A stretch of 64,000 nucleotides of DNA from Streptomyces sp. WM6386 (GTDB taxonomy: Bacteria; Actinomycetota; Actinomycetes; Streptomycetales; Streptomycetaceae): assembly GCF_000972385.1 (NCBI RefSeq), contig NZ_JXTE01000007.1:107763-171762 (forward strand), written 5' to 3'. This document shows, piece by piece, positions 1 to 64,000 of this stretch. Under the pieces are notes generated by a model, which was given only the letters and a program-made list of their open reading frames with translations, ran no database searches and was not told the DNA's origin. Position numbers and translations under genes: made by a program. Position 1 is the first letter of the stretch, and each line of letters begins with the position of its first letter.

Positions 1-854
1 ACTCGCCCGAGGCCCTGCTGGCCGCCGGCGTGGACGGCATCGTCGTCGCGGCCGCGACCGACGCCCACCCCGCGCTGATCCTGGCCGGCGTCGAGGCCGG
101 TATCCCCGTCTTCTGCGAGAAGCCCGTCGCCAAGCACATGAGCGACGGCGTCGAGGTCCTCAAGGCGATCCAGGGCAAGGACGTGCCGATCCAGATCGGC
201 TACAACCGCCGCTTCGACGCCGGGTTCGTCGCCGCGCGTGCCGCCGTGCGGGCCGGGGAGCTCGGCAAGCTGCACACCGTGCGGTCGACCACGCTGGACC
301 CGGCGCCCCCGCCGGCCGCGTACGTCGCCGCGTCGGGCGGCATCTTCCGCGACTGTTCGGTGCACGACTTCGACATCATCCGCTGGGTGACCGGCCGCGA
401 GGTCGTCGAGGTGTACGCCGTCGGCGGCAACCGGGGTGCCGACTACATCAAGGAGGCGGGCGACGCCGACACCACCGGCGCGCTCCTCACCCTCGACGAC
501 GGCACCATCGCGGTGATCTCCAACTCCCGTCACAACGCCCGGGGTTACGACGTCCGCATGGAGATCCACGGCTTCACGGACTCCATCGCCGTGGGCCTGG
601 AGGACAAGCTGCCGCTGCGCTCGGTCGAGCCCGGCGTGACGTTCCCGGCCGGCACGCCGCACGACTTCTTCATGGACCGCTTCACCGAGGCCTACCGCGC
701 CGAACTCACCGCGTTCACCGAGGTCGTCGCGGGCAACCGCACCTCCCCGTGCACGGTCGAGGACGCCCTGGAGGCCGGCTGGATCGCCGAGGCGTGCACA
801 CTGTCCCTGCACGAGCACCGTCCTGTCACCATCGAGGAGGTACGGCAGGCATGA
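1..854 (+). CDS. Gfo/Idh/MocA dehydrogenase, IolG-like (5' end outside window)
   Basis: The reading frame is open from base 3, so the first 70 or so residues, including the N-terminal part of the Rossmann fold, lie left of the window. What remains has the family hallmarks: an EKP motif (CEKPVAKH), then GYNRRFD, then the catalytic-type D...H pair in RDCSVHDFD, and a C-terminal alpha/beta dimerisation domain. These resemble NAD-dependent myo-inositol 2-dehydrogenases, but the family covers many sugars and polyols, so the substrate is inferred from the inositol locus nearby. The stop overlaps the next start as ATGA, which indicates translational coupling. Confidence 0.85.
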   Translation, partial: SPEALLAAGVDGIVVAAATDAHPALILAGVEAGIPVFCEKPVAKHMSDGVEVLKAIQGKDVPIQIGYNRRFDAGFVAARAAVRAGELGKLHTVRSTTLDPAPPPAAYVAASGGIFRDCSVHDFDIIRWVTGREVVEVYAVGGNRGADYIKEAGDADTTGALLTLDDGTIAVISNSRHNARGYDVRMEIHGFTDSIAVGLEDKLPLRSVEPGVTFPAGTPHDFFMDRFTEAYRAELTAFTEVVAGNRTSPCTVEDALEAGWIAEACTLSLHEHRPVTIEEVRQA

Positions 855-1873
855 GCGAGCCGGGCCGGGAACCACTGCGCATCGGAGTGCTGGGAGCCGC
901 ACGGATCACCGAACGCTCCCTCGTCGACCCGGCCCGGATCACCGGCCACCGCCTCGTCGCGGTGGCCGCGCGCGACCGGTCCCGCGCCGAGGCGTTCGCG
1001 GGCGAGCACGGCGTGGAGCGGGTCGTCGACTCGTACGCCGATCTGCTCGCCGACCCCGAGATCGACGTCGTGTACAACCCTCTCGCCAACGGTCTGCACG
1101 GGCCGTGGAACCTCGCCGCCCTCGCGGCAGGCAAGCATGTGCTGAGCGAGAAGCCGTCGGCGAGCAATGCCGAGGAGGCCGCCGAGGTGCGGGAGGCGGC
1201 GGCGAAGTCCGGGACCGTCTTCATGGAGGCGTTCCACTACCTCTTCCACCCGGTCACCCGTCGCCTGCACGAGATTCTCGCGAGCGGCGAGATCGGCGAT
1301 CTGGAGCGGGTGGAGGCCATGGTCGCGATCGCCGCACCGCCCGACACCGACCCGCGCTGGTCCCTGCCGCTGGCCGGCGGCGCCGTGATGGACCTGGGCT
1401 GCTACAGCGTGCACGCGCTGCGCATGCTCGCCCCCTTCGCGGGCGGCGCCCCACGGCTCGTCTCCGCGCGGGGCGGGGAGCGTGCGAGCGCGCCGGGCGT
1501 CGACGAATGGCTGGACACCGAGCTGGAGTTCCCCGGTGGGGCGACCGGGTCGGCGCGCTGTCACATGGCGTACGACGGACTGGACATGAGCATCCGGATC
1601 ATCGGCGGCCGGGGCGAGGTGAGCGCCCCGAACTTCGTGCTGCCGCACCTGGACGACCGGGTCGTGGTCCGCACCGCCGAGGGCGAGCGGACCGAGCGGC
1701 TGGGCACCCGGTCGTCGTACACGTACCAGCTGGAGGCGTTCGCGGCGCGGGTGCGTGAGGGGGCGCCGGTGCCGCTCGACGCGGATGACGCGGTGGCGAC
1801 GATGACGCTGATCGACGAGAGCTACCGGGCGGCAGGGTTCGAGCCGCGGCCTCGGTCGGTCGTGAACCGGTAG
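851..1873 (+). CDS. Gfo/Idh/MocA family oxidoreductase
   Basis: 340-residue NAD(P)-dependent oxidoreductase. The Rossmann motif is near the N-terminus (IGVLGAARI), the EKP motif reads SEKPSASN, and the substrate domain holds DLGCYSVH, the form seen in the dihydrodiol dehydrogenase/MocA subgroup rather than in IolG. The ATG at 851 overlaps the upstream stop by four bases, which sets the start. It is the second member of a rightward operon and its 3' end overlaps the convergent TPR gene by about 50 bp. A role in oxidising an inositol or a related polyol is inference. Confidence 0.85.
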   Translation: MSEPGREPLRIGVLGAARITERSLVDPARITGHRLVAVAARDRSRAEAFAGEHGVERVVDSYADLLADPEIDVVYNPLANGLHGPWNLAALAAGKHVLSEKPSASNAEEAAEVREAAAKSGTVFMEAFHYLFHPVTRRLHEILASGEIGDLERVEAMVAIAAPPDTDPRWSLPLAGGAVMDLGCYSVHALRMLAPFAGGAPRLVSARGGERASAPGVDEWLDTELEFPGGATGSARCHMAYDGLDMSIRIIGGRGEVSAPNFVLPHLDDRVVVRTAEGERTERLGTRSSYTYQLEAFAARVREGAPVPLDADDAVATMTLIDESYRAAGFEPRPRSVVNR

Positions 1874-3489
1874 ACGGACGACAGATACGGCTCCCCCGTC
1901 GCGGCCTCCCATGCGCGCACGACCGCGACGGATCGGGCCTGTTGGAACGCCCTCAAGCACATGGCGTGGACATACGTGGCATCCGCGCGACGAGTGAGAG
2001 CGGCGAGCGAGCGCAGGGCCGTGACCTTTTCGTCGAGGTCGCTCGCGGCGGCCCTGGCGCGCAGCGCGTCGGCGAGTACGTCCCGGATCGTGGCGAGCTC
2101 GGCCTCGACGCCCGGCCGGTCCCGGTGTTCCCTCAGGACGGCTTCCGCCTCCTCGTAGCAGGACACGATTCCCGCGAGGTCGTCGGCGCTCCGGAGAGCC
2201 TGGCCGAGGACGCGGAGGCGGCGGGCGGTGAGCGGGTGGTACGTCTCCCAGTCGGACTCGGTCAGCCTCCGGGTGAGGGTGAGCGCCTCGTGGGCGCTCG
2301 TCACGGCCGACTCCGCGTCACCCGCGTCGTCCTGACGGAGGCTCAGATTGGCCAGCACGCGGGCCAGTTCGGGCTCGTGCGCCGCGTCGCGGGCCACTGC
2401 GCGCCGGTATGCGGCGATGCCGCGTTCCGTGGCCGCGACGGCTTCGCGGTGGCGGCCGGCCCGGCGGTGACAGCGGGCCAGGTCGTCCAGGGTCTGCGCG
2501 AGCAGCGGATCGGTGTCCCGCGACTCCTCGGAGTACAGGTCGGCCAACTCCTGGAGGGTGCTCAACTCGTCGTCGGGCGCGTCGGCTTCGGCAAGCGTGT
2601 CGGCCAGACACCTCAGCGCGACGGGCAGCCATGCCGCACCCGCGGGGGTCCGCATCTCGGCCACCGCCTCCTCGGCCGTCGTGCGTGCCGTCTCCCGGTC
2701 GCCCCTGGCTCCGTGGCAGTCGGCCAGGTCCATGAGCAGTTGTGCGCGCAACGGCAGAATGATCCCGGGGTACGCGAGGAAGACCCCACCGCGCAACGAC
2801 TCCCTCGCCTCGGGTCCGAGCGCCAGCGCCTCCTCGTGGCGCCCGAGGGCCTTCAACCCGCCGACGAGCTCCACGAACACGCGCGACGTGACGAGCAGAA
2901 CCCTGCTGGACTCCCGCAACGACATGGACCGCAGCAGCCCGGCGCACTCCTCGTACACGAGCACGGACTGTTCCGTGTGCCCCAGCACACCGAGCACCAG
3001 CGCATAGGTGCGCAGGGCGCCCGGCAGGGAGCCCAGGGAGCGGTCCCGGCCGGCCGGAGCCGGGCCGTGACGATACGTCTCGACGCAGCGTCGGGCCGCC
3101 TCCAGCGCCTCCTCGGCTCTGCCGCTCCCCAGGAGTGCCTGCGCCCGGACATGCAGCAGGTACGCGGTCTCCGCCTGCGACGGCCGGGCCCCTGGTACGG
3201 CGTCCGCGACGACCGCCACCGCGCACGCCTCCTCGTGCCGTTCCATCGCGTCCAGCGCGTGCGCGTACAGGGCCAGGGCTCGGGCCCGGCGGACCGGGCG
3301 GCTCGGGTGGGCGCGGTGCAGCACGGCGACAGCCTCTTCGGCCCAGGCGAGCAGGCGCTCGGGCGGACTGGGCCGCAGCAGTACCCAGCCGGGGGTGAGA
3401 CAGCGCAGCAGCAAGGCTGCGAGCAGCGGCTCGCCCACCCCGGGCGCCAGCCTGGCCAGCCCGCGCGCCACCGGCAGCAGGACCCTCAT
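1822..3489 (-). CDS. TPR-repeat protein
   Basis: 555-residue, Ala/Leu/Arg/Glu-rich helical protein made of repeated TPR-like helix pairs (patterns such as LGRHEEALALGPEARESL and AGRHREAVAATERGIAAYR). This is typical of the large Streptomyces TPR proteins thought to act as scaffolds or signalling partners. No catalytic domain, signal peptide or clear membrane segment was seen. The start at 3489 is chosen because GGAGGT sits four bases upstream; an in-frame start at 3546 has no such site. The specific function is unknown. Confidence 0.75.
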   Translation of the reverse strand: MRVLLPVARGLARLAPGVGEPLLAALLLRCLTPGWVLLRPSPPERLLAWAEEAVAVLHRAHPSRPVRRARALALYAHALDAMERHEEACAVAVVADAVPGARPSQAETAYLLHVRAQALLGSGRAEEALEAARRCVETYRHGPAPAGRDRSLGSLPGALRTYALVLGVLGHTEQSVLVYEECAGLLRSMSLRESSRVLLVTSRVFVELVGGLKALGRHEEALALGPEARESLRGGVFLAYPGIILPLRAQLLMDLADCHGARGDRETARTTAEEAVAEMRTPAGAAWLPVALRCLADTLAEADAPDDELSTLQELADLYSEESRDTDPLLAQTLDDLARCHRRAGRHREAVAATERGIAAYRRAVARDAAHEPELARVLANLSLRQDDAGDAESAVTSAHEALTLTRRLTESDWETYHPLTARRLRVLGQALRSADDLAGIVSCYEEAEAVLREHRDRPGVEAELATIRDVLADALRARAAASDLDEKVTALRSLAALTRRADATYVHAMCLRAFQQARSVAVVRAWEAATGEPYLSSVYRFTTDRGRGSNPAAR

Positions 3490-3551
3490 GCACACCTCCG
3501 TCGCCCTCACACAAAGGACAGCCGCAAGAGCGCCCCGGTTGCACACCTGCC

Positions 3552-4016
3552 ATGATCGACCCCATGGCCGTGCAGATCACCCCCGCCCAAGTCACCGACA
3601 TCCAGCAGGTCTTGGCGGACCACCCCCGCTACTGGGGCGACCGCGACCTGCGCTCGCTCCATCTCCTCGCCCTGGTGCGGGAGTTCGGCTCGACCTGCCT
3701 GGTCGCCCGCGCCGACGACGGCATCCGCGGCTACCTCATCGGCTTCGTCACGCCCGACGGCACGGGGTACGTCCATCTGATCGCCACCCGAGACGACACC
3801 CGCGGCACCGGACTCGGCCGCGATCTGTACGCCGCGTTCGTCGAGGCCGCCCGCGAGCTGGGCGCCGTCCGGCTGAAGGCGATCACGTCGATCGCCAACG
3901 AGGGGTCGGTCGCCTTCCATCGCGGCCTGGGGTTCGAGGCGCGTGTCGAGGAGGAGTACAACGGCCCTGGTCAGCCGATGGTGGTCTTCACACGAGCTCT
4001 CCCCGGAACACCGTGA
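3552..4016 (+). CDS. GNAT family N-acetyltransferase
   Basis: 154 residues with a single GNAT domain. The acetyl-CoA binding motif A is visible as RDDTRGTGLGRDLY around residues 80-93, followed by an ITSIANEGSVAFHRGLGF segment typical of motif B. Acceptor unknown. There is no clear ribosome binding site; the ATG at 3564 is an alternative start. It is divergent from the TPR gene and its 3' end overlaps the convergent PhzF-like gene by 29 bp. Confidence 0.8.
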   Translation: MIDPMAVQITPAQVTDIQQVLADHPRYWGDRDLRSLHLLALVREFGSTCLVARADDGIRGYLIGFVTPDGTGYVHLIATRDDTRGTGLGRDLYAAFVEAARELGAVRLKAITSIANEGSVAFHRGLGFEARVEEEYNGPGQPMVVFTRALPGTP

Positions 4017-4815
4017 CCGCGTCCCCGGTCAGATGGACGCGGTCTCCGCGCACCTCCGTGCGGACCAGGCCCGTCCGTGCGGAAGTCTGAAGGCCGAGCA
4101 GCCTGTCGCGGCCCAGGCGATCCGACCAGTAGGGCGCCAGACCGGTGTGGGCACTGCCCGTGACCGGGTCCTCGGGGATGCCGTTCGCGGGGGCGAAGAA
4201 GCGCGAGACGAAGTCGTACGACCCACCGGTCCCGTCCGCCGGCGCGGTGACGGTGACGGCGCGCAGCCCCTCGCGGACCGTCAGCGCGGCGAGTGCCGCC
4301 AGGTCGGGGGTCAGGGCCCGGACGGTGGCCTCGTCGGACAGGACGACCAGCAGATCCCCGACCGGGCGAGTCCGACGGGTGGCCTCGGGCTCTGTACCGA
4401 GCGCCGCGGACAGACCGGGCGATGCCGGGACCTCGGTGCCGGGCGCGGCGGGGAAGTCCAGGGTGATGCCGCCGGTGTCGGCCAGGTGGGCGACGAGCGT
4501 GCCGTGCAGCCGGCTGCGGAAGCGGACCGCGCCGCGCAGCCCGCTGGTGGTGCGCAGGATGTGTGCCGTGGCCAGCGTGGCGTGGCCGCACAGTTTGGCC
4601 TCGACCGTGGGCGTGAACCAGCGGATGGCCCAGTCCGCCTCGGCCCCCGGGGGCAGGGGAAGGGCGAACGCGGTCTCCGAGTGGCGCAGTTCGGCGGCCA
4701 CCCGCCGCATCCAGACCTCGTCGGGCCACTCCCCGGCGGGCAGCAGACACACACCCGCCGGATTTCCGGCGAAGGGACGGTCGGTGAAGGCGTCGACCAC
4801 ATGGATGGGGAGCAT
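3988..4815 (-). CDS. PhzF family epimerase/isomerase
   Basis: 275 residues, full length for the PhzF fold. The N-terminus IHVVDAFTDRPFAGNPAGV and the SETAF segment carrying the conserved Glu47 identify it. A second conserved segment reads ELCGHATLATAH-like (KLCGHATLA), and NGIPEDPVTGSAH is typical of the second half. PhzF itself isomerises a phenazine precursor, but most homologues act on unknown small molecules, and no phenazine genes are nearby. No ribosome binding site is seen; a TAGGGT box six bases upstream of the ATG suggests a leaderless transcript. Confidence 0.85.
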   Translation of the reverse strand: MLPIHVVDAFTDRPFAGNPAGVCLLPAGEWPDEVWMRRVAAELRHSETAFALPLPPGAEADWAIRWFTPTVEAKLCGHATLATAHILRTTSGLRGAVRFRSRLHGTLVAHLADTGGITLDFPAAPGTEVPASPGLSAALGTEPEATRRTRPVGDLLVVLSDEATVRALTPDLAALAALTVREGLRAVTVTAPADGTGGSYDFVSRFFAPANGIPEDPVTGSAHTGLAPYWSDRLGRDRLLGLQTSARTGLVRTEVRGDRVHLTGDAVTVFRGELV

Positions 4816-4821
4816 GGCCGG

Positions 4822-4827
4822 ACCCTA
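4822..4827 (-). promoter_or_regulatory. -10 box of a probable leaderless promoter (PhzF gene)
   Basis: TAGGGT on the minus strand, a perfect match to the Streptomyces TAGRRT -10 pattern, ends six bases before the ATG at 4815. No Shine-Dalgarno sequence lies between. Confidence 0.5.
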
Positions 4828-4873
4828 GCGACGCCGACCCCCGTCCGGACAAGTCCAGTTACGAAGAAGTGGA

Positions 4874-5890
4874 TCAGTACAGGGTCGGCCGCTCCACCAA
4901 CTCCACCTCCACACGGCCACCTTCGTTCAAGGCCCGCACGCCCGCCTCGCACACGGCGGCCGCCGCGTAGCCGTCCCAGGTACTGGGCCCGGTGACCTCG
5001 CCTCGGCGGGTGGCGTCGACCCACACCTGGAGCTCGCGGTCGTAGGCGTCGGCGAAGCGGTCGATGAAGTCCTGGGAGATGGTTCCGCCCCAACGGCCTG
5101 CCATGTTGGTGACCATGGCGTGGCCGTCGCCGATGCGGGCGGTGCCGCGTTCGCAGACCACCTCCGCCTGGACCTGGTAACCGAAGCCGCAGTTGACGAA
5201 GATCTCCACGTCGACGACCGCGCCGCCGTCCGTCTCGAACACCACGAACTGCGGGTCCTGGAGGTCCTCCGGCGCGTTCGCGGACGGTTTGGGCCGCAGC
5301 ACGGTGACGGCGGTGATCTCCTGGCCGAGCAGCCAGCGGGTCACGTCCGTCTCGTGCGCCACCGAGTCGCTGACGAGCATGTCACTGGTGAAGAAGGGCG
5401 GGCTGGCCGCGTTGCGGTGCCGGTTGTGCACCATCAGCGGACGGCCCAACTGACCTGTCTCCAGCAGGGACTTGAGTTTCATGTACTCGGCGTCGTAGCG
5501 CCGCATGAAGCCGACCTGAACCCGCCGGTGACCCAGCTTCCGCTCGGCCTCCAGCACTCGCAGCGCCGACGCCGAGTCGGGGGTGAGCGGCTTCTCGCAC
5601 AGAACCGGGAGATCCCGTTCGAGGGCGGCGAGCAGTGCCCCCTCGTGGGCCGGCCCCGACGAGGCGATCAGCACGGCGTCGACGTCGGGCGCCGCGAGTG
5701 CGGTCGCCGCGTCGGTGTAGGCGGTGCAGCCGTCGACGCGGGCCGCGACGGCCTTGGCCCGCTCCGCGTCGACGTCCACGACGGCGCTCACCCGTGCGCC
5801 GCTGGTGACCTCTTCGATACGGCGCACATGGTCGGCGCCCATCTTTCCCGTACCGATGACCGCGACTTGGAGCGGTGCACGCTGGGTCAT
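4874..5890 (-). CDS. iolG: Inositol 2-dehydrogenase-like (IolG), Gfo/Idh/MocA family
   Basis: 338 residues. An N-terminal Rossmann fold ([17 protein letters not shown]), EKP motif ([11 protein letters not shown]), [10 protein letters not shown], and SDSVAHETD in the substrate domain carry the conserved D/S..H arrangement of inositol dehydrogenases. It would oxidise myo-inositol or an isomer to an inosose with NAD. It is the last gene of the leftward transporter operon, ten bases after the IolE-like gene, which supports the assignment. Its substrate isomer cannot be read from sequence, and two further family members lie at the window start. Confidence 0.8.
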
Positions 5891-5900
5891 GACCGCCCTC

Positions 5901-6800
5901 TCAGGCTCCGCAGGACCGCAGGAACTTGCGGGTGCGTACGGCGATCGGCAGCGGCTTGTCCGGCTCGCACGGGTACATGTCCTGCTCGACGATGGCGAAC
6001 AGCTCCACGCCGAGTTTCTGCGCGGCCACCAGCACCGGCTCCAACTCCGGTACGCCGGAGGGCGGTTCGCACATCACCCCGCGCTGCACCGCCGGTCCGA
6101 ACGGCACCTCGTTCGCCACGACGTCGGCGAGGATCGCCGGGTCGACCTGCTTGAGGTGGAGGTAGCCGATGCGTTCGCCGTACGTCTCGATCAGCTTGAC
6201 GCTGTCGCCGCCGCAGTAGGCGTAGTGACCGGTGTCCAGGCAGAGGTTGACGAGTTCGGAGTCGGTCGAGTCGAGGAAGTGCTCGACGTGGTCCTCGGTG
6301 TCGAGGTGGGTGTCGGCGTGCGGGTGCACGACGATGTCGAGGCCGTACGCCTCCTTCACCTCATGGCCGAGCCGCTCCATGCCCTTGGTGAGGTGGGCCC
6401 ACTGCTCGTGGGTCAGCTCCGGGGGTTCGAGGATCTCGGCGGTCTTGTCGTCGCGCCAGAACGACGGGATGACGACGAGGTGCTGTGCGCCCATCGCCTG
6501 GGTGAGGGCGGCGACCTGGCTGACGTGCTCCCAGGTCGACTCCCACACGGAGGGGCCTCGGTGCAGACCGGTGAAGACCGTGCCGGCCGACACCGTGAGG
6601 TCCCGCCTGGCCACCTCGTCCGTCAGCCGGGCCGGGTCGGTGGGCAGATAGCCGTAGGGGCCCAACTCGATCCAGGAGTAGCCCGCTTCGGCGACCTCGT
6701 CCAGGAAGCGTTCCCAGGGGACCTGCTGGGGGTCGTCGGGGAACCAGACGCCCCAGGAGTCGGGGGCGGAGCCGACCCGGATGCGGTCCAGGGCGGTCAC
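5901..6800 (-). CDS. iolE: IolE-like inosose dehydratase (TIM-barrel isomerase/epimerase family)
   Basis: 299 residues, AP-endonuclease-2 type TIM barrel. The N-terminal [14 protein letters not shown] is characteristic of IolE. Metal-ligand type segments are visible as VHPHADTH and [13 protein letters not shown], and a C-terminal [14 protein letters not shown]. The expected reaction is dehydration of 2-keto-myo-inositol to the diketone that IolD hydrolyses. The GTG start at 6800 overlaps the stop of the ABC ATPase gene as GTGA, so the genes are translationally coupled. Other sugar isomerase activities of the fold remain possible. Confidence 0.8.
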
Positions 6801-7711
6801 GACGCGTCTTCCTTGGTCACCACGACCGGTGCCGTGAGGTCCTGCTCCTCCGGGAGCTCCTCCACGTCGACGCCGCGGACCTGTGACAACTCGTGCTTGA
6901 GGGCGGCGAGTTCGGAGCCGCCGGCCATGTGGTTGGTGAGCTCTTCGAGGCTGACCTCGTCGCGGGAGGCGTTGAGTTCCATGGTGCCCAGACGCAGGAC
7001 GCTGAAGTGGTCGCCGACCATGTAGGCGTGGTGGGGGTTGTGGGTGATGAAGATGACGCCGAGGCCGCGGTCGCGGGCGGCGGCGATGTACTTCAGCACG
7101 ACACCGGACTGCTTGACGCCGAGGGCGGCGGTCGGCTCGTCCAGGATCAGGACGCGGGCGCCGAAGTAGACGGCGCGGGCGATGGCCACGCACTGGCGCT
7201 GGCCGCCGGAGAGGGTGCCGATGGGCTGGTCCATGTCGTCCAGGACGATGCCCATGTTGCGGAGCTCTTCGTCGGCGGTCTTCTTCATCTTCTCGATGTC
7301 GAGACGGCGCACGGGCCAGGGGCCCTTGGTGATCTCGGAGCCGAGGAAGAAGTTGCGCCACACCGGCATCAGCGGGACCACGGCGAGGTCCTGGTAGACG
7401 GTGGCGATGCCCTTGTCGAGGGCCTCGCGCGGGGTGGAGAAGCGCACCGGGGAGCCGTCGACGAGGAACTCGCCCTCGGTGTGCTGGTGCAGCCCGGAGA
7501 TGATCTTGATGAGGGTGGACTTGCCGGCGCCGTTGTCACCGAGCACACAGGTGACCTGGCTGGGGAAGACCTTCAGGTCGACACCGTGCAGGGCGCGGAT
7601 GTTGCCGTACGACTTGCCGGCGTTGCGGAGTTCGACGATCGCCCCGTCGGTGGCGGGGGCGTCGTCGGCGAGAACGGCTCCGTGGGTGCCGGCTTCGTTG
7701 CTGGATGTCAT
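6797..7711 (-). CDS. Sugar ABC transporter ATP-binding protein
   Basis: 304 residues with one ABC domain. Walker [10 protein letters not shown] is near residue 55, the signature is [14 protein letters not shown], and Walker B is [14 protein letters not shown]. Unlike the two-domain RbsA/XylG proteins it has a single cassette, so it must dimerise to drive the permease. The start is set by GGAGGT seven bases upstream of the ATG. It lies five bases after the permease stop, within the inositol transporter operon. Cytoplasmic face of the membrane. Confidence 0.9.
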
Positions 7712-7716
7712 TGCGG

Positions 7717-8793
7717 TCACCTCCGGGTCGCCGTGCGGCTGACCCACAGATTGATCAGGACGGCGCCGAGGAGCATCACGCCGAGGAAGGCCTTGAACCA
7801 GTCCGGGTTCCAGCCGGCGTAGACGATGCCCTGCTGCACCATGCCGAACATGAACGCACCGAAGACCGGGCCGATCGCGGAGCCGGCGCCGCCGGTCAGC
7901 AGACAGCCGCCGATCACCGCGGCGGAGATGTAGATGAGCTCCTGGCCCACGCCCTCGCCGGACTGCACGGTGTTGAAGGAGAACAGGTTGTGCATGCCGA
8001 CGAACCAGGCGCCGAAGCCGACCAGCATGAACAGGGAGATCTTGGTGAAGGTCACCGGGACACCGACGGCCCGCGCGGAGTCCTTGTTGCCGCCGACGGC
8101 GAAGATCCAGTTGCCGTACTTGGTGCGCAGCAGTACCCAGGTCGCCAGCGCGGCGAAGACCAGCCAGTAGACGATGGTGATCTTGATCTGGACGCCGCCG
8201 ACCTCGAAGGAGGAGGCGAAGATCTTCTTCGCTCCGGAGAAGCCGTCCATGGTGCTGATGTCGTCGGTGGCCACGTTGCCGGTGACCAGCTTGGTGACCG
8301 CCAGGTTCACGCCCTGCAGGATCAGGAACGTGCCCAGGGTGATCAGGAAGCTGGGCAGACCGGTCTTGACCACCAGCCAGCCGTTGAGGAACCCGATCGC
8401 CAGCGAGACGATCAGCGCGGCGATGACGCCCACCCACACGTTCACGGTGAGCTGGTAGGCGAGCATGCTCGCGGTGAGCGCCGAGGTGATGACCGCGACG
8501 CCGGAGGAGAGGTCGAACTCGCCGCCGATCATCAGCAGCGCCACCGGCAGCGCCATGATCCCGATGGTGGAGGACTGGTAGAGGATGTTGGCCATCGAAC
8601 CGCCGTCACGCACCGGCGGGGCGGAGATGAGGAAGAACACCCACACCGCCACGGCACCGAGGAAGACACCGACGTCGGGACGCGCCAACAGGCGCAGTGC
8701 CAGGGATCGTTGAGCGGTGCGGCCGTCGGTCTCCTTCGGGCCGGGGGCCGGCGGTGTGGTCACCGCCGGCTCGGCATGCTGGGTCATACCCAT
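7717..8793 (-). CDS. Sugar ABC transporter permease (RbsC/XylH type)
   Basis: 358 residues with about ten hydrophobic segments of the BPD_transp_2 fold and an N-terminal cytoplasmic stretch of about 45 residues. It forms the membrane channel for the sugar bound by the adjacent lipoprotein. The ATG at 8793 shares a base with the upstream TGA (TGATG), the usual coupling arrangement. A GTG three bases upstream and an ATG at 8787 are alternatives. Inositol as substrate is inferred from the locus. Confidence 0.88.
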
Positions 8794-9809
8794 CACCGGG
8801 TACCCTTCGAGGCGAACTCGGCGACCTTGTCGACGTTGGTCTTGTCGACGAAGGCGGGACCGGTCAGCACCGGCTGCTCACCGCCGCCCATGTAGTTGCC
8901 GTTGTTCTTGTAGAGCCACAGCGAGTCGATCGCCAGGTAGCCCTGGAGGTAGGGCTGCTGGTCCACCGCGAACTCGATGGTGCCCTTGCTGATGGCGCCC
9001 GTCAGGTCCTTGTTGAGGTCGAAGGTCGCGACCTTGGCCTTGCTGCCCGCGTCCGCCACCGACTGCACCGCGGTCAGCGCGAAGGGGGCGCCGAGGGTGA
9101 CGACGTAGTCGATGGACTTGTCGCTGAGCTTGGCGGTGATCGTCGACTTCACGGACGGCATGTCGGTGCCGTTGACGTTCAGCGTCTGGAGCTTGCCGTC
9201 GAAGGTCTTGTCGACGCCGTCGCAGCGCTGGGTCAGGCCGATGTTGCCCTGCTCCTGGATGACACAGACGGCGTTCTTGGCGCCGGCCTCGTTCAGCCGC
9301 TTGCCGAGCGCCTCACCGGCCACGGTCTCGTCCTGGCCGAAGAACTCCATCAGACCGAGCTTCTGCCACTCGCTGACACCGGAGTTGAGGCCGACCACGG
9401 GGATGCCGGCCTTCTTCGCCTTGGCTATGACGTCCTTGAGGGCGTCCGGCTTGGCGAGGGTGACCGCGATGCCGTCGACCTTCTGGTCGATGGCGTTCTG
9501 GATGAGGTTGGCCTGGGTGGCGGCGCTCGGGTCGGCGGAGTAGATCAGCTTGACGTTGTCCTTGGCGGCCGCGGCCGTGGCGCCCTTGCGGACGATGTCC
9601 CAGAAGGTGTCACCGGCCGACTGGTGCGTGACCAGCGCGATCGTCATGCGCGGAGTGGAGGCCTTGCCCGCTGAGGCGCCGTCTGCGCTCTCCTCGGACT
9701 TCTTGCCCCCGGAGCTGCTGGAGCAGCCGGCGAGGGTCAGGGCAGCCGCCGCGGCGATCGCCACAACTGGGGCGAATCGACGAGAACGGGAGTGAGCAGA
9801 GCGGTCCAT
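8793..9809 (-). CDS. Sugar-binding lipoprotein of ABC transporter (inositol likely)
   Basis: 338 residues. A basic N-terminus, hydrophobic core and LAGC lipobox with Cys29 mark a membrane-anchored lipoprotein. A Ser/Gly/Lys/Glu linker follows, then a periplasmic-binding-protein type 1 fold of the RbsB class (for example TIALVTHQSAGDTFW). It would capture the sugar outside the cell. First gene of the leftward operon, 115 bases downstream of the predicted transcription start, with a GAGGTG ribosome site. Its proximity to the iol operator argues for inositol-responsive expression. Confidence 0.9.
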   Translation of the reverse strand: MDRSAHSRSRRFAPVVAIAAAAALTLAGCSSSSGGKKSEESADGASAGKASTPRMTIALVTHQSAGDTFWDIVRKGATAAAAKDNVKLIYSADPSAATQANLIQNAIDQKVDGIAVTLAKPDALKDVIAKAKKAGIPVVGLNSGVSEWQKLGLMEFFGQDETVAGEALGKRLNEAGAKNAVCVIQEQGNIGLTQRCDGVDKTFDGKLQTLNVNGTDMPSVKSTITAKLSDKSIDYVVTLGAPFALTAVQSVADAGSKAKVATFDLNKDLTGAISKGTIEFAVDQQPYLQGYLAIDSLWLYKNNGNYMGGGEQPVLTGPAFVDKTNVDKVAEFASKGTR

Positions 9810-9930
9810 CTTTCCTGCACCTCACTGTGCTTACGGGGGAAAGGGAGAAAGATCTCGGGGGATTCCGAGGCCCGGGATCTTGGCATGTGCGGGTCGCGTG
9901 CCGCAAATACGGCGGTTGTACTGGGACGGG

Positions 9931-9959
9931 ATTCCATCCCTTCCGGAGCCCGCTGTCAA
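9931..9959 (-). promoter_or_regulatory. Leftward promoter of the transporter/iolE/iolG operon
   Basis: On the minus strand TTGACA (9959-9954), a 17-base spacer and TGGAAT (9936-9931) form a near-ideal vegetative promoter. The -35 box lies inside the left arm of the inverted repeat at 9954-10017, so a bound regulator would block RNA polymerase. Confidence 0.75.
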
Positions 9960-10017
9960 TACTTTGTTAAGACATCATTTCACAATCAGGTCCGAATGTA
10001 AGTACAAAGTCTTGACA
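9954..10017. promoter_or_regulatory. Large inverted-repeat operator between the divergent inositol operons
   Basis: Arms 9954-9975 and 9996-10017 match at about 17 of 22 positions when one is reverse-complemented. The outermost 14 bases (TGTCAA-N-ACTTTGT) match at all but one position. Each arm contains the -35 box of one promoter, and the centre lies at 9985/9986. The half-site AGTCTTGACA resembles the motif I recall for the GntR-type IolR of Corynebacterium (KGWCHTRACA) at nine of ten positions. The likely ligand-responsive binder is the GntR protein at 16280. Identity of the binder is inference. Confidence 0.7.
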
Positions 10018-10040
10018 GGGTTGCCCTCCGGGTCCTACAT
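10012..10040 (+). promoter_or_regulatory. Rightward promoter of the iolC-B-D-mmsA operon
   Basis: TTGACA at 10012-10017, a 17-base spacer and CTACAT at 10035-10040. It mirrors the leftward promoter and its -35 box lies in the right arm of the operator. The predicted leader is about 35 bases, with GAGGAG at 10069-10074 eight bases before iolC. Confidence 0.75.
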
Positions 10041-10082
10041 CTGAGAGGCGACAGGCCCCCTGGGACTCGAGGAGCGTCACAC

Positions 10083-11045
10083 ATGGCCGATTCATCCCAG
10101 CCCTTCGACTTGATCACGATCGGCCGCATAGGAGTTGATCTTTACCCACTTCAGACCGGCGTGCCACTGGGCGATGTGCAGAAGTTCGGAAAGTTTCTGG
10201 GTGGTTCGGCGGCCAACGTTTCGGTCGCGGCCGCCCGGCTGGGCCGCTCCGCCGCCGTGATCACCCGCACCGGTGACGACCCCTTCGGCAGCTATCTCCA
10301 CACCGCGCTCAAGGAGTTCGGCGTCGACGACCGCTGGGTGACATCGGTGGCCGCGTACCCGACGCCGCTGACGTTCTGCGAGATCTTCCCGCCGGACGAC
10401 TTCCCGCTGTACTTCTACCGCCGGCCCAAGGCTCCCGACCTGGAGATCCACACGGATGAGCTGGACTACTTCGCGATCCGCTCGGCCCGGATCTTCTGGA
10501 TCACCGGCACCGGTCTGAGCGAGGAGCCCAGCCGCTCGGCCACGCTCGCCGCACTGAAGGCCCGCGCCAAGGCGGGTACCACCGTCTTCGACCTGGACTG
10601 GCGGCCGATGTTCTGGGGTGACCCGGAAGAGGCCCGGCCCTACTACGCGGAAGCCCTGCGCCACGCGACCGTGGCGGTCGGCAACCTCGACGAGTGCGAG
10701 ATCGCCACCGGAGTGCGCGAACCCCGCGCCTGCGCGGAGGCCCTGCTGGCGGCCGGAGTCGAACTGGCCGTCGTCAAGCAGGGCCCCAAGGGTGTGCTCG
10801 CGGTCCATCGCGACGGCACGACCGCCGAGGTCCCGCCGGTCCCCGTCGAGGTGGTCAACGGCCTCGGCGCGGGCGACGCGTTCGGCGGCTCGCTCTGCCA
10901 CGGTCTGCTGTCCGGCTGGGAGCTGGAGCGGATCATGCGGTACGCCAACGCGGCCGGCGCCCTCGTCGCCTCCCGTCTCGCCTGCTCCTCGGCGATGCCG
11001 ACGGCGGCCGAGGTCGAGAGCCTGCTGAACGGAGTTCCGTCTTGA
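10083..11045 (+). CDS. iolC: 5-dehydro-2-deoxygluconokinase (IolC), PfkB family
   Basis: 320 residues of the PfkB/ribokinase fold. The first signature is GGSAANVSVAAARLG around residues 39-53 and the second is GLGAGDAFGGSL around residues 259-270, with the catalytic Asp in GAGD. The segment DLYPLQTGVPLGDV near the N-terminus is typical of IolC. It phosphorylates 2-deoxy-5-keto-gluconate in the inositol pathway. First gene of the rightward operon directly behind the operator. The first 40 codons are noticeably less GC-rich than the rest. Confidence 0.88.
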   Translation: MADSSQPFDLITIGRIGVDLYPLQTGVPLGDVQKFGKFLGGSAANVSVAAARLGRSAAVITRTGDDPFGSYLHTALKEFGVDDRWVTSVAAYPTPLTFCEIFPPDDFPLYFYRRPKAPDLEIHTDELDYFAIRSARIFWITGTGLSEEPSRSATLAALKARAKAGTTVFDLDWRPMFWGDPEEARPYYAEALRHATVAVGNLDECEIATGVREPRACAEALLAAGVELAVVKQGPKGVLAVHRDGTTAEVPPVPVEVVNGLGAGDAFGGSLCHGLLSGWELERIMRYANAAGALVASRLACSSAMPTAAEVESLLNGVPS

Positions 11046-11917
11046 GCACCAGGATCCGCGACCTCGTCTCCCTCAGGGCCCGGCATCCGGAGGCGATCGC
11101 CGAGGCGGCCGCCCGCCGCGTGCGGCGCCCACTGCTGGGCGACAGCGGCCGGCTGATGATCGTGGCCGCCGACCACCCGGCCCGTGGCGCCCTCGGCGTC
11201 GGCGACCGCAGGCTCGCCATGGCCGACCGCGCCGACCTGCTGGAACGCCTCTGTGTCGCGCTGTCGCGCCCTGGCGTGGACGGGGTGCTGGCCACCGCGG
11301 ACATCCTGGAGGACCTCCTCCTGCTCGGCGTGCTGGAGAACAAGGTCGTCATGGGCTCGATGAACCGCGGCGGCCTCGCGGGCGCCGCCTTCGAGCTGGA
11401 CGACCGCTTCACCGGCCACCGCGCCCAGGACCTCGCCCGGCTCCGCTTCGACGCGGGCAAGCTGCTGCTGCGCATCGACTACGACGACCCGGGCTCGCTG
11501 ACCACGTTGGAGTCGACGGCCCGCGCGATCGACGACATGGCGTCCCACCGGCTCCCCCTGTTCGTGGAACCGTTCATCTCCCGGCGGCTCGACGGCAGGG
11601 TCGTCAACGACCTCTCCCCCGAGGCCGTCACCAGGTCGATCGCCATCGCCTCGGGCCTCGGCGGCACCTCCGCGTACACCTGGCTGAAGCTGCCCGTGAC
11701 CCACGACCCCGACGACATGGCGGAGGTCCTGGAGACCTCCACCCTGCCCGCGGTGCTGCTGGGCGGCGAGGTCGACGACCAGGAGGCCGCCTACGAGCGC
11801 TGGCGCAAGGCCCTCAGGCTGCCGACGGTCCAGGGCATGGTCGTGGGCCGGTCCCTGCTCTACCCGGCCGAGGGCAGCGTGGAGACGGCGGTCGACACGG
11901 CCGTCGGGCTGCTGTGA
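11042..11917 (+). CDS. Cgl0159-type (beta/alpha)8 protein, probable IolJ-like aldolase
   Basis: 291 residues. The TTG start at 11042 overlaps the iolC stop (TTGA) and has GGAG about eight bases upstream, so a longer reading frame upstream is not used. The sequence resembles the class I aldolase-like barrel (DeoC/LacD group) found next to iolC in actinobacteria. Segments such as MIVAADHPARGALG and GKLLLRIDYDD recall aldolase strands with the Schiff-base lysine region. By position it would cleave the IolC product to dihydroxyacetone phosphate and malonate semialdehyde, the step done by IolJ in Bacillus. That function is inference. Confidence 0.75.
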   Translation: MSTRIRDLVSLRARHPEAIAEAAARRVRRPLLGDSGRLMIVAADHPARGALGVGDRRLAMADRADLLERLCVALSRPGVDGVLATADILEDLLLLGVLENKVVMGSMNRGGLAGAAFELDDRFTGHRAQDLARLRFDAGKLLLRIDYDDPGSLTTLESTARAIDDMASHRLPLFVEPFISRRLDGRVVNDLSPEAVTRSIAIASGLGGTSAYTWLKLPVTHDPDDMAEVLETSTLPAVLLGGEVDDQEAAYERWRKALRLPTVQGMVVGRSLLYPAEGSVETAVDTAVGLL

Positions 11918-11948
11918 CACGAGAGGTACGGAAGGCACGGAGGCACCG

Positions 11949-12854
11949 ATGACGTATCACCTCCCCGCGGGAAAGGCCCTCGGCGGCCCCTACCTGGTCG
12001 ACGTGTCCCCCGAGTCGGCCGGCTGGGGCTACTCCGCTCTGCGCGTCCTGGAGCTGCCACCGGGCGGCACCCACACCTTCGACACCGGCGAGAGCGAGTG
12101 GATCGTCCTCCCCCTGGCGGGCGGCTGCACGGTGACCACGGCCGACGAGTTCGGCGGTGACACGTTCCCGCTCCACGGCCGCGAGAGCGTGTTCACGGGC
12201 GTCAGCGACTTCGCGTATGTCCCACGCGATTCCCGTACGACGGTCTCGACGGCCGGCGGCGGACGGTTCGCCCTCACCGGCGCACGCTGCACGAGGCGGC
12301 TGCCCGCCCGCTACGGACCGGCGTCCGACGTCCCGGTGGAGCTGCGCGGCACCGGGAACTGCTCCCGGCAGGTCAACAACTTCGGTGCGGCCGCCCGCGC
12401 CGGAGACGCTGATGGACAGGGTTTCGAGTGCGACAAGCTCATCGCCGTCGAGGTGATCACCCCCGGCGGCAACTGGTCCTCCTTCCCGCCGCACAAGCAC
12501 GACGAACATCGCCCGGGTGAGGAGTCGGTGCTCGAAGAGATCTACTACTTCGAGATCGACGGCCCGGGCGGCTGCGGCTACCAACGCGTTTCACCGTCCG
12601 GCCGGGGCCGCAACACCGACGTGCTGGCCGAAGTGCGGGGCGGTGACGTCGTGTTGATCCCGGACGGCTGGCACGGGCCCTCCATGGCCGTGCCCGGTCA
12701 CCACATGTACTACCTCAACGTCATGGCGGGCCCCGAGGCCGAGCGCGGCTGGCTGATCTGCGACCACCCGGATCACGCCGGCATCCGCGACACCTGGCCC
12801 GACCAGCCGGTCGACCCCCGACTCCCCCTCTACACGGCACCGGAGAAGTCCTGA
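11949..12854 (+). CDS. iolB: 5-deoxy-glucuronate isomerase (IolB)
   Basis: 301 residues, full length for the IolB bicupin family. Diagnostic segments are SFPPHKHDEH-like metal-ligand residues (around residues 178-184) and EEIYYFEIDGPGGCGYQRV, followed by GWHGPSMAVPGHHMYYLNVMAG near the C-terminus (given in part). It converts 5-deoxyglucuronate to 2-deoxy-5-keto-gluconate. AGGTACGGAAGG precedes the start. The stop overlaps the iolD start as TGATG. Confidence 0.9.
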   Translation: MTYHLPAGKALGGPYLVDVSPESAGWGYSALRVLELPPGGTHTFDTGESEWIVLPLAGGCTVTTADEFGGDTFPLHGRESVFTGVSDFAYVPRDSRTTVSTAGGGRFALTGARCTRRLPARYGPASDVPVELRGTGNCSRQVNNFGAAARAGDADGQGFECDKLIAVEVITPGGNWSSFPPHKHDEHRPGEESVLEEIYYFEIDGPGGCGYQRVSPSGRGRNTDVLAEVRGGDVVLIPDGWHGPSMAVPGHHMYYLNVMAGPEAERGWLICDHPDHAGIRDTWPDQPVDPRLPLYTAPEKS

Positions 12855-14731
12855 TGAGCACGCCCACCCGCCGCCTGACCGTCGCCCAAGCCCTGGTGCG
12901 GTTCCTGTCCGTCCAGTACACCGAGCGGGACGGGGTGCGGCACCGGCTGATCGCCGGGACCTGGGGCATCTTCGGCCACGGCAACGTGGCGGGCCTCGGT
13001 CAGGCGCTGCTGGAGGCCGGCGAGGGGGTGATGCCGTTCCACCAGGGCCGCAACGAGCAGTCCATGGTGCACGCGGCCGTCGGTCACGCCCGCCACCTCG
13101 ACCGGCTCTCCGCGCAGGCCGTGACGACGTCCATCGGCCCGGGCGCGACGAACCTGGTCACCGGCGCCGCCCTGGCGACGATCAACCGCATCCCGGTCCT
13201 GCTCCTGCCCGGCGACTACTTCGCCACCCGCACCGCCGACCCGCTCCTCCAGCAGCTCGAACACCCGACGGAGGCGGACGTGTCGGTCAACGACACCCTG
13301 CGCCCGGTCTCCCGGTACTTCGACCGCGTCACCCGCCCCGAAGCCCTGATCCCCTCGGCCCTGAACGCCATGCGAATCCTCGCCGACCCCGCCGAGACCG
13401 GCGCCGTCACCCTCGCCCTCCCCCAGGACGTCCAGGCGGAGGCCTACGACTGGCCGGAGGAGTTCTTCGCCGAGCGCGTGTGGCGCGTACGGCGTCCCGC
13501 TCCCGATCCCGTCGAGCTGGCCGAGGCGGTACGTGCCGTACGGTCCGCCTCCCGCCCCCTGATCGTCGCGGGCGGCGGCATCCACCACAGCAAGGCGGAA
13601 GAGGCCCTCAAGACCCTCGTGGACGCCACCGGTGTCCCGGTCGCGTCCACGCAGGCCGGCAAGGGCTCCCTGCGTCACGATCACCCCGCCGACCTCGGCG
13701 GCATCGGCCACACCGGCACGGCCGTCAGCGACGAACTCGCCCGCACCGCGGACCTGGTGATCGGGGTGGGGACGAGGTACACGGACTTCACCACCGCCTC
13801 GGGCACGCTCTTCCTCAACCCCGACGTCCGGTTCCTCAACCTCAACATCACCGGCTTCGACGCCCACAAGCTCGCGGCACGGACACTCGTGTGCGACGCC
13901 CGGGCAGGACTCACGGCGTTGACGGAGGCACTGTCCGGGCACCGTGTGAACTCGGCTTACGAGTCCCAGTACCGCACCGGCAAGGAACGCTGGGAGCAGG
14001 TGGTCGACGCGGCTTTCGACGCCGCCGACGAGAACGCCGTCCCGACCCAGACCCAGCTCCTCGGCGCCCTCGACGCGGTCGTCGGCGACGAGGACGTGGT
14101 GATCAACGCGGCGGGCTCACTCCCCGGCGACCTGCACAAACTCTGGCGGGCCCGCAGCCCCCGCCAGTACCACCTGGAGTACGGCTACTCCTGCATGGGC
14201 TACGAGATCCCGGCCGCGATCGGCGTCCAGCAGGCGAGCCCCGGCACACCCGTGTGGGCGCTGGTCGGTGACGGCACCTATCTGATGATGCCGACCGAGA
14301 TCGTCACGGCCGTCCAGGAGGGCCTGCCGATCAACCTTGTCCTCATCCAGAACCACGGCTACGCCTCCATCGGCGGCCTCTCCGAGACGGTCGGCGCCGA
14401 GCGCTTCGGCACCGCCTACCGCTACCGGGCCGCCGACGGCACCTTCTCCGGCGCCCCGCTCCCCGTCGACCTCGCCGCCAACGCCGCCAGCCTCGGCATG
14501 GATGTGCTGCGCGCCAAGACGGTGCGCGAGCTGCGGGAGGCACTGAACGCGGCCCGCGCCTCGGACCGGCCGACCTGTGTGTACGTCGAGACCGACACCG
14601 CCAACCCGGCCGCTCCCCCGACCGAGGCCTGGTGGGACGTGCCGGTCGCCGAGGTCGCCGCCCGCGAGTCGGCCGTACGGGCCCGCGGGGAGTACGACCG
14701 CCAGGTCGCCGACCGCCGCCGCCACCTCTGA
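12854..14731 (+). CDS. iolD: 3D-(3,5/4)-trihydroxycyclohexane-1,2-dione hydrolase (IolD)
   Basis: 625 residues, thiamin-diphosphate enzyme of the acetolactate synthase superfamily. The N-terminal pyrimidine-binding domain carries GRNEQSMVHAAVG with the activating Glu near residue 63. The central domain follows (GRPLIVAGGGIHHSKA-like), and the C-terminal domain contains GDGTYLMMPTEI near residue 472, the start of the cofactor motif. It ring-opens the diketone made by IolE. Translationally coupled to iolB. The length matches known IolD proteins. Confidence 0.92.
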   Translation: MSTPTRRLTVAQALVRFLSVQYTERDGVRHRLIAGTWGIFGHGNVAGLGQALLEAGEGVMPFHQGRNEQSMVHAAVGHARHLDRLSAQAVTTSIGPGATNLVTGAALATINRIPVLLLPGDYFATRTADPLLQQLEHPTEADVSVNDTLRPVSRYFDRVTRPEALIPSALNAMRILADPAETGAVTLALPQDVQAEAYDWPEEFFAERVWRVRRPAPDPVELAEAVRAVRSASRPLIVAGGGIHHSKAEEALKTLVDATGVPVASTQAGKGSLRHDHPADLGGIGHTGTAVSDELARTADLVIGVGTRYTDFTTASGTLFLNPDVRFLNLNITGFDAHKLAARTLVCDARAGLTALTEALSGHRVNSAYESQYRTGKERWEQVVDAAFDAADENAVPTQTQLLGALDAVVGDEDVVINAAGSLPGDLHKLWRARSPRQYHLEYGYSCMGYEIPAAIGVQQASPGTPVWALVGDGTYLMMPTEIVTAVQEGLPINLVLIQNHGYASIGGLSETVGAERFGTAYRYRAADGTFSGAPLPVDLAANAASLGMDVLRAKTVRELREALNAARASDRPTCVYVETDTANPAAPPTEAWWDVPVAEVAARESAVRARGEYDRQVADRRRHL

Positions 14732-14758
14732 ACCACCGCTCATGAAAGGCCCCGCACC

Positions 14759-16252
14759 ATGAAGACCCTCACCCACTGGATCGACGGCAAGCCCGTCGAA
14801 GGCCTCTCCGGCCGCCACGGCGCCATCTACAACCCGGCGACCGGCGCACAGGAGAAGCAGGTCGCGTTCGCGACGGTCGACGAGGTGGACGCCGCCGTGG
14901 CCTCCGCCAAGGCCGCGTTCGAGAACTGGGGCACATCCTCGCTGGCCCGGCGCACGGCGGTCCTCTTCAAGTACCGCGAGCTCCTGGACGCCCACCGCGA
15001 CGAGATCGCCGCGCTGATCACCGCCGAGCACGGCAAGGTGCACAGCGACGCGCTCGGCGAGGTGGCGCGCGGCATGGAGATCGTGGAGCTGGCCTGCGGG
15101 ATCAGCGTGCAGCTGAAGGGCGAGCTGTCGACGCAGGTCTCGACCCGGGTCGACGTCGCCTCGATCCGGCAGCCGCTGGGCGTGGTCGCGGGCATCACTC
15201 CGTTCAACTTCCCGGCCATGGTGCCGATGTGGATGTTCCCGCTCGCCATCGCCTGCGGGAACACCTTCGTGCTCAAGCCCAGCGAGAAGGACCCGTCGGC
15301 CTCCTTCCGGCTGGCCGAACTCGCCTCCGAGGCGGGTCTGCCGGACGGTGTCCTGAACATCGTGCAGGGCGACAAGGTGGCCGTCGACCGTCTCCTGGAG
15401 CACCCCGACATCGAGGCGGTCTCCTTCGTCGGCTCGACACCGATCGCCAAGTACATCCAGCTCAAGGGGGTCGAGCACGGCAAGCGTGTGCAGGCCCTCG
15501 GCGGCGCCAAGAACCACATGCTGGTGCTGCCCGACGCCGACCTGGACTTCGCCGCCGACCAGGCGATCAACGCGGCCTACGGCTCGGCGGGCGAGCGCTG
15601 CATGGCCGTGTCGGTGGTCGTGGCGGTCGGCGACACGGGTGACGAACTGGTCGGCAAGATCGCCGAGCGGGCAAGGAACCTGACGATCGGCCCCGGCGAC
15701 GACCCGTCGTCCGAGATGGGTCCGCTGATCACGCGCGAGCACCGCGACAAGGTGGCGTCCTACGTGACGTCGGCCGCCGAGCAGGGCGCGGTGGTCGTCG
15801 TCGACGGCACCGGACACTGCGTCGAGGGCCACGAGGACGGCTTCTTCCTCGGCGTCTCGCTGCTGGACAAGGTGCCGCTGACGGCGGACGCCTACCGGGA
15901 CGAGATCTTCGGTCCCGTCCTGGTCGTGGTGCGAGCCGAGTCGTACGACGAGGCCATCAAGCTGATCAACGACTCCCGTTGGGGCAACGGCACCGCGATC
16001 TTCACCCGGGACGGCGGCGCCGCCCGCCGCTTCCAGCTGGAGGTCAAGGCGGGCATGGTCGGCGTGAACGTGCCGATCCCGGTCCCGGTCGGCTACCACT
16101 CCTTCGGCGGCTGGAAGGACTCCCTCTTCGGCGATCTGCACGTCTACGGCAATGACGGAGTCGCCTTCTACACCCAGGGGAAGGTGATCACCACGCGCTG
16201 GCCGGACCCGGCCGACGCGGGCATCAACCTCGGGTTCCCCAGCCACTCCTGA
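14759..16252 (+). CDS. mmsA: CoA-acylating methylmalonate-semialdehyde dehydrogenase (MmsA/IolA)
   Basis: 497 residues of the aldehyde dehydrogenase family. ITPFNFPAMVPMWMFP around residue 145 and GSAGERCMAVS with the catalytic Cys281 are the MmsA/IolA hallmarks. It converts malonate semialdehyde (inositol route) or methylmalonate semialdehyde (valine route) to acetyl- or propionyl-CoA with NAD and CoA. It closes the catabolic operon, 27 bases after iolD, and has a GAAAGG ribosome site. Confidence 0.92.
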   Translation: MKTLTHWIDGKPVEGLSGRHGAIYNPATGAQEKQVAFATVDEVDAAVASAKAAFENWGTSSLARRTAVLFKYRELLDAHRDEIAALITAEHGKVHSDALGEVARGMEIVELACGISVQLKGELSTQVSTRVDVASIRQPLGVVAGITPFNFPAMVPMWMFPLAIACGNTFVLKPSEKDPSASFRLAELASEAGLPDGVLNIVQGDKVAVDRLLEHPDIEAVSFVGSTPIAKYIQLKGVEHGKRVQALGGAKNHMLVLPDADLDFAADQAINAAYGSAGERCMAVSVVVAVGDTGDELVGKIAERARNLTIGPGDDPSSEMGPLITREHRDKVASYVTSAAEQGAVVVVDGTGHCVEGHEDGFFLGVSLLDKVPLTADAYRDEIFGPVLVVVRAESYDEAIKLINDSRWGNGTAIFTRDGGAARRFQLEVKAGMVGVNVPIPVPVGYHSFGGWKDSLFGDLHVYGNDGVAFYTQGKVITTRWPDPADAGINLGFPSHS

Positions 16253-16279
16253 CGTTTCCTCAGAAGGGAGGGACGTTCC

Positions 16280-17065
16280 ATGGCGAAGACCGGCGGCTCC
16301 TCACGTGCCGCTACCGCCCCCGCACTCGATTCCCTGGACTTCGCCCTGGACCGGGGCAGTCCGGTGCCGCTCTACTACCAGCTCGCCCAGCAGCTGGAGG
16401 CGGCGATCGAGCACGGGGTCCTCGCCCCGGGAAACCTCCTGGGCAACGAGATAGACCTGTCCGTACGCCTCGGTCTGTCCCGGCCGACGGTCCGGCAGGC
16501 GATCCAGTCCCTCGTCGACAAGGGGCTGCTGGTCCGGCGGCGCGGGGTGGGCACGCAGGTGGTGCACAGCCAGGTCAAGCGCGGCCTCGAACTGAGCAGC
16601 CTCTACGACGACTTGGAGGCCGCCGGACAGGGGCCGACCACGGTCGTGGTGCGCAACGAGCACACCCCGGCGTCCGCCGACGTGGCCGCCGCGCTCGGTG
16701 TCGCGGAGGGCAGCGACGTCGTCGTCCTGGAGCGGCTGCGCGCCACACACGGCCAGCCGGTCGCGATCCTGTGCAACTACCTGCCCGCGACACTCCTCGA
16801 ACTCGACTCCGCCCGGCTGGAGTCGACGGGCCTGTACCGGCTGATGCGCTCGGCGGGCATCACCCTGCACAGTGCCCGCCAGACCATAGGGGCCCGCTGC
16901 GCCACCGCCGAGGAGGCGGCACGCCTGGACGAGAAGACCGGGGCCGCGCTGCTGACGATGCAGCGCACGGCCTACGACGACACGGGCCGGCCGGTCGAGT
17001 ACGGGACGCACATCTACCGTGCGTCCCGGTACGCGTTCGACTTCCAGCTGCTGGTCAGGTCTTGA
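16280..17065 (+). CDS. GntR/HutC family transcriptional regulator, likely inositol repressor
   Basis: 261 residues. A winged-helix DNA-binding domain (about residues 25-95, including NEIDLSVRLGLSRPTVRQAIQ) is followed by a UTRA ligand-binding domain (about 110-255). GGGAGGGA precedes the ATG. It lies 27 bases after mmsA and so is probably co-transcribed with the pathway. By position and by the operator at 9954-10017 it is the best candidate for the repressor, sensing an inositol intermediate. The name iolR is not assigned because binding is unproven. Its 3' end overlaps the convergent DUF427 gene by 11 bases. Confidence 0.85.
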   Translation: MAKTGGSSRAATAPALDSLDFALDRGSPVPLYYQLAQQLEAAIEHGVLAPGNLLGNEIDLSVRLGLSRPTVRQAIQSLVDKGLLVRRRGVGTQVVHSQVKRGLELSSLYDDLEAAGQGPTTVVVRNEHTPASADVAAALGVAEGSDVVVLERLRATHGQPVAILCNYLPATLLELDSARLESTGLYRLMRSAGITLHSARQTIGARCATAEEAARLDEKTGAALLTMQRTAYDDTGRPVEYGTHIYRASRYAFDFQLLVRS

Positions 17066-17858
17066 GGCTCGCGGTGAACGGAGTGACCGGCCGCTCCTTG
17101 CGTTCGCCGTCCACGGTGATGTCGACGGCCTCGTTGTAGAAGGCGAGGAGTCCCTTGACCGGGACCACCGCGGGCAGCGGCTCCGGGTAACTCCACAGGA
17201 TGTTGCGGGGGATGTCGCCCTCGCCGCGCCAGCTCCAGTACTCGGCCGTGCCCTTGTACGGGCAGCCGGTGCGGTGGTCGGTCGGGGTGAACAGGTCGAG
17301 GCGGATGTCCTCGCGGGGGATGTAGTACCGCGTGGGCAGCGAGGTCTCGAAGAGCAGTACCGGTCGCCGGCTGTCGGCGACGACGGTGCCGGCGACCTCG
17401 ACCACGACATGGCGGCTGCTGGGCAGGGCGTCCACCCGTTTGTGCGGGTCACGGGGATGGATGAAGATCTCTTCCTCCTCCTCGTACCAGTGGTCCAGGC
17501 CGCTGTCCCAGTGCCGGAACCACTCGAAGGCGATGTGCCCGGCGAGGTCGTCGGCCGGGAAGGTCCACGCCGCGTTCTCCACGAGCTCCCCGTCGATTTC
17601 GAGGTCGTAGAAGGTCTGCGATCCGGTGTGGGCGCCGGTGCGCGGGTTCTTCGCCGGGCGGAGGAGGTCCGTGCGGACCTCCTCGCGGGGGAACGCGTAA
17701 CACGGGACGGGCACGCCGGGCTCCCAGACGAGGACCGGGTGGCGGCTGTCGACGACGGCGACGTCGCGTTTGCAGCCGCGCACCCAGCGTTCACCGGGCT
17801 CCCAGAGCAGGCCTTCCGGCGTGGAGCGGATCGTCTTCGCGAACGGATGTGAGGTCAT
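17055..17858 (-). CDS. DUF427 domain protein (two copies)
   Basis: 267 residues made of two DUF427 modules. Each has a VVVDSRHPVLVWE/VADSRRPVLLFE-type strand followed by a Tyr-(F/I)-PRE(E/D) segment (CYAFPREEV and YYIPREDI) and, later, a W-S-Y/W motif. The family is of unknown function; it is a small beta-rich fold common in actinobacteria. AAGGAG eight bases before the ATG at 17858 decides the start over a GTG three codons upstream. Nothing nearby suggests a pathway. Confidence 0.8.
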   Translation of the reverse strand: MTSHPFAKTIRSTPEGLLWEPGERWVRGCKRDVAVVDSRHPVLVWEPGVPVPCYAFPREEVRTDLLRPAKNPRTGAHTGSQTFYDLEIDGELVENAAWTFPADDLAGHIAFEWFRHWDSGLDHWYEEEEEIFIHPRDPHKRVDALPSSRHVVVEVAGTVVADSRRPVLLFETSLPTRYYIPREDIRLDLFTPTDHRTGCPYKGTAEYWSWRGEGDIPRNILWSYPEPLPAVVPVKGLLAFYNEAVDITVDGERKERPVTPFTASLKT

Positions 17859-17888
17859 GGCCGGCACTCCTTCGGCTCCCTCACGAGC

Positions 17889-18909
17889 CTAGTGCGCCCC
17901 GTCCAGCCGGGCCCGCTGCTCCTCGGTCAGGTCCAGGTCGATCGCGGCCAGGTTCTCCTCCAGCTGAGCCACCGAGGACACTCCGGCCAGCGGGAGGAAC
18001 GGCAGTGCGCCGCCGATCTGCCAGGCCAGGACGACCTGGTTGACGGTCGCACCGGTCTCGCGGGCCACGTCGCGCAGGACCTTCAGGCGGGCCGCGGTGC
18101 CCGGGTGATCGAAGTCGGCGGGGAGCCGGTCCGGGTGCGTGTAGGCGCCCTTGAGCAGGGGCGAGTAGGCGACCAGGGTCACGCCGGGCTCCTCGCGCAG
18201 ATAGCCGAGGAGGTCGGGTCCCGCGTGGCCGAGGCTGCCGTCGGGGAAGAGGTCGTCGGGGACGTCGTAGCGGGGGCGGAGGTGGCTGTGGGCGTACTGG
18301 AACACCTCGTAGCCGGGCAGCCCGGCCGCGGCGGCGATCGACCGGGCGCGCTCGACCCGCCACACGGCGTGGTTGCTGACGCCGAGGAGGCCGACCGTGC
18401 CCTCGGCGACCAGTTCGGCGAAGCCCTCGACGGTCTCCCGCAGGGGCACCGCGTGGTCCTCGACATGGGCGTAGAGCAGATCCAGCTTGTCCACGCCGAG
18501 CCTCCCCCACGCTCGACTACGCTCGCGCGGGCGGTGCCCCCATCCGGCTTCGCTCGGCGGCCTCGCGGATCACCTTCGCGGACAGGCCCTCCGCGTTGTC
18601 GACATAGCTGGTGCCGGGGGCGAGCGGGCGGGCGCCGAGCTTGGTGGCGATCACGATCTCGCCGCCGATGCCGCGGCTGCGCCGCCAGCGCCCGAGAAGC
18701 TCCTCGCTCTGGCCGCCCTGGCCGCCGTCGGTCCAGAAGGCGTAGTTGTCGGAGGTGTCGATGAAGTTTCCGCCGGCCTCGACATAGCGGTCGAGCACGG
18801 CGAAGGCGGTCTCCTCGTCGGTGCGCGAGCCGAACAGCATCGCGCCGAGGCCGAGCACACTGACCTCGCGGCGGGTCTTGGGGTCGGTGCCGATGGTGCG
18901 GTACTTCAT
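17889..18909 (-). pseudogene. Aldo/keto reductase gene disrupted by a 40-bp repeat
   Basis: Two frames together encode one aldo/keto reductase. Residues from MKYRTIG (start 18909, after GGGAGGG) to IREAAERSR carry the N-terminal half with the D..NYAFW active-site region. A second frame from RLGVDKLDLLYAH onward carries the C-terminal half to the stop at 17889. Between them, 18504-18543 is a 40-base GC-rich repeat that brings an in-frame TAG and a +1 shift. Removing it restores a protein of about 326 residues, the normal length. The C-terminal half could be translated from a GTG at 18494 but would lack the active site. Confidence 0.8.
18504..18543. repeat. Small GC-rich interspersed repeat inserted in the reductase gene
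   Basis: Forty bases running from CCCCCACGCTCG to GGTGCCCCCAT on the plus strand, with imperfect inverted C-rich and G-rich ends. The pattern (CCCCCACGCTCG...CGCTCGCGCGG...CCCCCAT) matches a short interspersed repeat I recall as common in Streptomyces genomes. Its boundaries are set by where the reductase homology resumes on each side. Confidence 0.7.
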
Positions 18910-18919
18910 GGGATATCCC

Positions 18920-18958
18920 TCCCGTTCACGCATCCGCATTCGGGGTGCGCGAACGGGA
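18920..18958. repeat. Inverted repeat upstream of the broken reductase
   Basis: Arms 18920-18935 and 18943-18958 pair at 14 of 16 positions (TCCCGTTC...GAACGGGA) around a seven-base loop. It lies in the leader of the reductase gene and includes its ribosome binding site, so it could hide the site in the mRNA or serve as a protein site. Confidence 0.6.
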
Positions 18959-18968
18959 GTCTGCATCT

Positions 18969-18990
18969 TGAAGTGCACTTCACGGCAAGG
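18969..18990 (-). promoter_or_regulatory. Palindromic operator in a long-spacer promoter (MerR-like)
   Basis: TGAAGTGCACTTCA at 18969-18982 is a perfect 14-base palindrome. On the minus strand it sits between a -35-like CTTGCC and a -10-like CAGACT with a spacer of about 20 bases, the overlong arrangement used by MerR-family activators. Aldo/keto reductase genes are frequent MerR-family targets. No MerR gene is in the window. Confidence 0.45.
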
Positions 18991-18994
18991 GGAT

Positions 18995-19663
18995 TCACGC
19001 CTTGCCGGCGAACGGTCCCTCCAGAGCCGCCCATTGCAGCAGCATGATGGTCTTCGCGTCGGCGATCTCCCCCGCGCGGATCATCTCCAGGGCCCGGCGG
19101 AAGGGCAGTTCGAGGATCTCGATGTCCTCGCCCTCCTCCTCCAGGCCGCCGCCCTCGTGGGTGTGGGTCGAGGGGCCGTACTCGGCGGCGTAGAAGCTGA
19201 CCCGTTCGGTCACGGACCCCGGGCTCATGTAGACGTCGAAGACGTGCCGGACCTCTCCGATGGTGTGCCCGGTCTCCTCGATGACCTCACGCCGTACCGC
19301 GATCTCGGGGTGCTCGTCATCGTCGTCGAGCAGCCCGCCCGGCGTTTCGATCAGCATGCCGTCGGGGTGACCGTTGACGTAGACGGGGAAGCGGAACTGC
19401 CGTGTGAGGAGGACGGTTTCGCGTTCGGCGTCGTAGAGCAGCATGGTGGCGCCGTTGCCGCGGTCGTGGGTCTCGCGCTGCTGGGTGCTCCAACTGCCGT
19501 CGGCGAGTTGGAGGTCGAAGGTGGTGGCCCGCTCGACGTACCAGTGGCTGGACAGGAGTTTCACATCGCGGACCTTGACGCGGGGGTTGCCGGTCAGGCC
19601 GAGGCCGGTGCGGTGCAGTCCGGTGCGGCCCCGGCCGTCGGGGGTGTCGATACCGGCGGTCAT
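18995..19663 (-). CDS. Nudix hydrolase (ADP-ribose/GDP-mannose pyrophosphatase type)
   Basis: 222 residues. The Nudix box is intact around residues 110-135 (GGLLDDDD...REVIEETGH), preceded by the LIETPGG strand typical of the NudK/NudF sugar-nucleotide pyrophosphatases. An N-terminal arm and a YMSPGSVTE segment support dimeric pyrophosphatases of this group. The substrate cannot be fixed from sequence. It is leftward, and its stop is only 12 bases before the palindrome that precedes the broken reductase gene. Confidence 0.85.
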   Translation of the reverse strand: MTAGIDTPDGRGRTGLHRTGLGLTGNPRVKVRDVKLLSSHWYVERATTFDLQLADGSWSTQQRETHDRGNGATMLLYDAERETVLLTRQFRFPVYVNGHPDGMLIETPGGLLDDDDEHPEIAVRREVIEETGHTIGEVRHVFDVYMSPGSVTERVSFYAAEYGPSTHTHEGGGLEEEGEDIEILELPFRRALEMIRAGEIADAKTIMLLQWAALEGPFAGKA

Positions 19664-19738
19664 CGGGCGTCCCGGGTCGGGCGGAAGATCAACGTGGTCA
19701 TGTCTCCCTGTCTATCAGCCCCGGGAGCTTCGGTGCGG

Positions 19739-19770
19739 GCACCACGGAGGCGTCCCGCGCTCCGTGGTGC
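19739..19770. terminator. Hairpin terminator after the kinase gene
   Basis: A perfect 11-base stem (GCACCACGGAG / CTCCGTGGTGC) with a ten-base loop lies 15 bases past the stop of the leftward PfkB kinase gene. There is no U tract, which is usual for Streptomyces terminators. Confidence 0.75.
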
Positions 19771-19785
19771 TCCTTGGGCCTCAGC

Positions 19786-20715
19786 TCACATGCGCACCTT
19801 GGCGGTCATGGAGAACTCGTCGGCCTCGGCGAGGTCGAAGTCCCCGTGGTCGCTGCCGAGCCCCTGCGCCACCAGTGCCGCCGCCGCGCTGCCCAGAATG
19901 GCGGCCTCTCGCGGCGTGCGGTCGAGGCTGATGCCGCGCAGGAAGCCGGCGGAGAAGGCGTCGCCGCATCCGGTCGTGTCGACGACGTCGATCTCGAAGG
20001 CGGGGACGCTCTCGGTGCCCTCGGCGGTCACCAGCAGCGCGCCCTCACCACCGCGGGTGACGGCGACGAGCCCGGCCCCGGCGGCGACCAGCTTCTTCGC
20101 GCCGGCCACGAGGTCGTCCTCGCCGCTGAAGCCGAGCACCTGGTCGTCGTTGGGCAGCAGGAAGTCGACGTACGGGAGCAGCGGCTCGATCTGGTCGAAG
20201 GTGCCGAGCTCACCGGGGGCGAGAAGGTCCACGGAGGTGACGACGTCATGCTCCTTGGCGTGCGCCAGGATGCGTGCGGCGACCTCGGCGCCGATCAACT
20301 CCGGTCCGCCCAGGTGGAGATGGGTCGCCTCGGCGACCGCGTCCCAGGGGACGTCGTCGAGGCCGTAGGTGATGTTGGCGCCGAGGAGGTGGAGGGAGGG
20401 GCGGTCGCCGTTGGGCCGGATGGGCAGGACGCTCGCGGAGGTGGAGGTGTCGATGCGGCGGACGAGCAGGGCGGTGTCGATACCGGCCGTGTCGAGCAGC
20501 TGCACCAGCAGGTCGCCCGTCGGGTCGGTGCCGATCGCTCCGGCCGTACGCACCTGTGCGCCGAGCTTGGCGAGGGTGAGCGCGGTGCCGGCGGCCGTTC
20601 CGGCGGCGGTCATGCGTATGTCATCCACCAGGGTGGCGCCCTGCCCCTCGGGTATGGCCTCCACCGGCCGTACCAGCACGTCCAGTACGTGCACGCCCAT
20701 CGTGACGACCTTCAT
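19786..20715 (-). CDS. PfkB family carbohydrate kinase
   Basis: 309 residues. The first PfkB region reads AGTAAGTALTLAKLGAQV, and the second signature is DTTGCGDAFSAGFLRG near residue 250, with catalytic Asp in GCGD. The ATG at 20715 follows AGGAGGGA and overlaps the aldolase stop (TGATG), so the two enzymes are coupled. Kinase plus class II aldolase suggests phosphorylation and then cleavage of a sugar such as a deoxypentose, fuculose or another ketose. Which one is not visible. Confidence 0.85.
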   Translation of the reverse strand: MKVVTMGVHVLDVLVRPVEAIPEGQGATLVDDIRMTAAGTAAGTALTLAKLGAQVRTAGAIGTDPTGDLLVQLLDTAGIDTALLVRRIDTSTSASVLPIRPNGDRPSLHLLGANITYGLDDVPWDAVAEATHLHLGGPELIGAEVAARILAHAKEHDVVTSVDLLAPGELGTFDQIEPLLPYVDFLLPNDDQVLGFSGEDDLVAGAKKLVAAGAGLVAVTRGGEGALLVTAEGTESVPAFEIDVVDTTGCGDAFSAGFLRGISLDRTPREAAILGSAAAALVAQGLGSDHGDFDLAEADEFSMTAKVRM

Positions 20716-21398
20716 CAGGTTCCCTCCTGCACAGGTGGTACGGATTGTGTGGTGCCGTAATTGCGCGCGATGGCGGCCTCGATGACCGCGAGTTGCTGCT
20801 GTTCGTCGAGGACGCGGGGCTGCCCGATGGCGGCCGCGCTCCGATACACCCCGCAGGCCCACTCCAGCAGCAGGGCGTGCTCGACCGCCTTGTCGAGCGT
20901 CGGCGCGTGGGTGACCGCGCCGTGGTTGGCCATCAGGGCTCCGCCGCGGCCCTCCAGCGCGGTGAGCACCGACTCGGCGAGTTCCGGGGTGCCGAAGGTG
21001 GCGTACGGTGCGACGCGTACGGTGCCGCCGAGGGTGAGCAACTGGTAGTGGATGCAGGGCAGTTCGTCGAGGACGAGGGAGAGCGCGGTCGCCATGGGCG
21101 CATGGGTGTGGACGACGGCGCCGGTGCCGTAGCGGTGGTAGACACCGAGGTGCAGGTCCAGTTCGGAGGTCGGCCGGAGGGTTCCGGACACGATCTTTCC
21201 GTCGAGGTCGACGACGGTCACCTGGTCCGGGGTGAGGTCGGCGAGGACCGCGCCGGTGGCGGTGATCGCGACCCGGTCGTCCGTGCGCACGCTGACGTTC
21301 CCGGCCGTGCCGATGAGGAGTCCCTCGGCGCCCAGCCGACGGCAGGCGTCGGCAACGGCGGCCCGCTCCCCGCTCCACGCCGAGCTTGAGTCGGTCAT
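20715..21398 (-). CDS. Class II aldolase/adducin family protein
   Basis: 227 residues of the zinc-dependent FucA/AraD fold. The residues expected at the active site are present: Glu79 in TSELDLH, His97 and His99 in VHTHAP, and His159 in MANHG. IGTAGNVSVRTDD is the phosphate-binding loop. It probably cleaves a 1-phosphorylated ketose to dihydroxyacetone phosphate and an aldehyde. First gene of a two-gene operon with the PfkB kinase, divergent from a TetR regulator. Confidence 0.85.
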   Translation of the reverse strand: MTDSSSAWSGERAAVADACRRLGAEGLLIGTAGNVSVRTDDRVAITATGAVLADLTPDQVTVVDLDGKIVSGTLRPTSELDLHLGVYHRYGTGAVVHTHAPMATALSLVLDELPCIHYQLLTLGGTVRVAPYATFGTPELAESVLTALEGRGGALMANHGAVTHAPTLDKAVEHALLLEWACGVYRSAAAIGQPRVLDEQQQLAVIEAAIARNYGTTQSVPPVQEGT

Positions 21399-21456
21399 GC
21401 GCGCGACGCTAACCTAAACATGAAACAAAGTCACGTTCACGTTCGGAGGTTGTTGC
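21399..21456. promoter_or_regulatory. Divergent promoter region between aldolase and TetR genes
   Basis: The 58-base gap is locally AT-rich. On the minus strand TAGGTT (21416-21411) fits the TAGRRT -10 pattern for the aldolase gene. A partial inverted repeat, TGAAAC...GTTCA, spans 21421-21439 and is a plausible TetR operator. GGAGGT at 21445-21450 is the ribosome site of the TetR gene. Confidence 0.45.
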
Positions 21457-22134
21457 GTGGCCGATCCCATCGCGGACACCGACTGGGCGGCGGGCGTCGC
21501 CTCGCTGCGCCGCACACCCCAGCAGGCCCGTAGCAAGGCCCGGCTCGCCCGGGTCCTGGAAACCGCCGAGCGCGTGCTGATCGAGGAGGGCGTCGAGGCG
21601 CTCACCACGACCCGGATCGCGGCCGAGGCCAGGGTCTCCGTCGGCTCGCTGTATCAGTATCTGCCGGACCGTGGGGCGATCATCGAGGCCCTCGCGGCCG
21701 GGTACTTCGCGAAGCTGGAAGCCGCGATGGACGACCTGGTCGGCGCGGCCGCCGCACAGCGCTGGGACGACCCGGTCGGCATCCTCATCGACGCGTTCGC
21801 CTCCATCTACCGCACCGAACACGGCTTCCGCGCCCTGTGGTTCGGCAGCGGTCTCACCGAACAGACCCGGGCCGCCGACCGGGAGCACAAGCGCCGTATG
21901 GCCGACGGCATCCGCCGTATCCTCCTCGCCCTCGACCTCGCCGAGGACGACGAGGCGCTGGCCCGCACCTGTCACGCGGCCATGCTCGTGGCCGACGCTC
22001 TCGCCCAGGAGGCGTTCCGGCGGGACAGGGCGGGGGACGCGGCGCTGCTGGACGAGGCGAAGGTCATGCTGCGGGGGTATCTGGGGGAGGTGGCGGCGCG
22101 CTATCGGGGCGGGGCGACACGGGGCGACCGCTGA
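21457..22134 (+). CDS. TetR family transcriptional regulator
   Basis: 225 residues. The N-terminal TetR DNA-binding domain is clear (about residues 20-70, with ALTTTRIAAEARVSVGSLYQ and LPDR following). The C-terminal ligand domain is variable. The GTG start is set by GGAGGT six bases upstream. Divergent placement next to the aldolase/kinase pair makes those genes its likely target. The extra basic N-terminal arm (RRTPQQARSKARLARVLE) is common in this subgroup. Confidence 0.88.
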   Translation: MADPIADTDWAAGVASLRRTPQQARSKARLARVLETAERVLIEEGVEALTTTRIAAEARVSVGSLYQYLPDRGAIIEALAAGYFAKLEAAMDDLVGAAAAQRWDDPVGILIDAFASIYRTEHGFRALWFGSGLTEQTRAADREHKRRMADGIRRILLALDLAEDDEALARTCHAAMLVADALAQEAFRRDRAGDAALLDEAKVMLRGYLGEVAARYRGGATRGDR

Positions 22135-22140
22135 AACGCG

Positions 22141-22173
22141 ACCGGCGGACCTGCCTCAGGCAGATCCGCCGGT
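22141..22173. terminator. Hairpin terminator shared by tRNA-Pro and the TetR gene
   Basis: ACCGGCGGA pairs with TCCGCCGGT across an inner CTGCCT/AGGCAG stem. It lies eight bases past the tRNA 3' end on the minus strand and six bases past the TetR stop on the plus strand, so it can serve both convergent units. Confidence 0.75.
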
Positions 22174-22181
22174 GAACACCG

Positions 22182-22255
<74 letters not shown>

Positions 22256-22345
22256 GTGCGTTTTCGCGCGGTGAACCGCGTGATCGCGCGAAGAGCACTT
22301 TACCCCACGTGGTGGGCCGCTTCGAAGACGGCCCGGGCCGCGCGG

Positions 22346-22351
22346 GACAAT
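22346..22351 (+). promoter_or_regulatory. -10 box of a probable leaderless promoter (DUF309 gene)
   Basis: GACAAT ends six bases before the ATG at 22358. No ribosome binding site lies between. Confidence 0.4.
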
Positions 22352-22357
22352 CGGCGT

Positions 22358-22873
22358 ATGGGCAGTACATCCTCAGGACAGCAGGCCGACGCCAGGGACC
22401 GGGACAACGAGGGGCGGGCACGCAACGCCCGGCCCCGGGACGGGCTCGGGCGGCCCCTGCCGTACGGCGCGGACGGGGTGGAGCGGCAGCCGGAGGGGGT
22501 CGTACGCACCCCCGAGCGGAGCGTCGCTGAGGCCCAGGAGCTGCTGGACGCGGGCAAGCCCTTCCATGCGCACGAGGTCTTCGAGGACGCCTGGAAGTCC
22601 GGGCCCGAGGAGGAGCGGGCCCTGTGGCGGGGCCTGGCCCAGCTCGCGGTCGGCCTCACGCACGCGGCCCGGGGCAACGTCACGGGCGGGGCGCGGCTGC
22701 TGCGGCGCGGGGCGGGGGCGATCGAGGAGTGGGCGTCGGCCCCGGGGCACTCCCAGCCGTACGGAATGGATCCGGCCGGGCTCGCGGGGTGGGCCCGGGA
22801 GCTGGCGGAGGACGTGGAGCGGGGCGGCGGGCCCGTGGACGCGAAGGGACGGGCACCGCGCCTGCGACAGTGA
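22358..22873 (+). CDS. DUF309 domain protein
   Basis: 171 residues. A polar, low-complexity N-terminus of about 55 residues leads into the compact helical DUF309 domain (about residues 60-150). The domain is recognised by [18 protein letters not shown] and by [18 protein letters not shown]. Conserved His and Glu residues in the first helix pair may bind something, but the biochemical role of the family is unknown. The start at 22358 is preferred because the homology and composition begin there. Confidence 0.8.
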
Positions 22874-23112
22874 CGCCGGAGGCGGCGCCGCCCGGAGCGC
22901 GTCGAGCCGTGGGCGCGCACCCGGGTCTCGGGCCGGACCCGGCCCAGAAGGAGTCCGGGAGCGCGTACAGCCGCGGCACGGCGCCGGACCTCGGGCGCCC
23001 CGACACCCGGCCCCGCACCGCGCCCCTGCCTCACAACTCCGACCCGCCCCCGTCACGCCCCCGACCTGGACGCGGTGCCGTCACTGTCGGTGCCGTACGG
23101 CAGACTCGGGGC

Positions 23113-23886
23113 GTGCGAAAGATTCATGTCATCGGTATCGGCGCGGGCGACCCCGACCAGCTCACCCTCCAGGCGGTCAGGGCGCTGCGGAGCACGGACG
23201 TGTTCTTCGTCCTGGACAAGGGCGAGGTGAAGAGCGACCTGACGGATCTGCGCCGGGACATGCTGGAGGCGCACATACCCGAGGGGACGTATCGCGTCGT
23301 CGAGGCGCGGGATCCGGAGCGGGACCGCAGGGCGGGCGGTGCGGCCTACTCGCCCGCCGTCGGGGACTGGCGCAGCGCCCGTGCCGAGATCTACGAGCGG
23401 CTGATCACCGAGGAACTGGGCGCGGACGAGAGCGGTGCGTTCCTGGTGTGGGGCGACCCCGCGCTGTACGACAGCACGCTCGGAATCCTGGAGGAGATCC
23501 TCGACCGGGGTGCCGTCGGCTTCGAGTACGACGTCGTGCCCGGCATCAGCAGTGTCTCCGCCCTCGTCGCCCGGCATCGCACCGGACTGAACCGGGTCGC
23601 CCGGCCCGTGCAGATCACCACCGGACGGCGGCTCGCCGAAGGATTCCCCGAGGGCGTGGACGACGTGGTCGTGATGCTCGACGCCCACCAGACCTTCCGG
23701 CAGTACGCGGACGAGGACATCGACATCTACTGGGGCGCCTACATCGGCACCCCGGACGAGATCCTCGCCTCGGGTCCGATCGCCGAGGCCGCGCCCCGGA
23801 TCGAGCGGCTGCGGGCCGAGGCCCGGGAGCGCAAAGGCTGGATCATGGACACGTATCTCCTGCGCCGCAACCCCGGGGAGCGGTAG
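23113..23886 (+). CDS. cobF: Precorrin-6A synthase, deacetylating (CobF)
   Basis: 257 residues of the tetrapyrrole methylase fold. [15 protein letters not shown] is the N-terminal glycine-rich motif, and [15 protein letters not shown] and [14 protein letters not shown] form the S-adenosylmethionine site. The N-terminal RKIHVIGIG and the C-terminal [10 protein letters not shown] are typical of CobF, which methylates precorrin-5 at C1 and releases acetate on the oxygen-dependent cobalamin route. GTG start without a clear ribosome site; CAGACT six bases upstream may be a -10 box. The 239 bases upstream, back to the DUF309 gene, show no gene. Confidence 0.85.
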
Positions 23887-23945
23887 GGCACCCGAGCGGC
23901 CCCGTCCCGCATGCGTCACTGGGCCACCGGTGTGACCGTGGCCTC

Positions 23946-26018
23946 GTGACCGTCACCGAGGAAACCGCGCCGCCCGCCGCAGAGCCGCCGGTACTGGACA
24001 AGCGTCGCCGCAACGTCGTCTTCGTGACGATCATGCTGGGCATGCTGCTGGCCGCCCTGGACCAGACGATCGTCGGCACGGCCCTGCCGACGATCGTGTC
24101 GGACCTGGGCGGCGCCGAGCACATGTCGTGGGTGGTCACCTCCTATCTGCTCGCGGAGACCGTCTCAACGGTCCTGGTGGGCAAGTTCGGCGACCTGTTC
24201 GGCCGCAAGGTGGTCTTCCAGGTATCGGCGATCGTGTTCATCACGGGTTCGTTCCTGTGCGGTCTCGCCGGGAACATGACGTTGCTGATCGTCTGGCGGG
24301 CGATGCAGGGCATCGGCGCGGGCGGTCTGATGGTGACGTCGATGGCCCTCATCGCCGACGTCATCCCGCTGCGGGAGCGCGGCAAGTACCAGGGCGCCAT
24401 CGGTGCCGTCTTCGGTGTCGCGACCGTCATCGGGCCGCTGCTGGGTGGTCTGTTCACCGACCATCTGACCTGGCGCTGGGCGTTCTACGTCAACGTCCCG
24501 ATCGCCGTCGTCGTCGTCTTCGCGGCCGCCCGCACGATCCCGGTGGTGAAGTCGGCCTCCCGGCCGATCATCGACTATCTCGGCATCGCACTGGTCGCGG
24601 TCGGCGCCAGCGCGCTGATCCTGGCGACGAGTTGGGGCGGCAACGAGTACGCGTGGGGTTCGGGCGTCATCATCGGCCTGTTCGTCGGCGGCACCGTCGC
24701 CCTCGGTCTGTTCTGCTGGGCGGAGACCCGGGCGCCGGAACCGATGCTGCCCATGCGGCTGTTCAGGAACCCGGTGTTCACGGTCTGCTCGATCCTCAGT
24801 TTCATCGTCGGCTTCGCCATGCTCGGCGCGATGACCTATCTGCCGAGCTATCTGCAGTACGTCGACGGCGACTCGGCCACGGTCTCCGGGGTACGGACGC
24901 TGCCGATGGTCATCGGCCTGCTCATCGCGTCCGTCGCGAGCGGCAACGTGGTCAGCAAGACCGGGCACTACCGGATCTTCCCGATCGTCGGCTCCCTGGT
25001 GATGGGGATCGGGCTGTATCTGATGTCCCTGATGGGGCCGGGCACCGGGACCTGGCTGGAGTCGCTGTACATGTTCGTGCTCGGCACCGGAATCGGTCTG
25101 TGCATGCAGGTGCTGACGATCGCCGTGCAGAACACCGTCGACTACACCGACCTGGGCACCGCCACCTCCGGTGTCACCTTCTTCCGTACGCTGGGCAGTT
25201 CGTTCGGCACGGCCGTCTTCGGCACCATCTACGCCAACTCGCTCAAGCCCAACCTCGAGGACGGCATCGCGCGGGCCGCGCAGACCGGCAGCGGCCTCGA
25301 CCCGGCGGCCATCGCCAAGGCGGCGACCAGTCCGGAGGGCGTGCACAACCTGCCCGCGGAGGTGGCCTCCCCGATCATCGACGCCTACGCCGACACCATC
25401 CAGACCGTCTTCCTGTGGACGGTGCCGGTCGCGGCGCTGGGCTTCGTGGTCGCCCTGTTCCTCAAGCAGGTTCAGCTGCGCGACAGCGCGCGGGCGGGCT
25501 CGACCGACATGGGCGAGGGCTTCGGGCAGCCGTCCGGCGCGGACTCGCAGCGGGTACTGGAAGCAGCGGTCGGGAAGATCATCGGCACCACGGGCCTTGA
25601 GGACGCGCGTCGGATCGTCGCCGCGTCCGACACCCGTCTGGACATCGCCGGAGCCTGGGCGGTGATGCAGGTGGAGCTGTTCACGCGGATGACGGGCCAC
25701 GCCAGTCTGGGCCTGATGGCCGCCCGCCGTCACATGCCGCCCGAGGTACTGCTGCCGGTCTTCGACCGGATGGTCGATGAGGGCTATCTGACCCGCGCCG
25801 GCAACCTCTTCTCGCACACCGACGCGGGCACCCGCGAGGCCCATGTCATCGGCAAGGCCTGGGCCACGTGGCTGGAGGAGCGGGTGCAGGAGGACATCGG
25901 CCGCCCGGCGGGCACGGATCTGCGGGCCGCGGTCGACACGATCTCCAAGCGCCTGCTGGTGGAGGACCTGGGCAACGGCCTGACGGAACGGCCCAGGGAA
26001 CTGGCCTCCACCCACTGA
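23946..26018 (+). CDS. MFS drug exporter (DHA2 type) with C-terminal winged-helix-like tail
   Basis: 690 residues. About fourteen transmembrane segments occupy residues 20-520. Conserved motifs include [13 protein letters not shown] (TM1), [10 protein letters not shown] (loop 2-3) and [12 protein letters not shown], all typical of EmrB/QacA proton antiporters. After the last segment a 170-residue cytoplasmic region includes [22 protein letters not shown], which reads like a MarR-type winged helix. The GTG at 23946 fits the start of homology but lacks a strong ribosome site. Substrate unknown; the neighbouring corrin genes are probably coincidental. Confidence 0.85.
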
Positions 26019-26050
26019 GAATCCATGTGCGGGACGGGCCGGAAAGTCGT

Positions 26051-26056
26051 CATACT
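26051..26056 (+). promoter_or_regulatory. -10 box of a probable leaderless promoter (zinc-ribbon gene)
   Basis: CATACT ends six bases before the ATG at 26063, with no ribosome binding site between. Confidence 0.4.
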
Positions 26057-26062
26057 CCCGGC

Positions 26063-26479
26063 ATGCCTCCCGTCCGCTTCCATGATCCCGGCCTCGACGC
26101 GCACCACTTCAGCGACTCGGTGCTGGTCCGCTGCCCGCGCTGCGACCGGATCGCGCACTTCGAGCGGAGCGCACCGCCGCAGCCTCGGGTGATCTGCCGG
26201 TCCTGCGGTCTGTGCCGGCCCACGAACCGGTGCGCCTGGCCGAAGCTGTGGCTGCGCACCGAGACCCGTCACGGTGTCGTGTGGGCGTACAGCCTCGAAC
26301 ACCTCGACCTGCTCAGGCGGTTCGTGGCGGCGGACCTGCGCGAGCGTGATCCCTGGTACGAGCACGGGCGCAAGATGACGTACATCGGCCGGCTCCCCGT
26401 CTGGATCAAGAGTGCCAAGAACCGCACCGAGGTGCTGCGCGCCATCGACCGCATGCGGGCCTCGGTCATCTCCGGCTGA
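26063..26479 (+). CDS. Small zinc-ribbon protein of unknown function
   Basis: 138 residues. Cys24/Cys27 (CPRC) and Cys45/Cys48 (CRSC) form a zinc ribbon, and further cysteines lie at 51 and 57. The rest is a basic, aromatic-rich segment (PWYEHGRKMTYIGRLPVWI) that repeats in many actinobacterial homologues as I recall them, but no enzyme is recognised. The 3' end overlaps the convergent cobK gene by 14 bases. A role in nucleic-acid binding is only a guess. Confidence 0.7.
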   Translation: MPPVRFHDPGLDAHHFSDSVLVRCPRCDRIAHFERSAPPQPRVICRSCGLCRPTNRCAWPKLWLRTETRHGVVWAYSLEHLDLLRRFVAADLRERDPWYEHGRKMTYIGRLPVWIKSAKNRTEVLRAIDRMRASVISG

Positions 26480-27212
26480 GGCCCAGCCGCTCCAGGACCC
26501 CGGCGACATCGGGCACCGTCTCCATGTCCGCGGGCAGCGGGGGACGTCGTACGACCACGACGGGCAACGCCAGTCGGCGTGCGGCCGTGAGTTTCGCGGC
26601 TGTCGCCGCTCCCCCGCTGTCCTTCGTCACCACGACGTCGATGCAGTGCGTGGACAGCAGCGCGGACTCGTCGTCCTCGGTGAACGGGCCGCGTGCCAGC
26701 AGGACTTCGGTGCGCGGTGGCATCGGCGGCTCGGGCAGTTCCACGGAGCGTACGACGAAGTGGAGTTCGGTCAGGTGAGCGAAGGCCGCGAGGCCCAGGC
26801 GGCCGGTGGTGAGGAACACTCGGGGGCCCAGCAGTGGCAGCAGGCCGGCGGCCTCCGCCAGTGAACCGACCGGATACCAGCGGTCCTCGGGACCGGGCCG
26901 CCACCCCGGGCGGCGCAGCACCACCGCCGGTACGCCGGTCGCGGCGGCGGCCCGGGCCGCGTTTCCCGTGATGGTCTCGGCGAACGGATGCGTGGCGTCG
27001 ACGAGAGCGTCCACCTTCTGCTCGCGCAGCCAGTCGGCGAGGCCCTCCACACCGCCGAACCCTCCGATGCGTATGTCCCCGGTGACGGCTCCGGGCCGGG
27101 TCACCCGGCCCGCGAGGGAGGTGGTGACGCGGATGCCGGGGAGCGCGGTGAGCGCGGCGGCGAGTTCACGGGCCTCGGTGGTGCCGCCGAGGATGAGGAC
27201 GTGGGGGGCCAT
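26466..27212 (-). CDS. cobK: Precorrin-6A reductase (CobK/CbiJ)
   Basis: 248 residues. HVLILGGTTEARELAAAL is the characteristic N-terminal nucleotide-binding motif of CobK. VDATHPFAETITGNA and VVTKDSGG are the other conserved segments. The enzyme reduces the corrin ring of precorrin-6A with NADPH. It acts just after the CobF product in the pathway, but the two genes are separated by an exporter and a zinc-ribbon gene and lie on opposite strands. TACGCT seven bases upstream of the ATG suggests a leaderless mRNA. Confidence 0.88.
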   Translation of the reverse strand: MAPHVLILGGTTEARELAAALTALPGIRVTTSLAGRVTRPGAVTGDIRIGGFGGVEGLADWLREQKVDALVDATHPFAETITGNAARAAAATGVPAVVLRRPGWRPGPEDRWYPVGSLAEAAGLLPLLGPRVFLTTGRLGLAAFAHLTELHFVVRSVELPEPPMPPRTEVLLARGPFTEDDESALLSTHCIDVVVTKDSGGAATAAKLTAARRLALPVVVVRRPPLPADMETVPDVAGVLERLGLSRR

Positions 27213-27219
27213 GAAGGAG

Positions 27220-27225
27220 AGCGTA
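27220..27225 (-). promoter_or_regulatory. -10 box of a probable leaderless promoter (cobK)
   Basis: TACGCT on the minus strand, ending seven bases before the ATG at 27212. No ribosome binding site is present. Confidence 0.4.
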
Positions 27226-27301
27226 CGAAGGGCGTGCGGGAGAGCGGGCACGGGGGGTTCGTTCGATTTCCGCTGTCTATACGGTTCGACACGGCCGCCG
27301 C

Positions 27302-27307
27302 TACACT
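27302..27307 (+). promoter_or_regulatory. -10 box of a probable leaderless promoter (large membrane protein)
   Basis: TACACT ends six bases before the GTG at 27314, which supports that start for a gene without a Shine-Dalgarno site. Confidence 0.45.
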
Positions 27308-27313
27308 TCGCCG

Positions 27314-29887
27314 GTGCAGGGACTTCCTTGGATACATTTTCGCGTATTTCGGATTGCCGGGGCAGCACTCTTGGCGTTGTTCGCCACTCTCCTCTGCTAT
27401 CGAGTTGCGCCCGAGATGATGTGGACCGTCGAGACCGTGGGCAAGGATTTCACGGCCGACGAAGAGACCCCCGATGAAGTCACCTACTGGCTCGGCTTCT
27501 CCGAAGGACAGGAGAAGCGCACCTCGACCTATTCGCTTTCCTTCACCGAGAACAGCAGCGGTGAACTCGAGATCAGCGGCGAGGAAGTCCTCACCGTGCC
27601 CCTGGGTGATCCCCTGGCCGCGGTACTGCGGCACGGTGGCGTCACATCCGACTGGTCGAACTTCGTGTGGGCGATGGCCTGCTCCGTCCACACCCCCGCT
27701 TCCGGCTGGACCTATCCCCAGGCGCCACGGATCACCGTCCGCGACGATCAGGTCATCGCGAGTTTCCCGATCCCCCGCACCACGCTCGATCTGACGGACG
27801 CGACGTCGATCGGTTTCTATTGCGGCTATGACAGCAGCGGCAGGAACACCCCTCCGATAGGCCGGCGCGACTTCGATTTCACCGCGGAAGGGTATTCGTT
27901 CACCGGAATATACGAGGCGAATCCATACGTTCAGGAACCGCACTCGGTCAAGGTCCGCACCCAGGAGCCCGACGCAGGATTCCACATCTACCTGGCCCCG
28001 GACGGCAGCGGTGCCGCTCTCGCCACCGAGGAGAGAACGGAACCCGCGGACGCCCTCCGCAACGAGCTGGCACTGGTGCTCGCGGCCGCCGGCATCGGCC
28101 TGTTGCTGGCGCGTTCCCGGTTTCCCCGTGTCCCCGTGGGCGTCTGCGTCGCGGTGACGGGGATCAGTACGACGACCGGCTTCGTTCTCGGCACCTCGGA
28201 CAGTTCCCTTCTCCAGGACGGAACGCCGGGGACGTTCCTGATCGACCTCTCCTTCGCGTGGTGGAGTCTGCTGCTGCCCGCCCTGCTGGTCATCGCCGTC
28301 ACCCGCCATCGGGAGAACCAGGGTCGGCCACCGCTCCCGCGCCTGCTGAGGTACGGCACGGCCGTGCCCTTCGCCGCCGTGGTCCTGGCTGTGCTGGCGG
28401 TGCTCGTCCGGTACGCCGACCGGGTGGAGGGCCCACGGCTCGTCGCCATCGGCTGCATGGCGGTCTCCGCGCTCACCTGGGCCTCGGTGATGCTCGGGCG
28501 CGGCCCGTGGGCGGGCGCGGGGCTGGGCTCCCTGTTGTTCACCGGTCTCTGGCTCGCGCCCCTGCTGGAGGCTCCCCTTCCGGTCGGCCCCACGTTCGCC
28601 CTGGCGGTCGGCTGCTCGCTCTCCTGGGCCGCCGCACTGACGTTCTGCGCGCGCGGTCTCGGTGACTGGCGCATCGGCGCCCTGGCCCTGGCCGCCTTCT
28701 GCGCCGCCCTGTGCCTCTTCCCCGCGAGCAAGTACCTCACCTGGAGCGGGGACGACGCTCTCTTCCGGGTGGTGGCCGACGCCACGGCCTCTTCCGTCGC
28801 CTACGGGCTGATCGAGCTCGCGGCTCTGGCCACCGCGGCGGCCTGCGCCGCCGTCGTCCTGCGGCGGGGTGCCGACGCGGACGCCATGCGCGACGGCGGC
28901 GTCCGCCTGTGCGGCGTACTGCTCGTCGGCCTGTCGATCAGTCCGCTGATGGCCAACGTGTCCTTCATGGCCAGCGATGTGATCGCCTGCGTCCTCGGAG
29001 TGATCACCTTCTGGTTCCTGCTGCCGAGGACCAAAGCGGAATTCGCCTACCGCCTCTCCCGGCTCAGCCCCGGAGCCTATGTGCGTCTGATGCACGCGGA
29101 GGCACGCAACCGGCTCCACCGGCAGGCCTGGATGGGTTTCCACAAGTCGGCTCACAGCTCACTGAGCGCCGAGGAAACCGGGGCCAGGGAATTCGAGATG
29201 AAGTGGCGTGACTTCGCCGAGCGGCCCATCCCGCTCAGAAACAAGCACTTCGTCTCGACGAACCCCGCACTGGCCAGCAGCGCCGCCCGGACACCCCGTC
29301 AGAACGCACTGGAAACCGGGATCCTGGGCCTGGTGTTCGCCACCCCCGTGATCGTCATCGACCTGCGCTCCTGGGAATCGGTCTTTCCCGCCGTCTCATT
29401 CACCGAGCTCACCATGCTCGCGCTGCACATCCTCCGCTGGGTCGTTTACGCGGCGTTCTACGGCTACTTCTACCCGAGGCTTCCCGGGCAGGTTCCGGTC
29501 GCCAAGTCGACGTTCTTCCTCCTGGCGGTCCTCCTCCCCGAACTGACCCTCATCCCCTTGTCCGCGCCGTATTCCACCCGCGAGACACTGACCGTTCTGC
29601 TGCTGCGCACCGGAGAAATCGTCGTCTTCTGCTACGGCCTGGGACTGTCCTGGGAGATCCGGCTGGCCCGGCTGGCCGGCCTGCCGTGGAGCGGACTGCG
29701 CGATCTGCGCCGGCTCTCCACGGTCACCGCGCCCGCTGCCACCGTGATCGTGGCCATGGCCACCACGGTCGCGACCGCGCTGGCGGGTGCGGCGACCGTG
29801 GCGATGCTCCAGTCCGGCCCGGCCAACCCCGAGTCGCCCGCCGTTCCGCAGAGCCCCTCACCCGCGAGCCCGACCGCCACGCCCTGA
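27314..29887 (+). CDS. Large multi-pass membrane protein, family not recognised
   Basis: 857 residues. One N-terminal transmembrane helix (about residues 12-30) is followed by a polar, probably extracytoplasmic domain of about 220 residues rich in beta-type sequence. About twelve hydrophobic helices follow, interrupted by a cytoplasmic-looking segment near residues 570-660 (RLHRQAWMGFHKSAHSSLS, EFEMKWRDFAERPIP). The end is Pro/Ser/Thr-rich. I see no transporter, kinase or sortase motif. The first 250 codons use A/T-ending codons (ATA, TTT, GTA) more than neighbouring genes, a hint of foreign or recently acquired sequence. It is divergent from cobK. Confidence 0.7.
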   Translation: MQGLPWIHFRVFRIAGAALLALFATLLCYRVAPEMMWTVETVGKDFTADEETPDEVTYWLGFSEGQEKRTSTYSLSFTENSSGELEISGEEVLTVPLGDPLAAVLRHGGVTSDWSNFVWAMACSVHTPASGWTYPQAPRITVRDDQVIASFPIPRTTLDLTDATSIGFYCGYDSSGRNTPPIGRRDFDFTAEGYSFTGIYEANPYVQEPHSVKVRTQEPDAGFHIYLAPDGSGAALATEERTEPADALRNELALVLAAAGIGLLLARSRFPRVPVGVCVAVTGISTTTGFVLGTSDSSLLQDGTPGTFLIDLSFAWWSLLLPALLVIAVTRHRENQGRPPLPRLLRYGTAVPFAAVVLAVLAVLVRYADRVEGPRLVAIGCMAVSALTWASVMLGRGPWAGAGLGSLLFTGLWLAPLLEAPLPVGPTFALAVGCSLSWAAALTFCARGLGDWRIGALALAAFCAALCLFPASKYLTWSGDDALFRVVADATASSVAYGLIELAALATAAACAAVVLRRGADADAMRDGGVRLCGVLLVGLSISPLMANVSFMASDVIACVLGVITFWFLLPRTKAEFAYRLSRLSPGAYVRLMHAEARNRLHRQAWMGFHKSAHSSLSAEETGAREFEMKWRDFAERPIPLRNKHFVSTNPALASSAARTPRQNALETGILGLVFATPVIVIDLRSWESVFPAVSFTELTMLALHILRWVVYAAFYGYFYPRLPGQVPVAKSTFFLLAVLLPELTLIPLSAPYSTRETLTVLLLRTGEIVVFCYGLGLSWEIRLARLAGLPWSGLRDLRRLSTVTAPAATVIVAMATTVATALAGAATVAMLQSGPANPESPAVPQSPSPASPTATP

Positions 29888-29944
29888 AGTGTGGGGGTCG
29901 TGTGGCATGCGTTCGGATCGCTCCGCCCGGCCCGGGCGGATCGC

Positions 29945-29950
29945 TATCGT
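29945..29950 (+). promoter_or_regulatory. -10 box of a probable leaderless promoter (HAD gene)
   Basis: TATCGT ends six bases before the ATG at 29957, with no ribosome binding site. Confidence 0.4.
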
Positions 29951-29956
29951 CCTGCC

Positions 29957-30760
29957 ATGGACTCCGTGCGCGCCGTACTGATCGACATCGACGGGGTTCT
30001 CACCGTCTCGTGGGAGCCGTTGCCGGGTGCGGTCGAGGCGTTGCGGGAGATCCGCGAGGCCGGTCTCGCCGTCGCGTTGGTCACCAACACGACGTCCCGG
30101 ACACGGGCGTCGATCGCCGGGACGCTGGCGCAGGCGGGGTTCCCGGTGACGGCGCGGGACATCCTGACCGCGCCCGCCGTCACCGCCGCGTATGTCACCG
30201 AGCATTTCCCGGGGGCGCGCTGTGCGCTGCTGAACAGCGGGGACATCGGGCAGGACCTCGGGGACGTGGACGTGATCGATGCCGGGGACACCGGGACCGT
30301 CCCGGACGTCGTGATCGTCGGGGGTGCGGGGCCCGAGTTCGACTACGTTGCGCTCAACCGGGCGTTCGGGCATCTCCAGCGCGGCGCGCGGCTGGTGGCG
30401 ATGCACCGGAATCTGTACTGGCGTACCGACGACGGACTTCAACTGGACGCGGGTGCGTTCCTGGTGGGGCTGGAGAAGGCGGCCCGTACCGAGGCCGTGG
30501 TGACGGGGAAGCCGTCGCGCGCGTTCTTCGCCTCGGCGCTGGCCCGGCTGGGGGCCGGTGCGGACGAGGCGGTGATGGTGGGGGACGACGTGGAGTCGGA
30601 CGTTCTGGCGGCGCAGGCCGCCGGTGTCACGGGCGTGCTGGTCAGGACGGGCAAGTATCTGCCTCAGACGCATCGGGACGCGAGCGGCACCCCGGACCAT
30701 GTGATCGACTCGTTCGCGCAGCTGCCCGCACTGCTCCGGGCGTGGTCAGCGGAGCAGTAG
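29957..30760 (+). CDS. HAD-IIA family phosphatase
   Basis: 267 residues. Motif I is DIDGVL with Asp10 and Asp12, motif II is VTNTTS, motif III includes the Lys of TGKPSRAFF, and motif IV is MVGDDVESD. A C2a-type cap lies between motifs II and III. This is the NagD/pyridoxal-phosphatase/LHPP-like group, and the sequence looks closest to the LHPP type. The physiological substrate is unknown. The 3' end overlaps the convergent TSUP gene by 15 bases. Confidence 0.85.
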   Translation: MDSVRAVLIDIDGVLTVSWEPLPGAVEALREIREAGLAVALVTNTTSRTRASIAGTLAQAGFPVTARDILTAPAVTAAYVTEHFPGARCALLNSGDIGQDLGDVDVIDAGDTGTVPDVVIVGGAGPEFDYVALNRAFGHLQRGARLVAMHRNLYWRTDDGLQLDAGAFLVGLEKAARTEAVVTGKPSRAFFASALARLGAGADEAVMVGDDVESDVLAAQAAGVTGVLVRTGKYLPQTHRDASGTPDHVIDSFAQLPALLRAWSAEQ

Positions 30761-31519
30761 CTGGAGGCCGCCGACGATCGTCGCCGCGATCACGAGCTGT
30801 TCGAAGAGCCGCTGGTTGATCCTGTTCACGGCCCACTTGCCGAGAAATGCGCCGGGCACGACGAACGCCACGAGCGCGGCGTCGAGCAGGAGCGAGTGGC
30901 CGTCGATCAGGCCGAGGCCCACGCTGAAGGGCACCTTGGACGTGTTGACGATCAGGAAGAAGAAGGCGGAGGTGCCCAGGAAGCCCAGCTTCCGGAAGCC
31001 CGCCGACAGAAGGTACATCGACATCACCGGGCCGCCGGCGTTGGCGACCATGGTGGTGAAACCGCCCAGGACGCCGTAGGAACGGGCCTTGATCCGGCCC
31101 GTCTTCGTGGCGACCGAGTCCGGTTCGTCGGCCTGGTCGGCTGCGCGGCGGCGCCACACCGTCACGGCCGCCATGAGCAGCAGGATGGCGCCGATCGACG
31201 TCCGGACCATCTCGTCGTCGGCCCACATCAGGAACAGCGTGCCGGCGACCACGCCCGCCGCGACCGCCGGGAACAGCTTCCACAGGGTCGGCCAGTGGGC
31301 GTGGCGCCGGTAGGTGAGGACGGCGAGCACGTCGCCGGCGATCAGGATCGGCAGCAGGACGCCGGTCGAGGCGCGGGCGGGCAGGACCGCGGCGAAAATG
31401 GCGAGGCTGACCGTGTTGGCCCCGCTCACGGCGGTCTTCGAGAAGCCGACGAGGAGGGCCGCGAAGGCGAGGGCGGCGAACTCCCAGCCGGTTATGTGCC
31501 AGAGCGTCATCGTGTTCAT
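30746..31519 (-). CDS. TSUP family (TauE/SafE) membrane permease
   Basis: 257 residues with about eight transmembrane helices. The two related halves each contain the family pattern, for example LVGFSKTAVSGANTVSLAI near the N-terminus and GGFTTMVANAGGPVMSMYL in the second half. The family exports sulfite, organosulfonates or other small anions. No sulfur genes are adjacent, so the substrate is open. The start at 31519 keeps the first helix whole; an ATG at 31510 is also possible. Confidence 0.85.
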   Translation of the reverse strand: MNTMTLWHITGWEFAALAFAALLVGFSKTAVSGANTVSLAIFAAVLPARASTGVLLPILIAGDVLAVLTYRRHAHWPTLWKLFPAVAAGVVAGTLFLMWADDEMVRTSIGAILLLMAAVTVWRRRAADQADEPDSVATKTGRIKARSYGVLGGFTTMVANAGGPVMSMYLLSAGFRKLGFLGTSAFFFLIVNTSKVPFSVGLGLIDGHSLLLDAALVAFVVPGAFLGKWAVNRINQRLFEQLVIAATIVGGLQLLLR

Positions 31520-31576
31520 GCGGAACCCGATGCTATGCGCATCTAATGGGTGGCGTAAGGAGCGTCTCGCCTGATG

Positions 31577-31599
31577 ACCCGGCCCTGAGCGGGCCGGGT
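31577..31599. terminator. Hairpin terminator
   Basis: Perfect nine-base stem ACCCGGCCC/GGGCCGGGT with a five-base loop. It lies downstream of the leftward thiolase remnant and upstream of the TSUP gene. Confidence 0.7.
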
Positions 31600-31620
31600 G
31601 AAGTCCACTGCGGTCAGGTA

Positions 31621-31698
31621 GCGCCCGAAGGGGCGCGGGGCTGTGTCAGTTTGCGGCTGCCGCCGCGTGGGCGCGACCAGCCACGACGGCGCCGCAGA
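31621..31698. repeat. Streptomyces interspersed GC-rich repeat
   Basis: The stretch begins with the hairpin GCGCCCGAAGGGGCGC and continues through CGCGTGGGCGCGACCAGCC and ACGACGGCGCCGCAG. This combination matches a very common intergenic repeat I recall from Streptomyces genomes. It lies directly downstream of the thiolase remnant. No coding content is seen in the 217-base gap apart from this and the terminator. Confidence 0.65.
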
Positions 31699-31736
31699 CG
31701 AACAACAACCCGTCCACCGCACTGCCGGCGGAGCGC

Positions 31737-32243
31737 TTAGTGCCTCTGCACCAGCACCGCGCTCCCCTGCCCCACGCCCACGCACATCGTCGCGAGGCCC
31801 CGCGCCGCCCCCGTCCGCCGCATGCGGTGCAGCAGCGTCGTGAGGATGCGTGCCCCCGAGCAGCCCAGCGGATGGCCGAGCGCGATCGCGCCGCCGCTCG
31901 GGTTGACCAGCTCCGGATCGATGCCGAGGCGGTCCACGCAGGCGAGGGCCTGGGCGGCGAAGACCTCGTCGAACTCGGCCTCCTGGATGTCGCCGACGGT
32001 CCAGTCGGCGCGGGCGAGCACCTTCTGTGTGGCGGGGACGGGGCCGATGCCCATCACGTCGGGGTGAACGCCGGCGGAGGCGCCGGCGACATAGCGGCCG
32101 AGCGAGTCCAGGCCGAGGTCGTTCAGTGCCTCCTCGCTGACCAGGAGAAGGCCCGCGGCGCCGTCGTTCATGGGTGCGGCGTTGCCGGCCGTGACGCTCC
32201 CGCTCTGCCGGAAGACCGGCTTCAGCCGGGACAGCTTCCGGTA
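31737..32243 (-). pseudogene. C-terminal remnant of an acetyl-CoA acetyltransferase (thiolase)
   Basis: About 165 residues match the C-terminal half of a thiolase. SGSVTAGNAAPMNDGAAG holds the conserved NDGAA; VNPSGGAIALGHPLGCSGAR holds the catalytic His (given in two parts: VNPSGGAIALGHP and LGCSGAR); TMCVGVGQGSA holds the catalytic Cys. The N-terminal half with the nucleophilic Cys is absent: upstream of about 32243 the frame continues as antisense of a lipase gene. It therefore lacks half of the active site and cannot be a working thiolase. Confidence 0.85.
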
Positions 32244-32922
32244 CGAGGAGCTCGCCGATGTCCTCCACCGGCACGCCGCGGTCTTCGGGCCCGACCACCG
32301 GGGCCAGGGGAAGTCGGCGGGCGAGCGGGTGCTGGTAGAGGACTTCGAGGACGTGGTCACCGATGTGCACACCGTGGCCGACTTCGCCCGGGCCGCCCAC
32401 CCGGGCCTGCCGGTCGTCCTGATCGGACACTCCATGGGCGGTCTGATCTCCGCCCGCTTCGCACAGCGCCACGGAACCGAGCTCACCGCGCTCGTCCTGT
32501 CCGGACCGGTGATCGGCGACCGGGAGCTGCCCCGGCGGCTGATCGCCCTGGACGAGATCCCCGACACGCCCATCAGCCCGGCCTCGCTCTCCCGTGATCC
32601 CGCGGTGGGAGCGGCGTACGTGGCGGATCCGCTGGTCTGGCACGGGCCGATGAAGCGGCCGACGGTCGAGTCGTTCCTGCGCACACTGGAGACGGTGGCC
32701 AAGGGCGGTGACATCGGCCGGCTCCCCCTGCTGTGGCTGCACGGCGACGACGACCGGCTGGTGCCGCTCGGCGGCAGCCGCGTCGGGGTCGAGCAGCTCA
32801 GCGGGGGTGTCCTGACCGAGCGGATCTATCCGGGCGCCCGGCACGAGGTGTTCAACGAGACGAACAGGGCGGAAGTCCTCGCCGACCTCACCCGTTTCCT
32901 GGACGGTGTGCTCGACGGCTGA
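32231..32922 (+). pseudogene. Monoglyceride lipase-like alpha/beta hydrolase missing its N-terminus
   Basis: From RYEELADVLHRH onward the frame encodes an alpha/beta hydrolase of the monoacylglycerol lipase type. GPDHRGQGKSAGE is the conserved loop, GHSMGG the nucleophile elbow with catalytic Ser, LHGDDDRLVP carries the Asp, and GARHEVFNE the His. The usual 30-40 residue start with the oxyanion-hole strand is missing and is replaced by the truncated thiolase on the other strand. An ATG at 32170 is open in frame but would encode thiolase antisense. All three catalytic residues remain, so residual activity cannot be excluded. Confidence 0.8.
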
Positions 32923-33056
32923 TCCCGCGGCGTTTGCACCGGTTCGCCCTGGGCACCCGCGCCCCCGTGGAGTGGTCGCGGCAGGCTGCCTGTGACCAGG
33001 GACGCCTCGCACCGCTCCGTACCAGGCACGAACCACGCCAGAAGGAGGAGCACGGT

Positions 33057-33536
33057 ATGACCGTGGTGAGGAGCACCCTTCCCGAGGACGCCCGACGGAT
33101 CGCCGGGGACGCCCTGCAGAGCACGCTCGTGGATCTGCTCGGGCTGTCGCTGATCGGGAAGCAGGCGCACTGGAACATCGTCGGCCCGCGCTTCCGCTCC
33201 ATCCACCTGCAACTGGACGAGGTGGTGGACACCGCCCGCACCTACTCCGACACCGTGGCGGAGCGCGCCGCGGCGCTCGGGCTGCCGCCCGACGGCCGCC
33301 CGGAGACGATCGCCACCGCGTACACCCTGCCCGGCACGAAGGAGGGCTGGCAGCGGGACAACGAGGTCGTCGCTCTGATGCAGGAGACCCTGGAGACGGC
33401 GATCGCCCGGCTGCGTGAGCGCATCGGCGCGACGGAGAAGGCGGACCCGGTCACCCAGGACCTGCTGATCGGCATCACGGCGGAACTGGAGAAGCAGCGT
33501 TGGATGTTCGACGCGGAGAACTGGCCGCGGGACTGA
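33057..33536 (+). CDS. Dps family DNA-protection/ferritin-like protein
   Basis: 159 residues, a normal Dps length. The ferroxidase residues expected between subunits are visible: His38 in AHWNIVG, His50 and Asp54 in IHLQLDEV, Asp65 and Glu69 in SDTVAERAAALG. It stores iron and consumes peroxide as a dodecamer. The N-terminus is short, without the Lys-rich DNA-binding tail of E. coli Dps. AGGAGGAG precedes the ATG. The small DUF3140 gene follows 31 bases later. Confidence 0.9.
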   Translation: MTVVRSTLPEDARRIAGDALQSTLVDLLGLSLIGKQAHWNIVGPRFRSIHLQLDEVVDTARTYSDTVAERAAALGLPPDGRPETIATAYTLPGTKEGWQRDNEVVALMQETLETAIARLRERIGATEKADPVTQDLLIGITAELEKQRWMFDAENWPRD

Positions 33537-33567
33537 CCGCCACCTCTACGTACGGAAGGGGCACGCG

Positions 33568-33900
33568 ATGACCGACGCCCTCGAACTCGACGCGCTGTGG
33601 GAGGACTTCCACCGCGCGGTGAACATGACCTCGCAGGAACTGGCGGCCTGGCTGCGGGTCAGCGACGCCGACGAGGACACCGAGCCGCTGCCGGAACACG
33701 CCGGGTCGCCCACCGGACAGCACGTCCTGGCGATCCTGCAGAAGCGGCGCACGGATCTCACCGATGACGACGTCCAGGTGATGTACGAGGTGGTGGACAC
33801 CGTCTCGGCACAGACGGACCCGGAGAACGAGCCGGCGGCCGAGGACACGCGGCGTCGGCACCTGCTGATGACGCTGGGCCACGATCCGCTCAAACCGTAG
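33568..33900 (+). CDS. DUF3140 domain protein
   Basis: 110 residues, acidic and probably helical. ALWEDFHRAVNMTSQELAAWL at the N-terminus (given in part as FHRAVNMTSQELAAWL) and RRHLLMTLGHDPLK at the C-terminus mark the DUF3140 family, whose members are thought to bind DNA but have no settled function. ACGGAAGGGG precedes the ATG. Its position directly behind dps suggests co-transcription, perhaps as part of a stress response. Confidence 0.75.
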   Translation: MTDALELDALWEDFHRAVNMTSQELAAWLRVSDADEDTEPLPEHAGSPTGQHVLAILQKRRTDLTDDDVQVMYEVVDTVSAQTDPENEPAAEDTRRRHLLMTLGHDPLKP

Positions 33901-34010
33901 GAATGACAGCGCAGTTGACCTGAAGCAGGTGGCCGAAGACCGACTCCGCCGGGCCCGGATGATCGTGCGAGACTGCTCGCAACCTTGACGGGCGAGCAGA
34001 GGAGCCACAC

Positions 34011-34829
34011 GTGACCGGGACCGAGCCGGCCGCCGTCCAGCGGATCGACACGACCAGGCCGCACCCGGCCCGCGTCTACGACTGGTACCTCGGCGGCAAG
34101 GACAACTACCCGGTCGACGAGGCCCTCGGCCGTCAGATCGCCTCGCTCAGCGGCGACGCCCCGCGGGCCGCGCGCGCCAATCGCTGGTTCATGAACCGGG
34201 CCATCCGCCGGCTGGCCGCGAACGCGGGAATCCGCCAGTTCCTGGACATCGGCACCGGCATCCCCACCGAGCCCAATCTCCACCAGATCGCCCAGCAGGT
34301 CGCCGCGGACGCCCGCGTCGTCTACGTCGACAACGACCCGATCGTCCTCGCCCACGCCGGCGCCCTGCTGCGCGGCACCGAGGAGGGCGTGACGGAGTAC
34401 ATCGAAGCCGACGTGCGCGAGCCGCGGACGATCCTCGAACAGGCGGGGCAGATCCTCGACTTCGACCGGCCCGTCGCCCTGTCGCTCATCGCCCTCATGC
34501 ACTTCGTCGCCGCCGAGGACGGCGCGTACGACCTGGTGGACGCGCTGGTCGGCGCGCTGGCTCCGGGCAGTGCTCTGGTGCTGTCCGCGATGACCGCCGA
34601 CTTCGAGCCGGAGAACGTACAGCGGGGCATCGAGGCCTACGCGGCGGGCGGAGTGACGCTGGTGGCCCGTACCCGGGACGAGTTCGGCCGCTTCTTCGAG
34701 GGACTCGACGTGCTGGAGCCGGGGATCGTGTCGGTCAAGGACTGGCGTCCCGAACTCGCGGTGGCCGAGACGCCCGACCCCGCAGCGGGACCGGTGTCGC
34801 TCTACGGGGCCGTCGGGATCAAGTCCTAG
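34011..34829 (+). CDS. DUF574 family S-adenosylmethionine methyltransferase
   Basis: 272 residues. The family start RPHPARVYDWYLGGKDNYPVD (here in part: ARVYDWYLGGKDNYP) is diagnostic. FLDIGTGIPTEPNLHQIAQ contains the cofactor-binding glycine motif, and VVYVDNDPIVLAHA the acidic strand. These Streptomyces proteins are abundant and their substrates are unknown. GTG start with GGAG upstream. A paralogue with the same layout lies at 45388. The 3' end overlaps the convergent SDR gene by four bases. Confidence 0.85.
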   Translation: MTGTEPAAVQRIDTTRPHPARVYDWYLGGKDNYPVDEALGRQIASLSGDAPRAARANRWFMNRAIRRLAANAGIRQFLDIGTGIPTEPNLHQIAQQVAADARVVYVDNDPIVLAHAGALLRGTEEGVTEYIEADVREPRTILEQAGQILDFDRPVALSLIALMHFVAAEDGAYDLVDALVGALAPGSALVLSAMTADFEPENVQRGIEAYAAGGVTLVARTRDEFGRFFEGLDVLEPGIVSVKDWRPELAVAETPDPAAGPVSLYGAVGIKS

Positions 34830-35518
34830 CCCAGCAACCACCCCCCGTCCACCGCGAGTTCGACGGCGTTGACCGACCGGTTGCGCAGCAGGAAGTCCAC
34901 GGCGTCCACCACGTCCGCCATCGTGGCGAGCCGTCCGGTGGGTGTCCCGGTGCGCAGTCGGGCGAGCACCTCCCCCGGTTTGGCCAGCCAGTACGGGCTG
35001 TCCCCGACGACTCCGGGGTGGAGGGCGTTGACACGGACGGGGGCGAGTTCGACGGCGAGGGTGTTCACCAGTCCGCGCACTCCCGCGTTGACGGTCGCCA
35101 CGGTCGTCGCGCCCGGGTAGGGCCGCTCCTTGGCCTGGCCGCCGAACACGACGACGGCACTGTCGTCGTGCAGCCGGTCCCGGAGGGCGTGCACGACCTC
35201 GGTGTAGCCGACGAGCTTCAACGTCACCAGGTTCAGGGCGGCCTCGATGTCGTACTGGCTCACCCGGTTGTCGTCGCGGGCGACACCGGCCAGGACGAGA
35301 TGGTCGACAGACCCGATGCCGCCGAGCGCTGCCGCGATCTCCCGTGGCCGCGACAGGTCGAGGGCGATGCCTCGCAGCGCACCGACCTCCTTGGCCGCCG
35401 TGCCGGCACGATGGGCGTCCCTGCCGGTGAGGACCACCTCGTCCCCCCGCCCCGCACGGAAGCGGGCGAACTCGCGGCCGATCCCCGACGTACCACCGAC
35501 GACGAGCACACTGCTCAT
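34826..35518 (-). CDS. SDR family protein with degenerate active site
   Basis: 230 residues with a Rossmann fold: VLVVGGTSGIGREFARF is a good cofactor-binding motif and LAGVA replaces the usual NNAG. At the place where SDR enzymes have Ser...Tyr-x-x-x-Lys, this protein reads GATTVATVNAGVRG (about residues 136-149), so neither the Tyr nor the Lys is present. A close relative of this group may use another mechanism or act as a binding protein. Last gene of the seven-gene operon; its ATG overlaps the bicupin stop by four bases. Confidence 0.8.
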   Translation of the reverse strand: MSSVLVVGGTSGIGREFARFRAGRGDEVVLTGRDAHRAGTAAKEVGALRGIALDLSRPREIAAALGGIGSVDHLVLAGVARDDNRVSQYDIEAALNLVTLKLVGYTEVVHALRDRLHDDSAVVVFGGQAKERPYPGATTVATVNAGVRGLVNTLAVELAPVRVNALHPGVVGDSPYWLAKPGEVLARLRTGTPTGRLATMADVVDAVDFLLRNRSVNAVELAVDGGWLLG

Positions 35519-36390
35519 GACTCCAGCGCCTCCTGAAGGTACTGCCAGTCCCGTGTGAACCGGTACGAGTGGCGGGTCGGCGGCTGAGGCGCCTGGGTCT
35601 CCAGCCAACGCACCGGCCCCGCACCGGCGTTGGTGAACCCGTGTACACAACCGGCGCCCGCCCAGGCCACATCGCCGGGCCCCAGCCGGTGCACCGAGCC
35701 GTCGAAGGTGGCGTCCACGGCCCCTTCGAGGATCAGGTACGTCTCCTCGAAGGGGTGGTCGTGCGTGCCCGCGACGCCGTCCGGGGCGTACTGCACCATG
35801 AACATCGTCGAGGCGACCGCGCCCAGGTCGCCGTCGACCATCATCTTCACCGTGATCCCGCTGTAGACGAGCAGCGCGGTGCGCATGCTCGCCGACACCG
35901 CGAGCAGGTCCTGGGACTGTTTGCCGGGTTCCATCTGCGCGGGCTCGAAGTGCCCGAAGGAACGGGTGCGCGGGTCACGGACGTCGAGGCGGACGGGGCC
36001 TCGGCGGGGCAGCGCGGGCACCGCCTGGGTGTCGTGGCCGTAGCGGGCACGCGGCACGGGCGCCAGCATGTCCGCCCAGCGTGCGGCGGTGTCCCCGGCG
36101 CCCCGCCAGGCGTGCGGGACACCTGTCGGCAGCAGCCCGTAGTCGCCCTCTTCGAGGAGATACGACCCTTCGGGCACGTCGAGGACGACGGTCCCGTCGA
36201 GCACGCAGAAGCTCTCCTCGTACGAGTGGACGTGGGGCCCGATCGCACCGTCCGGCAGCAACTCGCAGACGCCGAAGCCGGTATGGACGCTGCCGTCGTC
36301 CTCGCCGACCAACTCCCGCCGCCGATAGCCGTGTTCGTCGTACTCCGACGGCGGTACGTCGGTGGCGCGGCGTACCAGGTGAGCGGTCAC
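35515..36390 (-). CDS. Bicupin protein, ureidoglycine aminohydrolase-like
   Basis: 291 residues with two cupin domains. The first has HVHSYEESFCVLDG and GDYGLLPTGVPHAW, the second has THDHPFEETYLILEG and GDVAWAGAGCVHGFTN. In both, His and Glu residues stand where cupins bind metal. The overall pattern, including RWLETQAPQPP, resembles AllE/UGHY-type (S)-ureidoglycine aminohydrolases of purine catabolism, though the family is broad. The GTG start overlaps the amidohydrolase stop (GTGA). It probably acts on the same substrate series as the amidohydrolase. Confidence 0.8.
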   Translation of the reverse strand: MTAHLVRRATDVPPSEYDEHGYRRRELVGEDDGSVHTGFGVCELLPDGAIGPHVHSYEESFCVLDGTVVLDVPEGSYLLEEGDYGLLPTGVPHAWRGAGDTAARWADMLAPVPRARYGHDTQAVPALPRRGPVRLDVRDPRTRSFGHFEPAQMEPGKQSQDLLAVSASMRTALLVYSGITVKMMVDGDLGAVASTMFMVQYAPDGVAGTHDHPFEETYLILEGAVDATFDGSVHRLGPGDVAWAGAGCVHGFTNAGAGPVRWLETQAPQPPTRHSYRFTRDWQYLQEALES

Positions 36391-37730
36391 CGGGCGGCCT
36401 TCGCGGCCAGGAGCCGGTCGCGGGACTCCTCGACGAGGCGCCGGGCGCGGGCCACGTCGGCGGTCAACTTGCCGTCCCGCTTGCGGATCACGCCGTCGAC
36501 GAGCACGGTGTCCACATTGGAGACGTCGGCGGACAGCGCCACCGCGGCCGCCGCGTCGTGCACCGGCGCCACGTTCAGCGCGGTGGCGTCGATCGCGACG
36601 ACGTCGGCCCGCTTGCCGGGTGTGAGGGAGCCGGTGCGGTCCTCCAGGCCCGCCACGTGGGCACCGTTGAGGGTGGCGATCTCCAGCATCCGACGGGCCG
36701 TCAGCATCGTTTCGGGCACCGGGACATCGGCCTGCCAGCACTCCGCGTTGACGCGGGCGCGTTCGGCACCGAAGGCCGCGCGGATCTGGGTGAACATGTC
36801 GCCGGGGACGGTGGTGACGACGTCGATGCTCAAGGATGGCCGCAGCCCGTGCTCGATCGCCTTCATCACCGGCGGCCAGCCGTGCCCCATCTGCGTCTCG
36901 ACCTGCGGCGCGACGGACACCGTACCGCCGCTGTCGGCGACCATCCGCCACTCCTCCTCGCTGAAGTAGCAGCAGTGGATGTAGGTGGTGTCCGGACCGA
37001 GGAGCCCCAGGTCGTGGAGCTGCTTGACCATGCCGAAGCGGCCGGCCAGCCGGCCCATACCGACATGGACGGTGAGCGGGATGTCCAGTTCCCGGGCCAG
37101 ACCCCACTCCGCGATGACGACGTCGTTCACACAGAAGCCGGGACCACGGGTGGCGAGGCCCATGGTGAGCAGGGAGTCGTCGGAGGCGAAGTACCTGGCG
37201 CGGATCCGTCGTACGTCGTCTCCCGGGATCGCGATCTTGCTCTCGAACCAGTAGTCGGCGAGGGAGGTGTTGGCGCTGCCGTAGGCGTACTGGGCGCGGA
37301 TGCCGGTCTCGGCGAGGGCCCGGATCGCGGCGTCGGGGTGTTCGGGGGTGTTGTTGATGTGCGACCAGTCGACGAGCGTGGTGATTCCTGCGTTGAGGCA
37401 CTCCAGGGCGCCGGCCAGGTTGGCCGCGTAGACGTCCTCAGGGGTGTAGAGCGGTGCGAAGGTGTCGAGGATGTCGACGAAGTAGTCGTCGAGCGTGGCG
37501 TCCGGCGCGACCCCGCGGATCGAGGCCTCCCAGGTGTGGCGGTGGGTGTCGACGAAGCCGGGGATCACGATCCGGCCGGTCATGTCGAGGACTTCGGCGT
37601 CGGCGCTGATCTCGGGTCGTACGGCCGCGATCTTCCCGTCCTCGATGAGGACGTCCCCTCGGGGAAGGTCCCCGATGTCGGGGTCCATCGAGATCACGTG
37701 ACCTGCGCGCAGGAGTGTCCGAACGGTCAT
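36387..37730 (-). CDS. Amidohydrolase (TrzN/8-oxoguanine deaminase-like group)
   Basis: 447 residues. The metal-binding pattern of the amidohydrolase superfamily is present: His63 and His65 in DTHRHTW, His221 in TVHVGMG, His251 in YIHCCYFSEEE and Asp302 in LSIDVVTT. N-terminal and C-terminal beta-sandwich segments flank the barrel (LTPGKRADVVAID). Relatives deaminate or dechlorinate N-heterocycles such as oxo-purines, triazines and cytosine. Fifth gene of the operon, 22 bases after E1 beta. The exact substrate is unknown. Confidence 0.82.
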   Translation of the reverse strand: MTVRTLLRAGHVISMDPDIGDLPRGDVLIEDGKIAAVRPEISADAEVLDMTGRIVIPGFVDTHRHTWEASIRGVAPDATLDDYFVDILDTFAPLYTPEDVYAANLAGALECLNAGITTLVDWSHINNTPEHPDAAIRALAETGIRAQYAYGSANTSLADYWFESKIAIPGDDVRRIRARYFASDDSLLTMGLATRGPGFCVNDVVIAEWGLARELDIPLTVHVGMGRLAGRFGMVKQLHDLGLLGPDTTYIHCCYFSEEEWRMVADSGGTVSVAPQVETQMGHGWPPVMKAIEHGLRPSLSIDVVTTVPGDMFTQIRAAFGAERARVNAECWQADVPVPETMLTARRMLEIATLNGAHVAGLEDRTGSLTPGKRADVVAIDATALNVAPVHDAAAAVALSADVSNVDTVLVDGVIRKRDGKLTADVARARRLVEESRDRLLAAKAAR

Positions 37731-37752
37731 CGCCCTTCCTCCTTCGGGGTGT

Positions 37753-38733
37753 TCAGTACGCGGTGAGGTCGCGGACGGTCGCCACGACCTTGTCGACGGT
37801 GGGGATGACCCGCTCCTCCAGCGCGTCGGCGAACGGCAACGGGACGCACTCCCCCGCCACCCTCCGCACGGGCGCGTCCAGCAGGCCGAAGCCCTCGTCG
37901 GCGACGACCGAGACGACGGTGGCGCCCCAGCCGCCCTGGTACGGGTTCTCCTCCACGGTGACGAGCCGCGAGGTCCGGGCGAGCGAGGCGAGAACGGTGC
38001 TCATGTCCAGCGGCACCAGACAGCGCAGATCGACGACCTCGGCCTCGACACCCTCCTCGGCGAGCCGGGCGGCCGCCCGCAGCGCCACCGGCACCATCGC
38101 GGCGAGGGCGACGAGGGTCACGTCGGCACCCTCGCGCACCACGGCGGCGCGCCCCAGCTCGACCACATGGTCCGACGGCGGCGGCGAACCCTTCGACGCC
38201 AGCAGCCCCTTGTGCTCGAAGAAGACCACGGGGTCGTCGCTGCGGATCGCCGCCGCCATCATGCCGATCACGTCGGCGGGCGTCGCCGGTGCCGCGATCT
38301 TCAGGCCGGGGACGGTGAGCGCCCAGTTCTCGGTGGCCTGCGAGTGCTGGGCGCCGAAACCGAGCCCGCCGCCGTTGGCGGTGCGAACGACGAGGGGCAC
38401 GGTGACCTGACCGCCTGTCATGTAACGCACCTTGGGTATCTCGTTGGCGAGGTAGTCCCAACAACAGGCCAAAAAGTCCGAGAACATGATCTCCGCGACC
38501 GGCCGCATCCCGGTCATGGCCGCGCCCATCGCCGCGCCCACGATGGCCTGTTCGGAGATCGGCGTGTCCCACACCCGCTCCGGCCCGAACTCCTTGAACA
38601 GCCCGGCGGTCGTCTTGAACACCCCGCCGGCCTCCCCGATGTCCTCGCCGAGACAGACGACACGTGGGTCCCGGCGCATCTCCCGCGCGATGCCCTCGGC
38701 GACCGCCTCCCGGTAGGTGATCACGTCCGCCAC
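37753..38733 (-). CDS. 2-oxoacid/acetoin dehydrogenase E1 component, beta subunit
   Basis: 326 residues of the transketolase-like E1 beta fold. ITYREAVAEGIAREM at the N-terminus, GEDIGEAGGVFKTTAGLF and DTPISEQAIVGAAMGAA are standard, and GAQHSQATENW carries the conserved His. It pairs with the alpha subunit upstream in a thiamin-diphosphate decarboxylase. The GTG at 38733 is set by GGAGGT five bases upstream and overlaps the alpha gene by 13 bases. No E2 or E3 gene is adjacent, so a lipoyl partner would come from elsewhere or a different acceptor is used. Confidence 0.88.
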   Translation of the reverse strand: MADVITYREAVAEGIAREMRRDPRVVCLGEDIGEAGGVFKTTAGLFKEFGPERVWDTPISEQAIVGAAMGAAMTGMRPVAEIMFSDFLACCWDYLANEIPKVRYMTGGQVTVPLVVRTANGGGLGFGAQHSQATENWALTVPGLKIAAPATPADVIGMMAAAIRSDDPVVFFEHKGLLASKGSPPPSDHVVELGRAAVVREGADVTLVALAAMVPVALRAAARLAEEGVEAEVVDLRCLVPLDMSTVLASLARTSRLVTVEENPYQGGWGATVVSVVADEGFGLLDAPVRRVAGECVPLPFADALEERVIPTVDKVVATVRDLTAY

Positions 38734-39701
38734 GCCGCACCTCCGTCGGCCCATACGTCGGTCAGTGCCTGCTCAGGATCGGGCGCGGGCGCGCTCTTCG
38801 CCGCCTCGACCGCCTTCCGTACGACGTCCAGGGCGCGCTCGTCGGCCGCGGTGAGCGTCGCCTCGGGCACGCCCAGCTCGGTCAGCCGTCCCCGCGCGAT
38901 GTCCAACGGGTCGTGCTTGAGCCAGCGTTCGACCTCCTCGGCCGGACGGTAGGTCGCCGGGTCGGACCGGCTGTGGCCGAAGTGCCGGTAGGTCGTGGCC
39001 TCCAGCAGAGCGGGCCCGTCTCCTGCCCGAGCCCGCCCTGCCATGGCGGCGACGGCGTCCCGGACCGCGACGACGTCGTTGCCGTCGACCGTCTCCCCCG
39101 GGATGCCGTAGGCGGGCGCCCGGTCGGCGGCGGGCCGGGCGACCGCGGTGACGGCGGCGATCGGCGTGTACTCCATGTACAGGTTGTTCTCGCAGACGAA
39201 CAGCACGGGCAGCTTCCACACGGCGGCCAGGTTCAGCGCCTCGTGGAAGGCCCCGATGTTGGTCGCGCCGTCACCGAAGAAGGCCACCGCGACCTGGTCG
39301 GTGCCGCGCAGCCGCGCCGACCAGGCCGCGCCGGCCGCCATCGGGAGGTGGGCGCCGACGATGGCGTAGGAGCCGAGCATGCCGGTGGCCGCCTTGGTCA
39401 GGTGCATGGAGCCGCCCTTGGCTCCGCACAGCCCCGTTGCCCGGCTCATGAGTTCGGCGAGGCACTCCTCGGGGGTGGCGCCCCGCGCCAGGGCGTGATG
39501 GTGGCCGCGGTAGGTGGCGAAGACGTAGTCGTCGGCGCGCAGGGCGGCGCTCGCGCCGACGGCGATCGCCTCGTGTCCGGCGGCGAGGTGGGTGGTGCCC
39601 TTGACGAGGCCCTGGAGGAACAGGTCGTGGGCGGCCTTCTCGGTACCGCGGATGAGGACCATCTGCTCGTACAGGGCGAGGAGTTCGGCGCTATCCACCA
39701 T
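38721..39701 (-). CDS. 2-oxoacid/acetoin dehydrogenase E1 component, alpha subunit
   Basis: 326 residues. The thiamin diphosphate motif GDGATNIGAFHEALN lies around residues 145-160 and ends in the expected CENN (FVCENNLYMEY). AGHEAIAVGASAALRADDYVF and MHLTKAATGMLG are typical of the pyruvate/acetoin E1 alpha group. It decarboxylates a 2-oxoacid or cleaves an acetoin-like ketol. The ATG at 39701 with GGGGTGA upstream is preferred over a GTG at 39710. It overlaps the M24 gene end by 11 bases. Confidence 0.88.
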   Translation of the reverse strand: MVDSAELLALYEQMVLIRGTEKAAHDLFLQGLVKGTTHLAAGHEAIAVGASAALRADDYVFATYRGHHHALARGATPEECLAELMSRATGLCGAKGGSMHLTKAATGMLGSYAIVGAHLPMAAGAAWSARLRGTDQVAVAFFGDGATNIGAFHEALNLAAVWKLPVLFVCENNLYMEYTPIAAVTAVARPAADRAPAYGIPGETVDGNDVVAVRDAVAAMAGRARAGDGPALLEATTYRHFGHSRSDPATYRPAEEVERWLKHDPLDIARGRLTELGVPEATLTAADERALDVVRKAVEAAKSAPAPDPEQALTDVWADGGAAWRT

Positions 39702-41025
39702 GGGAGTCACCCCGGTTGAGATGGGACTGCGACTCCCGCCGGGTGTTGAGTTCGCCGCCGACCGTCCAGTACTTGCGGCCCGCCACCAGCAGTTCCTCGG
39801 CGGGAAACTTGGTGATGACCTCGCAGCCGTCGGCGGTGACGACGAGCTCCTCCTCGATACGGGCCGCGGACCAGCCGTCGGCGGCCGGCCAGTAGGTCTC
39901 CAGGGCGAACACCATGCCCTCTTCGAGGACTTCGGGGTGGTCCAGGGAGACCAGGCGGCTGAAGATGGGCTTCTCCCAGATGGACAGCCCGACGCCGTGG
40001 CCGTACTGCAGGGCGAAGGCGGCGGTCTCGTCGGCGAAGCCGAACTCCTCGGCGCTCGGCCAGACCCGGACGATGTCGGCGGTGGTGGCGCCGGGGCGGA
40101 CGAGCGCGATCGCCTCGTCCATGTACTCCCGGCAGCGGACGTACGCGTCGCGCTGGGCGCCGGACGCGCTGCCCACGGCGAAGGTGCGGTAGTAGCAGGT
40201 GCGGTAGCCCAGGTGGCTGTGCAGGATGTCGAAGAAGGCGGGGTCGCCGGGGCGGATCAGACGGTCGCTGTAGACGTGCGGGTGGGGCGAACAGCGTTCC
40301 CCGGAGATGGCGTTGACGCCTTCGACGTACTCGCTCCCCAGGTCGTACAGGATCTTGCTGACGAGCCCCACGCACTCGTTCTCACGCACGCCGGGCCGCA
40401 GATAGCCGTACAGCTCCTCGTACGCGGCGTCGACCATCGCGCAGGCCTGGGCCAGCAGGGAGATCTCGTCGCGGGTCTTGATGCGGCGGGCCTCCAGGAA
40501 GACCTGCTGGCCGTCGACGACGTCGATGCCCTCGGCGCGCAGGGCGGCGAGGACCGGCATCTCGGCGACGTCGATGCCCAACGGCTCGTCCGCCAGGCCG
40601 TGTTCGCGCAGCTCGGCGGCGATCTTCGCGGCGACGTCCTCGGCGATCCCGGCGTCCGGGTGGAAGGCACCGCGGAGGGTGGAGATGCCGGCGCGGGCGC
40701 CCGTGGGCGGGCCGTCCTTGCCGGCGCTGTAGTCGAGCCAGGGGTTGTACAGCTGGTGGTGGCGGGCGGCGGAGCCGAAGTCCCAGACGACCGGTTCACC
40801 ACCGCGCGTCAGCAGGGCGAAGCGGATCAGCTTGTCCATCGCCCAGGTGCCGATGTGCGTGGCGGTCATGTAGCGGATGTTGGCGAAGTCGAAGCTGAGC
40901 ACCGCGCCGAGGGAGGAGCGGTTCAGGGTCTCGTGCAGCCGGGCCAGCCGTTGCCTGCGGAGCCGGTCCAGGTCGACGCGCTCTTCCCAGTCGACGGCGC
41001 CCGGTCCGAAAGTGCGGATCGCCAT
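39691..41025 (-). CDS. M24 family metallopeptidase-like protein with altered metal site
   Basis: 444 residues. An N-terminal creatinase-like domain (SFDFANIRYMTATH, VVWDF) precedes the pita-bread domain. Of the five M24 metal ligands, four are present: Asp266 (FFDILHS), His343 (YGHGVGL), Glu376 (MVFALE) and Glu391 (RIEEEL). The second Asp, expected 11 residues after the first, is Cys277 (GYRTCYYRT). The N-terminal pattern recalls DddP-type DMSP lyases and creatinases more than classic prolidases. First enzyme gene of the operon, 52 bases after the regulator. The ATG at 41025 has a GGGGGTGG site; a GTG at 41040 has none. Confidence 0.82.
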   Translation of the reverse strand: MAIRTFGPGAVDWEERVDLDRLRRQRLARLHETLNRSSLGAVLSFDFANIRYMTATHIGTWAMDKLIRFALLTRGGEPVVWDFGSAARHHQLYNPWLDYSAGKDGPPTGARAGISTLRGAFHPDAGIAEDVAAKIAAELREHGLADEPLGIDVAEMPVLAALRAEGIDVVDGQQVFLEARRIKTRDEISLLAQACAMVDAAYEELYGYLRPGVRENECVGLVSKILYDLGSEYVEGVNAISGERCSPHPHVYSDRLIRPGDPAFFDILHSHLGYRTCYYRTFAVGSASGAQRDAYVRCREYMDEAIALVRPGATTADIVRVWPSAEEFGFADETAAFALQYGHGVGLSIWEKPIFSRLVSLDHPEVLEEGMVFALETYWPAADGWSAARIEEELVVTADGCEVITKFPAEELLVAGRKYWTVGGELNTRRESQSHLNRGDSHGG

Positions 41026-41077
41026 GGCGACCACCCCCACCTTCGAGTCAACGACCGTGTCCCGGAAGTGTCAAGTG

Positions 41078-41755
41078 CTACTGAACACTCCGGCCGGCGA
41101 CGAACCAGACCCCCACGGCCGGTTCGGCGCCGTCGTTGCGGTAGCGGTGCGGGGTCGTCGACTCGAAGCACACGGCGTCGCCGGGGCGCAGGACGCGTTC
41201 CTCGAAACCGAGGGTGAGGACGAGTTCACCGGAGGTGAGATAGCCGTACTCGGTGCCCGCGTGGCGCATCAGACCGCCTGATGTGGCGGAGGAGCCGCCG
41301 GGCCGGTAGGTCACCAGCAGAAAGTCGGCGTCCGTGCCGGGGACGTGTCCGAGCCGCTCCCACACGACGCCCGAGTCCAGCTCCAGGACCTCCCGCTCAC
41401 CTGGGGTGACCAGGGGCCCTATGCGTCGGCCCGGGTCGGCGGCGAAGGCGGCCATCGCGTGCAGCGCGGCGGCGCCGACCGTCGCGGTGGCGGGCTCCCG
41501 CGCTTCGAAGAGCGACTCGACGGAGATGCCGAGTGCCGTCGTGATCGCGTACAGCGTGCTCACCGACGGCTGGCTCTTGCCGGTCTCGATCTGCGACACC
41601 AGGCTCGCGGAGACCCCGACCTCACGCGCGAGGGCCCGCAGACTGAGCCCGCTCTCCAGGCGCGCCCGCCGGATGCGCGCACCGACGGGCGGCACGGCGA
41701 CAGGGGACACGGGCGGCTCCTCTCCCTCGCGGGAATGTGCAGCACCATTGAACAT
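41078..41755 (-). CDS. XRE-cupin transcriptional regulator
   Basis: 225 residues. An N-terminal helix-turn-helix of the XRE type (about residues 25-80, with LSLRALAREVGVSASLVSQI) is joined to a C-terminal cupin (about 150-220, with HAGTEYGYLTSGELVLTLG and GDAVCFESTTPHRY), the PuuR-like architecture. The cupin probably senses the pathway substrate. First gene of the operon and so probably autoregulatory. The ATG at 41755 or a GTG at 41710, which has GGAG upstream, could be the start. Confidence 0.85.
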   Translation of the reverse strand: MFNGAAHSREGEEPPVSPVAVPPVGARIRRARLESGLSLRALAREVGVSASLVSQIETGKSQPSVSTLYAITTALGISVESLFEAREPATATVGAAALHAMAAFAADPGRRIGPLVTPGEREVLELDSGVVWERLGHVPGTDADFLLVTYRPGGSSATSGGLMRHAGTEYGYLTSGELVLTLGFEERVLRPGDAVCFESTTPHRYRNDGAEPAVGVWFVAGRSVQ

Positions 41756-42000
41756 CCGGGGACCACCACGCGGCCAGCACCGCAGCCAGGCGCAGCACCG
41801 GACGCGCCCCGGGCCGCCGGTACGCAGGGCTGCCACCGCCGAGACGCCGCCCCGCGCCCATACCCGCCACCCCCTCACTCCCCCGAACTGACCGCCCACA
41901 CCTCCTACCCGCCCCCGCCCCTTGGCCTGCGGTCAGCCCACGGACCCACGACCCAGGGCACCGACACGGCCCCCGAACGACGGCACCGTCACCTAGGGCC

Positions 42001-43410
42001 CTAGTCTCCCGAACGGATGAGCCCCGTCAGATACCGCCACAGCGACGACCGCCGCTTGACGGCAGGGTCCTGGGCCCGAGGTACGCCGGTGGCGGGCGCC
42101 TCGGCCGGTACGGGCTCCGGCACGAACGTGCCGGACAGCTCGTAGCGCACCGGCAGGGACCGCAGTCCTCGCATGAACGGCGAGGAACGCCACGGCAGTT
42201 GGTCCACCGGCAGGGCGAGCTCCAGATGACCGAACCGTTCGACGATGCGGCTCACCCCGGCCGCCGCGATCGTCGACGCCAGCTCCCGGGCCGGGCACTG
42301 ACGGGGCCCCGCGCCCCACGCCAGATGGGCCCGGCTGCTGATGCTGGAGGAGCCCGGTGCCATCTGCCCGGCGAACAGCGGGTCGGCGTGCGCGGCGGCG
42401 GCGGAGACCCACACGGGGTCGCCGGCGTGGATGGTGTAGTCGCCGAGCGGGGTGTCCGCGGCCGCGAACCTCGGCACGAAGTTGACCAGCGGCGGCTTGC
42501 GCATGACCACCCGGTTCATGGTCTCCCGGACCATGCCGGCGGACAGCGTCTGGCGCACCCCGCCGTCGCCCTCGCCGGAGATCACTTCGACGACGGTGTT
42601 GGAGATGAGGATGCCGACGTGGTCGGAGGTCATGCCGAGCAGCATGAACAGTTCGCGGGCCAGTTCGTCGACCGTGAGGTCCGGGTGGGCGGCGAGCAGA
42701 TGCGAGGGGAAGTCGTCGCCCGGCTTCTCCCTCTTCGCGGCGGCCAGCTCCGAGAGCGTCACCAGCAGTCGCGCCAGGGCGGGTTCGGCGTCCGGGCCGG
42801 CGTCCAGCACCCGCCACATGTCCATCAGGGCGTCGTCGCCCTGCGAGCCGGGGAAGCCGAGGAGATGGCTCGCCGCCATCAGCGGCAGCGGGCGGGAGAA
42901 CTGCGCCGACAGATCGGCGAGCCCCGTACGGCCGCCCTGCGCGAGCAGGCCGATCAGCTCGTCGGCGTAGCCCGTGACGGCGGCCTTGAGCCGCTTGGCC
43001 TGCGGGTGGCGCGGATCCTGGAAGGGCCTGAGGGCGGTGTCCCAGGCGCCGCGGAGCCGGGGGTAGCCGGGACCGCCCTGGATCAGCACGTGGTTGACCT
43101 CGAGGGAGGGGCCGAGCGGCCAGTCGGCGGGCACCCGGCCCTCGGTGCGGGCCCGCCAGTTCTCCAGCCCCTTCGGCCAGCCGGCGTCGTCCTGGAGCAC
43201 CTGGAGCGACTCGCGGTAGCCGAGCACGAGCCAGGCGGGCACGCCCAGCAGGTCGACCGGCGCGACCGGACCGTGGCGCTCACGCAGCCGCTCGTAGACG
43301 AGCGCGGGGCGCGTCTCGTAGTCCCGGGTCAGCAGGGGTTCGGGAGACAGGTCCTCCAGCCGTGCCCCGTCCGACGTGGATTCCTCCTCGTCGACCACAT
43401 GGAACTCCAT
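42001..43410 (-). CDS. Cytochrome P450, CYP157-like, without the ExxR motif
   Basis: 469 residues. The haem-binding loop is AWGAGPRQCPARELA with Cys372 as thiolate ligand, and the I-helix reads LFMLLGMTSDHV. In the K helix, where nearly all P450s have Glu-x-x-Arg, residues 296-300 are ETMNR, so the Arg is displaced by one position. Loss of ExxR is known for the conservon-associated CYP157 family of Streptomyces. The Pro-rich C-terminal 35 residues (VPEPVPAEAPATGVP) form a tail. Substrate unknown. The 245 bases between this gene and the XRE-cupin gene hold no recognised gene. Confidence 0.85.
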   Translation of the reverse strand: MEFHVVDEEESTSDGARLEDLSPEPLLTRDYETRPALVYERLRERHGPVAPVDLLGVPAWLVLGYRESLQVLQDDAGWPKGLENWRARTEGRVPADWPLGPSLEVNHVLIQGGPGYPRLRGAWDTALRPFQDPRHPQAKRLKAAVTGYADELIGLLAQGGRTGLADLSAQFSRPLPLMAASHLLGFPGSQGDDALMDMWRVLDAGPDAEPALARLLVTLSELAAAKREKPGDDFPSHLLAAHPDLTVDELARELFMLLGMTSDHVGILISNTVVEVISGEGDGGVRQTLSAGMVRETMNRVVMRKPPLVNFVPRFAAADTPLGDYTIHAGDPVWVSAAAAHADPLFAGQMAPGSSSISSRAHLAWGAGPRQCPARELASTIAAAGVSRIVERFGHLELALPVDQLPWRSSPFMRGLRSLPVRYELSGTFVPEPVPAEAPATGVPRAQDPAVKRRSSLWRYLTGLIRSGD

Positions 43411-43510
43411 CGTGCTGTCGCCCCCCTCCGGCACCCGCCCATGACAGACCGCACGGGACCCTACCCGAGGCGTCACGGGCGTCGAGTGCCGGGGTACCGA
43501 CCGGTAGGGA

Positions 43511-43957
43511 TCAGTGCCGTTCGCCCTTCCCGGTCACCAACTGCTCCAGCCGGTCGAACCGTTCGTGCAGCGCCTGGACCGTCTCGTGGCCCAGTCGGTG
43601 GCGGCGCTTCTGTTCCCGGCCGACGAACCAGGTGGCCAGGGCCGCGGTGACCATGCCGTACGTGGTGATGCCGACGACCATCACCACCGCGCCGACGACC
43701 CGGCCCCACGGCGTCACCGGGTAGAAGTCGCCGTATCCGACGGTCGTCGCCGTCTCGATCGACCACCACAGCGCCTTCGGGTACGACGTCAGATTGGCGC
43801 CCCGCGCCCCGTCCTCGGCGGCCACCACCGCCCATGAACCGAGCAGCATCACCACCACGAGAACGGCCGTGGCCCCGCCCGCCGCCTTGAGATGGAGCGA
43901 GCGCCCCTCCCGGGCCAGCAGCAACTCGACGGCCCTGGTCAGGAATCCGGGCAGCAT
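43511..43957 (-). CDS. Two-helix potassium channel
   Basis: 148 residues. Transmembrane helix 1 (AVLVVVMLLGSWAVVAAE), a pore helix and the selectivity filter TVGYGD, then transmembrane helix 2 (VVGAVVMVVGITTYGMVTA) define a KcsA-type channel. A short helical tail (ETVQALHERFDRLEQLVTG) could form the cytoplasmic bundle. Assembles as a tetramer. AAGGAG precedes the ATG at 43957. Function in the cell, beyond K+ conductance, is not indicated by neighbours. Confidence 0.88.
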   Translation of the reverse strand: MLPGFLTRAVELLLAREGRSLHLKAAGGATAVLVVVMLLGSWAVVAAEDGARGANLTSYPKALWWSIETATTVGYGDFYPVTPWGRVVGAVVMVVGITTYGMVTAALATWFVGREQKRRHRLGHETVQALHERFDRLEQLVTGKGERH

Positions 43958-44096
43958 GGCGACTCCTTCGGGTGCGGCGCTTGGAGTCAGTGTCGGTGGC
44001 GGTGCGCGGGCGGGCATGCCGGGCGGCTCGTTCGAGTTGCCGTGCGCCGCAGGCCGTCATCTGCTGGGGTCGACGCCCCCACTCGACGGAGGACCC

Positions 44097-44423
44097 ATGA
44101 CGCCGGAGCCCCGATCGGTGCCGGAGACCTTCGCGTTCGCCTGCGGCGACTGCGGCCACACCTGGGAGGCCACCTTCCAGGTCATGTTCTTCACCGACCC
44201 GCTGGACGCCTCGGGCCTGACCACACAGGAGTACGTCGACGAGGCGGGCAAGGCCATCAGGTCGCCCCTCGCCGACGCGGTCTGCCCCAAGTGCGGTGGC
44301 CGCAAGGTGCACGTCCTGGAGGCCGGGCGCGCCGAACGCGCCCGGCGCGCGGAGCACGAACCCCGTACCCCCCACGAACACCACTTCCATCTCCCGCACC
44401 GCTCACCCGAACGGTCCGAGTGA
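44097..44423 (+). CDS. Small zinc-ribbon protein
   Basis: 108 residues. Cys16/Cys19 (CGDC) and Cys63/Cys66 (CPKC) make a split zinc ribbon with a 43-residue insert. The C-terminus is rich in Arg, His and Glu (HEHHFHLPHR), which may add metal binding. No enzyme domain is visible. GGAGG precedes the ATG. The stop lies inside a hairpin. Confidence 0.75.
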   Translation: MTPEPRSVPETFAFACGDCGHTWEATFQVMFFTDPLDASGLTTQEYVDEAGKAIRSPLADAVCPKCGGRKVHVLEAGRAERARRAEHEPRTPHEHHFHLPHRSPERSE

Positions 44424-44437
44424 GCTGGTGAGCGGTG
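44397..44437. terminator. Inverted repeat at the end of the zinc-ribbon gene
   Basis: CACCGCTCACC and GGTGAGCGGTG (44397-44407 and 44427-44437) pair perfectly over 11 bases with a 19-base loop that includes the stop codon. It probably ends transcription before the lipoprotein gene. Confidence 0.6.
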
Positions 44438-44488
44438 CGGGCCGGTGATGCGCTGAGGGCACACCCACGCCCCCAGGAGGCATCCGCG

Positions 44489-45268
44489 ATGACCCGTCGT
44501 CCGCCCCGACCCGCCCGTGTCCTCGCCCCGGCCCTGGCCGCGACCGTGCTGCTGACCTGCGCGGCCTGCTCGGACGACGACAAGGACTCCAGCGCCTCGG
44601 CCATCGGCGCCTCCCCACTGGCCGCCGACTCCCCGACCGCCTCCGCCACGGCCCGCCTCACCGAGGCCGGGGCACGCCGGGCCCTCATCACCGAGACCGA
44701 CCTCGAGGACGACTGGACGCAGGTCAAGGACGCCGCGACCTGGCGCGACAGCCTGCTCGTCGGCAAGGTCGACGTGGCCGACTTCCTCACCGCCAAGGCG
44801 GACGCCGCCGACTGCCAGAAGCTCCTCGACGGCCTCTACAGCGACGCACTGCTCGGCCAGCCGTCCGGCGCCTCCGCCCTGACCGGCTTCAAGGAGGGGG
44901 ACTCCCGGCTGCTCTACCAGGTGGGCGCCTACCGGCAGGCGGGCCTCGACGCCTCCCTGGCCTGGCTGAAGTCCCTGCCGGCCAAGTGCGACCAGTTCAC
45001 CGCGGTCGACTCCGCGGGCGACAAGCGCACGGTCCAGGTCACCGAGGCCTCGCCGCCCGAGGAGGGCGACGCACGGCAGGGGCTGCGGGTGACGGTCCAG
45101 GGCACGTCCGGCGGCACCCCGGCCACCCTCACCCTGGACGTCGCCGCCGTACGCGTCGGCACGGACGCGATCACGGTGACGGCCGGCGGCCTGGACGGCG
45201 ACGAGGACGACTCGGTCGAGGACGCGGTAAACGCGGGCACGAAGCGCCTCGACGACGTAGTGGGCTAG
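44489..45268 (+). CDS. Secreted lipoprotein of unknown function
   Basis: 259 residues. A twin-Arg-containing basic start (TRRPPRPAR), a hydrophobic core and TCAAC give a lipobox-like site at Cys27, although the -3 residue is an unusual Cys. An Asp/Ser/Ala linker precedes a soluble domain with two further cysteines (Cys in ADCQKLL and AKCDQFT) that may form a disulfide. No family is recognised, though the layout is typical of Streptomyces sensor-like lipoproteins. AGGAGG precedes the ATG. Confidence 0.75.
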   Translation: MTRRPPRPARVLAPALAATVLLTCAACSDDDKDSSASAIGASPLAADSPTASATARLTEAGARRALITETDLEDDWTQVKDAATWRDSLLVGKVDVADFLTAKADAADCQKLLDGLYSDALLGQPSGASALTGFKEGDSRLLYQVGAYRQAGLDASLAWLKSLPAKCDQFTAVDSAGDKRTVQVTEASPPEEGDARQGLRVTVQGTSGGTPATLTLDVAAVRVGTDAITVTAGGLDGDEDDSVEDAVNAGTKRLDDVVG

Positions 45269-45387
45269 GACAACCCCTCTTCCCCACCGCCCGCTTGAGC
45301 CGATTCCGGGACAGCTTGATCATCCGGCGGCACAATGGTGACGACGGCCTGCGGCGCCGCGGTCGTCGGGCGAGGAGAGGACGAGAC

Positions 45388-46191
45388 GTGAGTGACACCC
45401 CGGACGTGCTGTCGAGGCTGAACACCGGTGTCGCGCACAACGCGCGTGTGTGGAACCACTGGATCGGCGGCACGGACAACTACGAGGTCGACCGGCGGGT
45501 CGGCGAGCACATCGCCGGGATGTTCCCCGTCATCCGGGCCATCGCCCGCGCCGACCGCGACTTCCTCGGCCGGGCCGTGCGCCACCTGGCCGACGAGCGC
45601 GGGGTACGCCAGTTCCTGGACATCGGCACCGGCCTGCCGACGGGGGACAACACCCACGAGATCGCCCAGCGCATCGCCCCGGACGCGCGGATCGTCTACG
45701 TCGACAACGACCCCACCGTCCTCGCCCACGCCCGCACCCTGCTCACCAGCACCGGCGAGGGCGTCACCGCCTACATCGACGCCGACGTCCACGAGCCGGA
45801 GGCGATCCTCGAACGCGCCGCGCACACCCTGGACTTCACCGAGCCCGTCGCGGTGATGATGCTGGGCATCCTCAACTTCGTGCTCGACCACGACAAGGCG
45901 CGGGACATCGTCCGCCGGTTGCTGGCCGAGGTCCCCTCCGGCAGCTATCTGGTGCTCACCCACCCGACCTTCGACGACGCCCTCGGCGGCGCGGGCCAGA
46001 TCCCGGCCATGAAGTTCTGGAACGAGAACGCCACCCCACCGATCACCGCCCGCAGCGGCACCGACATCGCCGCGTTCTTCGACGGGCTGGACTTCATGGA
46101 GCCGGGTCTGGTGTCGTGCTCGCAGTGGCGCGCCGAGACCGACTCCCCGGGCGCGGTACCGCAGTTCGGCGCGGTGGCCGTGAAACCCTGA
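45388..46191 (+). CDS. DUF574 family S-adenosylmethionine methyltransferase
   Basis: 267 residues, paralogous to the protein at 34011. NARVWNHWIGGTDNYEVD is the family start, FLDIGTGLPTGDNTHEIAQ the glycine motif and IVYVDNDPTVLAHA the acidic strand. In this copy KDNYP is replaced by TDNYE. GTG start with AGGAGAGG upstream. Substrate unknown. It is followed 30 bases later by the glutamine synthetase-like gene. Confidence 0.85.
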   Translation: MSDTPDVLSRLNTGVAHNARVWNHWIGGTDNYEVDRRVGEHIAGMFPVIRAIARADRDFLGRAVRHLADERGVRQFLDIGTGLPTGDNTHEIAQRIAPDARIVYVDNDPTVLAHARTLLTSTGEGVTAYIDADVHEPEAILERAAHTLDFTEPVAVMMLGILNFVLDHDKARDIVRRLLAEVPSGSYLVLTHPTFDDALGGAGQIPAMKFWNENATPPITARSGTDIAAFFDGLDFMEPGLVSCSQWRAETDSPGAVPQFGAVAVKP

Positions 46192-46221
46192 CGCGCAGGC
46201 CCAGCCCGTCGTGGAGGACGT

Positions 46222-47634
46222 ATGACCCCCCTTGCCGACCCCGCCGACCCCGTACCCGGCGGACGTCCCGGTGATGTCGACCGTGCCACCGCCCTGAGCG
46301 ACGAACTGGCCGACAGAGGCGTGCACGGCGTCGTGCTGTCCTACGTCGACACCGCGGGCGTCGGCCGGGTGAAGACGGTCCCGACGGCCAAGTTGGCGTC
46401 GGCCGCGGCCTGGGGCGTCGGTATGTCGCCGGTCTTCGACACCTTCCTGGCGAACGACTCCATCGTCACCACCGACGTCCTCGGCTCCCCGGACGGCGAC
46501 CTGCGCCTCTACCCCGACCTCGACCGACTCGTGGTCCTGGCCGGGCAGCCCGGCTGGGCCTGGGCGCCGGTCGACCGCGTCACCCAGGAGGGCGAGCGGC
46601 ACCCGGGCTGCACCCGCACCCTCCTGCGCCGGCTCGTCGCGGACGCGGAGCAGCGGCACGGGATCACCTTCAAGGCGGCCGTCGAGGTCGAGTGGGCGGT
46701 CGGCCAAGGCCCGTCGGCCGAGGGGGACTTCGTCCCGGCCCTGTCGGGTCCGGCGTACGGCGCGATCCGCCAGGTCGAGGTCAGCGACTACACCGCCGAC
46801 CTGCTGGCCGCGTTCGCGGCACAGGGCGTCGACGTCGACCAGCTTCATCCCGAGTACGCGGCCGGGCAGTTCGAGGTCTCGGTGGGTGCCCTGGACCCGG
46901 TGGCGGCGGCCGACCGGAGCGTGCTGGTGCGGCAGACGATCCGCGCGGTCGCCGCGCGCCACGGGTTCGTGGTCTCGTTCGCCCCGGCGGTCTTCGCCCA
47001 GGGCGTCGGCAACGGCGGCCACCTCCACCTCTCCGCGTGGCGGGACGGCACGAATCTGCACGCCGGCGGCGACGGCCGGTACGGCATGACGGCGGACGCC
47101 GAGTCGTTCACGGCCGGGGTGCTGGCCCATCTCCCCGCCCTCACCGCGGTCACCGCCCCCAGCCCGGCCAGCTATCTGCGCCTCAAACCCTCCCAGTGGG
47201 CAGGGGTGTTCACCGCCTGGGGCCGTGAGACCCGCGAGGCGGCGGTACGCGTCGTCACGGGCACCCTCGGCCTGCGCGACCAGGCGGCCAATCTGGAGGT
47301 CAAGCCGGTCGACCTGGCCGCCAACCCGTATCTGGCGCTGGGGAGTGTGATCGCCGCGGGCCTGGACGGCATCACGTCGTCCGCGCCGCTCCCCGAGGAG
47401 ATCACCGGCGACCCGGCCCGCCTGGCGGCCGACGCCGCGACGGCCCGTGGCGTACGCCGGCTGCCTACGTCGCTGGCGGAGGCGGTGGTGGAGTTCCGCG
47501 GGGACAAGAAGCTGCGCGGCGCCCTGGGCACGGTTCTCGCCGACGCCGTGATCGCCGTACGGGAAGGCGAGATCGCGGCCGTGGCCGGGCTGGACGACGA
47601 GCAGGTCGCGGCGGCGTACCGCTGGAAGTACTGA
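46222..47634 (+). CDS. Glutamine synthetase family protein (amine glutamylation type)
   Basis: 470 residues of the class I glutamine synthetase fold. The N-terminal beta-grasp (VVLSYVDTAGVGRVKTVP), the Glu-containing VEVEWAVG, the ATP/metal segment NGGHLHLSAW and ETREAAVRVV are recognisable. Compared with true glutamine synthetase the ammonium-site loop is changed, as in GlnA3/GlnA4 and FluG proteins that glutamylate polyamines or ethanolamine. GGAGG precedes the ATG. It is coupled, with a one-base gap, to an amidohydrolase gene, a FluG-like pairing. Confidence 0.85.
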   Translation: MTPLADPADPVPGGRPGDVDRATALSDELADRGVHGVVLSYVDTAGVGRVKTVPTAKLASAAAWGVGMSPVFDTFLANDSIVTTDVLGSPDGDLRLYPDLDRLVVLAGQPGWAWAPVDRVTQEGERHPGCTRTLLRRLVADAEQRHGITFKAAVEVEWAVGQGPSAEGDFVPALSGPAYGAIRQVEVSDYTADLLAAFAAQGVDVDQLHPEYAAGQFEVSVGALDPVAAADRSVLVRQTIRAVAARHGFVVSFAPAVFAQGVGNGGHLHLSAWRDGTNLHAGGDGRYGMTADAESFTAGVLAHLPALTAVTAPSPASYLRLKPSQWAGVFTAWGRETREAAVRVVTGTLGLRDQAANLEVKPVDLAANPYLALGSVIAAGLDGITSSAPLPEEITGDPARLAADAATARGVRRLPTSLAEAVVEFRGDKKLRGALGTVLADAVIAVREGEIAAVAGLDDEQVAAAYRWKY

Positions 47635-47635
47635 C

Positions 47636-48736
47636 ATGGGCGCGGTCCACGAGGCGCTCGCCGCCCTGAGCCTGGTCGACCACCACTGCCACGGTGTCGT
47701 GACCGCCGATCTGGACCGGCCCGGCTTCGAATCACTGCTGACCGAGGGCGACCGCTGGCCGGGCGGCTCGCCGTTCGACACCCCGGTGGGCGTGGCCGTA
47801 CGCCGCCACTGCGCACCGCTGCTGGACCTGGACCGGCATGCCCCGCCGCGGCAGTACCTGGCGCGGCGGACGGAACTGGGCTGGCAGGAGGTGAACCGCC
47901 GCTTCCTGGCCGCCGCGGGCACTGGCACGTACTGCGTGGACACCGGATTCGGTCCGGCCGAGCTCGCCGCGGACGACGTGTACGAGGTCGTCCGGCTGGA
48001 GAGCGTCGAGGAGGCGATGGCGGCCGAGGGTGTGGAGCCCGACACGTACGCGCAGGCCTTCTGCTCGGCGGCGCGGAAGGCGGTGGGGCGGCCGGGCGTG
48101 GTGGCGGTGAAGTCCGTGGCGGCGTACCGGACGGGCTTCGACCTGGATCCGGCGCGTCCGTCGGCGGCGGAGGTCGAGCGGGCGGCGCGGCACCGGCTCG
48201 CGGCGGGCGGCCGGCTGGAGGACCCGGTCCTCGTACGGAACCTGCTCTGGACGGCGGTCGACCTGGGCCTCCCGCTCCAGCTGCACACGGGGTTCGGCGA
48301 CAACGACATCCGGCTGCACAAGGTGGACCCCACGCACCTCACGGACTGGCTGCATCTGAGCGCCGGTACGATCCCGGTACTGCTGCTGCACTGCTGGCCG
48401 TACCAGCGGCAGGCCGGCTATCTGGCGGCGGTCTTCGAGCAGGTGTACCTCGACGTGGGGCTGACCTTGCACCACGTCGGCCCGGCGCGGGCGCGGGCGG
48501 TACTGGAGGAGGCGCTGGAGATCACACCGTTCCGCAAACTGCTGTACAGCTCCGACGCGTACGGCCTGTCCGAGTTCTACGCGCTCGGCGCACTGTCCTT
48601 CCGCAAGGGCCTGGGCGAGCTGCTCCAGAACCGGGTGGACGACGACGAGCTGAGCCTGTCCGACGCGCTGCGGCTCGCAGAGTGGGCGGGAGCACACAAT
48701 GCCCATCGGGTCTACCGCCTTTCCGGCCCCTCCTGA
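47636..48736 (+). CDS. Amidohydrolase-2 family protein (FluG N-domain-like)
   Basis: 366 residues of the TIM-barrel amidohydrolase family. The metal-binding start is VDHHCHG (His17, His19). LQLHTGFGDNDIRL and LLHCWPY provide further ligands, and YSSDAYGLSEFY the conserved Asp. In fungal FluG this domain is fused to a glutamine synthetase domain; here the two are separate, adjacent genes. It probably hydrolyses a gamma-glutamyl amide or a related amide made or used by its partner, which is inference. Confidence 0.85.
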   Translation: MGAVHEALAALSLVDHHCHGVVTADLDRPGFESLLTEGDRWPGGSPFDTPVGVAVRRHCAPLLDLDRHAPPRQYLARRTELGWQEVNRRFLAAAGTGTYCVDTGFGPAELAADDVYEVVRLESVEEAMAAEGVEPDTYAQAFCSAARKAVGRPGVVAVKSVAAYRTGFDLDPARPSAAEVERAARHRLAAGGRLEDPVLVRNLLWTAVDLGLPLQLHTGFGDNDIRLHKVDPTHLTDWLHLSAGTIPVLLLHCWPYQRQAGYLAAVFEQVYLDVGLTLHHVGPARARAVLEEALEITPFRKLLYSSDAYGLSEFYALGALSFRKGLGELLQNRVDDDELSLSDALRLAEWAGAHNAHRVYRLSGPS

Positions 48737-48739
48737 AAG

Positions 48740-48745
48740 TATGAT
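48740..48745 (+). promoter_or_regulatory. -10 box of a probable leaderless promoter (DUF4916 gene)
   Basis: TATGAT, nearly consensus, ends six bases before the ATG at 48752. No Shine-Dalgarno site lies between. Confidence 0.5.
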
Positions 48746-48751
48746 CAAGCA

Positions 48752-49288
48752 ATGTCTGACATGACCGAAACCACGCCCGGCTGGCTGACTACGGACGACC
48801 TCGAGCAGGCGCGCGCCCGGATGCCGATCCTGTACGTCGAGGCCGTGCCCGTGCGCGTCGACGACAGCGGCGAAGTCACCAGCGTCGGCCTGCTGCTGCG
48901 CATCGGCTCCGGCGGGACGGTCAGCCGGACGCTGGTCTCGGGCCGTGTTCTGCACCACGAGCGCGTCCGCGACGCCCTCATGCGGAACCTGGAGAAGGAC
49001 CTCGGCCCGGTGGCACTGCCCCGCATCCCGGCGGCCCTGCAGCCCTTCACGGTGGCCGAGTACTTCCCGACGCAGGGCATCACGCCGTACCACGACCCCC
49101 GACAGCACGCGGTGTCGCTGGTCTACGTCGTCCCGGTGAGCGGCGACTGCCGTCCCCGCCAGGACGCCCTGGACCTGGTCTGGTTCAGCCCCCAGGACGC
49201 CGTGTCGGAGGCGGTGCAGAGCGAGATGCCCGGCGGGCACGGGGTGCTGCTGAAGCAGGCCCTGGCACACCTGGGCTGCGCGGTCTGA
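48752..49288 (+). CDS. DUF4916/Nudix-like protein with degenerate Nudix box
   Basis: 178 residues. The fold looks like a Nudix hydrolase, but the box region reads GRVLHHERVRDALMRNLEKDLG, given here only as its end RNLEKDLG. The usual REx2EExG is thus changed to R-N-L-E-K-D-L-G and two of the metal-binding Glu residues are gone. Such proteins in actinobacteria are classed as DUF4916. Catalysis is doubtful; binding of a nucleotide-like ligand is possible. Confidence 0.75.
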   Translation: MSDMTETTPGWLTTDDLEQARARMPILYVEAVPVRVDDSGEVTSVGLLLRIGSGGTVSRTLVSGRVLHHERVRDALMRNLEKDLGPVALPRIPAALQPFTVAEYFPTQGITPYHDPRQHAVSLVYVVPVSGDCRPRQDALDLVWFSPQDAVSEAVQSEMPGGHGVLLKQALAHLGCAV

Positions 49289-49304
49289 CCGCAGGCCGGC
49301 GGTC
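49287..49304. terminator. Short hairpin terminator
   Basis: GACCGC and GCGGTC pair around a six-base loop right at the stop of the DUF4916 gene. The rest of the 168-base gap up to the next gene shows no other feature I can support. Confidence 0.5.
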
Positions 49305-49456
49305 CCGCTGCTCGAGCGCTTCACCCGAGCGAACCGAGACCTCACGCATCCCTGAGGAGTACAACCATTCGGCGAGCGCTGACGTCTCACTCCCGGGAAC
49401 TCGCGTTCCCCGTAGTTCGACCGTCCGCCACCGTCGATTCACACAAAGGGACCCGC

Positions 49457-50725
49457 ATGTTCCAGGCCGTTCCCGGCTCTCGTACGCTCCGACAGACCAC
49501 CGGTGCGCTCGGCGCCGTCGCACTGATGGCACTGGGCGCCACGCCCGCCGTCGCCGACGACTCGACGCCCGAACTGGTGCTGGGAGAGATCGCGCCCGTG
49601 ACGGGGCTGAAGCCGGGCAGCGCCTTCGACGTACCGGTCTCCTTCACGAACACGGGCACCGAGGCGCTCGGCAAGGTCTGGTTGTCGTACTCCCTCACCC
49701 AGGGTCTGAGCCACACCGAGCTGCCCTCCAACTGCGCGCGCTACGAGGTCGGTTCCTTCGACGAGGCGCCCAGCTACTCGTACGCGGTCTGCGAGTTCGA
49801 CCAGAGCGTGGAGCCCGGGATCGTCTACGCGCCCGAGAAGTCACCGGAGTTCAAGGCCCTCGGCAAGGCCTACACCGATGAACTCCGCGCCGTCGTGGCC
49901 GCGGACGACCCCGCGCCCACGGAGGGCGTCGACGAGGGACCGGTGCCCGGCACCGGGCCCGCCGTGAAACTCGTCGAGCAGCCCGACGCCACCCCGGCCG
50001 CCCCGGGCTCCGGCGAGCACGAGGGCTGGGACGCCGCCGACGTGCCGGTGACGGCGGTCAACACGGCCGACTTCCAGGTGAGCGGTGCGAAGTTGAAGGG
50101 CAAGGTCGGCGAAACCCTGTCCTTCGAGGTGAAGTTCACCAACGCCGGACCCGCGTGGGTGCGCAGGGAGTCCGGCACCGGGGCGACCAAGGTCGTCGTC
50201 CAGATGCCCGCCGGGACGACCGTGACCAAGGCCCACGGATTCTGCGACAAGATCGCGGCCCGTACCTACGAGTGCGGCACCAGCCAGGCCTGGGTCGACC
50301 CGGGTGACGGCCAGACCTACACCTTCAAGCTGCGGATCGACAAGGCGGTGGCCGGAGCCAAGGGCTCGGTGAAGCTGGCCGGTGAGCCCAGGCCGTTCGA
50401 CGAGAACACGGCGAACGACACCGCCGCCATCCTCCTCGACGTCGCCGGCAGCGGCGGATCGACGGGCGGAGGCGGCTCCACCGACGGGGGCGGGTCCACG
50501 GGCGGCGGGGGCGCCACGGCCACTCCGAGCGGGGACTCCACCGACGGCGGCGGCTCCACGTCGTCCACCGGCGGTTCCACCACGGGCGGCTCCTCCCCCC
50601 TCGACGGCGACCTGGCGAGCACCGGCTCCTCCTCGACGCTGCCCCTCGCGGGTGCGGCGGCCGCGGCCGTCGCCGTCGGCACCGGTGCCGTGCTGGTGGT
50701 ACGGCGCCGAAAGACCCGCCGGTAA
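49457..50725 (+). CDS. Cell-wall-anchored LAxTG protein (class E sortase substrate)
   Basis: 422 residues. A signal peptide of about 33 residues ends at TPAVA. Two Ig-like or DUF11-like beta domains follow (FDVPVSFTNTGTEALGKVW; LSFEVKFTNAGPAWV). A 70-residue Gly/Ser/Thr linker spans the wall, then LASTG at residues 386-390, a hydrophobic helix and the basic tail RRRKTRR. LAxTG is the motif of actinobacterial class E sortases. The ligand is unknown. No sortase gene is in the window. Confidence 0.88.
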   Translation: MFQAVPGSRTLRQTTGALGAVALMALGATPAVADDSTPELVLGEIAPVTGLKPGSAFDVPVSFTNTGTEALGKVWLSYSLTQGLSHTELPSNCARYEVGSFDEAPSYSYAVCEFDQSVEPGIVYAPEKSPEFKALGKAYTDELRAVVAADDPAPTEGVDEGPVPGTGPAVKLVEQPDATPAAPGSGEHEGWDAADVPVTAVNTADFQVSGAKLKGKVGETLSFEVKFTNAGPAWVRRESGTGATKVVVQMPAGTTVTKAHGFCDKIAARTYECGTSQAWVDPGDGQTYTFKLRIDKAVAGAKGSVKLAGEPRPFDENTANDTAAILLDVAGSGGSTGGGGSTDGGGSTGGGGATATPSGDSTDGGGSTSSTGGSTTGGSSPLDGDLASTGSSSTLPLAGAAAAAVAVGTGAVLVVRRRKTRR

Positions 50726-50731
50726 GGGCCC

Positions 50732-53224
50732 TCAGCCGCCCCTCTTGATCTGCCGCAGGATCGTCTCGTCGCTGATCTTCGTGTCGGCGGCGAGAAGCTG
50801 GGCCTTGCTCAGGATCAGCGACAGCCGGTCGTCCTCGAACGGCAGGAACACCGTGCCCTCGGTCCTGCGGCGCGCCGGCACGATGCACAGATAGGAATCG
50901 TCCGGCTCCATCAGGATGTTCGCCGAGCCGAGATGGATCCGGTACGTACGCAGATCGCCGCGCACGCTCAGCCAGCGGCCGGCGATCGAGCAGCGGTCGG
51001 CGATCTTCAGGCGCGGCAGGATCCGCTCCAGCACCTCGCGGCGGACCTCGGCACTCACCGTCAGGTCGCCGAAGCCGGCTCTCCGCCAGTAGGCGGCGTG
51101 ACGGCTCTCGCCCCGATCACTCCACTCGGGGTCCGCCGCGATCGAGGTGACGCCCACGAACAGATCGACGTCGCGCATCGCCTCGCTGAACACCAGCGGC
51201 TCCACGTCGGCCAGCGGAGTCTCGCGCCAGCGCCGGCCGTCCCGTCGTTCGAAGCGCACCTGGTCGGTGGCGGCACGCTCGACGTCGTGGCCCCCGTCGT
51301 CCGCGGGTTCGTGGTGGAAGCAGACCCGCCACCGGCCGTCGGCGAACTCGGCCCGGGCCTCCCCGTGCCGACCGCCGTCGTAGCGGCCCAGGAAGTCGGT
51401 CTGCCAGCCGCGCTCCTTGAACAGCGCGTAGAGCTGCCGGTAGTGGACGATGTGGGCGGCGAACCGGTTGGAGTAGACGCCGGTCTCCTCCTCGGCCGGA
51501 GTGAGCAGATAGAGCTCCCGGAAAGCCTGCTTGAACGGCTGCCGCAGCCGCTCGCCGACGATCCGCTCCCGCCACGCCCCGATCTCGTCCACCGACGCCC
51601 GGACGGGGTGCCACAGCCGCACCCGTTCAGGCCGGCCGTCCGGCCGAGCGGCCGGCGCCACGGCGCGCCACGCCCCGTCAGCGCCCTGGAACTCCCAGAT
51701 CAGGCCACGCACGAGCACACCCGTGACCGGGTGGTCGCGGTAGTGGCGACACCATTGGTCGTACGGCCATTCCCGCGCCGCCGACATCAGTGCCTCGACC
51801 CGGCCACGCTCCCCCGCCAGCGTGCCGCGCACCTCCCTGACCAGGGCCTTCAACTCCTTGAGCTCCTCCGGGAACCCGTCCTTCAGCGCGGCGGGCGCCG
51901 TGCGGGACGTCCGCCCGTCGGGGGCGGTGAAGCCGATCCGTACGGTCGTCGCGTCCTGGATCTCCACCCGGACCCGGTGGCCGCCCACCTCACGTTCCAG
52001 CGAGCCGTCCGCTGCCAGGCCGTGGTCGGGCACGCTGCGCTCGACGAGCTGCTCCGGGGTGATGCCCTGCCGCCCGGCCGCCGCCGTGAGCGCGGTGTCG
52101 AGCTGCTTGCGCAAACCGCGGTGCCTGATCCGGGACCGGAGCCGCCACAGGGACTCCAGCGCGGCCGGGTCGTCGATCTCGGCCAGCGCGTTGATCGCGG
52201 CGCCCGCGAGCTTGAGGTCCTCGGCCACGCCGGTCGGCCGGGCGGCGCCGGTGCGCAGCGCCAGGGCGTCGAGGTACGGCACCGCCGCCGGGCCGTCGGT
52301 CAGGGCGGCGGCCCAGACCATGCCGCGCGCGAGGTCGCCGTCGTTCTGGTGGACGACGTAGTGGTAGTGGTGGTCGCCGTACTCCCCGGCGGTCTGCCGC
52401 CCGTGCTCCCTGCTGCACAGCGGCTCGCCCTTTGCCAGTGCCCTCAGTGTTTCGGCGACGAGGTCGCGCCCCGATGCCGCTTCGACGGCCGTCAGACACG
52501 TCCGGCGCCAGCGCTGTGTGGGACGCGGCGCCGTCAGGTCGGCCAAGTGCCTTATGAGGCCGGCCAGTTCGGCCCCGGGACCGGCGATCGCGCGGGCGCG
52601 GAGCGCAGCGGCCCAGGGCGCCTGCCCGGGGATGAGGCCGTCGGGGATCTCCGCGCCGTCCACGAGCGCCAGCAGGGCGCGGAGGCGACGGGCGAGGGAG
52701 GCGGCTCCCGATCCGATCTCCGTGTCCAGGAGCTCCGTGTGCGCCCACCGCAGCCAGGGCGCGATGGTGCGAAGATCCTCGGCGTCGAGTTCCTCCGCGG
52801 CGCTCAGGGCGGACCCGAGCGCGTTGGCGAACCAGAAGCCCATGTCGTACTCGGCGGAGCGCAGCAGCATCACCGCGACCTCGGCGGGCGTCCACCCGCG
52901 CACTCGCGAGACCAGGGAGCCGATCTCCGATTCGTAGTGCCACAGCGTGTCGCCGAAACTCGCGGCGAGCAGCAGGCTCAGGACCGCGGCCCGGCCCTCC
53001 TCGTCCCCGCAGGCGGCGAGGCCCGCCTCGATCTCGGCCTGTATCCGCGCGTCCCGCATATGGGACTGCTCGGGCGTGTACGCGCCATGCAGCCCCGCTG
53101 CGAATTCGGCTCGCTGCCGTTCCAGAAGATCGACGAGCCAGCGCGCACGTGCGAGCGCGCCCGCCCGCACGTCGTCGAACGGGTCGTTCCTGCGGGCCTG
53201 GGCCACCAAGGTGTCGTAGAGCAT
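50732..53224 (-). CDS. DUF4132 domain protein
   Basis: 830 residues, probably cytoplasmic. The N-terminal 430 residues are helical and HEAT-like (repeated LWRLRSRIRHRGLRKQL-type helices). The C-terminal part, from about residue 440, is the DUF4132 region with LKELKALVREVRGTL, WEFQGADGAWRAVAP, LWHPVRAS and FKQAFRELYLLTPAEE. The end PRLKIADRCSIAGRWLSVRG is also conserved in this family. E. coli MolR/YehI are distant relatives of unknown role. It converges with the LAxTG gene with six bases between. Confidence 0.8.
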   Translation of the reverse strand: MLYDTLVAQARRNDPFDDVRAGALARARWLVDLLERQRAEFAAGLHGAYTPEQSHMRDARIQAEIEAGLAACGDEEGRAAVLSLLLAASFGDTLWHYESEIGSLVSRVRGWTPAEVAVMLLRSAEYDMGFWFANALGSALSAAEELDAEDLRTIAPWLRWAHTELLDTEIGSGAASLARRLRALLALVDGAEIPDGLIPGQAPWAAALRARAIAGPGAELAGLIRHLADLTAPRPTQRWRRTCLTAVEAASGRDLVAETLRALAKGEPLCSREHGRQTAGEYGDHHYHYVVHQNDGDLARGMVWAAALTDGPAAVPYLDALALRTGAARPTGVAEDLKLAGAAINALAEIDDPAALESLWRLRSRIRHRGLRKQLDTALTAAAGRQGITPEQLVERSVPDHGLAADGSLEREVGGHRVRVEIQDATTVRIGFTAPDGRTSRTAPAALKDGFPEELKELKALVREVRGTLAGERGRVEALMSAAREWPYDQWCRHYRDHPVTGVLVRGLIWEFQGADGAWRAVAPAARPDGRPERVRLWHPVRASVDEIGAWRERIVGERLRQPFKQAFRELYLLTPAEEETGVYSNRFAAHIVHYRQLYALFKERGWQTDFLGRYDGGRHGEARAEFADGRWRVCFHHEPADDGGHDVERAATDQVRFERRDGRRWRETPLADVEPLVFSEAMRDVDLFVGVTSIAADPEWSDRGESRHAAYWRRAGFGDLTVSAEVRREVLERILPRLKIADRCSIAGRWLSVRGDLRTYRIHLGSANILMEPDDSYLCIVPARRRTEGTVFLPFEDDRLSLILSKAQLLAADTKISDETILRQIKRGG

Positions 53225-53276
53225 GGCGGGATGATGGCAGGGGGCACTGACAACGCGATCAAGCGATGCGACGAAA

Positions 53277-53314
53277 GAAGGGCCTCCACAGGCTCTCGCC
53301 TGTGAAGACCCTTC
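53277..53314. terminator. Hairpin terminator of the second tRNA-Pro
   Basis: GAAGGG/CCCTTC and CACAGGC/GCCTGTG form a nearly continuous stem with a four-base loop, beginning six bases past the tRNA 3' end on the minus strand. It also separates the tRNA from the DUF4132 gene. Confidence 0.75.
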
Positions 53315-53320
53315 ACACCG

Positions 53321-53394
<74 letters not shown>

Positions 53395-53475
53395 GTGTCC
53401 GTCTGACCTGGGGTTTCCCCCGGCCGAACGTGCAGGGAAACAATACCGCACTCGGGTCGGTGGTCGCGCACCCGT

Positions 53476-54769
53476 TTATTCGGGGCCGATGGTCCGGGGG
53501 CGGGCGTCGGCGCGCACGAGGTCACGTATCGCGGGGACCGAGAGCAGGGCGGCGCAGACGACGAGGCTGGTCGCACCGGCGACGAGGAGCACGTGGTCGG
53601 CGCCGAGGACCCCGGCGGAGGGTCCGGCGAGGGCCTGGCCGACGGGCATCAGGGCGAGGGAGCCCGCCACGTCGTAGGCGTGGATGCGGTTGAGGGCATC
53701 CGGTGGTACCTGGGTCTGGACGCTGGTCGACCACATCACGCTCCAGAACGCCATGCCCACTCCGGCGACCGCGGCGCCGGCCGCCATGGCCGGTACACCG
53801 AGGCCGGCGCCGACGCTCGCCGGGAAGGCTCCGAAGCCGACCAGGGCGATCGCCCCGGCGCGCAGCATCCGGCGGGGGCGCAGTCGCAGCGCGAGGAGTC
53901 CGCCGATCACCGTGCCGGCGCCGAGGGCGGAGTTCACCAGGCCGTAGGCGCGTGGGCCGTGCTCCTGGACCACCTCCGTCGCGACCAGGGGGACGGTCGG
54001 GCCCGAGACGGCGATCATGTAGAGGCCCCAGATGGCGATCACGCCCCACAGCCAGGTGCGGGATCTGAACTCCCGCCAGCCCTCGACCAGATCGGCCCCG
54101 AAGGTGCTGGTCGGGTGCGGGTGCAGGCCGTCGTCGGGGGCGCGCGGGGGCAGGCGCAGCAGGAGGAGGCACAGGGCGCTCACGGCGTAGGTGGTGGCGT
54201 GGGTCGCGAAGACGCCGCCGGGCGAGGCGAAGCCGACGAGCACACCGGCGAAGGCTGGGCCGGCGAGCTGGGCGCAGGCCTCGGCGACGCGTATCGCGCC
54301 GTTCGCGCCCTGGACGTCGGTGGCGAGGCGGCGCAACCGTGCTCGCGACACCTGGCTGGAACAGGGCGCCGGCCACGCCGTTGGTGAATCCGATGGCGCA
54401 GATCTGCCAGAGCACCACATGCCCGGAGAAGAAGAGCGTGGCGGCCAGGGCCTGGGTGCCCACGCGCACCAGGTCGGCGCCGATCATCAGCCTGCGGGTG
54501 TCGAAGCGGTCCGCGATGACCCCGCCGAAGACGACGAACCCGGCGAAGGCGGCCGCCGTCGCGGCCATGGCGAGGCCGACCGCACCCGCCCCGTACCCGT
54601 GCTGGAGCAGGCCCGCGGCAAGGGCGACGGGCAGCATGGTGTCGCCGAGCCCGGCGACGGCCCGCGCGGCGAAGAACAGGGCGAAGTCCCGCGACCAGAC
54701 GGGGGGACCAGCCGGCGTTCTCCCCTGGTCACCGACAACGCGCTCGGCGTGCGACGACGTCCCGGTCAC
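53476..54769 (-). pseudogene. MFS transporter with a single-base frameshift
   Basis: The N-terminal part (from a GTG at 54769: DFALFFAARAVAGLGDTMLP, then FVVFGGVIADRFDTRR and LFQPGVASTVA) is in one frame. The rest (RLATDVQGANGAIRVAEA onward, six or more helices) is in the next. The switch falls at about 54328-54336, where one extra C in a GC-rich run would explain it. Repairing it gives about 430 residues, a normal MFS length with twelve helices. It may be a real mutation or a sequencing error. Confidence 0.75.
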
Positions 54770-54852
54770 CTCTCACGCCCTCCCCGTCAGGTCCGCCCCG
54801 GCTCTCACGGCTCCGGATCATGCCACGGGGGCCGACGGCGTCCGAGGGATTT

Positions 54853-55212
54853 TCAGTCCGCGGCCGATCTCCCCAACTCGGGGTGGCTGTCGAGGAGTCG
54901 GGGCGGGGCGGCCTGGCGCCAGGAGTCGGCCAGGATGTCCCGCAGTTCGTCCTCGTCCTCCAGTGCGGCGAGCCGGGCCCGCACCCAGGCGAACTGTGCC
55001 TCGTGCTCGGCGATCCAGAACTTCTCCGGCTCGGCCAGCACCAGCTCGCTGCGCTCCTCCTTGGGGCAGCGCACCGCGAGGGAGGTCTCCTCCTCGGGCA
55101 GGGTGGCGAACATCTTGCCCGCGACCCTGAACGTGGGCATGCTCCAGGCGATCTTCTCCGTGGTGTCCGGCAGGGACAGGGCGATACGACGTACGTCTTC
55201 GGCATCCGGCAT
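54853..55212 (-). CDS. MmcQ/YjbR family protein
   Basis: 119 residues. DAEDVRRIALSLPDTTEKIAW, here in part as RRIALSLPDTTEKIAW, and WSMPTFRVAGKMFATL are the family start, and WVRARLAAL near the C-terminus is also conserved. The CyaY-like fold is often annotated DNA-binding, but its function is not established. The start is placed at 55212 because homology begins there and TACGGT lies seven bases upstream. Confidence 0.8.
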   Translation of the reverse strand: MPDAEDVRRIALSLPDTTEKIAWSMPTFRVAGKMFATLPEEETSLAVRCPKEERSELVLAEPEKFWIAEHEAQFAWVRARLAALEDEDELRDILADSWRQAAPPRLLDSHPELGRSAAD

Positions 55213-55219
55213 GGCAGGC

Positions 55220-55225
55220 ACCGTA
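55220..55225 (-). promoter_or_regulatory. -10 box of a probable leaderless promoter (MmcQ gene)
   Basis: TACGGT on the minus strand ends seven bases before the ATG at 55212. Confidence 0.4.
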
Positions 55226-55242
55226 GCCGCTCGCACTGACAA

Positions 55243-55776
55243 TCACCTGGTGGGAGTGGCTGCTCCCAGTTCCTTGAAGTAGAGCGTGGTGGGTCGCAGC
55301 ACCCCGGCCGGGTCGGCCGCGTAGTCCGGGATCACACCGGCCCGGGTCCAGCCGGCCGTCGTGTAGAGGTGCTCCGCCGGGCTGTCGGTCTCGGTGTCCA
55401 GGTGGAGGAGGGTGACACCGGCCGCAGCGGCGGCCTCCTCGGCGGTCGTCAGGAGTCTGCGGCCCAGGCCCCGGCCCCGGGCGTCCCGGTGCACCATCAG
55501 CTTCACCAGTTCGGCGCGGTGACGGCTGTTGGGCTTGTCGGGGAAGGCCAGGCTGACCGTGCCGACGACCTGCTCGCCGTGGTGGGCCGCCCAGATCGCG
55601 AGCGACCCGGCGGCCACACCGGCGGCCCGCTCCTTCCACCAGGCGGCGGCCTCGGCATGGTCGAGGGGTCCGAGGAAGCCGATCGAGGCGCCTCCGTCCA
55701 CGGTGTCGACCATCAGGCCGGCCAACGCGTCCAGCCGGTCCAGGACCTCGCTCTCGTCCAGGCGTGTCACGCTCAC
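55243..55776 (-). CDS. GNAT family N-acetyltransferase
   Basis: 177 residues. Motif A is visible as LMVHRDARGRGLGRRLL near residue 95, and HLYTTAGWTRAG is the C-terminal motif B. TVDGGASIGFL near the N-terminus is typical of the aminoglycoside-like or amino-acid acetyltransferases, but the acceptor is unknown. The GTG start overlaps the stop of the XRE-cupin gene (GTGA), so the regulator and the acetyltransferase form an operon, which suggests the acetyltransferase handles the ligand the regulator senses. Confidence 0.82.
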   Translation of the reverse strand: MSVTRLDESEVLDRLDALAGLMVDTVDGGASIGFLGPLDHAEAAAWWKERAAGVAAGSLAIWAAHHGEQVVGTVSLAFPDKPNSRHRAELVKLMVHRDARGRGLGRRLLTTAEEAAAAAGVTLLHLDTETDSPAEHLYTTAGWTRAGVIPDYAADPAGVLRPTTLYFKELGAATPTR

Positions 55777-56360
55777 GGCAGCACCACCGCCAGGGCGTAG
55801 CGCACCGGCTCGGACCCCGGGCACCGGAACCGCGTCGGCCCCCACACCCGCAGCCGCAGGCAGTCGCCGGTGTCGAGGTGGTGCTCGACGTCCTGAGCCG
55901 TCACGTCGAGTGCCCCCTCCAGTACCCAGATGTGCTGTTCGAGGCCGGGGACGGGCGGCCGGTCGTAGGCGATGTCGGCACCCGCGGCGAGCCGCCCCTC
56001 GACGAGTTCGCCGCGCAGCCCGGTGTGCGGCGGCGACACGGACCGCCGTAGGAACCCGGAGGCCCGGTCCTCCCACACCGGCTGCTCGACGGCCCGCACC
56101 AGCAGCGCGGGCTCGGCCTCGACCTCGCTGAGCAGCTGGGACATGGTCCGCCCGTACACCCCGCACAGTCGGTTCAGCAGCGAGGCGGTGGGGCTGATCT
56201 CCGCCCGCTCGGCCCGCGACAGAGTCGACCTGCTCACTCCGCTGCGCTCCGCCAACTCCCCCAGCGACCAGCCGCGTTCGGCCCGCAGCTCGGCGAGGCG
56301 GGCGCCGAGCCGGGCGTCGACGGGGTCGGGCCCGGACTCGACGACGACATCCTGTTTCAT
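55773..56360 (-). CDS. XRE-cupin transcriptional regulator
   Basis: 195 residues. The N-terminal helix-turn-helix covers about residues 17-70 (LGELAERSGVSRSTLSRAE) and the cupin about residues 110-190 (QHIWVLEGALDV, GDCLRLRVWGPTRF). The cupin lacks an obvious His triad. It starts directly at a perfect palindrome, so autoregulation is likely. It is coupled by a four-base overlap to the GNAT gene. Confidence 0.85.
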   Translation of the reverse strand: MKQDVVVESGPDPVDARLGARLAELRAERGWSLGELAERSGVSRSTLSRAERAEISPTASLLNRLCGVYGRTMSQLLSEVEAEPALLVRAVEQPVWEDRASGFLRRSVSPPHTGLRGELVEGRLAAGADIAYDRPPVPGLEQHIWVLEGALDVTAQDVEHHLDTGDCLRLRVWGPTRFRCPGSEPVRYALAVVLP

Positions 56361-56382
56361 ATCCGGGATGCTATCCCGGATA
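56360..56382. promoter_or_regulatory. Palindromic operator overlapping the start of the XRE-cupin gene
   Basis: TATCCGGGAT and ATCCCGGATA (56360-56369, 56373-56382) pair perfectly with a three-base spacer. On the minus strand TAGCAT (56373-56368) in the middle of the palindrome can serve as a -10 box seven bases before the ATG. A dimer bound here would cover -10 and start codon together. Confidence 0.75.
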
Positions 56383-56408
56383 CGGGACGATGGTCTTCGT
56401 GACCCCGC

Positions 56409-57782
56409 TCACTCCCGTCCGCCGAACGCCGCCAGCGTCCGCTCCAGCGCCGGCATCGCCCGCACCACCCGCTGTGAGCGGATCAGCAGGTCCCACGCGG
56501 GCTCGAACTTCTTCCAGCCGCCCGAGTAGGCGAGGTGCCGCAGCCGCTCAGGACGGCCCGGCTGGGCCGCCGAGCCACGCCAGATGTTGGACCAGCGGTA
56601 GAAGTCGCGGTATGCGCGCCAGTAGCCGTCTTCCAGCTGACGTGGCGTCATCCCCTTGGGCCGGTAGACGACATGCCGGGTGTCGTACAGGTCCCAGTCG
56701 CGGTGGACGATCCGCTCCTCGGACTCCATCTGCTTCCACAGTCCCGTCGACGGATAGGGCGTCATGATGTGGAAGGTCGCCGTCTCGATGCCCTGCTCGA
56801 CCGCCCACGCGACGGTGCGGTCGAAGACGTCCGGGCCGTCCTGGTCGAGCCCGAACACGAAACTGGCGTTGACCATCACCCCGGCGTCGTGCAGGCGCCG
56901 CACCGCGGCCGCGTAGTCGGCGCCGATGTTCTGGTTCTTGCGGCGCTCGGCGAGGTTGGCGTCGTTGACGGTCTCGAAGCCGACGAACAGGCTGCGCAGA
57001 CCCGCCTCCACGGCCTTCTCCAACAGGTCGGGCTTCAGCACGGAGTTGACCGTGCCCGCCGCCTGCCACAGCCGCCCCATCCCCTTCATGCCGTCGAACA
57101 GGGCCTCCGCGAAGCGCCGGTTGCCCAGCAGATGGTCGTCGAGGAAGTAGAGATGGCGGCCGGGCAGCCGGTCGATCTCCGCGAGGGCGTCGTCGACGCT
57201 CTGGGTGTAGAAGGACTTGCCGCCCTCGAAGAAGGCGTCCTTGTAGCAGAAGTCGCAGTGGTGGGGGCAACCGCGCGACACCACGATGGAGTTGGGGACG
57301 AGGTAGAGGTGACGCTTGATCAGATCCCGTCGGATGGGCGGCAGTCCGGCCAGCGTGCGCTGGGTCGAGTCGTAGCGGCGGGCGGGGACTCCGTCGCGGA
57401 AGTCCTTCAGGAACAGGGGCCAGGTGTCCTCACCGGGGCCGGTGAAGATCGTGTCGGCGTGGGCCGCCGCCTCGTCGGGGAGCGAGGTGACATGCAGACC
57501 GCCCATGGCGACATGCACGCCCCGGGCCCGGAAGTGGTCGGCTATTTCGTAGCTGCGTCTGGCCGAGGTGATGTACGGCTGGACGACCAGGAGGTCGGGG
57601 GTGTCGAGGGCCTCGAGATCGATGCGCTCCACGTGTTCGTCGTGGAGGGTGATCTCGTCGTCGGGGTCCAGATAGCCGGCCAGGGTCGCCAGGCCCAGGG
57701 GCGGGAACAGCGAGTACTTGATGGGCCGGAACAGCGGGCTGGTCGCCTCGGTCAGGGCCGGGAGGATCATCGTCACACGCAT
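56409..57782 (-). CDS. B12-binding radical SAM protein
   Basis: 457 residues. The N-terminal region (about 10-150) resembles a cobalamin-binding domain (PPLGLATLAGYL, GGLHVTSLPDEAAAHAD) and the radical SAM domain follows, with the iron-sulfur cysteines Cys172, Cys176 and Cys179 in CPHHCDFC. A C-terminal region of about 110 residues contains the WxxY and RW patterns seen in hopanoid- and magnesium-porphyrin cyclase-like relatives. The reaction, often a methylation or C-C bond change, is unknown. It is preceded by 36 bases from the LysR gene. Confidence 0.85.
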   Translation of the reverse strand: MRVTMILPALTEATSPLFRPIKYSLFPPLGLATLAGYLDPDDEITLHDEHVERIDLEALDTPDLLVVQPYITSARRSYEIADHFRARGVHVAMGGLHVTSLPDEAAAHADTIFTGPGEDTWPLFLKDFRDGVPARRYDSTQRTLAGLPPIRRDLIKRHLYLVPNSIVVSRGCPHHCDFCYKDAFFEGGKSFYTQSVDDALAEIDRLPGRHLYFLDDHLLGNRRFAEALFDGMKGMGRLWQAAGTVNSVLKPDLLEKAVEAGLRSLFVGFETVNDANLAERRKNQNIGADYAAAVRRLHDAGVMVNASFVFGLDQDGPDVFDRTVAWAVEQGIETATFHIMTPYPSTGLWKQMESEERIVHRDWDLYDTRHVVYRPKGMTPRQLEDGYWRAYRDFYRWSNIWRGSAAQPGRPERLRHLAYSGGWKKFEPAWDLLIRSQRVVRAMPALERTLAAFGGRE

Positions 57783-57818
57783 GACAGCCCAGACTGCTTT
57801 CGGCCGGTGGCCGGTTCC

Positions 57819-58721
57819 CTACGGCTGGGACGCCTCTCCGAGCGCTTCCAGCACCGGGCGGATCAGCGGGTGCTCCTCCGCCCCGCGCCGTACGGCCGCG
57901 AAGACCCGGCGGGTGGGCGCGACGCCGTCGACGGGCCGTACGACCACGCCGGTCAGATCCATGCCGATCAGCGCGGACCGCGGTACGAGCGCCACGCCCG
58001 CGTCGGCCGAGGCCAGGGCGACGACGGCCCGGAAGTCGTCCGAGGAGTGCTCCAAGCGGGGCTGGAACCCGGCGCTCTCGCAGGCCAGGACCACCACGTC
58101 ATGACAGGGGTTACCCGGGTAGGGGCCGATCCACGGGTCCTTGGCCAGCTCCGCCAGCGGCACCTCGCTCACGTCGGCCAGCCGATGGCGTACGGGGACG
58201 ACCGCGTCGAAGGGCTCGGCGTACAGCGGGACATGGGACAGGCGGGGGTCGTCGGCGGGCGGCGCCCCGCGGTACTCCACCGCCACGGCGACGTCGACCT
58301 GGCGGTCCAGCACCATCGGCAGACTGGCGTCGCCCTCGGCGTCCTGGACGCGGATACGGATGCCGGGCGCGATGTCGGCGAGACGGGCCACCGCGGGGGC
58401 GACGACCAGGGCGATCCCGGTCGCGAACGAGGCGACGGTGACCGTGCCGGACTGCCCCGTGTCGTACGCGGCCAGCTCGGCCTCCGCCCGCTCCAGCTGG
58501 GCGAGGACGGCGTTGGCGTGGCTGAGCAGGATCTCGCCGGCCGGGGTGAGCCGTACGCCCTTCGCGCCGCGCTCGACCAGGCGGTGCCCGGTCTCCTGCT
58601 CCAGCGCCGTGAGCTGCTGGGAGACCGCCGAGGGGGTGAGGTACAGCGCGGCGGCAGCCGCCGTCACCGTGCGGTGGTCGGCCACCGCACGGAGGATGTG
58701 GAGCCGCCGCGCTTCGATCAT
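57819..58721 (-). CDS. LysR family transcriptional regulator
   Basis: 300 residues. The N-terminal helix-turn-helix (RTVTAAAAALYLTPSAVSQQ, about residues 17-37) and a periplasmic-binding-like effector domain (about 90-290) are complete. It lies 37 bases downstream of kbl on the same strand but has its own promoter and palindrome at 58721-58737. It could regulate the tdh-kbl pair or the radical SAM gene that follows; the sequence does not decide. Confidence 0.88.
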   Translation of the reverse strand: MIEARRLHILRAVADHRTVTAAAAALYLTPSAVSQQLTALEQETGHRLVERGAKGVRLTPAGEILLSHANAVLAQLERAEAELAAYDTGQSGTVTVASFATGIALVVAPAVARLADIAPGIRIRVQDAEGDASLPMVLDRQVDVAVAVEYRGAPPADDPRLSHVPLYAEPFDAVVPVRHRLADVSEVPLAELAKDPWIGPYPGNPCHDVVVLACESAGFQPRLEHSSDDFRAVVALASADAGVALVPRSALIGMDLTGVVVRPVDGVAPTRRVFAAVRRGAEEHPLIRPVLEALGEASQP

Positions 58722-58737
58722 GAGATCGATTGTCTCA
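58721..58737. promoter_or_regulatory. Palindrome and leaderless -10 box before the LysR gene
   Basis: TGAGA-N7-TCTCA (58721-58725, 58733-58737) starts at the first base of the coding region, a typical place for LysR autoregulation. On the minus strand GACAAT (58734-58729) lies seven bases before the ATG and may be the -10 box. Confidence 0.5.
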
Positions 58738-58758
58738 AATGCCCCTGTGTGCTCCGGC

Positions 58759-59952
58759 TCAGCCCTCCAGCTCCGCCCGCGCCGCGACGAAGGCGTCGAC
58801 GGCCCGGTCGACGTCGTCCGTGGAGTGGGCGGCCGACAGCTGGACGCGGATCCGCGCCTGCCCCTGGGGAACGACCGGGTACGAGAAGCCGATCACGTAC
58901 ACACCGCGCTCCAGCAGCAGCTCCGCCAGGCGTCCCGCCTGGCCCGCGTCCCCGATCATCACGGGTGCGATGGCGTGGTCGCCGGGCAGGATGCCGAAGC
59001 CTTCCTCGGCCATACGGCGGCGGAACAGCGCGGTGTTCTCGGCGAGCCGCACGCGCAGGTCGTCCGCCGACTCCAGGAGGTCGAGCACCTTCAGCGAGGC
59101 GGCGGCGATCACCGGCGCGAGGGTGTTCGAGAAGAGGTACGGGCGGGAGCGCTGGCGCAGCAGGGCGACGATCTCCGCACGGGCCGCCACATAGCCGCCG
59201 GACGCCCCGCCGAGCGCCTTGCCCAGCGTGCCGGTGATGATGTCCACGCGGTCCATCACCCCGTGCAGCTCGGGAGTGCCGCGGCCGCCGGGGCCGACGA
59301 AGCCGACGGCATGGGAGTCGTCGACCATGACCATGGCGTCGTAGCGGTCGGCGAGGTCGCAGATCTCGCGCAGCGGTGCCACATAGCCGTCCATCGAGAA
59401 CACGCCGTCGGTGACGATCAGTCGGCGACGCGCGTCGGACGCGTCCTTCAACTGGGCTTCCAGGTCGGCCATGTCACGGTTGGCGTAGCGGAAGCGGCGG
59501 GCCTTGGACAGGCGGATGCCGTCGATGATCGAGGCGTGGTTGAGGGCGTCGGAGATCACCGCGTCCTCGGGGCCCAGGAGCGTCTCGAAGACACCGCCGT
59601 TGGCGTCGAAGCAGGACGAGTAGAGGATCGTGTCCTGCTGGCCGAGGAACGCCGAGAGACGTGCCTCCAGCTCCTTGTGCACCTCCTGCGTCCCGCAGAT
59701 GAAGCGCACGGACGCCATGCCGTAACCCCAGCGGTCGAGGGCCTCGTGGGCGGCGGCGACCACCTCGGGGTGGTCGCCGAGCCCGAGGTAGTTGTTGGCG
59801 CAGAAGTTGAGGACGTCGCCGGGGCGGCCGCCGGCGGTGACGGCGACGGCCCTGGACTGCGGGGTGCCGATGACGCGCTCGGGCTTGTGCAGACCGGCGG
59901 CACGGATCTCGTCGAGGGTGGCGCGCAGGTCTTCGCGCACGGAGTCGAACAT
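58759..59952 (-). CDS. kbl: Glycine C-acetyltransferase (2-amino-3-ketobutyrate CoA ligase, Kbl)
   Basis: 397 residues, full length. Fold type I PLP enzyme of the alpha-oxoamine synthase family: [15 protein letters not shown] at the N-terminus, [10 protein letters not shown] with the PLP Asp/His, and [14 protein letters not shown] with the PLP lysine near residue 244. It converts 2-amino-3-oxobutyrate and CoA to glycine and acetyl-CoA. AGGAG precedes the ATG. Twenty-eight bases behind tdh, its metabolic partner. Confidence 0.93.
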
Positions 59953-59980
59953 GACAGAAGCTCCTGAAGCTGTATGGGAG

Positions 59981-61009
59981 TTACGCAGTCCAGTCGAGGA
60001 TGACCTTGCCGCCGCGGCCGCTCGCCGCGTCGGCGAAGGCCGCCTCGAAGTCGCGGTAGCCGTACCGGCCGGTGATCACGGGGGCGAGGTCGAGACCGCC
60101 CTCCAGGAGCACCGACATGGCGTACCAGGTCTCGAACATCTCACGGCCGTAGATGCCCTTGATGGTGATCATCGAGGTGACGATCCGTGCCCAGTCGACG
60201 GGGAACTCCTGCGCCGGCAGGCCGAGCATGGCGATCCGGCCGCCGTGCGTCATGTTGGCGATCATGTCACGCAACGCCTCGGGCCGACCGGACATCTCCA
60301 GGCCGATGTCGAAGCCCTCGCGCAGCCCCAACTCCCGCTGGCCGTCGGCAATCTGACGCTGCGTCACATTGAGCGCCAGGCTCGCGCCGATCTTGCGGGC
60401 CAGCTCCAGCCGCTCCTCGCTGACGTCGGTGACGACGACGTTGCGGGCACCCGCGTGCCGGGCGACCGCGGCGGCCATCAGCCCGATGGGACCGGCACCC
60501 GTGATGATGACGTCCTCGCCGACGAGCGGGAAGGACAGCGCGGTGTGCACGGCGTTGCCGAACGGGTCGAAGATCGCGGCGACGTCGAGGTCGACGGGGA
60601 CGCGGTGCACCCAGACGTTGGCCGCGGGCAGGGCGACGTACTCCGCGAACGCGCCGTCCCGTCCGACGCCGAGCCCGACCGTGGCCCGGCACAGATGGCG
60701 GCGCCCGGCGAGACAGTTGCGGCACTTCCCGCACACCAGGTGGCCCTCGCCGCTGACCCGGTCGCCGACGGCGACGTCGGCGACGTCCCGCCCGGTCCCG
60801 ACGACCTCGCCCACGAACTCGTGCCCGAGCACCAGCGGTGTACGGATCGCCTGCCGCGCCCAGCCGTCCCAGGACCGGATGTGCAGATCCGTGCCGCAGA
60901 TGCCGGTGCGCAGCACCTTGATCAGTACGTCGCCGGGTCCGACGGCGGGCTCCGGGACGTCCGCGAGCCACAGCCCGGGCTCCGCCTTCTCCTTGACCAG
61001 CGCCTTCAA
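59981..61009 (-). CDS. tdh: L-threonine 3-dehydrogenase (Tdh)
   Basis: 342 residues, matching the usual 341-residue Tdh. Catalytic zinc ligands Cys38 (ICGTDLH), His63 and Glu64 ([10 protein letters not shown]) are present, and structural zinc ligands Cys93, Cys96, Cys99 and Cys107 ([15 protein letters not shown]) too. [17 protein letters not shown] binds NAD. It oxidises threonine to 2-amino-3-oxobutyrate. The start is a TTG at 61009 with AGGAG eight bases upstream; homology begins exactly there ([14 protein letters not shown]). The 245 bases up to the next gene hold no feature I can support. Confidence 0.93.
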
Positions 61010-61254
61010 CGCTACGGCTCCTGTGGGTGCGGTCCCCGTGCGCGGACATACCGAAGATGCCCGCGTCCGGGGAGAGGGGTGGGATCGCGTAGCAATCTGC
61101 CGTACGGCAGCGCCCCAGGTCCATCGAGGTTTTCTTAACCCGCGTCGCAGCTCCGCTTCACGCCCGCCGCCGGTGAACCCTTCCGTGGGGAACACCGGGC
61201 CGGGGATGCCCGTTGGAATCCCCGAGGACGCCATGGACCCACGGGGAGCCGCAC

Positions 61255-61860
61255 ATGAACACCGCACGTGATCTCGCTCTGCTCGCGCTGGGCGCGGCGC
61301 CCGAGGCTCCCGTGGAGCAGGGCGATGTGTCGCTCGCGCTCGCGGGCTCCGAACTGCTGGACCTCGTCGAGGCCGGTGCGCTCCAGATGGACGATGACCG
61401 GATCGTGCCCGGTGCGCCGCAGGTCACGGGCGACCCGCTGCTGAACGAGGCCGCCGCCGCGCTCATACGGGACGAGCCGTACGAGTCGGTCGGGGACTGG
61501 CTGTGGCGCCGGGGCGACGGGCTGTCCTCCGCCTACCACTCCGCCCTGGAGCGGGAAGGGCTGGCGGCCCGGCCGGGGAGCCGGGTGATTCCGCCGCGGA
61601 GCGGACCGACGACGCTGCTCGACTCGCCCGAGCGGACGCGCGCCGAGACCCGCCTCGCGTCCGGCGACCCCGCCTTCACGGCCCTGGTGGCCGCTGCCGG
61701 GATCCGGGAGGAGCCGGCCGAGACCCTCGAGGTCACCGACGACGTGGTCACGAGCGTGCTGGCCGCCGTCGGGGACGCGGTGATGGAGCTGGAGGCGGTG
61801 CGGCAGCGGCGGGCGATAGAGAACTCCGCGTTCGACAACATCTGGCGGGGCGGAATCTGA
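61255..61860 (+). CDS. GOLPH3/VPS74-like (GPP34) protein
   Basis: 201 residues. The helical GPP34 family start [11 protein letters not shown] and the winged segments [14 protein letters not shown] and [11 protein letters not shown] are recognisable, although the eukaryotic Golgi-membrane role has no counterpart here. Streptomyces genomes have many copies, with a proposed link to lipid binding. GGGGAG precedes the ATG. It is convergent with the GAF gene. Confidence 0.78.
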
Positions 61861-61881
61861 GCCCGCGGCACGGCGAAGGCT

Positions 61882-62460
61882 TCAGAGCGGGAGGCCGTCC
61901 GCCTCCATCCGCTCCAGTCTCGCGACGAGTTCCGCCGCCGACGACTTGATGGTCTCCAGGCCGGGCCTCCCCCAGAGCCGCGGCTCCACGTCGACGACAC
62001 ACACCGTGCCGAGGACCATCCCGGTTCTGTCGATGAGGGGTGCGCCCAGATAGGAGCGGATGCCGAACTCGTCGACGACCGGGTTGCCGGCGAACCGCGG
62101 GTAGTCGCAGACGTCCTCGAGGACCAGGGCCTTGCGGCGGACGACCACATGCGGGCAGAAGCCGTGGTCGCGCTCCAGATGACGGCCGAGCTCCGGCTTG
62201 GTCTCGTCGGCGTGCACCACCACCGGCCGGGCGTCCGGGGTGTGCAGGCCGGCGAAGAACTGCCGCTTCTCGTCGATGAAGTTGACCATCGCGTACGGCG
62301 CCCCGGTCAGCTCGGCGAGCCGGTCCGCGAAGGCGTCCAGGGCCGGTTCCGGGCGCTCGCCCAGACCCAGCCCGTGCAGTCGGGCGGCCCGTGCGGGCGC
62401 CTCCTTGTCCTCGGGGGTGAGCAGCAGACGACCGGCGGGGCGCACCGGGTCGTAGCTCAT
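61882..62460 (-). CDS. GAF domain protein next to the conservon
   Basis: 192 residues, one GAF domain (about residues 45-185). MVNFIDEKRQFFAGLH, FCPHVVVRRKALVLEDV and SYLGAPLIDRTGMVLGTVC are characteristic. No output domain is attached, so it is a single sensor module that may act through a partner. It lies 61 bases behind the conservon GTPase on the same strand, the place often taken by a P450 in other conservons, and is probably part of the operon. Confidence 0.82.
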   Translation of the reverse strand: MSYDPVRPAGRLLLTPEDKEAPARAARLHGLGLGERPEPALDAFADRLAELTGAPYAMVNFIDEKRQFFAGLHTPDARPVVVHADETKPELGRHLERDHGFCPHVVVRRKALVLEDVCDYPRFAGNPVVDEFGIRSYLGAPLIDRTGMVLGTVCVVDVEPRLWGRPGLETIKSSAAELVARLERMEADGLPL

Positions 62461-62521
62461 GGGCGGGTTCCGTCGCTGTGGGTGTGGGTCATATGCGGCT
62501 CCATGGCGTCGGGTGCGGGGA

Positions 62522-63121
62522 TCACATGTGGGCGCCGTGGCTCGGCGCGGGTGCCGGAGCGTGGGCGATGAGGTGGCGTACGAGGGTCAGCAGGGTCTGG
62601 ACGCCGGAGCTGGAGATCCGGGCGTCGCAGCGGACGATGGGGATCTCCGGGGCGAGGTCGATGGCGGCGCGGACCTCCTCGGGGTCGTAGCGGTAGGAAC
62701 CGTCGAACTCGTTGATCGCGACGATGAAGCCGAGACCGCGTTGCTCGAAGAAGTCGACGGCGGCGAAGCAGTCCTCCAGCCTGCGGGTGTCGGCGAGGAT
62801 GACCGCGCCGAGCGCGCCCTCGGAGAGTTCGTCCCACATGAACCAGAACCGCTCCTGCCCGGGCGTGCCGAACAGGTACAGCACATGTTCCGGATCGAGG
62901 GTGATACGGCCGAAGTCCATGGCCACGGTCGTCTCGACCTTGTTCTCGATCCCGTCGAGGTTGTCGGTCGCGGCACTGACCGTGGTGAGCAGTTCCTCGG
63001 TGCTGAGCGGCGCGATCTCGCTGACCGCGCCCACGAAGGTCGTCTTGCCTACTCCGAACCCTCCCGCCACCAGGATCTTGAGTGCGGTGGGGAAGGGGTC
63101 AGAGCTGTCGTCGTAGTCCAT
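62522..63121 (-). CDS. cvnD: Conservon GTPase (CvnD)
   Basis: 199 residues of the MglA/Ras-like family. The P-loop is AGGFGVGKTT (about residues 19-28), the DxxG-type region is FGTPGQERFWFMWDEL, and the base-specificity motif is in IVAINEFDG. It binds and hydrolyses GTP and works with the roadblock protein CvnB at the membrane-bound histidine kinase CvnA. It overlaps cvnC by 23 bases. Confidence 0.92.
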   Translation of the reverse strand: MDYDDSSDPFPTALKILVAGGFGVGKTTFVGAVSEIAPLSTEELLTTVSAATDNLDGIENKVETTVAMDFGRITLDPEHVLYLFGTPGQERFWFMWDELSEGALGAVILADTRRLEDCFAAVDFFEQRGLGFIVAINEFDGSYRYDPEEVRAAIDLAPEIPIVRCDARISSSGVQTLLTLVRHLIAHAPAPAPSHGAHM

Positions 63122-63476
63122 CGAGCACTGCCTCCAGAAGGGCCCGGTCAGTCGGGTTGTGGGTGAACTCGGGGGGCTTGGTGGTGAGCGCCCCGCAGTC
63201 GACGAGGTCCGAGAGCAGCACCTTGGTGACGACCGCCGGCAGCTTCAGATGGGCGGCTACCTCGGCGACCGAGACGGGCGCACGGCACAGGTCGAGTGCC
63301 TGGGTGTGTTCGAGGCCCAGATAGCCGAGGGGGGTGGCTCCGGTGACCATCACCTGCGACAGCAGGTCGAGCGCGATGGTGGGCCTGGTGCGGCCGTTGC
63401 TGACCGTGAAGGGGCGCACCAGGCGTCCGGCCGCGTCGTCGAGCCAGGGCCCGTCACCGGCCGCCGCCACGCTCAA
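63099..63476 (-). CDS. cvnC: Conservon DUF742 protein (CvnC)
   Basis: 125 residues of the DUF742 family. RPFTVSNGRTRPTIALDLLS and GLEHTQALDLCRAPVSVAEV (in part) mark it, and the C-terminal half forms a winged-helix-like fold (VAEVAAHLKLPAVVTKVLLSD). It is one of the four invariant conservon proteins, with a role in complex assembly. The TTG start at 63476 overlaps the stop of cvnB (TTGA); a GTG at 63470 is an alternative. Confidence 0.9.
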   Translation of the reverse strand: MSVAAAGDGPWLDDAAGRLVRPFTVSNGRTRPTIALDLLSQVMVTGATPLGYLGLEHTQALDLCRAPVSVAEVAAHLKLPAVVTKVLLSDLVDCGALTTKPPEFTHNPTDRALLEAVLDGLRRQL

Positions 63477-63907
63477 GGCCTCATCGCCGTCGGTTCGCCT
63501 GCGTGCTGCCGGGGTGCGGTCACCAGATAGGGGCGCACGCTCTTGACCAGCATCGCCATCTCGTAGCCGAGGACGGCGGCGTCGGCCTCGCGACCCGCGA
63601 GCACCGCGAGACAGGTGCCGGAGCCCGCGGTGGTCACGAACAGCAGGGTCGAGTCCAGTTCGACGACCACCTGGCGGACGTCTCCGCCGTCCCCGAAGCG
63701 GACCCCGGCGCTGCGGCCGAGGGAGTACAGGCCGGAGGCCAGGGCAGCCATGTGGTCGGCACTGTCGGTGTCGAGACCGTGGACCGACTTCACGAGCCCG
63801 TCGCAGGACAGGAGTACCGCGCTGGTGGTGTGCGGCACACGTTGCACGAGGCCGCTCATCAGCCAGTCGAGATCGGATACATGGCCGGTCGGCGCTTCGC
63901 TCGCCAT
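63473..63907 (-). CDS. cvnB: Conservon roadblock/LC7 protein (CvnB)
   Basis: 144 residues of the roadblock/LC7 fold. LDWLMSGLVQRVPHTTSAVLL begins the domain (in part: LDWLMSGLVQRV), and HMAALASGLYSLGRSAGVRF and LFVTTAGSGTCLAVLA follow. It acts as the GTPase regulator of the conservon. AAGGAG upstream of the ATG at 63907 supports this start, but an ATG at 63979, in the ATGA form, would couple it to the end of the presumed histidine kinase gene cvnA, which continues outside the window. Confidence 0.88.
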   Translation of the reverse strand: MASEAPTGHVSDLDWLMSGLVQRVPHTTSAVLLSCDGLVKSVHGLDTDSADHMAALASGLYSLGRSAGVRFGDGGDVRQVVVELDSTLLFVTTAGSGTCLAVLAGREADAAVLGYEMAMLVKSVRPYLVTAPRQHAGEPTAMRP

Positions 63908-64000
63908 GGTGGATCGACTCCTTGAGGTACGAAGGTCTGCGGGAGCGCTGGGGGGTGGGGTGGAAACGGGGGTGGTCATCCGGCTGTTGCGCTCCCGTCG

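Follow-up and report, generated by a model that had tools for sequence, protein, structure and literature searches.

Judged by its gene order and spacing, a set of seven tightly packed genes in Streptomyces sp. WM6386 is a genuine operon, and one that recurs in other actinobacteria. The genes lie within a 64,000-nucleotide stretch of DNA (the window) and include one for a protein of the M24 fold in which cysteine replaces a metal-ligand aspartate. Our tentative proposal, to which we give slightly less than even weight, is that this protein represents an undescribed enzyme class. Together with a TPP enzyme, and in many cases a beta-hydroxyacid dehydrogenase, it would lie at the heart of a large family of interchangeable catabolic gene sets in Actinomycetota and roseobacters, with more distant M24 relatives in haloarchaea. 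The Streptomyces operon would be one branch of this family, its substrate being opened by the amidohydrolase. The chances seem to us about even that the operon is locally regulated (induced), import-linked and catabolic, serving the breakdown of one small imported compound. The route is probably undescribed, with a central enzyme whose metal site is altered. A preliminary description of this DNA recognised no named pathway, and none corresponding to the seven-gene set was found in the open-access literature, as judged from listings. To that description the present analysis adds two modules, a missing eighth gene, operator-like sites and the cysteine in the metal site.

Gene layout and operator-like sites

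ORF calls and a Pfam profile search place all seven open reading frames on the minus strand, between window positions 34826 and 41710. Read 5' to 3' on that strand, they encode an XRE-cupin transcriptional regulator, likely a local substrate sensor (41078–41710; HTH_3, 55.6 bits; Cupin_2, 61.8 bits); a creatinase/prolidase-fold protein in which Cys277 replaces a metal-ligand Asp (39691–41025), assigned to the M24 fold superfamily by Peptidase_M24 (PF00557; 129.6 bits against a cut-off of 23); the alpha (38721–39701; E1_dh, 256 bits) and beta (37753–38733; Transket_pyr, 146 bits; Transketolase_C, 125 bits) subunits of a TPP-dependent dehydrogenase E1; a TRZ/ATZ-like amidohydrolase (36387–37730; Amidohydro_1), placed in the PRK08204 subfamily by NF006056 (644.5 bits against a cut-off of 391); a bicupin (35515–36390; Cupin_2 in two stretches, bicupin fold); and an SDR-fold protein (34826–35518; adh_short_C2, 83.7 bits). 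For each gene the Pfam matches agree with the family named in the preliminary description, and the packing that it reported is also seen in the ORF calls. With the preferred starts, four gene pairs overlap (M24/E1alpha by 11 bases, E1alpha/E1beta by 13, amidohydrolase/bicupin by 4 and bicupin/SDR by 4), and gaps of 52 and 22 bases separate the regulator from M24 and E1beta from the amidohydrolase. The E1beta start was taken as the GTG at 38733; an alternative ATG at 38754 would enlarge the overlap with E1alpha.

The operon had been drawn as extending from 34826 to 41755, and its genes are real. The regulator start has been moved to a GTG at 41710, which is more likely than the ATG at 41755 because the ATG borders a conserved operator-like motif and because an AGG just ahead of the GTG is conserved in 70 aligned upstream regions. 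As described earlier, neither E2 nor E3 is present within the operon; it likewise holds no transporter and no carrier, ligase or export gene. The flanking genes include P450-like, ion-channel and Methyltransf_19 genes. A functional role for the flanking genes was considered and dropped. Loci outside Streptomyces contain no relatives of the P450-like and ion-channel genes. Relatives of the Methyltransf_19 gene are present in loci L108, L127 and L129.

A conserved 19-base operator-like site occurs at two places, before the regulator gene and before the M24 gene. The first, TGTTCAATGGTGCTGCACA (41736–41754, minus strand), has two mismatches to TGTNNAGTNNNACTNNACA; in the 70 aligned regions upstream of the regulator, TGTTCAATG is conserved at a level of at least 90%. 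The second is the palindrome TGTTCAGTAGCACTTGACA (41069–41087, minus strand), a perfect match that overlaps the stop codon of the regulator gene. This palindrome is the sole match in the 9.2 Mb genome to the strict pattern TGTTCAGTNNNACTTGACA with up to two mismatches (a reversed-pattern control gave 0), and no second genomic target of that pattern was found. A looser pattern was no commoner in the window than in shuffles. Of 68 Streptomyces loci, 67 have the site close to M24, as do only 6 of the 55 loci from L113 on, the pattern having been derived from the same loci in which it was counted; in L164 it is found 71 bases before the amidohydrolase gene. The XRE-cupin protein, which scores 64.8 bits against the PuuR model (cut-off 211), probably regulates its own operon at these operator-like sites.

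Conservation and rearrangement of two modules

The preliminary description held that gene order conserved across genera would support a pathway, and that homologues scattered among different pathways would argue against one. Order is conserved: all seven genes are present in 68 of the 81 loci examined, including Phytoactinopolyspora and Micromonosporaceae, a count in which L039 and L097 are scored incomplete even though tblastn detects all seven genes in both (in pieces in L097). Scattering is partly seen for M24 and E1 and not for the seven-gene set; single-gene relatives also occur in other gene sets, those of M24 most. One locus (L036) lacks E1alpha and another (L183) is decayed, and either E1 or the trio of amidohydrolase, bicupin and SDR can be missing (L036, L111, L127). 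Of 392 Streptomyces genomes, 53, counting the window's own, have the amidohydrolase at an identity of at least 83%. S. viridochromogenes DSM 40736 (L050) is one of the strains with the operon. Median dN/dS values range from 0.135 to 0.23 (11–12 comparisons per gene), the largest single value being 0.567; together with the recurrence of the full set, these values indicate more than a chance grouping.

On comparison of these loci, the operon is two modules joined, M24-E1alpha-E1beta and amidohydrolase-bicupin-SDR, which are rearranged elsewhere. Five loci carry all seven genes in a divergent arrangement: L102 and L103 of Phytoactinopolyspora, L108 of Micromonosporaceae, L110 and L150. The regulator gene is the divergent one in L102, L103, L108 and L110, and the two modules diverge from each other in L150 and L151. 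In L164, L170 and L174 the trio stands beside a distant M24 gene (58–60% identity), and the amidohydrolase is 70–71% identical to the window's and falls in its clade with 99/100 support. Six other loci and five Streptomyces have an eighth gene, for a beta-hydroxyacid dehydrogenase, after SDR; the window operon lacks it.

Altered active sites and the neighbourhood of M24

Alignment of the M24 protein to DddP and prolidases shows that Asp266, His343, Glu376 and Glu391 are kept as metal ligands, and that the second Asp is replaced by Cys277. Cysteine occupies this position in all 74 readable relatives, down to 36% identity, a count that covers relatives selected by similarity to the window M24. 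The downstream His of prolidases corresponds to Trp350, a position that among 75 relatives is Trp in 38, His in 33, Tyr in 3 and Gln in 1. A canonical M24 metallopeptidase was rejected, as the cysteine breaks the ligand set Asp, Asp, His, Glu, Glu. The DMSP lyase DddP was also rejected (NF043017, 112.6 bits against a cut-off of 600). An excerpt of the DddP literature gives six metal residues, including Asp297 and Asp307, plus Asp377 (PMC4108388). In our alignment Asp307 falls opposite Cys277, and Asp297 and Asp377 fall in gaps. The AlphaFold model of the M24 protein has a mean pLDDT of 55.4 and was set aside. Some relatives lie near sulfonamide-degradation genes on Paenarthrobacter plasmids, a context that names no substrate.

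The SDR active site had likewise been described as altered. Classical SDR enzymes have a catalytic triad of Ser, Tyr and Lys. Aligned to 5t2u, the window protein has Gly127, Val140 (for Tyr) and Asn144 (for Lys) at the catalytic positions in 84 of 84 sequences; the nucleotide-binding glycines are kept, and a classical SDR oxidoreductase was rejected. In the amidohydrolase the metal ligands His63, His65, His222, His252 and Asp303 are present in 89 of 89 relatives. The glutamate of the HxxE motif has a role in TRZ/ATZ deaminases; its counterpart in 7ww2 aligns with Met225 (Met in 83 of 89), and a TRZ/ATZ deaminase was rejected on that residue. The C-terminal metal site of the bicupin (His210, His212, His250 and Glu216) is intact in 81 of 81 relatives, and the N-terminal site is lost in some (His53 in 77 of 81, His55 in 76 of 81). 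An (S)-ureidoglycine aminohydrolase was rejected (TIGR03214, 21.2 bits against a cut-off of 200). The predicted bicupin model (AlphaFold pLDDT 81.5) resembles bicupins at large, with quercetinase and oxalate decarboxylase as the top matches, and names no reaction. The ureidoglycine-type bicupin proposed earlier is thus not established, and an N-heterocycle or ureido compound as substrate is accordingly still a guess; importers of the sugar type (CUT2) or the amino-acid type (HAAT) occur in related gene sets.

Both E1 subunits carry the domains and TPP motif of a 2-oxoacid dehydrogenase E1. E1alpha keeps Asp144, Glu171, Asn172, Asn173, His243 and Ser244 in 102 of 102 relatives, and E1beta keeps Glu30, Glu61 and His130 in 100 of 100, both at an identity of at least 55%. 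A full 2-oxoacid dehydrogenase complex was rejected, there being no dedicated E2 or E3 in the operon. The earlier suggestion that the pair points to a 2-oxoacid or ketol is supported.

Neighbour genes were counted for 66 of the 75 M24 relatives; the nine left out are the Streptomyces-operon set and L182, which has unread bases in M24. Within nine genes of M24, 49 of 66 relatives have a TPP enzyme (17 have none in range) and 43 of 66 a beta-hydroxyacid dehydrogenase, label counts that are not independent tests because genes were called with a custom ORF caller and the label reference set was partly drawn from the same loci. Among 892 control genes flanking the Streptomyces loci there was no E1 and no beta-hydroxyacid dehydrogenase, but 6 transketolase labels. 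Split transketolase takes the place of E1 in four loci. Any HAAT label was found near 18 of 66 relatives and any CUT2 label near 17 of 66. Since these counts had no identity limit and the control (15 ssuATP and 3 haatATP labels among the 892 genes) was set at 33% identity, we used a stricter two-component count. By this count, 13 of 66 relatives have two or more distinct HAAT components nearby and 11 of 66 have two CUT2 components, versus 0 of 68 Streptomyces operon loci for each. A related lineage has a fusion protein that joins an amidohydrolase to an ABC permease of the sugar type, both domains being present in 120 of 120 among the matches listed, of 3227; these 120 are 84–100% alike and so count as one lineage. 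The fused protein is a paralogue (44% identity) outside the clade of the window amidohydrolase, and the fusion suggests that the amidohydrolase acts on an imported compound. A CUT2 substrate-binding protein is encoded next to the fusion (L176:4373-5698). Since the window operon encodes no transporter and its strict operator pattern gave no second target, import is inferred for it only from relatives.

A candidate pathway and its relation to known systems

In the catabolic route that we propose, the XRE-cupin protein would bind the compound or an early product and then leave the two operators. The amidohydrolase would act early, opening or trimming the compound by hydrolysis, and its product would be reshaped by the bicupin, the non-classical SDR and a beta-hydroxyacid dehydrogenase, the last probably lost from the window operon and perhaps supplied by a genomic paralogue. 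The Cys-containing M24 protein may then carry out a non-peptidase cleavage, hydrolysis or elimination, and the E1 pair, using thiamine diphosphate, would split or decarboxylate the 2-oxoacid or ketol so formed.

It is plausible, if on balance doubtful, that the pair is instead an ordinary 2-oxoacid dehydrogenase E1 that borrows housekeeping E2 and E3 and yields an acyl-CoA, as in valine breakdown. The closest solved structure to E1alpha is a pyruvate dehydrogenase E1 (1ni4, 203 bits), the tested motif residues are intact, and there are recurring genes for aldehyde dehydrogenase, enoyl-CoA hydratase and HIBADH-like proteins. E2 lies nearby in 12 of 45 E1-bearing M24 relatives, and the genome has four E2-type matches (contigs C412, C112, C2 and C446), none on the window's contig. 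However, those on C412, C112 and C446 already adjoin E1 matches of their own, 33 of the 45 relatives have no E2 within nine genes, and the four loci with split transketolase are further exceptions. We lean slightly towards transfer of the acyl group from E1 to an aldehyde acceptor rather than to a borrowed E2; the 12 relatives with a nearby E2 speak against an E2-free reaction.

A ureide-type pathway, following the logic of allantoin breakdown with non-homologous parts, is unlikely. Here the amidohydrolase would open a cyclic ureide, the bicupin remove an amino group, M24 cleave a ureido or amidino bond in the manner of creatinase, and the TPP enzyme and beta-hydroxyacid dehydrogenase convert a glyoxylate-like product via a semialdehyde to a glycerate-like acid. 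The shared operon of amidohydrolase and bicupin, in which the C-terminal cupin site alone is invariant, fits this scheme, as do the transketolase that can occupy the E1 slot and three beta-hydroxyacid dehydrogenases from relatives, whose highest or second-highest score is with tartronate semialdehyde reductase. Those dehydrogenases nevertheless fall under the reductase cut-off, the bicupin reaches only 21 of the 200 bits required by the ureidoglycine aminohydrolase model, the glutamate of the deaminase relatives is missing from the amidohydrolase, some relatives have sugar-type importers, and the genome already encodes, on another contig, a glyoxylate carboligase of full length (1183 bits) as well as a tartronate semialdehyde reductase (495 bits). 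We regard it as quite improbable that the operon serves the biosynthesis of a specialised metabolite. Biosynthetic pathways do include E1-like TPP enzymes, cupins and SDR-fold proteins, and the amidohydrolase is patchy among congeners (53 of 392), but the lack of a carrier, ligase or export gene, the importers and aldehyde dehydrogenases of relatives and the low dN/dS medians (not decisive alone) point the other way. Most improbable is that no functional relation links the E1 pair, M24 and the trio, which would then share an operon by chance or regulation alone: E1 or the trio is sometimes missing, but the gene overlaps are kept across many species, and the two modules come together again in the distant M24 clade.

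If our proposal of a Cys-containing M24 enzyme class is true, a set of proteins labelled 'Xaa-Pro peptidase' or 'M24 family metallopeptidase' in databases would not be peptidases; they would instead be central to a catabolic chemistry, so far unexplored, of actinobacteria in soil and of marine bacteria. The substrate-binding proteins of relatives offer a concrete route to the substrate.

Each known system resembles the operon in part. DddP is the best NCBIfam match of the window M24, aligned over residues 16–413 with the N-terminal domain included. Prolidase- and creatinase-type M24 enzymes have the catalytic domain and four of five metal ligands in common with it, but the window protein has Cys277 for the second Asp and Trp350 for the downstream His. 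Acetoin and 2-oxoacid dehydrogenase complexes share E1alpha and E1beta with intact motif residues, whereas the window operon is without E2 and E3, and four related gene sets have split transketolase there. (S)-Ureidoglycine aminohydrolase is likewise a bicupin, and the window protein has an invariant C-terminal metal site; however, it reaches only about 21 bits against the curated cut-off of 200. The allantoin-glyoxylate pathway runs along broadly similar lines, with an amidohydrolase, a bicupin, a TPP enzyme and, among relatives, an enzyme like tartronate semialdehyde reductase, but the bicupin and the relatives' dehydrogenases lie under the curated cut-offs, and the canonical carboligase and reductase of the host are encoded elsewhere.

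Layout and conservation of the operon

The operon consists of seven minus-strand genes, assigned from ORF calls and domain families: an XRE-cupin regulator (41078-41710), an M24 protein (39691-41025), E1alpha (38721-39701), E1beta (37753-38733), an amidohydrolase (36387-37730), a bicupin (35515-36390) and an SDR (34826-35518). The gene spacing given in the preliminary description was correct when the ORFs were re-read, and its regulator start at 41755 should probably give way to a GTG at 41710. A convergent Methyltransf_19 gene downstream overlaps the SDR gene end by four bases, so the operon holds no further gene on that side. This is the first (34011-34829) of two plus-strand Methyltransf_19 (S-adenosyl methyltransferase) genes flanking the operon, the other lying at 45388-46191. 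Relatives of these genes are also present in L108, L127 and L129 (L-numbers denote homologous loci in other genomes).

We compared the window with the best 80 of 538 confirmed related loci. All seven genes occur together in 68 of these 81 loci, the window included. Some of the other 13 are truncated by contig ends, and two of them (L039 and L097) prove to have all seven genes by tblastn; L036 genuinely lacks E1alpha and most of E1beta. Among adjacent pairs, the overlaps are kept for E1alpha/E1beta in 74 of 75, M24/E1alpha in 72 of 76, bicupin/SDR in 66 of 72 and amidohydrolase/bicupin in 64 of 72. Median dN/dS values are 0.135-0.23, with a highest single value of 0.567. The amidohydrolase, counted alone, is found at 83% identity or more in 53 of 392 Streptomyces genomes, including the window's own. 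One of the 53, L183, has an 85%-identical amidohydrolase, a 69-residue piece of E1beta and no called M24, and is apparently a decayed copy of the operon. M24 relatives at E 1e-60 or better are present in 22 of 200 genomes of the family and 40 of 396 of the phylum. Full-text searches of an open-access library, which lacks most subscription journals, yielded no description of the seven-gene set.

The SDR gene is immediately followed by one for a beta-hydroxyacid dehydrogenase (about 290 residues) in L102, L103, L107, L108, L109 and L110, and also in five Streptomyces loci (L038, L040, L044, L065 and L066). The one representative tested contains NAD_binding_2 and NAD_binding_11 domains. There is none in the window's operon, which we take as a probable loss. 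A tartronate semialdehyde reductase model has 13 matches in the window's genome, one above the cut-off.

Candidate operator sites

Upstream of the regulator gene, the longest stretch with at least 90% conservation among 70 aligned regions is TGTTCAATG. A perfect palindromic version of this site sits between the regulator and M24 genes. A loose pattern (12 symmetric positions, at most two mismatches) occurs near M24 in 67 of 68 Streptomyces loci, with two sites in 48, and elsewhere has 27 matches in 2.59 Mb. Outside Streptomyces it is found near M24 in L102, L103, L105, L106, L108, L109 and L110, is not found there in L100, L107 and L111, and from L113 on is present in only 6 of 55 loci. An operator-like site lies 71 bases upstream of the amidohydrolase in L164, and another between this gene and a divergent regulator gene in L174.

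Searched with a strict version of the M24 site, the 9.2 Mb genome gives one match, and with the reversed control none; the regulator-upstream site is four positions off this strict pattern and is missed by the search. When three mismatches are allowed, the window on its own contains the loose pattern no more often than shuffled sequences do, so the case for operators rests on conservation and the strict search.

Two modules and their surroundings in relatives

We read the operon as two modules, amidohydrolase-bicupin-SDR and M24-E1alpha-E1beta, that serve one pathway yet are rearranged among relatives. The M24 tree, made by a quick method and with several long branches, has one clade with the window and another more distant. 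Three loci of the distant clade (L164, L170 and L174) bear amidohydrolase-bicupin-SDR; their amidohydrolases are 70-71% identical to that of the window, whereas their M24 proteins are only 58-60% identical, and the amidohydrolase tree places them inside the window's clade with support of 99/100. The modules stand divergently in L150 and L151. L173, L176 and L177 combine M24, E1, bicupin, SDR and the dehydrogenase with amidohydrolase paralogues and CUT2 (sugar-type) importer genes.

The place of the E1 pair (the TPP slot) was surveyed in 66 M24 relatives, nine genes either side of M24. E1 occurs without E2 in 33 and with E2 in 12, and a split transketolase in four. No TPP enzyme was seen within range in 17, including contig-end loci and L132, where fused E1 and E2 lie beyond the nine genes. 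The 892 genes flanking the Streptomyces loci include no E1 or beta-hydroxyacid dehydrogenase labels and six transketolase labels, so a single transketolase label is weak. Between the amidohydrolase and M24 of L118 lies a 178-residue protein (L118_8, L118:8659-9192) that on visual inspection looks like a remnant of the end portion of an E2 catalytic domain; neither Pfam nor NCBIfam matched any part of it.

Of the 66 M24 relatives, none of which belongs to the Streptomyces set, 13 have at least two different HAAT (amino-acid-type) importer components no more than nine genes from M24, and 11 have two CUT2 components in that range. The same counts in the 68 Streptomyces operon loci are zero and zero, and thus the window's operon is without an importer of its own. 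In L120, an M24-E1 set is accompanied by CUT2 importer genes and a 437-residue protein that looks by eye like a doubled RidA. L176:332-2779 encodes an 816-residue fusion of a BPD_transp_2 sugar-type ABC permease with an amidohydrolase domain. Both domains are present in all of the best 120 of 3227 database matches, which are 84-100% identical and so represent one lineage. Because the fused domain is a paralogue 44% identical to the window's amidohydrolase, it is by extension that we infer that the latter may act on an imported compound.

M24 relatives also occur on plasmids. In Phaeobacter, Pacificitalea and Marinovum they adjoin E1, E2, aldehyde dehydrogenase, SDRs and a CUT2 importer; in Streptomyces YIM 121038, fused E1, E2 and an LLM-class flavin oxidoreductase. 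Others are carried by plasmids of Rhodococcus opacus 1CP and Paenarthrobacter, the latter including RidA-containing sets of the M24 subfamily (L131 and L132). A RidA-M24-dehydrogenase-SDR-LpdA set starts two genes past SulR in Paenarthrobacter sp. R1, near a sulfonamide-degradation flavin reductase gene. In P. ureafaciens SD-1, M24 is accompanied by RidA, a dehydrogenase, HAAT genes, fused E1 and E2, and also by an oxidoreductase that shares 73% identity with one next to the R1 set. PMC10873849 gives 73.2% identity to type I for a plasmid-borne type II sadB of Paenarthrobacter; the SD-1 oxidoreductase gene may be this type II sadB.

Active sites and a proposed pathway

Alignment to DddP, a DMSP lyase of the M24 fold, and to prolidases shows that the window's M24 protein (numbered from the ATG at 41025) retains Asp266, His343, Glu376 and Glu391. 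Cys277 stands in place of Asp307 of DddP and of the corresponding Asp of prolidases. Cys occupies this column in all 74 readable rows. These include L184 and L185, at 36% identity, and the haloarchaeal L137; all three are distant relatives (about 36%) found in other gene contexts, one of them on a plasmid of a haloarchaeon.

The five metal residues tested in the amidohydrolase are kept in 89 of 89 sequences, and Met is present in 83 of 89 where the deaminase 7ww2 has glutamate. Given the role of this glutamate in deaminases, its replacement speaks against an ordinary deaminase. The C-terminal metal site of the bicupin is intact in 81 of 81, the N-terminal site not always. In the SDR, the catalytic Tyr is replaced by Val and the Lys by Asn (84 of 84). 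Every E1 motif residue tested is intact.

The operon is best explained as a locally regulated, import-linked catabolic pathway. In the proposed order and chemistry, the amidohydrolase would act early, the M24 protein mid-pathway and the TPP enzyme late. For glyoxylate carboligase and tartronate semialdehyde reductase the genome has genes of its own on a different contig, so the operon's apparent resemblance to allantoin-type logic is one of analogy only, not of pathway membership.
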